A stretch of 29,763 nt of DNA from a virus. Each line of letters opens with the position of its first letter. The first letter of the stretch is position 1. The stretch spans positions 1 through 29,763 of IMG/VR virus record IMGVR_UViG_3300035204_000864; one strand, 5' to 3'. The notes beneath the pieces are model-generated. The model was given only the letters and a program-made list of their open reading frames with translations, made no database searches and was not told the DNA's origin. The position numbers and the translations under genes were made by a program. Shown one piece after another: positions 1 through 29,763 of the stretch.

Positions 1-2
1 AA

Positions 3-1739
3 CAGGCAAGGGAAGAGGGCAATCATGGTGGAGTGTTAAAATCTCGGGGTAAAGGATTCTCATTCAAGGGAGGATCTGGATTGGCTAAACATTTTATAGT
101 AGGCTCTAATACAAAATCCAATATAGGGGTAAAAGCTTTTGCAATTGCTAATGAAAGAGAATATCTAACAAAAGACGGAGTACTTAATAAGTATATAGAT
201 ATAGCAGATCATTGCTCTAAACATACTCCGTGGCCTAAAGTCAGGCAGCTAAAGGATTCCTGGAATGAAATGCACTGGAAAATGGGATATAAAGATCCCA
301 AAAGTGATAGAGAGAAGGGTATTAAGAATGAGGTTATGGGGGTAACCCTAAAGAATGATCCTCAGAAAGCCAGGGGTAAAAGAGGAGCTTATTTAATCTG
401 GGAGGAAATGGGGAAATTTCCAGGATTCCTTACTGCATGGCAAATTGCAAGACCTTCAGTAGAAGACGGAGATTTTGCTTTTGGTACTATGATTGCATAT
501 GGTACTGGTGGTACTGAGGGAGCAGACTTTACAGGAGCAGAAGAATTATTCTATTCTCCGAAAGGATATAATGTAAAAGAATTACCTAACATATTTGATA
601 AAAACACAAATGGAAAAACAGCATCAGCATTCTTCTTCCCAGAATACCTCAACAGAACAGGATGTTATGACAGAGACGGAAATTCAGATGTTATTAAAGC
701 TCTGGTTGAAATCCTTAATAACAGGACAAAGATTAAGAAAGGAGCGTCAGACCCTAACACTCTTGTGCAAGAAAAAGCAGAAAGACCGATTACTCCGCAA
801 GAAGCAATTATGCGAAGAGAGGGAAGCATCTTCCCTGTGGGGGATCTTAAAGACTATCTGGCAGAAATTATGCCGAAATTAAGAAAGTTTACAGCTCCTC
901 ACTGGACAGGAAGACTTGCCATAACTGGAGACGGGGAAGTGGAATGGAAACTGGATGACAGTAAAACACCAATAAGAGATTATCCTGCTAAAGATATTAA
1001 TAATAAGGAAGGAGCTCTTGAGATTTTTGAAATGCCTTATAAAGATTCTACAGGACAAGTTCCTTCTGGCCTATATATAGCAGGTATTGACCCCATAGAC
1101 GATGATACCAGTACAACAAATTCCTTATATTCAATGTTTGTAATGAATACACTTACAGACAGAATAGTGGCGGAATATACAGGAAGAACTTTTGACGCCA
1201 CTGAATGCTATGAATTAACACGCAGGATCCTTATATTTTATAGGGCTCAGGCATTATATGAAAATGACAAAAAAGGATTGTATGCATATTTTAGAAACAA
1301 GAACTGCCTATATCTATTATCAGATACTCCTGAAATCGTAAGAGATATGGACATGGGGACTATTTCCAAAATAGGAAATAAAGCCAAGGGAGTTAACTCT
1401 TCTACAAAAATAAACGCATGGGGTAGAAGATTACAGGCCCAATGGATGATGCATTCAGCATATGTACAGGAGGAAGATGAAGAAGGTCCTGAGCTTTTAA
1501 ATCTTCACAAAATAAGATCCATAGGATACTTAAAAGAGGCAATAGCATGGAATGAAGACATAAATACTGACAGAGTTTCTGCTATGGGAATGCTTATGAT
1601 ACTTAAAGCAGACAGAGAAAGACTAGAAATTAGTATGGAGACAGTGGAGGAAACTTTAGCAACAGACGAATTTTGGGACAGAAGTTATAAAACGGAGAAG
1701 AGTTTCTATATGGAGAATAGCTATATAGAAACGAATTAG
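3..1739 (+). CDS. terL: Terminase large subunit, 5'-truncated by window edge
   Basis: This is the ATP-driven DNA-packaging motor and headful nuclease that docks on the portal. The frame is open back to base 3, so the true start lies outside the window; GTG at 33 is only an internal codon. Numbering from base 33, a Walker A-like SRGKGFS is at residues 4-10, Walker B LIWEE at 121-125, and a coupling-type YGTGGT at 156-161. A C-terminal RNase H-like nuclease is marked by GIDPIDDD (Asp354 onward), YEND (410-413) and NTDR (Asp514). The stretch from KARGKRG through the Walker B region to ARPSVEDG agrees with my memory of crAss-like terminases. The portal gene follows 67 bases downstream, the usual order. 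A small N-terminal part is missing. Confidence 0.93.
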   Translation, partial: QAREEGNHGGVLKSRGKGFSFKGGSGLAKHFIVGSNTKSNIGVKAFAIANEREYLTKDGVLNKYIDIADHCSKHTPWPKVRQLKDSWNEMHWKMGYKDPKSDREKGIKNEVMGVTLKNDPQKARGKRGAYLIWEEMGKFPGFLTAWQIARPSVEDGDFAFGTMIAYGTGGTEGADFTGAEELFYSPKGYNVKELPNIFDKNTNGKTASAFFFPEYLNRTGCYDRDGNSDVIKALVEILNNRTKIKKGASDPNTLVQEKAERPITPQEAIMRREGSIFPVGDLKDYLAEIMPKLRKFTAPHWTGRLAITGDGEVEWKLDDSKTPIRDYPAKDINNKEGALEIFEMPYKDSTGQVPSGLYIAGIDPIDDDTSTTNSLYSMFVMNTLTDRIVAEYTGRTFDATECYELTRRILIFYRAQALYENDKKGLYAYFRNKNCLYLLSDTPEIVRDMDMGTISKIGNKAKGVNSSTKINAWGRRLQAQWMMHSAYVQEEDEEGPELLNLHKIRSIGYLKEAIAWNEDINTDRVSAMGMLMILKADRERLEISMETVEETLATDEFWDRSYKTEKSFYMENSYIETN

Positions 1740-1806
1740 AGTTAGAAATATTGAGATATTAATAGAAATTACATTATCATTGTAAGTTTCACTAAACTAG
1801 AAAAAG

Positions 1807-4257
1807 ATGCCAGACAGAACCTCACTCCAATTCCCTTCTCAGAAATTATCTAGAGCAAAGAAAACCCAAAAATGGGCAGAAGATTGTGTTAAAGCAGGCG
1901 AAGATCTTGCTATATTTAGATATAGTGGTATAAGAGAATCCTATAGAAATAAACTGACTAACTATAATTTAGCCAATGACATTCTAGATACTGCAGACAT
2001 AGAAAGTGTTTGTAACCCTATGGGAATTAAAGAAGCAACCTTTCCTGCCAAAATGCAAAATTATCCTATTGCCAATCCCAAAATAGATCTTCTAGTAGGA
2101 GAGGAGCGTAAAAGAAAATTTAATTGGAAAGTAAGAATTATTAATGCAGATGCCATTTCTGAGAAAGAAGAAGAGCAGAAAAAACAACTCTTTGAATTAA
2201 TGGCCAGTAAAATAACCGCAGAAAACTTTGATAAGCAGGAAGTTGAGAAAGAATTAAAAGAATTACAGAAATATCATCTTTATAGTTACCAAGATCTTAG
2301 AGAAATAACAGCCACTCAAATCCTGGAATACCTTTATAAAGTTAATTATCTTAAGGAAGAATTTGCAAGAGGGTTTGAAGATGCACTTATTGCAGGAGAA
2401 GAAATTTACTCTATAGATATTATATCAGGAGAGCCTGTATTGAAAAAATGCAATCCTTTAAATATACATACTGTAAGGTCAGGAGAAAGTCCTTTCATTG
2501 AAGATGCTGACATCATAGTAGAAGACGGATATTATTCTCCTGGAAAAGTAATAGACATGTTCTATGATGAATTAACTCAAGAACAGGTAAGGAAAATAGA
2601 TCAAGGAACCAGTTCCAGGGAAAATGAAAACAGCTTTATAAAGATAGGAGAGACAGAACCTTCTATTTTAATAGACGGGATCATAGATACCCAGCACATG
2701 ACTGCAATGAGGACTTTTGGAGAATTCTGGGACATGGAGGGAAATATAAGAGTCATAAGAGTAGTTTGGAAATCCTTTAAAAAAGTAGGAAAACTTTCTT
2801 ATTTTGATGAAGAAGGAATGCCACAGGAAACACTAGTCTCTGAGGAATACAAAGTAAATAAGGAAGCAGGTGAGAAAATTAAATGGATGTGGATCAATGA
2901 ATGGTGGGAAGGGACCAGAATTGGAGAAGGGATATTTGTAAAATGTCAGCCCCGTCCTTTACAATTTAGAACTATGGCAAATCCTTCTAAGTGTGAACCA
3001 GGATATGTAGGAATAGCTTATAATATCAATTCTTCCAAGGCCAAATCCCTAATGGACAGAATGAAGCCTTACCAATACCTATATAATGTATTCATGTATA
3101 GAACGGAGCTAGCATTTGCTAAAGCTAAAGGAAGAATAGCTTCTCTAGATCTAGCACAAGTTCCAGACCATTGGGATGTAGATAAGTGGATGTATTATGC
3201 CGAAGTAATGGGATGGGCAGTCAAAGATTCCTTCAAAGAAGCAAAGAAAGGAGCAGCTCAGGGAAAATTAGCAGGACAGATGCAAGCACAAACCCCGGTA
3301 ATAGACTTAGAGATGGGGAATTATATTCAGCAGCATATTATGATGTTGCAATTTCTGGAGAATCAACTAGGAGAGATAGCAGGAGTAACAAAGCAAAGAC
3401 AGGGCCAAATAGAGAATAGGGAACTAGTAGGCAATGTAGAAAGAGCTGTCACTCAAAGTTCTCATATTACTGAAAAATGGTTTGCTCTTCATGATAACGT
3501 AAAGATCAAAGCTCTCAATATATTATTAGATACCGCAAAGCTAGCGTGGAGAAATGAAACTGACAAAAGATATCAATATGTATTAGATGACATGTCTACA
3601 ATGACTTTAAAATTTAGTGGGACAGAATTCAGAGAATCTGATTACGGAGTAATGGGATTAGATAATTCCTCTAATGCGGAACTTCTAAATGCAATGAAAC
3701 AACTTGCGCATGCAGGACTGCAAAATGATAAGATCAACTTCTCTCAAATGATGGATATCTACTTAACACCGTCTATTGCCTCTGTAAGAAAGAAAATTGA
3801 AACAGCAGAAGCAGAGAAGCAGCAAGCAGATCAACAACAGCAGCAACAAGCACAAAAGATGCAGCAAGAACAATTACAAGCTGCTCAACAACAACAGCAA
3901 GAAGCTCAGAATTTTGAAATGGCTAAGATAGATAAAGAATACAGCTATAAAATTGAGATAGAAAAAATGAAAGCTACTTCTAAGTTTGCTGAAAAAGGAA
4001 TAGATATGGATAGAGATGGTATTCCTGACGTTTTAGAAGTGGAGAAAGTAGAATCTCAAGAGAGAATGAAAGAGAAGGAGATAGCTTCTAGAGAAAAAAT
4101 AGAGGATAAAAAACTAGCTGCAACAGAGAAGAAAATAGCAGCAGATAAAGAGATAGAAAGACAGAAATTAAAAGACAAAGAAAAAGATAGGAGAACGCAG
4201 GTAAAGTTGGAAAAGATAAAAAGTAAGAACAAACCACAGCCTGTAAAAAGTAAATAA
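1807..4257 (+). CDS. Portal protein (crAss-like)
   Basis: At 816 residues this sits where the portal belongs, between the terminase and the scaffold/capsid genes. The portal is the dodecameric ring at one capsid vertex through which DNA enters and leaves and to which the tail attaches. Residues 1 to about 670 form the mixed alpha/beta body, including NPKIDLLVGEERKRKF and a long helical stem/wing region. From about 676 the protein becomes Gln-rich (runs such as QQQQQQ). It then carries a calcium-loop-like D-M-D-R-D-G-I-P-D (Asp733 to Asp741) and ends in a long Lys/Glu-rich, probably helical tail. Large portals with such tails are typical of crAss-like phages as I recall them. The ATG at 1807 follows an A-rich stretch, not a Shine-Dalgarno. 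Identity is by position and family resemblance. Confidence 0.85.
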   Translation: MPDRTSLQFPSQKLSRAKKTQKWAEDCVKAGEDLAIFRYSGIRESYRNKLTNYNLANDILDTADIESVCNPMGIKEATFPAKMQNYPIANPKIDLLVGEERKRKFNWKVRIINADAISEKEEEQKKQLFELMASKITAENFDKQEVEKELKELQKYHLYSYQDLREITATQILEYLYKVNYLKEEFARGFEDALIAGEEIYSIDIISGEPVLKKCNPLNIHTVRSGESPFIEDADIIVEDGYYSPGKVIDMFYDELTQEQVRKIDQGTSSRENENSFIKIGETEPSILIDGIIDTQHMTAMRTFGEFWDMEGNIRVIRVVWKSFKKVGKLSYFDEEGMPQETLVSEEYKVNKEAGEKIKWMWINEWWEGTRIGEGIFVKCQPRPLQFRTMANPSKCEPGYVGIAYNINSSKAKSLMDRMKPYQYLYNVFMYRTELAFAKAKGRIASLDLAQVPDHWDVDKWMYYAEVMGWAVKDSFKEAKKGAAQGKLAGQMQAQTPVIDLEMGNYIQQHIMMLQFLENQLGEIAGVTKQRQGQIENRELVGNVERAVTQSSHITEKWFALHDNVKIKALNILLDTAKLAWRNETDKRYQYVLDDMSTMTLKFSGTEFRESDYGVMGLDNSSNAELLNAMKQLAHAGLQNDKINFSQMMDIYLTPSIASVRKKIETAEAEKQQADQQQQQQAQKMQQEQLQAAQQQQQEAQNFEMAKIDKEYSYKIEIEKMKATSKFAEKGIDMDRDGIPDVLEVEKVESQERMKEKEIASREKIEDKKLAATEKKIAADKEIERQKLKDKEKDRRTQVKLEKIKSKNKPQPVKSK

Positions 4258-4302
4258 TAGCTATACAAAACTAATTTTTAATATTAGAAAGTATAACAAA
4301 AA

Positions 4303-4334
4303 TTTGGGAAAAGAAGTATAATTAATTAATATTG
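4303..4334 (+). promoter_or_regulatory. Candidate promoter upstream of scaffold/capsid genes
   Basis: In the 98-base gap after the portal, TTTG (4303-4306) lies 20 bases before TAATATTG (4327-4334). This matches the Bacteroidota housekeeping pattern TTTG / TAnnTTTG with one mismatch. In such AT-rich sequence the match could arise by chance, and a phage-specific promoter could be used instead. It is the best-placed candidate for separate high expression of the scaffold and capsid genes. Confidence 0.25.
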
Positions 4335-4355
4335 TAACGTTTAAATTAAAGGCAA

Positions 4356-5585
4356 ATGGTAGATGACAAATTATTCGATGTAGATTTTAGCAGTCTTACT
4401 GATACAGAACCTATATCAATGGAAGAAGTTAATTCAGGAACTGCAGAAGAAAAAACTTCTGAGGAGGGAGAAACCACAGAAGAGGTCACAGAAGAAGAGA
4501 CAACAAAAAAAACAGCAGAAACTAAAAAAGAACCAGAACCAGATACTCTGGATATAGAGACTATCAGCGGAGAGACTTCTGAAGAAGAAACCGAAGAAAC
4601 AGAAGAGGTAGTTGATAAAAAAGAAAAAATCTCTATATCCAAGGAAACAAAAACAGCCCCTGGTAGTGAGGGAGACTCTTCTCCTATTTCTCCATTTGCC
4701 TCTCTCCTTCATGAAAAGGGCTTTTTACCTAATCTAAATTGGGACAAATTCAATGAGTCAGATAATAAAGTAGATGCTTTAGCAGAAGCAATGAGATCCG
4801 AGATAGCAATTGCTAATAATAATTTTATTAATTCTCTGCCTCCTGAGTTAATTGATACTGTGAAAGCAGTAGCTAATGGAGTTCCTCTTGATGCATTAAA
4901 AGGGCCTGTTCTAAAACAAATAGACTACAGCAAGATTGGAGAAACAGAATTAAAGGATGATGTTGAGTTGCAGAAAAAAATAATCAAGGAAGGATTGGCT
5001 ATTAAGGGTTTCAAAACTAAAAAGATCTCAAAATTAATAGAGACTTATGAGGACATTGGAAGTCTTGAGGAAGAATCTAAAGATACTTTAGAAGACCTTC
5101 AAGAACATTATGCAAAAGAACAAGAATATATTAAGCAACAATATGCTCAACAGCAAGAACAACTAGAACAACAAAATAAAGCTACTATACATCATATACA
5201 ATCTAGCATAGATGGTGTTGATGAAATAATTCCCGGAGTCAAGTTAAACAAGACTACAAGAGATAGATTGTTTCATAATATGACTCAAATAGTAAGAGAA
5301 GATGAGCAAGGTACCCCGCAAAATTTTGTGATGGCTATGCGCTCAGAAAATCCCATAGGATTTGATTTGGCAGTAACTTATTTAGCCGATGTAACAAAGG
5401 GATTTACAGACTGGAGTAAGATTAAAAAAGCAGGTAAAACAAATGCTGTCAAAGATTTTGAGAAAGCACTTGGGACCACCTCTCATACTCCGGGAAGGCC
5501 AAAGGGAGACCCACTAAGTGAAACCGGAGCAGAGGAATCACTAATGGACAGCCTTGCTACTATGTTTCCGAGTAATAATAAATAA
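4356..5585 (+). CDS. Putative scaffold / head-core protein
   Basis: A 409-residue protein encoded immediately before the major capsid protein. Residues 1 to about 105 are extremely acidic and Thr/Ser-rich, and are predicted to be disordered. About 240-280 contains a Gln/Glu-rich coiled-coil segment (HYAKEQEYIKQQYAQQQEQL). The C-terminal part holds a compact conserved-looking region ending in a Gly/Pro-rich tail. Acidic disorder plus coiled coil, and the place between portal and capsid genes, are what is expected of an internal scaffold that guides shell assembly and is then removed. I see no clear protease catalytic motif. The function is inferred from context; it could instead be a minor head protein. 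Confidence 0.6.
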   Translation: MVDDKLFDVDFSSLTDTEPISMEEVNSGTAEEKTSEEGETTEEVTEEETTKKTAETKKEPEPDTLDIETISGETSEEETEETEEVVDKKEKISISKETKTAPGSEGDSSPISPFASLLHEKGFLPNLNWDKFNESDNKVDALAEAMRSEIAIANNNFINSLPPELIDTVKAVANGVPLDALKGPVLKQIDYSKIGETELKDDVELQKKIIKEGLAIKGFKTKKISKLIETYEDIGSLEEESKDTLEDLQEHYAKEQEYIKQQYAQQQEQLEQQNKATIHHIQSSIDGVDEIIPGVKLNKTTRDRLFHNMTQIVREDEQGTPQNFVMAMRSENPIGFDLAVTYLADVTKGFTDWSKIKKAGKTNAVKDFEKALGTTSHTPGRPKGDPLSETGAEESLMDSLATMFPSNNK

Positions 5586-5599
5586 TCAATTAATTAATA

Positions 5600-5615
5600 A
5601 CTAAAACTAAACAAA
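5600..5615 (+). promoter_or_regulatory. A-rich translation leader of capsid gene
   Basis: ACTAAAACTAAACAAA directly precedes the capsid ATG and lacks a Shine-Dalgarno. Very similar leaders precede the genes at 9566 (AAAACTAAACTAAAATG), 15438 (AAAACTAAATAAGATG) and 8950. A-rich leaders without Shine-Dalgarno are typical of Bacteroidota translation starts. Confidence 0.5.
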
Positions 5616-7091
5616 ATGCCTAAAATTTCACCATTTCAGATGACAGAAGCACAGGCTTGGGCAGGACTAACAACCAAGAACCACCTAGGTGCTATCTATC
5701 AGTCAAAACCTCAGTTGGCATCTAAACTTATGACAAGGATTGCTCAGACAAACTTTGGATTAGATTTAGACAGCTATCTAGATCAATTTTCCCCTCTGTA
5801 TTTAGATACAGATGATGATTTTGAATGGGATTTGATTGGTAGCGCAAAAAAGAATGTTCCTCTTGTAGAAGCAAGGATTGCAGGAACTGCAGTAGTAGCT
5901 AGCGATACTGCTGGAAAAAACTTTACAGAATTTGAACTTGTTTTTCCAGAGCAATGGTTCTCAGATGAGAATGTAATTGTTGGAGAGAAGAATGAAGTTT
6001 ATTCTGTACAGATTATTGCTGATCCAACGCCAGAAGGAAGTAACTGGGTATATCGTGTAAAACTAATTACAGGAGATCCAGATTTATATTTTCCTTTTGA
6101 AGAATTAGCTGCAGGTAAGCGATTTTCTAAAGACTGGTCTTTGGTAGAGCAAACTCTATCTAAAAAAGGTGGTCTTGTGAACTTTGTATCTCCATTTAAA
6201 ATGCGAAATGCTTTCTCAATGATCAGGATGCAGCACACTGTTCCTGGTAACATGATTGACAGACCTTTTGCAACAGCTTGGAGAGACGATAAAGGAACTG
6301 TTCATAAAACTTGGACTCAGTATGAAGATTATCAGTTTGATATGCAATTTCGTCAAGAAAAAAACAGATTGTTGATGTATGCGCAAGCAAACAAAACTAC
6401 TGATGGTAAATACAAGAACTTTGGAAAATCAGGACACATCAAGAAACAAGGTGCTGGTATCCGTCAGCAAATGGAATCTTCAAACACTAGCTATTACAAC
6501 AACTTCTCAATTGATTATTTGATTGACATTCTTTTAGATCTTTCTGAAGGAAAGCTACCAAGTGACAAACGAGAATTTGTAATGAGAACTGGTGAGCGTG
6601 GTGCAGTACAGTTCCACAAAGCAATTGAGAACAATGTACAATTGTTTACTCCACTATATAATGAAAGCCGCATGTATAAAGCAGGTGGACAGTCAGGTGT
6701 GAAAATGCCTTATGGTTATGGTGGACAATTCATAGAGTACATGGGTCCTCAAGGAATTAAAGTTAATCTAAGTGTTGATTCTCTGTATGATGACAGAGAA
6801 AGGAATAAGATCTATCATCCAGATGGTGGTGTAGCAGAATCTTACAGATATGACATCTTGGATGTTGGTACTTCTGACGGAGAGCCAAATATCCGAAAAG
6901 TCTATGTAAGAGGAGGTGAAAACGGAATGGGCTATGAGCCTGGACTCCGTCATCCATTCTCAAGAGGTGGTGAGCGTAATATCATGGCACACTCTACTGA
7001 TGGCTATACAGTTCATAAGTGGTCAATGTGTGGAGCTATGGTTAAAGATCCTTCAAGGACTGCGCAGATTATTCCATCAATCTTAGCATAA
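5616..7091 (+). CDS. Major capsid protein (crAss-like, HK97 fold inferred)
   Basis: A 491-residue protein, the expected size for a crAss-like major capsid protein, encoded after portal and scaffold. The C-terminal part contains MPYGYGGQFIEYMGPQGIKV, YDDRERNKIYHPDGG and YEPGLRHPFSRGG. This matches my memory of the conserved C-terminal half of crAss-like capsid proteins, ending near VKDPSRTAQIIPS. It would form the icosahedral shell. Codon use differs from the neighbours: by eye about 11 of 25 Arg codons are CGN, whereas terminase and portal use almost only AGA/AGG, which fits very high expression. It has one of the best A-rich leaders in the window. The HK97 fold is assumed from the family and was not modelled. 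Confidence 0.85.
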   Translation: MPKISPFQMTEAQAWAGLTTKNHLGAIYQSKPQLASKLMTRIAQTNFGLDLDSYLDQFSPLYLDTDDDFEWDLIGSAKKNVPLVEARIAGTAVVASDTAGKNFTEFELVFPEQWFSDENVIVGEKNEVYSVQIIADPTPEGSNWVYRVKLITGDPDLYFPFEELAAGKRFSKDWSLVEQTLSKKGGLVNFVSPFKMRNAFSMIRMQHTVPGNMIDRPFATAWRDDKGTVHKTWTQYEDYQFDMQFRQEKNRLLMYAQANKTTDGKYKNFGKSGHIKKQGAGIRQQMESSNTSYYNNFSIDYLIDILLDLSEGKLPSDKREFVMRTGERGAVQFHKAIENNVQLFTPLYNESRMYKAGGQSGVKMPYGYGGQFIEYMGPQGIKVNLSVDSLYDDRERNKIYHPDGGVAESYRYDILDVGTSDGEPNIRKVYVRGGENGMGYEPGLRHPFSRGGERNIMAHSTDGYTVHKWSMCGAMVKDPSRTAQIIPSILA

Positions 7092-7113
7092 TTAATCAAT
7101 TAAATAATAGGAA

Positions 7114-7989
7114 ATGGAGACAGAAACTATGACAACAACTACTTTTACTCTTCCTAATAAGAAGGTATTAGTAGTCCCTGTAAGGAGAAAAGGGAGATGG
7201 TTACCAGATAATCATGAGGCATCCTTTTTATTTAAACATTCATACTTTCAGGTAGTAGTACCTAAAGATGGAAGAACAGGAGAATTGAAAGATCCTCTGA
7301 CACCAGAAGAGAGGACTTATTTTGAAAATAAAGCTTCAGGACTGGCTTTAAGTTCAGGAGATCTTTCTACTCTTAAAAAAGATGATAACTTTTGGACAAA
7401 CTTTCGAGTAAAGCTTGATAAGAATGTTCTTCAGTTAGATCTTTCTAAACCAATGGATTACCTTAGGTATAAAGTACTGCTAGTGAATGGAGAAATTGTA
7501 GCTCCATCTGCTGCAGAAAAATATACTAAAGGTACCTATAGGTTTGCAATAGTAGAGGAAGATTATCAGCATGAAGAAAGAGTTAAAGCAGCTAGTGAGA
7601 AGAAAACTGCTTATAAGTTCTTTGGGAAAATTGATAACTCCCCTACAAAAATGAAGAATTTCTTAAATGTGTATTACACACAGAAGCCTGGTGGAAAACA
7701 AGTTCCCCCTAATGCTAAAAAGGAATTCTTGATTGCAGAGATTGAAAAACTGATTGAGGTTGACTTAATAGGGTTTTTAAATCTAGCTAAAGATAAGGAC
7801 TACGATAAAAAAGTTCTTATATTTACAGCCCAAAGAGCTGGAGCTTTAGTTAGAGAAGGTTTAACCTTTAAAACTCCAGAAGGAACAGTAATTGGTGATA
7901 GTTTGCAAGAAGCAATAACGTTCTTTGACAATCCTAAAAACAACGAGGAAGTCATCAAAGTAAAAGCCAGGATAGATAACTCTAAATAG
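7114..7989 (+). CDS. Conserved capsid-neighbour protein, unknown function
   Basis: A 291-residue soluble protein 22 bases after the capsid gene and 8 bases before the ring/adaptor-like gene. I do not recognise a named domain. It starts with a Thr-rich segment and then a beta-rich N-terminal half, with basic VPVRRKGRW at about residue 22. The middle contains SKPMDYLRYKVLLVNGEIVAP and the second half is mostly helical (AYKFFGKIDNSPTKMKNFL; EIEKLIEVDLIGFLNLAKDK). The DYLRYKVLLVN-type core resembles a conserved gene next to the capsid gene in large Bacteroidota phages, from memory and unverified. Likely roles are a capsid-associated or assembly protein. An internal ATG at 7129 is an alternative start. 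Confidence 0.5.
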   Translation: METETMTTTTFTLPNKKVLVVPVRRKGRWLPDNHEASFLFKHSYFQVVVPKDGRTGELKDPLTPEERTYFENKASGLALSSGDLSTLKKDDNFWTNFRVKLDKNVLQLDLSKPMDYLRYKVLLVNGEIVAPSAAEKYTKGTYRFAIVEEDYQHEERVKAASEKKTAYKFFGKIDNSPTKMKNFLNVYYTQKPGGKQVPPNAKKEFLIAEIEKLIEVDLIGFLNLAKDKDYDKKVLIFTAQRAGALVREGLTFKTPEGTVIGDSLQEAITFFDNPKNNEEVIKVKARIDNSK

Positions 7990-7997
7990 TTAGTATC

Positions 7998-8705
7998 ATG
8001 ACAGCGGTAGAAATGAGAGATTTGTTTTTTATCTTATATGATAAGATCACTAATCTAGCAGCTCCGGGATATACTGATGATGAAGTTTCTGATTTTTTAA
8101 ATAAAGCCCAGCTACAATTTGTCAAGCATAGGTATAATGAAAAAGGCAATAAGTATCAGGAAGGATTTGAAGAAACAGAAAAGAGAAGGAAAGATCTAGC
8201 ACAATTAACTAGAAATTTAGTTGCTGGTGCATCTTCAGATCAAACAGGAGTATCTCCTAATGGAGTATTCTATGATTTGCCAGAAGGATTTATGTACACC
8301 TTGAGAGAGGAAGCAACAATATCAAGTGATGATGCGTGTATAGATGGAAAGAGGATCTACATAAAACCAATTACTCATGATGAGTATGCGATTAATTTAT
8401 TAAATCCTTTTAAACAACCTGATCATACTGTAGCTTGGAGATTAGATTACAGTAATACTGCTCCTGTTTCAGGAACTGCCACTAAAAGGCATGAATTGGT
8501 AACAGATGGTACTTATAGTGTGGGAACATATCATTTAAGATATTTAAATATGCCTGCAAATATAGATATCGCTGGAGGAATAACTTCAGAGTTAGATCCC
8601 TCAGTTCACGAAGAAGTGGTAGATGCTGCAGTTAGAATAGCCGCAGGAATAACAGATCCAGGAACATATCAAATTAAAGTAGTAGAAGAACAACAAGGAG
8701 AATAA
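7998..8705 (+). CDS. Ring/adaptor-type neck protein
   Basis: This 235-residue protein opens with a helical segment (EMRDLFFILYDKITNLAAPG, then DDEVSDFLNKAQLQFVKHRY). That pattern is typical of head-tail adaptor or ring proteins that stack below the portal. The middle is beta-rich and the end returns to helix (DPSVHEEVVDAAVRIAAGI), again as in adaptors, where a terminal helix packs on the portal or the next ring. The neighbouring gene begins one base after its stop. Two other proteins in the window (at 21524 and 24053) have the same general plan. Which ring of the crAss-like tail it forms cannot be told from sequence alone. Confidence 0.6.
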   Translation: MTAVEMRDLFFILYDKITNLAAPGYTDDEVSDFLNKAQLQFVKHRYNEKGNKYQEGFEETEKRRKDLAQLTRNLVAGASSDQTGVSPNGVFYDLPEGFMYTLREEATISSDDACIDGKRIYIKPITHDEYAINLLNPFKQPDHTVAWRLDYSNTAPVSGTATKRHELVTDGTYSVGTYHLRYLNMPANIDIAGGITSELDPSVHEEVVDAAVRIAAGITDPGTYQIKVVEEQQGE

Positions 8706-8706
8706 A

Positions 8707-8928
8707 ATGACAAAAGAAGAGATAACAAAGAGACAAGAAGATCTAGAAAAGAGACTAGAAGCAATTGCCGAGAGAAGGACAGCTCTAGTACAAGAAGTAT
8801 CCAAGATGGATGCAGAATATCAAGCAACTTCTGGAGCAATTCAGGACTGCGCATGGTGGCTTAAAAATATTGAGAAACCAAAAGAAATTAAAAAGGAGCC
8901 AGAAAAGAAGCTGGCAAAAACTGGTTAA
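8707..8928 (+). CDS. Small coiled-coil protein
   Basis: A 73-residue protein that is almost entirely charged helix. Residues 1-40 (EEITKRQEDLEKRLEAIAER and onward) have heptad-like spacing. A short hydrophobic patch CAWWLKNI lies near residue 50, followed by a Lys/Glu/Pro tail. The gene starts one base after the stop of the ring-type gene, so it is probably translationally coupled to it. A neck assembly factor or minor structural role is possible, but nothing in the sequence proves it. Confidence 0.55.
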   Translation: MTKEEITKRQEDLEKRLEAIAERRTALVQEVSKMDAEYQATSGAIQDCAWWLKNIEKPKEIKKEPEKKLAKTG

Positions 8929-8949
8929 TAACTCTAAAATTAAATAAAA

Positions 8950-9456
8950 ATGGCATTTAAAAAAGTAACAAGTAAGAACTTTAAGCCTGGAATTGGTGAT
9001 GACAGATTTCCTGTATATTCAAAACAACTTAATGACGCACTAAAAGCGTTAAATGGTGATGCTACCCCAGAACCTGTAGCAATGAAGACCCCTTACACAT
9101 CAGTAACAGCAAGCAGAACATTATCAGTTAGTGATAGTGGAGGATTGTTTGTATTATCTGGAGGTGTTATAACTATGACATTACCTGCAATGACAAGTGC
9201 TTTTCAAGGATTTACTTGCACTATTATTTCTGGTAGTGATGATGAGCATGTTATGTTATCAGGAGGAGCAAGTTTAATCTATTACCATGGAAGTTATGGT
9301 ACTGACCATGCTTCAAATACTGGTAGAGATATACATGAGACTGTATCATCACTTACATTAAATGCTGCTGCAATTAATGACACTATTGAGGTTTTTAGTG
9401 ATGGTGTTTTTTGGTACTGTAGTGGCTCAACAAAAGCTACAGTTGATGCAAGCTAA
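8950..9456 (+). CDS. Small beta-rich virion protein, fibre-like module
   Basis: A 168-residue protein with a short basic N-terminal segment and a Ser/Gly/Thr-rich beta domain. The pattern of residues 50-168 (TASRTLSVSDSGG, then VITMTLPAM, a CTIISGSDD-type strand and DGVFWYCSG near the end) is the same as a module found twice in the 669-residue fibre at 13398. There it reads as ITLP followed by a strand, DG and a Trp-Tyr pair. Such modules are common in phage fibres and decoration proteins. Its place among head and neck genes suggests a head fibre or decoration protein. It has the A-rich leader CTAAAATTAAATAAAAATG. Confidence 0.5.
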   Translation: MAFKKVTSKNFKPGIGDDRFPVYSKQLNDALKALNGDATPEPVAMKTPYTSVTASRTLSVSDSGGLFVLSGGVITMTLPAMTSAFQGFTCTIISGSDDEHVMLSGGASLIYYHGSYGTDHASNTGRDIHETVSSLTLNAAAINDTIEVFSDGVFWYCSGSTKATVDAS

Positions 9457-9565
9457 TAAAATTAATAATTAAACTAGTCTAAGATTTAGGAAAAGACAGA
9501 AACACAAGAATCTCAAGACTCTAATTCAACTAAATTAATTGTCAAGAATTTAAAACTAAACTAAA
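9457..9565 (+). promoter_or_regulatory. 109-base leader of the 433-residue virion protein
   Basis: This gap is longer than most in the window and ends in TTTAAAACTAAACTAAA directly before the ATG, the clearest example of the A-rich leader. No convincing promoter boxes or stable hairpin were seen on reading. The length leaves room for a promoter or a 5' untranslated region for a separately expressed gene. Confidence 0.35.
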
Positions 9566-10867
9566 ATGGCACAACAAGTAAGAAATGTAACAAATATCAT
9601 CGTTAATGGCCCTGCGGCTATAGCTCTTAGTACAGGAGGAGTGGATACTCTGAATGCAGGAGAAGTAGGAGCATTTAATGCAGATGGTACAAGAATAAAT
9701 GCAGGTAATGTAGGAGCTGCTACTAGCTTTTTTCTAGCTAGGGGTGATGATAAAGGTCAAGGATATTATGCAACAGATACTGTTGTAATAGCAGATATAG
9801 TATCTTCAGATGCTACTGGTCCTTTAACCGCAAATGCTCCTTCAGAGCAACAAGATTCCATTGGATATGATGGAACTTCTGGTTCTCTGGAAGCTATTAG
9901 CAATAACCTTTATCTAGTACGTCTATATATACAGGAGTTGTTAACTTCTAGCACTGATGGTGCAACTATCAAGCATTTCCAATATAAATCAGATGCTTCT
10001 GCTATACAAGCAGAAATTGCAATTGGTTTAACAGGAAGTGCAATTAACAACTTCTCTAAAGAAGCTACAGAGTATATTACCTTTAAAGCTCTTGTAAGTT
10101 CTGCAGTAGTTGTTGGTAATGACTTTGATAATGCTATCAGCTGGGTTAAAGGATCTAAAAGTATCCAATGTACTACTAACGTCCAATATGGAGGAGGTAC
10201 TGCAGCATTAGTAGGAGATTACATCCGGCTACATGCTTCTGATGCTACAGTAGTTCTAACTGATGACACTTATAAAATTACTGCCATTAGTGGTACAGTA
10301 ATAACTGTAGATCGTCCTATTCAAGTAACTGCTTATACCGACACTGGTAATAACAACGCAGGTAACGAAGTAATTACTGCTGCAACAGGAAATGCTGCTG
10401 ACTGGGGAGTTGATCTTCAGGGACAAGCACTTGCTTATTCTGTAGGAAAATTCTTCTATAAAATGGCTCGTTGGGTAGTAGGAATGGAGAACTTCGGTAC
10501 TTCAACTTCTGCTAGTGTATCTGCTGCTTCTAAAGGACAAGGTGACGGAAAAGACATAGCTGACCTAGAATGGTTCTGCTCTGGATTTGAAGGAGAAACC
10601 TATAGAATGGGAGAACCTGCTATCTACAATTTCGTAGGAACTGCAGATTCTACTTTAGATTATGCTATGTTTTCAGTAACCTGGAATGACACATCTTTAG
10701 TAGGATTTCAGAATGAAGTATCTCCTAAGATGTTAGTAGTAGCTATTCCTACTACACGACAGGCAGGAACAGGTACTGCTGCAAATGCTATATCTACTGG
10801 TGGAGGATTAGGCAACATGCTGAATACTCTACTATCGGTAACTATGAGTCCAGCATTGGCAATATAG
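9566..10867 (+). CDS. Probable abundant virion structural protein
   Basis: A 433-residue Ala/Gly/Thr/Ser-rich, beta-dominated protein that I cannot place in a named family. N-terminal: RNVTNIIVNGPAAIALSTGG. Middle: an IRLHASDATVVLTDDTYKI segment resembling a small beta barrel. C-terminal: KGQGDGKDIADLEWFCSGFE, then YRMGEP, which resembles a motif in tube- or shell-forming proteins of other Bacteroidota phages (memory only). Three things suggest high expression: the best leader in the window, relatively frequent CGN Arg codons (about 5 of 9), and a strong terminator 15 bases after its stop. A capsid-decorating or tail-tube-like role is possible; no motif decides it. Confidence 0.5.
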   Translation: MAQQVRNVTNIIVNGPAAIALSTGGVDTLNAGEVGAFNADGTRINAGNVGAATSFFLARGDDKGQGYYATDTVVIADIVSSDATGPLTANAPSEQQDSIGYDGTSGSLEAISNNLYLVRLYIQELLTSSTDGATIKHFQYKSDASAIQAEIAIGLTGSAINNFSKEATEYITFKALVSSAVVVGNDFDNAISWVKGSKSIQCTTNVQYGGGTAALVGDYIRLHASDATVVLTDDTYKITAISGTVITVDRPIQVTAYTDTGNNNAGNEVITAATGNAADWGVDLQGQALAYSVGKFFYKMARWVVGMENFGTSTSASVSAASKGQGDGKDIADLEWFCSGFEGETYRMGEPAIYNFVGTADSTLDYAMFSVTWNDTSLVGFQNEVSPKMLVVAIPTTRQAGTGTAANAISTGGGLGNMLNTLLSVTMSPALAI

Positions 10868-10881
10868 TATTGAAATAATAT

Positions 10882-10925
10882 AATCACAGGGAGCAAGTTC
10901 TCCCTGTGGTTATTTCTTGTTCATT
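10882..10925 (+). terminator. Intrinsic terminator
   Basis: A 9-base perfect stem CACAGGGAG (10885-10893) pairs with CTCCCTGTG (10900-10908) across a 6-base loop. The stem extends by AAT/GTT to 12 pairs including one T-G. A T-rich tail (TTATTTCTTG and onward) follows. It lies in the 77-base gap after the abundant virion protein and is GC-rich against an AT-rich background. It is the only clear terminator in the window and divides the head-gene transcript from the adhesin genes. Confidence 0.85.
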
Positions 10926-10944
10926 CTTTTAACTCCTTCTAGAG

Positions 10945-11532
10945 ATGGCTCTATTCCTGAATTTTAACATAAAGCAGAGCGATAACGCTAGGGAGCTTGC
11001 TTTCACTGAAACTACTGGCGCATATAATGGATCTACAAATCCTGGAGGGTGGGGTACTCCCAATCCAGCGACTACAGATGTAACTACTAGTGCTAGATTA
11101 TCTATACTTCCTCCCGGAGCTACTACTGCAACTATAATAAATGTTAGTTCTACTCATCCTACTGTAGACAAAACTATAGAGGTAGTTATTAGATCTCAAG
11201 ATCTTGGACTAGGAACAGATCAAATATTACCTGATGGTCTATGGGAAATGACATATACAGTTACTGATACAGTGGCTGTTCCTAATGTTACTTACACTAA
11301 TGATCAAACAATATTTGTTTCAGGACAAGCAAGATGCTGTGTTTATGGACTATTAGCAGATATTGACATTTCTTGTTGTGATTGTGATGGTAGTGATATG
11401 GCAAGAGCTTTAGAAGCTTTTACTTATTATAGAGCAGCTATTGCATGTGCTGCATGTGGTAATACAAGTAAATTTACAGAAGCTTTAAGCATTGTAAACA
11501 ATTATTGTGACACTAAATGTAAATGTGATTAA
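10945..11532 (+). CDS. Beta-sandwich protein with Cys-rich C-terminal helix region
   Basis: A 195-residue protein in two parts. Residues 1 to about 125 are beta-rich, beginning FLNFNIKQSDNARELAFTET, with a Gly/Pro-rich turn. I have seen similar N-termini in structural proteins of marine phages, but have no family name. The last ~68 residues hold ten cysteines, spaced as CC, CCDC, CAAC and CDTKCKC, around a helix (ARALEAFTYYRAAIA). This suggests metal binding or, after release from the cell, disulfide bonds. It is the first gene after the terminator and lies 3 bases before a collagen-like gene. A virion surface protein is likely; the function is unknown. Confidence 0.5.
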   Translation: MALFLNFNIKQSDNARELAFTETTGAYNGSTNPGGWGTPNPATTDVTTSARLSILPPGATTATIINVSSTHPTVDKTIEVVIRSQDLGLGTDQILPDGLWEMTYTVTDTVAVPNVTYTNDQTIFVSGQARCCVYGLLADIDISCCDCDGSDMARALEAFTYYRAAIACAACGNTSKFTEALSIVNNYCDTKCKCD

Positions 11533-11535
11533 ATT

Positions 11536-12096
11536 ATGGCTACTTCAGAAAATAATTGTATAGATAATTATTCATTACCAAGAGGTCCTGCTGGACCACA
11601 AGGTCCTCAAGGTATACAAGGGCCTGCAGGCCCCGTAGGATTAGATGGACTTCCGGGACCACAAGGAAAAGATGGGTCAAACAAAATAGATATAAATATT
11701 CAGGGAAATGATAAACCCTACACCGATATTACCACAACTGCATCTACAGAAATAGATGCTGCATATTTTATATTCCCAGGAACAGCTACATTCACTGCAA
11801 CTTCATTTAAAATAATAACTAGTCTTTTGGCAAACTCTGCCACTACTAAGATCCGATGTACACTATATCAAATAAACTCTACAGGAACTACTACTTCTGC
11901 TGGAACTGTAGATTTAACACTTATTCCAGTAACTAGGGCAGGAGGTAATACTCAACACAAGTTTATGATAGGAACATGTACCCAATTAAGTCTTCCAGCA
12001 ACTGAAGCAATGATGAAAATAACTGTACAATTTTTAGATTATGGGTATAGCCCCGGGAATAGAGAAGCAAGAGTTTATGCTTTTGAAATGAGATAG
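11536..12096 (+). CDS. Collagen-like fibre protein A
   Basis: The 186-residue protein has a short N-terminal part and then ten uninterrupted Gly-X-Y triplets (residues 17-46, from GPA GPQ GPQ to GKD), which should form a short collagen-like triple helix. The remaining ~135 residues are beta-rich (TATFTATSFKIITSLL; KIRCTLYQINSTG; MKITVQFLDYG). This fits a trimeric globular head of the kind that follows collagen stalks in phage fibres. Collagen-like stalks in phages usually link virion-bound and receptor-binding parts of trimeric fibres. The next gene, one base after its stop, codes for a second collagen-like protein. Confidence 0.8.
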   Translation: MATSENNCIDNYSLPRGPAGPQGPQGIQGPAGPVGLDGLPGPQGKDGSNKIDINIQGNDKPYTDITTTASTEIDAAYFIFPGTATFTATSFKIITSLLANSATTKIRCTLYQINSTGTTTSAGTVDLTLIPVTRAGGNTQHKFMIGTCTQLSLPATEAMMKITVQFLDYGYSPGNREARVYAFEMR

Positions 12097-12097
12097 T

Positions 12098-12949
12098 ATG
12101 AGTACTTATACAAATAATAATAATGCTATAGATTTTAGTTCTATTCAAGGACCACAAGGCCCTGTAGGATACAGTGGTTCTGTGGGCCCTATAGGACCTA
12201 CTGGAGAAGATGGTGTAATACAAGGACCTCAAGGACAACCTGACTTAATAAGAACTGATATATCATTCTCAGGAGGAGAGATTTCTGAGTCAGGAAACCT
12301 TCCTGCTCCAGGATTGCCTTATAGACTTATCAAAGAAGGAAAGATAAGATTTGTAGGATCTTTTGTATATGATAAACAAGAAGGAGTAAGAACTGGTACT
12401 TCAATAGTAAAAGTACTTGTTAGTGCTACTAGTGAAACTAGGGGAGATGTAGAAATTGGTCTTTGCTTAAATGGGAATAAGCCTGATAGTAATGGAGAAA
12501 CCAGAATAGCTCATACAAAAGCAGTAGTATCAGGGACTGGAGTGCCCCAAGATGCCACTATAGTACAAGTTAACCGTGTTAGTAGTAGTATTGCTATAGA
12601 TCAATATGATACTATCTCCTTATGGGCATACATAAAACCTACAGATGCAGAAATGCAAAGTGTAATAGATGGAATGTTAAATGATCCTGATGTTACTACT
12701 GCAGAAGCAACATATTATATAGATGAGACATATAGACGACCTTATGATATGAGTACTCCAGATGCTTTTTATTGGGCATTATTAAATGACTACAATATTA
12801 AAAATACTGATATTCCACCAAGTCAAAGAGCTCAAATGCAGACTACTTTACAAAATTATCTTAATTCATTAGCTCCCAATGTTTCACTACCTGCGATAGA
12901 GGAAGAGAAATTAGGAACATTAAAAGTACACTATTTACAAATATTATAA
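12098..12949 (+). CDS. Collagen-like fibre protein B
   Basis: A 283-residue protein with Gly-X-Y repeats at residues 18-48 (GPQ GPV GYS GSV GPI GPT GED GVI, then GPQ GQP). One extra Gln at residue 42 shifts the triplet phase, an interruption like those that kink natural collagen helices. A beta-rich domain follows (about 55-185). The C-terminal ~95 residues are helical (DAEMQSVIDGMLNDP; SQRAQMQTTLQNYLNSL). It overlaps the next gene by one base (TAATG). Together with the preceding gene it forms a collagen-like pair, possibly two kinds of stalk or one mixed fibre. Confidence 0.75.
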   Translation: MSTYTNNNNAIDFSSIQGPQGPVGYSGSVGPIGPTGEDGVIQGPQGQPDLIRTDISFSGGEISESGNLPAPGLPYRLIKEGKIRFVGSFVYDKQEGVRTGTSIVKVLVSATSETRGDVEIGLCLNGNKPDSNGETRIAHTKAVVSGTGVPQDATIVQVNRVSSSIAIDQYDTISLWAYIKPTDAEMQSVIDGMLNDPDVTTAEATYYIDETYRRPYDMSTPDAFYWALLNDYNIKNTDIPPSQRAQMQTTLQNYLNSLAPNVSLPAIEEEKLGTLKVHYLQIL

Positions 12950-13371
12950 TGGCAGTTTCAGATTTCTATACTACTAATGATCTTCTTGTAAGAAGAGTAT
13001 ATATGGCAGGCTGGATATGCGAGGAGCTAACAAAGTTCGTTAACTCTTATAATTATGGAGATGACATTAGCCAAGCATGCTTAATAAAGCATCAATATGT
13101 AACTGCTTTATTAGAGGCTGTTGAATGTTATACTCCAATCACTTTAACTGCTCAGGATGGGGTTGATAATTGTCTTACAGAAGCCAAACTAGATTCCATA
13201 TTTGATAGAGTGGAGACTATAACTGGATTATGTTTTCAAGCAAAAGGAACAACTTATAATCCTAATTATGATTCTTCAGTTCTTCCTGCCTTAACAGGGC
13301 TAAACAGTGGAGGAGATTTAGTTGGAAATGATGGGGAAGATATAGATCTTAATAAAGATATATTTGAATAA
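12949..13371 (+). CDS. Small helical Cys-containing protein, unknown function
   Basis: A 140-residue protein whose ATG overlaps the stop of the collagen-like gene in TAATG, so translation is probably coupled. Residues 10-95 look helical (LVRRVYMAGWICEELTKFVN; HQYVTALLEAVECY), with five cysteines spread through the protein. The last ~40 residues are an acidic, Gly/Asn-rich tail with little predicted structure. I do not recognise a family. Coupling to the collagen gene suggests a partner, connector or assembly factor for that fibre. Confidence 0.5.
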   Translation: MAVSDFYTTNDLLVRRVYMAGWICEELTKFVNSYNYGDDISQACLIKHQYVTALLEAVECYTPITLTAQDGVDNCLTEAKLDSIFDRVETITGLCFQAKGTTYNPNYDSSVLPALTGLNSGGDLVGNDGEDIDLNKDIFE

Positions 13372-13397
13372 ATTTAAAACTTTAAAATTATATACAG

Positions 13398-15407
13398 ATG
13401 CCTACAATAAATAGCTTACCAGCAATAGCCTCAATATCAGGAAGTGAAGAGTTTGTGATTAATAATGCAGGAACTGACAATAAATGTACTGCAACACAAA
13501 TTACAGCAACAGTAACTACCAACTTGACTGCAGAGATAGCTACCAGAACTTCTGAGGTGGCTACTTTGACAACAGCTAAACTAGCTTTAGCGGGAGGTAC
13601 TATGACAGGAGATTTAGTGTTAGCAGGAGCTCCTACAGCTAGCTTGCATGCAGCTACTAAATTATATGCAGATGGTCTAGTTGCAGGACTTGCTACTTTA
13701 GCTTCTCCAGCGTTAACCGGAGCCCCCACTGCTCCTACAGTAACTGCTACTGCAACTAGCGGAAGTACTACAGTAGCCAATACTCTGTATAGTAAAAATG
13801 ATATATATGAAAAAACAAATCTAAAGAAGACGGTATTAGATGCAGCTACATTAACTTTAACAACTGCTCATAGAGGTACCATTGCTGTAGATTATACTGG
13901 AGCAGGAACATGTAATATTACTCTCCCCGTTATAAGTACTCTCACCATTCCTTTAGGTTATGAATATTATATAGTAGATACTGGCAACAATGCAGGAACA
14001 AATACCATCACTGTAACTGCAGGCGCAGGAAATACTGTAGATGGAGGAGCTACTACAACTATTACTACAGATGGAGAAAGCATGCTCCTAGCAAATGACG
14101 GCAACACTGTATGGTATATAAAAGATAAAGACTCAATAGCATCTGCAACTGTACAAGGAAAAGTAGAATTAGCAACTACTGCAGAGGCTGCATTACTTAC
14201 AGATACTACAAGGGCAGTAACTGCTGCAGGGATAGGAACTGTTCTAGATACTTTTCCCTATAATATTACACAATTAGGGAGTGCTTCTCACACCTTAACA
14301 GCAGCTAACACTGGAACATGCTATGTTACACGAACTACTACAGGAGCATGTGCAATAACTCTTCCAGATCCCAGTACATCAGTTATTAATGCAAGAGTTC
14401 AATATGCTATTTATGATGCAGGAACTGCAGCTATAAATAACATTACAATAACTTCTGCAGGAGGTACTATAGATGGGGTATCTTCTTTTGTTATTAACAA
14501 CAATAAAATGGGAGCTACATTTTTCCATGATGGAACTAATTGGTACTCTATAGCAAATACACAAACTGCATACTCAGGAGGAGCTACTACTCCATGGACT
14601 GCTATAGGAGGAATTACAAATATTTACTTTGCATATCATGCAACCATAGGTTCTACTGCTTCTCCTGCTGCTGTTCTTCAGTTAGACCAGACAAGTGGAG
14701 ATGTAGATATAGTCTTTTCTCAAGCAGCAGCTGCTAAGTTTGCAATGGGAATAGATGATACAGATGATAATTGGAAAATATCTTCAGGAGGAACTGTAGG
14801 AACTGGAGATATTCTAAATATAGATGATAGTAATTCTCACATGGGATGGGGAGTAGCTCCAGATGCTAATACTAAAATTAAAGTTATTGGCATTGCCTCT
14901 GCTTCTAAAATAGTAGATGTGCAAAATGCTGCTGCAAATGTAGCTTTTACATCCTATGAAAATTTAACTGGACTTATAGGAAATGGACTGAGTGTAGGAG
15001 GTGCTGCACCTGTTGTTGATAGTGATGGTATTAATGTAAATGGAACTGCCTTTACTAAAGGCCTTAAAGTAGAGATTGCTACCACAGGATCTAGTCTTAT
15101 AGGGGCAGAGTTACAACTAGACCATACAAATGCAGGATACTCTCATACAGCTTTACAATTAGAAGCTAGTGGAGCAGATAACAACTATGCTTTAGTCACT
15201 GTGGGAGGAAATGTAGGAATAGGAACTGCAACTCCAGCTGCTAGTGCATTAATGGATTTAACCAGTACAACAGGGTCATTGTTACTTTCAAGAATGACCA
15301 CTACCCAAAGAAATGCCTTAACTGCTGTAAATGGAATGATACTTTATAACTCAACTTTAAATAAAGTACAAGTTTATGAAGGGGGAGCCTGGGCTAGTGT
15401 AATTTAA
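13398..15407 (+). CDS. Large tail-fibre protein
   Basis: A 669-residue modular fibre. Residues 65-120 contain the phage fibre repeat signature LALAGGTMTGDLVLAGAPTA, followed by ATKLYADGLV. Next come two copies of a beta module (about 145-235 and 300-390) with the shared order ITLP, a strand, Thr-Ile-Thr-rich strands, DG and a Trp-Tyr pair. Further on are shaft-like segments (ILNIDDSNSHMGWGVAPDAN). The C-terminal ~60 residues (VGIGTATP, then LLSRMTTTQRNAL and MILYNSTLNKVQVYEGGAW) match the C-terminus of the fibre at 23170. The protein should be trimeric and act at the tail in host binding. Its DNA has almost no CpG: none between 14333 and 15463. Confidence 0.8.
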   Translation: MPTINSLPAIASISGSEEFVINNAGTDNKCTATQITATVTTNLTAEIATRTSEVATLTTAKLALAGGTMTGDLVLAGAPTASLHAATKLYADGLVAGLATLASPALTGAPTAPTVTATATSGSTTVANTLYSKNDIYEKTNLKKTVLDAATLTLTTAHRGTIAVDYTGAGTCNITLPVISTLTIPLGYEYYIVDTGNNAGTNTITVTAGAGNTVDGGATTTITTDGESMLLANDGNTVWYIKDKDSIASATVQGKVELATTAEAALLTDTTRAVTAAGIGTVLDTFPYNITQLGSASHTLTAANTGTCYVTRTTTGACAITLPDPSTSVINARVQYAIYDAGTAAINNITITSAGGTIDGVSSFVINNNKMGATFFHDGTNWYSIANTQTAYSGGATTPWTAIGGITNIYFAYHATIGSTASPAAVLQLDQTSGDVDIVFSQAAAAKFAMGIDDTDDNWKISSGGTVGTGDILNIDDSNSHMGWGVAPDANTKIKVIGIASASKIVDVQNAAANVAFTSYENLTGLIGNGLSVGGAAPVVDSDGINVNGTAFTKGLKVEIATTGSSLIGAELQLDHTNAGYSHTALQLEASGADNNYALVTVGGNVGIGTATPAASALMDLTSTTGSLLLSRMTTTQRNALTAVNGMILYNSTLNKVQVYEGGAWASVI

Positions 15408-15437
15408 AAGAATATATAACAATTAAAACTAAATAAG

Positions 15438-15713
15438 ATGCCAATAACAGGAACACAGAAATACGTTGGACAGATTTCAGCTAATAACTTACAAGAGCTG
15501 ATATCTTTAACTGACGGCAAAGCATTAATAACAGAGGTAAGTGGTGGAACTACTTATGTGGGAAAAGCACCTCCAGGATCCGCTACTTCAGCTGCCAAAT
15601 GGCAAGTAAGTAGAATAGTAGTAGCTGGGGGTACAACAACTGTTACTTGGGCTGACGGAAATATAACTTATGATAATGTCTGGGATGACAGAGCTTCCTT
15701 AACTTATCTCTAA
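15438..15713 (+). CDS. Small conserved phage protein, fibre-associated
   Basis: A 91-residue protein with the pattern TYVGKAPPG, KWQVSRIVV, TWADGN and WDDRASLTYL. I associate this arrangement with a small protein found beside fibre genes in many marine phages (memory; no name). It is beta-rich, with no membrane segment. The gene has the leader AAAACTAAATAAGATG. Its place between the large fibre and another small virion protein suggests a fibre tip, linker or structural role. The function is not established from the sequence. Confidence 0.5.
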   Translation: MPITGTQKYVGQISANNLQELISLTDGKALITEVSGGTTYVGKAPPGSATSAAKWQVSRIVVAGGTTTVTWADGNITYDNVWDDRASLTYL

Positions 15714-15724
15714 ACTAAAACACT

Positions 15725-16087
15725 ATGGCGACTTTAAAACCAACATTAACAATATCAAGCACTGATGCTACCAGTGATAATTTAGATTTTTCTGTAACAG
15801 ATACTTTAACTACAACAGAACCTTCTGTTAATGCAGGTAGGCTCTCTATAAGTCATAGTTCTGCTACAGAAATTTTAACAACAGCTCAAGCTTTAAGAAC
15901 ATATGTATATATTAAAAATACAGATTCTACAAACTTTGTGAAAATTTCAACTGCAGGAGGAACTACTTTTGGAGTTTTAGATCCAGGAGAGTTTATGTAT
16001 TTTCCTTTATGGGTTGATACAGGATTTGAACTTCAGGCAGATACAGCTCCTTGCATAGTTGAATATGGATATTGGACAAAATCTTAA
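15725..16087 (+). CDS. Small beta-sandwich virion protein
   Basis: A 120-residue all-beta protein: LTISSTDATSDNLDFSV at the start, TYVYIKNTDSTNFVKIS in the middle, then LDPGEFMYFPLWVDTGFEL and VEYGYWTKS at the end. The order 'KNTDSTNFVKI, then DPGEF, then VEYGYW' is one I recall from small structural proteins of marine phages next to fibre genes. No catalytic motif is visible. The gene lies 11 bases after its neighbour and 31 bases before the next fibre, within one transcription block. Confidence 0.5.
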   Translation: MATLKPTLTISSTDATSDNLDFSVTDTLTTTEPSVNAGRLSISHSSATEILTTAQALRTYVYIKNTDSTNFVKISTAGGTTFGVLDPGEFMYFPLWVDTGFELQADTAPCIVEYGYWTKS

Positions 16088-16118
16088 AAGAATATAATTA
16101 ACATTAATATATAATATC

Positions 16119-16946
16119 ATGGCAGTAAAATTTGATCCAATTTTAGGTAAATTAAGAGAAGCAGATCCTGTTGGCGAAAGTGCCATTGGTAATGAAGTAA
16201 CCGATGGAACTGCAGGCTCTATATTATTTGTTGGAGCAGGCCCAGTTTTAGCTCAAGATAATGCTAATCTATTCTATGATGCCTCTAATGACAGACTAGG
16301 TATAGGTGTAGTTGACCCAGATTCTAAAGTTGAAGTCCTGGCTACTACTACTCAACAGAAGTGGTCTTATGATGCTGATAGTTTTGCAAAGATAACTGTA
16401 GCCGATTCAAGTAACACTACGATTGAAACTGGAGAAACAGGTACTATAACACTTGCTGATAGTGCTGGAACTTATGCTGTTGTTGATAATATTGGTTCAG
16501 CAACGGTTACTGGAGGACAAATAGCAGTTGTAGGAAGAAAAATGGCCATAACATCAACTACTGTTGGTGATTTTGATGGAGATGTAGTTTATTTTGGAAC
16601 AGGTACTACAGTATTAGGAAAAATATATCATTTCAAATCAGATGGATCTTGGGAATTAGCTGATGCTAACACTGTAGCTAATTGTGATGGCTTACTAGCC
16701 GTTGCTTTAGGAACCTCAGCCACAACACATGGCATGCTGTTAAGAGGAATGGCAACAATAGCTGCAATTCAAGGAACAGAAGCAGTGGGAGATATTTTAT
16801 ATTTATCTGAAAGTGCAACTGGTGAAGCTGATTGTGTAGCACCTGCCGGAAGTGGTGATATTGTAAGAATTATAGGATATTGTCTACATGCTACTAATAA
16901 AACAATATGGTTCAATCCAGACAGCACATTCGTAGAACTAGCATGA
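16119..16946 (+). CDS. Tail-fibre/appendage protein with GIG module
   Basis: A 275-residue fibre-like protein. The N-terminal MAVKFDPILGKLREAD looks like a virion-attachment peptide. Residues 49-70 (LFYDASNDRLGIGVVDPDSK) are the 'LGIG..P' module also seen near the fibre C-termini at 15200 and 23840. The C-terminal ~130 residues (HFKSDGSWELADANTV; GDILYLSESATGEADC; VRIIGYCLHATNKTIWFNPD) resemble C-terminal domains of small marine-phage fibres. It ends one base before the first LamG gene, so the two are probably coupled. Receptor binding or connection to the LamG protein is the likely role. Confidence 0.65.
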   Translation: MAVKFDPILGKLREADPVGESAIGNEVTDGTAGSILFVGAGPVLAQDNANLFYDASNDRLGIGVVDPDSKVEVLATTTQQKWSYDADSFAKITVADSSNTTIETGETGTITLADSAGTYAVVDNIGSATVTGGQIAVVGRKMAITSTTVGDFDGDVVYFGTGTTVLGKIYHFKSDGSWELADANTVANCDGLLAVALGTSATTHGMLLRGMATIAAIQGTEAVGDILYLSESATGEADCVAPAGSGDIVRIIGYCLHATNKTIWFNPDSTFVELA

Positions 16947-16947
16947 T

Positions 16948-17760
16948 ATGGGTGCAGATAAAATCATTGGGACATCTGTAAGCGACATTTCTAAGATAGG
17001 AGATATAGCCATAGGAGACATTTCTAGCATAATGGGAGAAGATGTCTCTTCCTGGGCAGATACCACATCCTTATCCTATGAAACAGACGATTATCAGGAG
17101 AGCAATACATGGGATACTATTGATGGCACATCAAATTTTAGTGTTTCATTATGGTTTAAAACAAACTCACTTGCAGCAACTCAAAGAATTGTCACAGGAT
17201 ATGAAACAGGAACGGATTGGAATCTTTATCTGAAACTCAACACCGCAGGAATAGTAACTGTTTGGTCAGGAGGCAGCGCATCTAATTGGACAAGCTCAAC
17301 AGCAAATTTGGTGATAGATACGTGGTATCATATTGTAATAACTTTAGATGCAAGTGCAGCAAGTAGATACCACAAACAGAAAATATATATTGATAGCGTT
17401 TCAGGATATACATCAAACTATTATATCACTAATATTCCAAACGGAACTACTTTAGCGGTTGGCGCAAATCCTAATTATACCCATTCAGCATACTTTCAGC
17501 CTGTTAATGGTTATATAAATGAATTAGCAATCTGGGGTAATTACGCCTTAGACCAAACCGAAATTGATGAGATTTATAATTTGGGCAAACCAAATGACTT
17601 AACGACTTTAACCACCCCAAGTCCAACGAATTGGTGGCGTAGTGAAAGTGGAGTTTGGACAGGAGGTAGCTATTACGAAACTACTGACGAGATGGGAAGT
17701 GGTATAGTATTGACAACTAATAACATGGCAGAAGGTTCAAGGGTGGCTGAAGTACCATAA
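16948..17760 (+). CDS. LamG (concanavalin A-like) adhesin, single domain
   Basis: A 270-residue protein. Residues 1-32 (GTSVSDISKIGDIAIGDISS) match the N-terminus of the second LamG protein at 18040 and are probably the virion-anchor. Residues ~35-215 form one LamG jelly-roll (FSVSLWFKTNS; TWYHIVITLDAS; NGYINELAIWG; EIDEIYNLGKPNDL), the hallmark of the Laminin_G_3 group, which often binds glycans. The C-terminus has NWWRSESG and ends AEVP. By hand count bases 17161-17760 contain 15 CpG, against 3 at 12361-12960 and none at 14401-15000, which suggests recent transfer. Only the general fold is claimed; the ligand is unknown. Confidence 0.8.
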   Translation: MGADKIIGTSVSDISKIGDIAIGDISSIMGEDVSSWADTTSLSYETDDYQESNTWDTIDGTSNFSVSLWFKTNSLAATQRIVTGYETGTDWNLYLKLNTAGIVTVWSGGSASNWTSSTANLVIDTWYHIVITLDASAASRYHKQKIYIDSVSGYTSNYYITNIPNGTTLAVGANPNYTHSAYFQPVNGYINELAIWGNYALDQTEIDEIYNLGKPNDLTTLTTPSPTNWWRSESGVWTGGSYYETTDEMGSGIVLTTNNMAEGSRVAEVP

Positions 17761-17769
17761 ATTAAAAAG

Positions 17770-18024
17770 ATGATTCATTTACCAAATATATACGCAATCA
17801 TCAATATCGTTGATTTAAGCAATGTTGATTTTGCTCAAATAGGAGAAACATCTGATGATACGATAAGAAAAAATGCAGATTCAACAGAGTTTGTCATAAA
17901 GTGGTATGATAAAAATGAGCCATCTTTTATAACAGATGGAACAGTAATACCTTTACAAATTTTGACACCTTCTGGATGTACATCTTTAATGGCAACTCCG
18001 GAATGGAGCAAAGAACCTATATAG
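17770..18024 (+). CDS. LamG-companion small protein, copy 1
   Basis: An 84-residue protein 9 bases after the first LamG gene. Key stretches are VDFAQIGETSDDTIRKNAD, STEFVIKWYD, PLQILTPSG and ATPEWSKEP. It is a clear paralogue of the 85-residue protein at 20394, which also follows a LamG gene. I recall similar 'FVKW...TPEW' small proteins after fibre genes in Bacteroidota phages, without a known function. There is no signal peptide or membrane segment. The linked duplication suggests it works with its LamG partner as an assembly factor, fibre cap or connector (inference). Confidence 0.6.
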   Translation: MIHLPNIYAIINIVDLSNVDFAQIGETSDDTIRKNADSTEFVIKWYDKNEPSFITDGTVIPLQILTPSGCTSLMATPEWSKEPI

Positions 18025-18039
18025 CAAGTATAAATTAAC

Positions 18040-20382
18040 ATGGGCGCAGATAAAGTAAGCGGAACATCAGTAAGTGCTATCTCTAAGATAGACAATATAG
18101 CTATAGGAGATATTGCCAAGATAAATGAGCAAACTGTCTCTACGTTTTCAAATACCTATTCCTTAAATTTTGATGGGGTAAATGATTTTGTGGAAACAAC
18201 ATCTACCTATTCTCCTTTAGATGGTGGCACTACAATGTCAATATCAGTTTGGATAAAACCCGTAACAGGAGATACATATTATATGATTCTCCATAACCCG
18301 AGAAATGCGGTTGCACAACAAGGTCAAATTATGTTATTCTTTTATTCGAGTTTTATCGAACTATCACTTTCAACAAGGAGTCAATTTGTTAGAAGTACGG
18401 CTGGTGCAATTACTATGGATGCTTGGAATCATATACTTTGTTGTGTTGATTTAGATAATGCAACAGAGGGAAAAATATATGTAGACGGAGTAGATGTAAC
18501 ATCGGGAGATAATCTATCAACTTTTCTTGCTTTTGAAGTTGCCTCAGGTGTTATGAGATTGGGAAAAGAACAAACAGGATATTTGTCTCCATTTTTAGGT
18601 AATATTGATGAGTTTGCTATTTGGAATACAGATCAGAGAGCAAACGTAGCTGACATCTATAATTCAGGAGCTCCTGGGGATTTAAGTGCATTAGCTGCTC
18701 CTCCGATTACTTGGTGGCGAAACGGAGATTCAGGAACTTTTAATGATGATTCAAATTGGTGGATTCCTGACCAAATGAAAATAGATAATTTTAGTTCTCA
18801 TTCATTCCATTTTGATGGAATCAATGATTATGTGAGTTGTGGAAATATAACAGCCCTTAATGGTTCAGGTACAGCTACCTGGGCAGGATGGGTAAAACCA
18901 GAAAATGCAGCAACTGGAGAGACTCCATTTTCACAATATGGTACATCTGGTGATAGACAATTTTCTTGGTTTGTAACATCATCAAGAGCAAGAATAGATG
19001 TTTTTATGAATGGAAATGTAGTGTTTAGAGCGTCAGGAGGCAGTGATTTATTGGATGCTGATGTTTGGAATTTTGTTGCAATCACCTATAATAAAGATAA
19101 TGTAGCAGCAGATGAAGTAAAAGTGTATGTAGGAAAAGGTGGAAGTATAGCAAGAGTTACTGAAACAGGAGGTTTTACTGGAGATAATGCTGTTTTATAT
19201 TCTACTACCTCAGATTTCTTAATCGGTTCTATGGATGAGGGAAGTCCAGGAAGATTTTGGGAAGGCAATATTGATAATGTGGGAATTTGGGATGTAGAGT
19301 TAGATTTAGCTACAGTTACATCACTATATAATTCTGAAGTGCCAAATGACCTCAGAGTAGCAGCAAGTTATACGGCAGGAGGTGGAACAGATAAAAGTGG
19401 AGATTTACAAGGCTATTGGCTAATGGGAGAGAACGCTTATTGGAATGGGACTAATTGGTGGATTCCTGCTTATAATAATAACGCTTTATTTTCTCAAAGG
19501 TCTTTCAACTTTGATGGAATAAATGACTATATTGATTGTGGAAATGATAGTTCATTATACCCAGGAACAGGAGATATGAGTTACTCATTATGGATAAAAC
19601 CTGATTCTATTACAGGAAGTAATATGGTTATTTTAGGACCGCCAACTATGAGTACAAGCTCATTAGGAGTTGATATAAGGAGAAATACAAACACTATTAA
19701 AGTATTTATGGGAGTAGGTGTAGCAGGGCAATGGGGAGTAAATACAGGTGGGGGAACAGGTGGAGCAGGATTGGTTACTTCTGCGGTTTTAGCTGTAGGT
19801 GTATGGTGTCACATAGTATTAACTTTAGATAGAGATGGAAATGGTGTTATCTATATAAATGGAGTTGCTAATGTTACAGCAGCAATGAATCCAAATGATT
19901 ATTCGGGTACTGATATAACTTCCTCAGCCGTTTTACAAATAGGAGGAGCAGCAGATGGAGATTTTGAGGGCAACATTGATGATTTAGGAATGTGGAATAC
20001 GGTCTTAGATGCAAATACAGTAGCATCTATTTATAATTCAGGAGAACCTAACGATCTTAGATTAACTGCTTCTTACACAGCAGGAAGCGGAGTAGATAAG
20101 AGTGGAGATTTACAAGGCTACTGGAGAATGGGCGAAGGAGCTACATGGGATGGCTCAGATTGGACTATCCCTGATGATTCTACAAATTCCAATGATGGGA
20201 CAAGCTCAGGAATGGATGAAGAAGACTTAGAATTTAATACACCAGGGAATTTAATAGCAGGACTTAGTTCGGGCATGGCGATAGATGATAAAGTAAACAA
20301 CGCACCAGGCAATATTAACCAGGGACTGAGCTCGGGAATGGGTGAAACAGCACCCTCTGGCAGATCAACTGATGTTCCTTAA
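18040..20382 (+). CDS. Triple-LamG adhesin
   Basis: A 780-residue protein. Residues 1-30 are the anchor shared with the first LamG protein. Three LamG jelly-roll domains follow at about 41-210, 255-430 and 488-668, each opening with a FDGxNDY/F motif (FDGVNDF, FDGINDY, FDGINDY) and closing with a GNID motif (GNIDEFAIWN, GNIDNVGIWD, GNIDDLGMWN). The linkers after domains 2 and 3 are nearly identical (SYTAG, DKSGDLQGYW). The C-terminal ~80 residues have GLSSGM repeats and end DVP, like the EVP end of the first protein. Multiple LamG domains should raise avidity for repeating glycans on capsule or outer membrane. The first domain is CpG-richer than the other two. Confidence 0.85.
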   Translation: MGADKVSGTSVSAISKIDNIAIGDIAKINEQTVSTFSNTYSLNFDGVNDFVETTSTYSPLDGGTTMSISVWIKPVTGDTYYMILHNPRNAVAQQGQIMLFFYSSFIELSLSTRSQFVRSTAGAITMDAWNHILCCVDLDNATEGKIYVDGVDVTSGDNLSTFLAFEVASGVMRLGKEQTGYLSPFLGNIDEFAIWNTDQRANVADIYNSGAPGDLSALAAPPITWWRNGDSGTFNDDSNWWIPDQMKIDNFSSHSFHFDGINDYVSCGNITALNGSGTATWAGWVKPENAATGETPFSQYGTSGDRQFSWFVTSSRARIDVFMNGNVVFRASGGSDLLDADVWNFVAITYNKDNVAADEVKVYVGKGGSIARVTETGGFTGDNAVLYSTTSDFLIGSMDEGSPGRFWEGNIDNVGIWDVELDLATVTSLYNSEVPNDLRVAASYTAGGGTDKSGDLQGYWLMGENAYWNGTNWWIPAYNNNALFSQRSFNFDGINDYIDCGNDSSLYPGTGDMSYSLWIKPDSITGSNMVILGPPTMSTSSLGVDIRRNTNTIKVFMGVGVAGQWGVNTGGGTGGAGLVTSAVLAVGVWCHIVLTLDRDGNGVIYINGVANVTAAMNPNDYSGTDITSSAVLQIGGAADGDFEGNIDDLGMWNTVLDANTVASIYNSGEPNDLRLTASYTAGSGVDKSGDLQGYWRMGEGATWDGSDWTIPDDSTNSNDGTSSGMDEEDLEFNTPGNLIAGLSSGMAIDDKVNNAPGNINQGLSSGMGETAPSGRSTDVP
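19338..20150 (+). repeat. Repeated LamG-plus-linker unit inside the triple-LamG gene
   Basis: The linkers after LamG domains 2 and 3 carry a perfect 20-base direct repeat, AGTGGAGATTTACAAGGCTA, at 19396-19415 and 20101-20120, 705 bases apart. Flanking sequence is also similar (SYTAG before it, GYW plus MGE after it). The spacing equals one LamG domain plus linker, so domains here arose by internal duplication and could still expand or contract by recombination. Confidence 0.8.
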
Positions 20383-20393
20383 TAACAAAAACA

Positions 20394-20651
20394 ATGGCAA
20401 AATCGTATATAACAATAAAGACAAGTGAAATTGATACAGTTAATTTCTCGCAAGTAATTGGAGATCGGGATTCAACTAGATTTTCATTAGATGATTCAGA
20501 ATTTATAGTCAAATGGAAATTTGGCGCACCTAGTATGCCTACGAGCATAGAAGCTGTACCAGAAACAGATCGCAGTTTGATTCTTACCCATGCACAAGCT
20601 GTAGAAAAAATGCAAACTCCTGAATGGAGTGATCCTAATCCCCCTGAGTGA
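20394..20651 (+). CDS. LamG-companion small protein, copy 2
   Basis: An 85-residue protein 11 bases after the triple-LamG gene, paralogous to the protein at 17770. Shared positions include the Val-x-Phe-x-Gln strand (VNFSQVIGDRDST against VDFAQIGETSDDT), SEFIVKW, ILTHAQAVEKM and TPEWSDP. Its stop overlaps the ATG of the next, membrane-protein gene by one base. As with copy 1, the function is unknown; association with the LamG protein is inferred from repeated linkage. Confidence 0.6.
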   Translation: MAKSYITIKTSEIDTVNFSQVIGDRDSTRFSLDDSEFIVKWKFGAPSMPTSIEAVPETDRSLILTHAQAVEKMQTPEWSDPNPPE

Positions 20652-20854
20652 TGGACATGAATCAGCTAAAAAAGAATCCAGTACAATGGTTGTTAGGAAT
20701 GGCTATTCTAGGAATAGGATATCTCTACGTGGATGTAAAGACTACTATGCAAAACCAGATTGAGGCATTACAAGATGAAGTAACTGTGCTTAAGGCTGAA
20801 AATAAAGAATTGCAGACTAAATATATAGAACTTGCGAAATCTATTAATAAATAG
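20651..20854 (+). CDS. Putative inner-membrane spanin subunit
   Basis: A 67-residue protein from ATG 20651, whose A is the last base of the upstream stop (TGATG). Two lysines (KK) precede a transmembrane segment at about residues 12-26 (WLLGMAILGIGYLYV). The rest is a heptad-like coiled coil (MQNQIEALQDEVTVLKAENK), giving an N-in, C-out protein with a periplasmic coil. This is the topology of Rz-type inner spanins, which with an outer-membrane lipoprotein fuse the two membranes at lysis. Its 3' end overlaps the lipoprotein gene by 23 bases in another frame, as in Rz/Rz1 pairs. It is much shorter than lambda Rz. It could also be an unrelated small membrane protein. Confidence 0.55.
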   Translation: MDMNQLKKNPVQWLLGMAILGIGYLYVDVKTTMQNQIEALQDEVTVLKAENKELQTKYIELAKSINK

Positions 20855-21215
20855 TATATTAATAACCATAATAGGTTGTTCTTCTGGAATAGAGAATCAG
20901 AATTCAAACAGACCTAATTATGATTCATTGTTTAGTATAGGAGATTCTGTATTAAGCGATCTTTATATAGACCAAGCTAAACAAAGAATGTATCATGATT
21001 CTTTAAATGGCGAGGTTTCATCTTACCAAACAAAGTTAACTGCAAAGCAGATTAAAGAACAAAAGGAAAGAATAATTTATAAAGACACAATTATATATCG
21101 CAAAAGAATAAAAATTATCAAAGATACTATCTACAAACATGTCTACTTGACTGACACTATAAGAGATACTATATTTGTAACAGTGAAGAAGGAAAGAAAA
21201 AGAAAAAGAAGATGA
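20832..21215 (+). CDS. Putative outer-membrane spanin lipoprotein (TTG start)
   Basis: A 127-residue protein with a lipoprotein signal peptide: MRN, a hydrophobic stretch LLINSILITIIGC and cysteine at residue 16, so the lipobox is I-I-G-C. The start must be the TTG at 20832, because the first in-frame ATG falls about 37 residues after the lipobox. The mature chain is charged and has five Asp-Thr-Ile (DTI) repeats (KDTIIY, KDTIYK, TDTIRDTIFV) in an alternating pattern common in Bacteroidota lipoproteins. It ends in a Lys/Arg cluster. The overlaps with the inner-spanin-like gene (23 bases) and the next gene (4 bases) indicate coupled translation. An outer spanin is the best reading; a lipoprotein with another role remains possible. 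Confidence 0.6.
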   Translation: MRNLLINSILITIIGCSSGIENQNSNRPNYDSLFSIGDSVLSDLYIDQAKQRMYHDSLNGEVSSYQTKLTAKQIKEQKERIIYKDTIIYRKRIKIIKDTIYKHVYLTDTIRDTIFVTVKKERKRKRR

Positions 21216-21502
21216 CAGCAAAAGATATTACCCAAGATAAATTAACCTCCATTAGCAAATCAATTACTGCAATTCATAAAGAGATGGCGGGGATCAAGAA
21301 AGGAATGGAAGATGTCAAAGAGATCAAAAGAGTTCTAAAGGGTGATGCCTATGGAGCTAAAGGTCTTGTTCAAAGCCACAAAGATTTAAAAAAAGATTGC
21401 ATAGAAGTTAAGGATGATATTAAAAAAGCCAAAATAATAGGAGGTGTAGTTGCTACTATACTAGGATTTTTCGGGAGTATAATTGCAATATTTAAAAGTT
21501 AA
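21212..21502 (+). CDS. Holin-like coiled-coil membrane protein
   Basis: A 96-residue protein that overlaps the lipoprotein gene by 4 bases (ATGA). Residues 8-70 form an amphipathic, Lys/Glu-rich helix or coiled coil (SITAIHKEMAGIKKGMEDVK and onward). The last ~25 residues are one transmembrane segment (IIGGVVATILGFFGSIIAIF) followed by KS. A cytoplasmic coil with a single C-terminal membrane helix resembles XhlA-type or class III holin-like proteins. Its place directly after spanin-like genes supports a lysis role. Membrane anchoring of virion or replication proteins is the alternative. No endolysin lies in the window. Confidence 0.45.
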   Translation: MTAKDITQDKLTSISKSITAIHKEMAGIKKGMEDVKEIKRVLKGDAYGAKGLVQSHKDLKKDCIEVKDDIKKAKIIGGVVATILGFFGSIIAIFKS

Positions 21503-21523
21503 TAAAAGGAAACAAACAAAGAA

Positions 21524-22249
21524 ATGGCAACGTTAAATGAAATAGCATATGACCTATTAACTATAGTTCGCCCACAACTCTCAGATGACACTGATATAGA
21601 TATCAGGCAAATAAAATTCTGGATTAGGAACCAAAGAGCTCTATGGCTAAGGAATGAGCTAAATAGAAAAAGAACTATAGACGAAGATGTTATTCAGACT
21701 GTATGTGCAGAAATCGAGGAAGTAGATGCTTCTGATTGTTGTGATATAACGATTAATTGTCCTATTCTAAGAACTAAGAAAAAACTTCCTAAGACTATAG
21801 AATTGCATAACAAAAACGCCATAGTTAAAGTAGGTCCTGTAAATAGAAAAGGAAAACCTTTTTCGTATATAGACTATGCTAGAGTTCCTTGGGTAGGAAG
21901 TGGGAGATTTAATAAACATTTACTATATGCCTTCCTATATGACGAGTATATACATGTACTAACTAATAATCCTGTATACCAGAATCTAAAGGCTATAGTA
22001 ATAAGAGGAGTATTTGAAGATCCCGCAGAAATAGCAGGATTTAGGGATTGCACTACTAACCAACCCTGTTATTCAGATGATGATGAGTATCCTATTAAAA
22101 CATGGATGATACCTCCTTTAAAAGACGCAATACTTAGAGGGAACTTAATGATAGAAGCAAATGCAGAAGTACAGGCAGATGACAGTAATGATGCAAGATC
22201 TGATGTTAAACCTGTTACTATGCCTAAAACACCATCTAGATCAAAATGA
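21524..22249 (+). CDS. Ring-type tail/neck protein
   Basis: A 241-residue protein where conserved tail-assembly genes resume after the adhesin and lysis-like block. The N-terminus is helical (LNEIAYDLLTIVRPQLSDDT; RQIKFWIRNQRALWLRNEL), as in head-tail ring proteins. A beta-rich middle contains FSYIDYARVPWVGSGRFNKH, and the end returns to helix (PLKDAILRGNLMIEANAE) before a disordered tail. This order fits crAss-like ring proteins from memory. An A-rich leader (AAACAAACAAAGAAATG) precedes it. The next gene overlaps by 4 bases, so the two should be coupled. Which ring it forms is uncertain. Confidence 0.65.
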   Translation: MATLNEIAYDLLTIVRPQLSDDTDIDIRQIKFWIRNQRALWLRNELNRKRTIDEDVIQTVCAEIEEVDASDCCDITINCPILRTKKKLPKTIELHNKNAIVKVGPVNRKGKPFSYIDYARVPWVGSGRFNKHLLYAFLYDEYIHVLTNNPVYQNLKAIVIRGVFEDPAEIAGFRDCTTNQPCYSDDDEYPIKTWMIPPLKDAILRGNLMIEANAEVQADDSNDARSDVKPVTMPKTPSRSK

Positions 22250-22752
22250 AAAGAGGACCAAGTAAAGTAAAAGTAGATTGTGGAAGAATGGATATGTATA
22301 GATACTATCTAAAGAATAATAAAAGAGATAGAACAGATTACTCTACATATTCCAAAATCTTAAATTCCTTTAATAAGAAGGTATCTATGAAAATAATGGA
22401 ACATGCTTTTGATTTTCCAATACCTTTCAGGCTAGGGACTTTAAGAATAAAAAAGTATAAGCCCTCTATAAAAATAGATAAAGAGGGAAACCTTAAGCAT
22501 AAAGGGCTTAGTCCTAATTGGAAAGCAACTAAAGAGTTATGGGAGGTAGACAAAAATGCTAAGAAAAGTAAAAAAATCGTATTTCACACTAATGATCACA
22601 GTGATGGCTATAATTATAAGTGGCATTTTTCTAATTATCGCTCTAATTGTGCAAATAGGTCTGTTTATTCTTTTATTCCTACTAGGACTAATAAAAGGAT
22701 ATTAGCCCAGTTAATTAAAAATGAAGAATTCACAGGAGATTTTTATATGTAA
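22246..22752 (+). CDS. Basic conserved phage protein, unknown function
   Basis: A 168-residue, strongly basic protein overlapping the ring-type gene by 4 bases. It contains FRLGTLRIKKYKP, LSPNWKATKELWEVD and the striking HTNDHSDGYNYKWHFSNYR, followed by a C-terminal FIPTRTNKRILAQLIKN. The motif His-Thr-Asn-Asp-His-Ser-Asp-Gly-Tyr could bind metal or nucleic acid, but I know no characterised family. From synteny with crAss-like genomes, where a small basic conserved gene sits among ring genes, it is probably a tail-assembly or minor virion protein. The coupling to its neighbours supports co-expression. Confidence 0.5.
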   Translation: MKRGPSKVKVDCGRMDMYRYYLKNNKRDRTDYSTYSKILNSFNKKVSMKIMEHAFDFPIPFRLGTLRIKKYKPSIKIDKEGNLKHKGLSPNWKATKELWEVDKNAKKSKKIVFHTNDHSDGYNYKWHFSNYRSNCANRSVYSFIPTRTNKRILAQLIKNEEFTGDFYM

Positions 22753-23165
22753 TGGCATACAGTAACGAACAAATAAGGATTATTCATCAAAAAGCCACAG
22801 CAATTCCCAGGCATAAATATGTAGTGGATAATGGGGATGTATATATAGGACAAGAAAGTGGTAGATTAAAAGTAAGAGATAAAGGACTAATCACCCTTAA
22901 AAAAGAAGTAACTGATCTTTCTGAAACTACTGTAAAGACAAGTACAGCAGTTACACCTACTAGTTCTATAGGACAGAAGTATAAGCCAGCTCCTGGGGAT
23001 AACAATACAGTTCAAGATTCGTATGAATACTATGTCCATACGGGATTTGAAATTACTGATAATACTGTTTTTACTGTCCAAGATGGGGGCCAACTTTCTA
23101 TAGGAGATGGTGTTATAATAAATAATGGTATATTAGTAAATGAAAACGGACTTATAACAGCTTAA
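22752..23165 (+). CDS. Small beta-repeat protein, possible appendage
   Basis: A 137-residue protein whose ATG overlaps the previous stop in TAATG. The N-terminal ~50 residues include KYVVDNGDVYIGQESGRLKV. The middle is Thr/Ser-rich and flexible. The last ~45 residues consist of short strand repeats (FTVQDGGQLSIGDGVIINNG) resembling a small beta-helix or beta-roll. It looks like a short fibre or fibre-tip connector. The following gene, 4 bases on, is a fibre. No family is recognised. Confidence 0.45.
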   Translation: MAYSNEQIRIIHQKATAIPRHKYVVDNGDVYIGQESGRLKVRDKGLITLKKEVTDLSETTVKTSTAVTPTSSIGQKYKPAPGDNNTVQDSYEYYVHTGFEITDNTVFTVQDGGQLSIGDGVIINNGILVNENGLITA

Positions 23166-23169
23166 CATT

Positions 23170-24039
23170 ATGGGTATATATAGAACAGCATCAGCAGACG
23201 CAGAAAATGTATCTAACGCCCCTACAGGATTTTTTAATATATTTTTAGATGATTCAGGGGTTTTAATGAAAAAAGACTCTGAAGGCACAATAAGTTCTGC
23301 AGGAGGAGATGGGGGCATATATGCAGGAGATGGAACAATAAGTGGGGAAAGAATTATCACCATGACTCCTTACACTCTTAGATTTGATGGTACTTCATTT
23401 CCAGGATTGTTCTTTATAGACTCTCTTAATAATAGAGTAGGAGTTGGTACTGCAGACCCCACTAGCCAATTACATATTCAAGGATCTAGTAGCGTAACCA
23501 TAGTATTAGAAACTGCAGCTTTAGGTTTAGATGATCTTACTCCGGGAGGTACTTTTAATCATCAATCAGATATTTCATACAGAGTAAAGATAGATGGATT
23601 AGGAACTCCAGATACTTTTACCTGGTCAGCAGATGGAGGAACTACTTGGACAGCAACTGGAGTAGCAGTAACAGGAGCTGCTCAAACTCTAAATTATGGG
23701 ACTACTGTCACTTTTGGAGCAACAACTGGACATACCTTAAATAACTATTGGGATTTTACTGGAATAGCTAACAATCCTTTAAAATGCACTGATGAAGCAG
23801 GAACTGATATTCTAGCAGTAACCAATGATGGGAAGTTAGGTATTGGAACTATTACTCCAGATGCCAGTGCTATACTGGAATGTCAAACAACAACTCAAGG
23901 AGTACTATTTCCTAGAATGACAGAAACTGAAAGAGACGCTATAGTGTCTCCTACTGCAGGCCTTGTAATATATAATACAACAACAAATAAATTAAACCTT
24001 AGAGTTGCTGCAGCATGGGAAGCAATAACTTCAACATAG
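23170..24039 (+). CDS. Tail-fibre protein
   Basis: A 289-residue fibre. The N-terminal APTGFFNIFLDDSGVLMKKD pattern is typical of Bacteroidota phage fibres, followed by an SLNNRVGVGTADPTSQLHI module. The middle is beta-rich with an FTWSADGGTTWTATG segment. The C-terminal ~65 residues (LGIGTITPDASAIL, LFPRMTETERDAI, LVIYNTTTNKLNL, AAWEAI) align closely with the end of the 669-residue fibre at 13398. It lies just upstream of a ring-type gene, so it may be a tail-proximal fibre while the upstream ones are peripheral. Confidence 0.7.
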   Translation: MGIYRTASADAENVSNAPTGFFNIFLDDSGVLMKKDSEGTISSAGGDGGIYAGDGTISGERIITMTPYTLRFDGTSFPGLFFIDSLNNRVGVGTADPTSQLHIQGSSSVTIVLETAALGLDDLTPGGTFNHQSDISYRVKIDGLGTPDTFTWSADGGTTWTATGVAVTGAAQTLNYGTTVTFGATTGHTLNNYWDFTGIANNPLKCTDEAGTDILAVTNDGKLGIGTITPDASAILECQTTTQGVLFPRMTETERDAIVSPTAGLVIYNTTTNKLNLRVAAAWEAITST

Positions 24040-24052
24040 AAATCTTAGAATC

Positions 24053-24883
24053 ATGGCACTAACAGGTAAATACATAGGAATAGACAGGGTACTAGAAGGA
24101 ATATTCAGAGATTATGGCTGGACTCATGAAGTAGATTGGGCAGATGCTCTAGAATGGACTGGAGAAATACTAGATATGATTGCTGTCCCTCAACAGTATT
24201 TAGATAAGGTAACAGACGGTAATTTAGATTTAAATCATCCCTGTCCTATAGGAATAGATAAATATAGAGGATTACTACCTTGTGATATGATATATCCTGT
24301 TCAAGTAAGAGATAACGCCACTAAAGTTCCCTTAAGGTACAGTTCTGATACTTTTCATGGTGGATTAGAAAAAATGGAAGAGGGTTTACCTGCCTCTCCT
24401 GCCACTACTAGTCCTTTTGGCAGTATAGTATTCTCATCCCCTTTTATAGCCACTCAGGGCCAGCTAAGGGATACCTGCACCACAGATTTAACGTATACTA
24501 TAAATGGCTGCTACATATTCACAAATTTTAAGACAGGAGCTTTAGAATTAGTATATAAAGCCTTTCCTATGGATGAGAATGGACAACCTCTCATTCCAGA
24601 TAATGTTAAGTATACTCAAGCTATCAAGGCCTATATAGCAGAAAAGATAGGGCAGAAAATGTTCATGCAGGGAAAACTAGATGGGCAAAGATTTGGGCAT
24701 TTGCAAAAAGAAAGAGATTGGTATGTAGGGGCTGCCACTACTTCTGGACTAATGCCTACAATAGATCAGTTAGAATCCTGGAAGAATCAATTTGTTAGGT
24801 TAATTCCTCAAATGAACGCACATGGTACTGGATTTAAGTACTATGGAGATCCTTCAACAGAAAGAACTATTAACTCTTATTAA
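24053..24883 (+). CDS. Ring-type tail protein adjoining the muzzle
   Basis: A 276-residue protein immediately before the muzzle-type gene (2 bases between stop and next ATG). Helical N-terminus (YIGIDRVLEGIFRDYGWTHE; WADALEWTGEILDMI), a beta-rich middle with NGCYIFTNFKTGALELVYKA, and a helical C-terminus (IKAYIAEKIGQKMFMQGKLD) give the ring/adaptor plan. The 'CYIFTNFKTGALELVYKAFP' strand pair matches my memory of crAss-like ring proteins. In crAss-like genomes a ring gene lies next to the muzzle gene, and that synteny is seen here. It should form part of the stack between portal and tail tip. Confidence 0.7.
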   Translation: MALTGKYIGIDRVLEGIFRDYGWTHEVDWADALEWTGEILDMIAVPQQYLDKVTDGNLDLNHPCPIGIDKYRGLLPCDMIYPVQVRDNATKVPLRYSSDTFHGGLEKMEEGLPASPATTSPFGSIVFSSPFIATQGQLRDTCTTDLTYTINGCYIFTNFKTGALELVYKAFPMDENGQPLIPDNVKYTQAIKAYIAEKIGQKMFMQGKLDGQRFGHLQKERDWYVGAATTSGLMPTIDQLESWKNQFVRLIPQMNAHGTGFKYYGDPSTERTINSY

Positions 24884-24885
24884 TT

Positions 24886-27800
24886 ATGCCTTCACACGGA
24901 AATACCTTCATGGGGGGAATGGATAAGGATACTGCTAAGCCAAAGTATCCTAATAATAAATATCCTGATTCTCAAAATGTAAGACCTGTCACTGACAAGG
25001 GACTATCCACAGGAGCTTTAGAGAATATAAAGGGTACTGAGGAAATATTTGAAATGTTGGAGATAAAAGGAATGCTAGTAATAGAAGCTGTTTCTCCTAT
25101 ATTAATTGGTCCTGCAACTCAGACTTTTAATTTAAATACAGTTACTAGTCCTGGTATGGATATAATAGAGCAGATACCAATAACGGAAGGAGCATCTTCC
25201 GACACTCTTTTTGATGAAATAGAGAGAATCCTGACAGATAATGAATTTAGTTATACAAGATTACTAGATGAGGATAGAATAGTAATTTACTTTCCAACTT
25301 CTAGTCCTAAACAACCTGTAAGGTTTAATGGAACAGATCCTACAGGTACACTAGGAAATCTAACATGGGAATTATATCCAGCAATTTCTGACTTTAGAAT
25401 AATAGGGCACACTCCATTACGAGATACTACTATATTATTCACTGTAAATGATAATGGAGAATTAGGATGGGATCAAACTTCTCCATTTAGTCAAATCTGG
25501 TCAATGTCTTATGACCCTGCAGATCCCAAAGGGACTGCAAAAGTAGATTTAATATATAATGGACAACTTGGATTTAGCAGAGAATACCCCATAGAAGCCA
25601 TAGCGAGGTATGAAAATACAGAAGTCCAACGAGTTTACTTTACTGATAACTTTAATGTGCCTAGAACTTTCAATGCTGTAAGAGATGATACCTGGGCTTT
25701 AAGAATAAATGATTTCTCTCTTATAACTCAAAATGCACTTTCGTTACCTTTAGTAACTACAGAAGAGCAAGAAGGAGGCTACTTATCCACTGGAAGATGG
25801 TATGTTACTTACAGACTAAGGAAGTTTGGGGGATCAGCTAGTGCATTAGCTCCATTCAGTTCAGGAGCAACAGTAACTACTAGTAAAATAAATAGTGCTG
25901 ATCCTGATCCTAAATATTGGGATTACGCATATGCTACTACCACAGTACAGAGCACCAAGATATTAAATTACCTAATCCCTTTTATTCCCATAGGATTTGA
26001 CGAAATAGTTCTTTATGTAGTACATGAGCCAGACCCTGGAAATTTTCAAGCTTATTTATATAAGACAGAAACTTTAACCAGTGAGTCTTCTTATGAATTT
26101 GCTTTAGCTACCCTACAAGGACTTGAAGAGATCCCAATAGAAGATCTAAAACAATATGACATAGATTTTGAGAGAGTTAAGACACTAACTGCAAAACACA
26201 ATAGGCTATTATTTGGTAATGTAAAAGAGTCATCATTTGAGATAGACTTTGATGCTCGAGCTTACAGGTTTGATAAAAATTCAGATGAATCCTACATTAC
26301 TTTAGATTTCGATGATGAAAAAAATTGGGGAGTTGTAGAAGATGCTGACGCTATTAATCCTATGAATAAAGATAATGGAGCAATTGCTACTATTGATAAT
26401 GGAAATGGACCTGATTATCGTTATCAAAAAAATTCTGCTGATTTTGTTCTGGGAGGAACAGGACCTTCTGTAGAATACAAATTTACCTTTAAAGAAATAA
26501 TTTTAGATAATTCTTCTCATGCAGAACCTAGTAGTACCCCAGATGCCCAAAAACTTAACGGAACAGGACTATGGCCTGAAAAGACTCCTTTTGTAAATAT
26601 GCCAGGAGAAGACGCTATAGATGTTAATGTTAACGGAACCAATATAGATATAGGCCCCGGATTTTCCAATTTTAAAAATGGAAGATTAGAAGCTTATTTC
26701 AAGGGATACATGAGGGATGAAGTATATAGATTTGGTATTGTATTTTACTCTAAAACAGGGCGACAATCTGATGTAAAATGGGTTGGAGATATTAGAATGC
26801 CCTGTACAGGAGATTTTGGACCTGACAGTGACGGAGTATGGGAAGGAGCTCTTGCTCAATGGCATTCAGAAAATCTACCTAAAATAACCACAGATGCCTA
26901 CATTCCTCAAGGAGGGGGAGAAACCAAAGGATGGATGCTAGGTTTAGAATTTACAGTAGATATAAGTACTGTAAAAGAAGAAATATCAGGATTTTCTATA
27001 GTTAGAGCTCCTAGAAAACAAAAAGATAAAACTATACTAGCAACGGGAGCCTTAGGAGAAATAGCTAGTAGATACTTAGTTGGACCTACTTCTGCTGTGG
27101 ATATTCAATTTCATGAGCTTGGGGATACATCTGTTTTTAAAGCTCAAAAAGAAGTTTATTGGGCAGCAGGATTTATAGCCCTACCAAATCCTCTAAGATA
27201 TGGTGAAGTAACTACAGCTAATGTAGGCGATGATGTAAATATATATATAGATGCCCCCGCATCTGCAAAATATCAAATAAGATGTGAAGATGTAGAGAGA
27301 GGAGGAGAGGCCTATAATAATGGAGGAGGAAGGGATTATAGTACTGCTAACAGTATCTATAATGGATCACTCCAAGGTAACAAATACTGGGCATTTACAT
27401 GCCCTACACAGGGTACCTATAAGTTTAACGGGTCTGTAAGGCAATGGAGTTATATAGATATGCAGGGAGTAGATTTAGAATTTAAAGAGGCTTATGCATT
27501 AGGTTTAAAATTTACAATAGCGTTTAAACTTAGATTTAGAATTATAAGTAATGGTAACTCTTCTTATTCTACAGTAGAATGGAAAAATACATATGATACG
27601 CATAATAGATACGCAACAACTGGATATGATAGTAATAATAATTATGAGGTTAATGCTAGGAAGGATAGTACATTCCTTAATCCCCAAGAGCGTACTTTTA
27701 TATTTGATCAGGCACCTAATTATGATAGTTCCGCTATAAACGACACTTCCTCAGACCCAAATGATATAAAAGGTTGTGACACATTTACCCTAAAGGAAGG

Positions 27801-29763
27801 AGATATAGTGAAACTGGAAGGATTTGCTATTCTCAATGCAACTCTACCTACTATAGGAGGAACTAATTATAAGTATATGACATTTCGTTTTGGGCAGCAA
27901 CTAAATCATGGGACTGGAGCTTACTCAACTAACTTTGAATGTGTAGGACAAGTTGGAGAAGGATCTAAAAAGAAAAGATTATTTAATTATACAAGAGTAA
28001 TAGATGGAAATACATTTGTGGATACTTCGGGAAATCCTGTTTATGGAGGCCCTGGAGACCAGTTTGACATGAGTGTGTTTGATGACTGGACAGTATCTAG
28101 ATGGAGCGATAATATTGTTGATGCTACTTGTCGCTGTGCTTCTGATGATTTTAGAAATATAGGAGACTTTGCTGAACAGTATGCTACATTAGACTGCCCA
28201 GATTTAAAATTTATTACAGGCACCAAAGTAAGAAATTCCTTTGCTGAAGAGGACGCTGACGTAAAGTATACTTTAAAGCCTATAGCAGGATATGTACATA
28301 TATCAGAAGAAAATTCTACGACAAAAACTCCTCATCAAAGTACTACTCCCCCATCCCCCTTCCCCACTCCAGAAGGAAAAATATATGATGAAAACACAGC
28401 AGCATCTTCAGACACGACCTACAAACAAAGTGGATTTACTCCAATTGGACATATACATAGTGACGACCCTGCTACAAACAGCGCAGGAGGAACAAATGAT
28501 AATCAACATGCCTTTATAAAATATTTTTCAAGATATACTAAGGCCTTAGCTTTAGTATATAATGTGCCTTTTACAGATAGACTTCATTTTAATAGTGACG
28601 GATATGGGAAAATAAAAGAATTATCTAAAGTAGAAAGTGGACAATATGTTGAGGTAAAAACAGGTGTAACTGGAGAAGATACTAAATTCTTAAATGTAGG
28701 ATTCTGTACCAATCAGCACAGGATCATAAACATGACTGATGCTGGATCTGCTCCTGTATCAAAAGGTGTCTTTACTGTCTTCTTAGCAGGACTCAATACA
28801 AGCATGACCAAATTCCTAATAAACTATGCTTTCGGATATAAAGCTGATAAAGATAAAGATCCTTATCTGGGAAAAGGAAATTTAGAATGGAATGACGGAC
28901 ATAAAAATGCAAATACTTATCAACATAATACTTATATTGATAATACTACGGTAGGAAATAGAATAGGATTTTATGATGCATTAGGGAATAGTAAAAAAAT
29001 ACCCAGAAGAGGGCAAGTAACCATTGTAGACATTTGTCAAGAAGTAGAAAGTCAGTATGGAGGAGATACCCATAAGGAAAGAAAAGATAATGAATATATA
29101 AGTGTTGGTCACTTTACCTTAGTAAATAACGATAGCCCTTCTTCTATAACTACCCCAATATTTGGAGGAGATATATATCAAAGTGCTTTTGGAGAAAAGA
29201 AATTATATTCTACTAACTTTAGTTGGAGATACTGGGAAGGAACTGATAGAAGAGATTTAAGTGACCTCAAACAAGCATTCAGCCCCATAGTAGGAAGAAT
29301 ATACCCCATACAAAGTGTAGTTAATGCAGCTATGCGAGTAGGATATCATTTCAACAACTATATGAATTATCCTGATATTACTATACCTGCAAATGATCCA
29401 CTTGCAAGCAGTGTAGAATTGATATATGAAGGAGAAGCTGATGATTATCTATGTCCAGTTTTATATCTTGTAGAAAAGAAATTGCAAACATATCTGGTAA
29501 CAGGTCAAAATATTTTAACAGGGGAATTTGATAATAGAATTTATGCATCTCAAACCAAAATAAACGGAGAACTATTTGATTCCTGGACAGTATTTAAGCC
29601 ATTAGACTACCTGGATGTAGATGGGCATTATGGGCCTATTAACAAACTTGAAGTATTTAATGATCAGGTGTTATTTTTCCAAGATAAAGCTTTTGGTTTA
29701 GTATCCCTTAACCCTCAAAGCATCATAACAGACATTTCAGGAGGCGAAGTTCAATTAGGAACA
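24886..29763 (+). CDS. Muzzle / tail-stabilisation-type protein, 3'-truncated by window edge
   Basis: Open from ATG 24886 to the window end: 1626 codons without a stop in the lines I checked in frame. The N-terminus (NTFMGGMDKDTAKPKYPNNK, then a Tyr/Asn/Arg pattern) is that of P22 gp10-like stabilisation and crAss-like muzzle proteins, which close the distal tail. Other family-like points are AKHNRLLFGNV (436-446), RIYASQTKINGELFDSW (about 1550) and FNDQVLFFQDKAFGLVSLNP (about 1590), probably from a beta-propeller body. Residues ~785-1050 look like an inserted beta domain, and ~1148-1162 is a Pro/Thr-rich linker. It is longer than a simple gp10 and its C-terminus lies beyond the window. Confidence 0.8.
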   Translation, partial: MPSHGNTFMGGMDKDTAKPKYPNNKYPDSQNVRPVTDKGLSTGALENIKGTEEIFEMLEIKGMLVIEAVSPILIGPATQTFNLNTVTSPGMDIIEQIPITEGASSDTLFDEIERILTDNEFSYTRLLDEDRIVIYFPTSSPKQPVRFNGTDPTGTLGNLTWELYPAISDFRIIGHTPLRDTTILFTVNDNGELGWDQTSPFSQIWSMSYDPADPKGTAKVDLIYNGQLGFSREYPIEAIARYENTEVQRVYFTDNFNVPRTFNAVRDDTWALRINDFSLITQNALSLPLVTTEEQEGGYLSTGRWYVTYRLRKFGGSASALAPFSSGATVTTSKINSADPDPKYWDYAYATTTVQSTKILNYLIPFIPIGFDEIVLYVVHEPDPGNFQAYLYKTETLTSESSYEFALATLQGLEEIPIEDLKQYDIDFERVKTLTAKHNRLLFGNVKESSFEIDFDARAYRFDKNSDESYITLDFDDEKNWGVVEDADAINPMNKDNGAIATIDNGNGPDYRYQKNSADFVLGGTGPSVEYKFTFKEIILDNSSHAEPSSTPDAQKLNGTGLWPEKTPFVNMPGEDAIDVNVNGTNIDIGPGFSNFKNGRLEAYFKGYMRDEVYRFGIVFYSKTGRQSDVKWVGDIRMPCTGDFGPDSDGVWEGALAQWHSENLPKITTDAYIPQGGGETKGWMLGLEFTVDISTVKEEISGFSIVRAPRKQKDKTILATGALGEIASRYLVGPTSAVDIQFHELGDTSVFKAQKEVYWAAGFIALPNPLRYGEVTTANVGDDVNIYIDAPASAKYQIRCEDVERGGEAYNNGGGRDYSTANSIYNGSLQGNKYWAFTCPTQGTYKFNGSVRQWSYIDMQGVDLEFKEAYALGLKFTIAFKLRFRIISNGNSSYSTVEWKNTYDTHNRYATTGYDSNNNYEVNARKDSTFLNPQERTFIFDQAPNYDSSAINDTSSDPNDIKGCDTFTLKEGDIVKLEGFAILNATLPTIGGTNYKYMTFRFGQQLNHGTGAYSTNFECVGQVGEGSKKKRLFNYTRVIDGNTFVDTSGNPVYGGPGDQFDMSVFDDWTVSRWSDNIVDATCRCASDDFRNIGDFAEQYATLDCPDLKFITGTKVRNSFAEEDADVKYTLKPIAGYVHISEENSTTKTPHQSTTPPSPFPTPEGKIYDENTAASSDTTYKQSGFTPIGHIHSDDPATNSAGGTNDNQHAFIKYFSRYTKALALVYNVPFTDRLHFNSDGYGKIKELSKVESGQYVEVKTGVTGEDTKFLNVGFCTNQHRIINMTDAGSAPVSKGVFTVFLAGLNTSMTKFLINYAFGYKADKDKDPYLGKGNLEWNDGHKNANTYQHNTYIDNTTVGNRIGFYDALGNSKKIPRRGQVTIVDICQEVESQYGGDTHKERKDNEYISVGHFTLVNNDSPSSITTPIFGGDIYQSAFGEKKLYSTNFSWRYWEGTDRRDLSDLKQAFSPIVGRIYPIQSVVNAAMRVGYHFNNYMNYPDITIPANDPLASSVELIYEGEADDYLCPVLYLVEKKLQTYLVTGQNILTGEFDNRIYASQTKINGELFDSWTVFKPLDYLDVDGHYGPINKLEVFNDQVLFFQDKAFGLVSLNPQSIITDISGGEVQLGT

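Follow-up and report, generated by a model that had tools for sequence, protein, structure and literature searches.

Directly behind each of two LamG genes in a crAss-like virus contig lies a small gene whose product – hereafter the companion – belongs, judged by its sequence relatives, to an undescribed, large and widespread protein family. This family is closely tied to phage LamG genes: in a strict matched set of loci, a LamG gene immediately precedes 68 of 72 companions but only 5 of the 297 other small, non-nested open reading frames (ORFs) present there (Fisher p 7e-63). Variation in the companion goes with the C-terminal tail of the LamG protein rather than with the LamG body, and on balance we favour the view that the companion is a dedicated assembly chaperone encoded downstream, acting on the LamG C-terminus or capping it transiently.

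Two LamG–companion units in a crAss-like contig

The window analysed here, 29,763 bp long, is an entire virus contig from IMG/VR. It belongs to Crassvirales, whose major capsid, muzzle and ring proteins are all detected. Pfam profiles identify the major capsid protein (5616-7091; PF23898, E 1.1e-155), a ring 3/4 protein (7998-8705), the auxiliary capsid protein (9566-10867), a ring 1 protein (24053-24883) and the muzzle protein (24886 to the contig end); the profile matches for the capsid, muzzle and ring proteins include, besides PF23898, PF25731 (E 1.9e-112), PF25710 (E 4.2e-33) and PF24228 (E 4.6e-48). Both LamG–companion units are located between these structural genes, within a stretch of fibre-like genes.

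The layout on the plus strand is exactly as a first-pass annotation of this DNA had described it: two LamG genes, each with a small gene 9–11 nt behind. In unit 1, a LamG protein of 270 aa with one LamG/pentraxin-like domain (16948..17760; Laminin_G_3 E 6.4e-18) is followed, 9 nt past its stop, by companion 1 of 84 aa (17770..18024); in unit 2, a LamG protein of 780 aa with three LamG domains (18040..20382; Laminin_G_3 E 2.7e-50) is followed, 11 nt past its stop, by companion 2 of 85 aa (20394..20651). The reported domain counts also hold, as Laminin_G_3 (PF13385) matches one stretch in unit 1 and three in unit 2, with scores – 65.8 and 170.9 bits, respectively – above the curated cutoff of 27.6 bits. 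The unit 1 model superposes on 4dqa with a Z of 23.0 over 208 residues at 2.6 A (model residues 33-273), which identifies a ConA/pentraxin jelly-roll fold. By both sequence and fold, the large proteins are clear members of the LamG_3/pentraxin group of ConA-like lectins, set apart from it by being phage-borne and by having a phage-specific anchor and a dedicated partner gene. Going by the fold, their LamG domains probably bind surface glycans, and we take the LamG protein to be the presumptive receptor-binding protein.

That the two LamG proteins share an N-terminal anchor, as previously noted, is borne out by their matching N-termini (MGADKIIGTSVSDISKIGDIAIGDI / MGADKVSGTSVSAISKIDNIAIGDI), which have a common start of 25–30 residues. 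Overall, the proteins are 31% identical over 271 aa (E 2e-27), and the first 60 nt of their genes are 77% identical at the DNA level. In unit 1, the anchor (16948..17055, plus strand) is modelled as short, low-confidence helices. It is common to unit 2 only: in a motif test with MGADK...ISKI..IAIGDI, none of the 118 other LamG–companion pairs matched.

The two companions are paralogous, as had also been proposed, with 35% identity over 78 aa (E 1e-9), a TPEWS motif in both and a single HMM that matches both. The accompanying idea that both genes were duplicated together as a unit is not supported, at least as a recent local event. In a tree calculated for 120 companions from only 86 columns, with many poorly supported inner forks, the deepest split (98/99 support) separates companion 1 from companion 2, and a topology that forces the two together is rejected (AU p 0.0086). 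Companion 2 shares 75% identity with the companion of another locus, L002, and 67% with that of a further locus, L007; at the DNA level, its gene and the final ~110 nt of the LamG gene ahead of it are 79% identical to L002, whose LamG protein begins with a different anchor from that of unit 2. The simplest account suggested by these comparisons is that two long-separated tail-plus-companion lineages now stand behind one phage-specific anchor, although a local duplication after which one 3' part was replaced is also conceivable.

The companion family and its linkage to LamG genes

Single-protein seeds recovered few relatives of the companion; with an alignment of five sequences as the query, one scan of IMG/VR yielded 373 places, of which 80 were kept. 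Conserved positions include R33, K44, P51 and T76-x-E78-W79. Searches of Pfam, PHROGs and NCBIfam with 73 companions gave chance-level matches only and no family, PDB sequences likewise gave chance-level matches only, and two scans of genome contigs, with one short pattern each, returned no companion relatives. The AlphaFold2 model of the 84-aa companion is a small alpha/beta domain (mean pLDDT 82.6, pTM 0.66) for which a PDB fold search found no confident match, the top Foldseek hit having an E of 0.45 and the top VIA hit, an unrelated protein, a Z of 4.5, and its confident BFVD matches are exclusively uncharacterised viral proteins. A match to the designed protein Pizza6-SFW was discarded as a sum of tiny repeats. 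The few carriers among cultured phages – Synechococcus phage S-SKS1 and immuto-group Flavobacterium phages – all have the gene annotated as ‘hypothetical protein’, and we found no report of a LamG companion in the open-licence literature.

For the linkage analysis, loci were picked by companion sequence alone, and a LamG HMM built in this work was run on all ORFs. Where at least 500 nt of upstream sequence was present, a LamG ORF lay directly ahead of 74 of 78 companions; in the stricter set described above, allowing LamG on either side raises the count to 70 of 72. The exceptions are the second of two tandem companions (L022), a companion with LamG directly downstream (L066), one beside a DUF285-repeat protein (L062) and one with no LamG within the little upstream sequence present (L063). 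Among the cultured phages, S-SKS1 encodes the companion behind a protein of 960 aa in which LamG is matched in four stretches, and in immuto it is preceded by three proteins that our HMM marks as LamG-like; Pfam finds no match in the last of these, immuto26A_222.

The converse also applies. When loci were picked by LamG alone, the companion was directly behind in 66 of the 72 with room downstream – a figure that covers the LamG lineage of the companion-bearing loci from which the seeds came – and about 8% of same-class LamG loci have no companion nearby. In a second LamG class, ending in KSRFGL, the companion is directly behind in 40 of 79 loci and elsewhere in 11, mostly directly ahead of the LamG cluster; the remaining 28 show no companion, a count not corrected for contig ends. 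The small gene is thus found next to LamG genes rather than mostly away from them, and the earlier suggestion that it is functionally tied to the LamG protein is well supported from both directions.

The arrangement itself is tight. In all 120 non-redundant pairs, the companion starts with ATG at −4 to +45 nt relative to the LamG stop, the spacing that translational coupling would predict, and as many as six LamG genes in tandem can share a single companion. The pair is present in crAss-like phages, siphophages, flavobacterial myophages and cyanophages, where it recurs amid otherwise unrelated gene content and with different LamG anchors; adjacency repeated in so many other phage loci is more than chance.

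Covariation with the LamG tail and the proposed role of the companion

Mean identity is ~50% for the companion, ~50% for the tail and 29% for the LamG body. When distances were compared over 93 dereplicated pairs, companions diverged in step with the tails (Mantel r 0.39, p 0.0005; partial 0.35 after allowing for the body) and not with the bodies (partial 0.04, p 0.18), a correlation that noisy alignment of the divergent LamG bodies may have lowered. The same pattern is visible in unit 2 and L002, which, in 30-column windows, are 16-43% identical along the LamG body and 77-93% identical in the last part, the C-terminal tail (20038..20379 in unit 2, plus strand, ending ...GRSTDVP). Between phages, then, tail and companion are kept while LamG body and anchor change, which indicates a three-part exchange of phage-specific anchor, variable LamG body and conserved tail plus companion.

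Nearness on the DNA was considered as a cause of this covariation and rejected: the half of the LamG body nearer to the companion correlates less with it (0.13) than the farther half (0.23), and in 26 tandem arrays the tail of a non-adjacent LamG also tracks the companion (r 0.27, p 0.0025), so that closeness is not the whole reason. When the whole last LamG domain plus tail is compared, adjacent and distal LamG are not told apart (r 0.67 vs 0.70). The covariation may instead reflect shared ancestry. Taken with the conservation, it nonetheless makes the LamG C-terminal tail the likely contact region of the companion.

As companion 1 starts three codons past the LamG stop in the same reading frame, this stretch was also folded as one chain, with the intervening TAA read as Q. 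Over most of its length, the fused companion reaches a pLDDT of 92-97, compared with 80-89 alone, although the two runs used different alignments, from which the gain may come. The pTM of the fused model, 0.74, is only moderate and includes ~38 low-confidence N-terminal residues; by a rough estimate it lies between the values for an independent and a fixed companion placement. As LamG and tail are confidently modelled and pentraxin-like, the unit 1 tail (17581..17757, plus strand, ending ...RVAEVP) appears to be part of the LamG sandwich, contributing strands that close the fold. The fused fold gives a hint of contact between LamG and companion.

We would interpret each unit as a two-gene receptor-binding cassette, in which the large gene would encode an adhesin composed of a phage-particular N-terminal anchor and one to three LamG/pentraxin-like domains. 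The companion would bind the LamG C-terminus, help to fold or cap the lectin and then be released. A single companion per tandem LamG array fits such a shared chaperone; against it speak the lack of homology to Tfa and of a helical trimerisation domain, and the LamG loci that have no companion. With this proposal, a widespread family known only as ‘hypothetical’ acquires a class of function, a client and a way to be tested. Should the LamG proteins depend on their partner to fold, assays of glycan or host binding with such receptor-binding proteins from crAss-like, flavobacterial and cyanobacterial phages would call for co-expression with the companion, which would also flag receptor-binding genes in the genomes of uncultured phages.

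A less probable, albeit serious, alternative is that the companion stays on the virion as a permanent cap or tip subunit of the LamG C-terminus, making the adhesin truly two-component. It would account equally for the LamG linkage and tail covariation and for the confidence gain in the fused model, and terminally attached proteins are known on Mu, S16 and T2-like fibres (PMC7289586). Several LamG proteins sharing one companion, however, fit a catalytic helper better. Specificity-setting tip adhesins are usually the variable part, whereas the companion is conserved, and we rank the chaperone or transient cap first and the permanent cap next.

The remaining readings fare considerably worse. A small gene that acts elsewhere – in the baseplate, the neck or regulation – and merely keeps a conserved operon position might explain L062 and L063, which have no recognisable LamG neighbour, but seems improbable given that the two genes stay together in phages whose other gene content is unrelated and whose LamG anchors differ, and that the control small ORFs do not show such a linkage to LamG. 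At least as doubtful is the first-pass proposal of a swappable specificity element that alters glycan recognition: although the companion almost always travels with the lectin gene and occurs in sub-types, it varies less than the LamG body does and shows no correlation with that body, and unit 2 and L002 share companion and tail even though their LamG bodies differ, all of which argues against such a role. Stop-codon read-through into a LamG–companion fusion, which the frame of companion 1 would allow, can practically be dismissed, as the 38 of 120 pairs that are in frame match the chance expectation of about one-third, several pairs have two consecutive stops and no fused ORF was found.

Known chaperones, tip proteins and a parallel partner family

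The Tfa, gp38, Pam3 gp25 and V22 gp27 chaperones are encoded downstream of the fibre gene (PMC9608196, PMC7289586). The companion resembles the Tfa proteins of lambda and Mu and gp38 of T4 in being the product of a small gene directly downstream of a receptor-binding fibre gene – the position that characterises Tfa/Caudo_TAP, here behind the gene of a presumed receptor-binding protein – and in the role proposed for it at the C-terminal end, where Tfa and T4 gp38 act on the fibre. It differs in its client, a LamG/pentraxin-like protein rather than a fibre, and in size: ~80 aa forming one alpha/beta domain, compared with ~175-195 aa for Tfa. Alignment with a three-sequence set of lambda Tfa and Mu U/U' gave an hhalign probability of 0.1, the Pfam scan of 73 companions found no Tfa family, and the 84-aa companion model has no C-terminal helical trimerisation domain, its helices being at most 8 residues long. 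With neither the homology nor the helical domain, the companion may be said to ‘work like’ a Tfa, not to ‘be a’ Tfa. Both families end in a ‘PEW..xPE’-like tail, which we treat as coincidence.

Downstream chaperones are likewise found in aquatic phages, as Pam3 gp25 and Alteromonas V22 gp27 / A5 gp9 illustrate. Pam3 gp25 embraces the distal fibre and is absent from virions, and the V22/A5 fibre–chaperone module is common to distant phages (PMC9608196, PMC7289586, PMC10579305). Pam3 gp25 has 162 residues and a helical trimerisation domain and V22 gp27 (21.8 kDa) a DUF4376-type C-terminus, neither of which is present in the companion. The S16/T2-like gp38 tip adhesin is, in turn, a small protein in its own right, with a presumed place at the C-terminal tip, as the companion would have if it were a cap; gp38 carries host specificity, whereas the companion is more conserved than its LamG client.

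A second family suggests that lectin-type phage proteins may quite generally be followed by small partners of their own. In a bolder and rather unlikely version, phage ConA-like lectins would depend on dedicated ~80-aa partners, one family per lectin type, that stay on the virion as C-terminal caps, with body, anchor and tail-plus-partner exchanged as separate modules. Consistent with a partner for each lectin type, locus L066 also contains a different protein of ~79 aa, unrelated to the LamG companion, behind an ArabFuran-catal-like protein (PF09206, E 1e-11). A scan with this ~79-aa protein found 57 loci, and 52 of the 55 copies with room upstream follow a relative of the same ArabFuran-like large protein.

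LamG tail classes and companion genes

Inspection by eye of the LamG tails (e.g. in the IMG/VR loci L064 and L072) showed that the strand motif 'D.SGNGNNGTLTNGPT(F/Y)S' precedes the LamG core in the class ending in KSRFGL, whereas it comes after the core in the class ending in TDVP – an arrangement that, judged from sequence, suggests a circularly permuted LamG domain. In another locus (L022:5998-6574), a single LamG gene is followed by two companion genes in tandem.

A fold search of BFVD with the AlphaFold2 model of companion 1 (mc4c09f994631) returned among its matches the 72-aa protein A0A7M3UP30 of Pyramimonas orientalis virus (E 7e-4, TM 0.62/0.71). The source of this protein is an algal giant virus.

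Small proteins behind other genes

Another family of ~79 aa (MLTNGYKYITEQDAYNAREACDAYYG...; L066:4279-4515 and L171-L227), unrelated to the LamG companion, accompanies phage proteins of the ArabFuran-catal-like type (PF09206): of the 55 copies with room upstream, 52 lie directly 3' of such a protein.

In the window itself, a 91-aa ORF (...WADGNITYDNVWDDRASLTYL; 15438-15713) lies directly 3' of a 669-aa fibre-like gene (13398-15407) and is possibly a further small partner of a fibre gene; a Pfam search with it returned no family.

Flanking fibre-like genes

Two fibre-like genes that flank the LamG region, at 16119-16946 (E 0.002) and 23170-24039 (E 3.4e-6), have matches to phrog_5906 in common.
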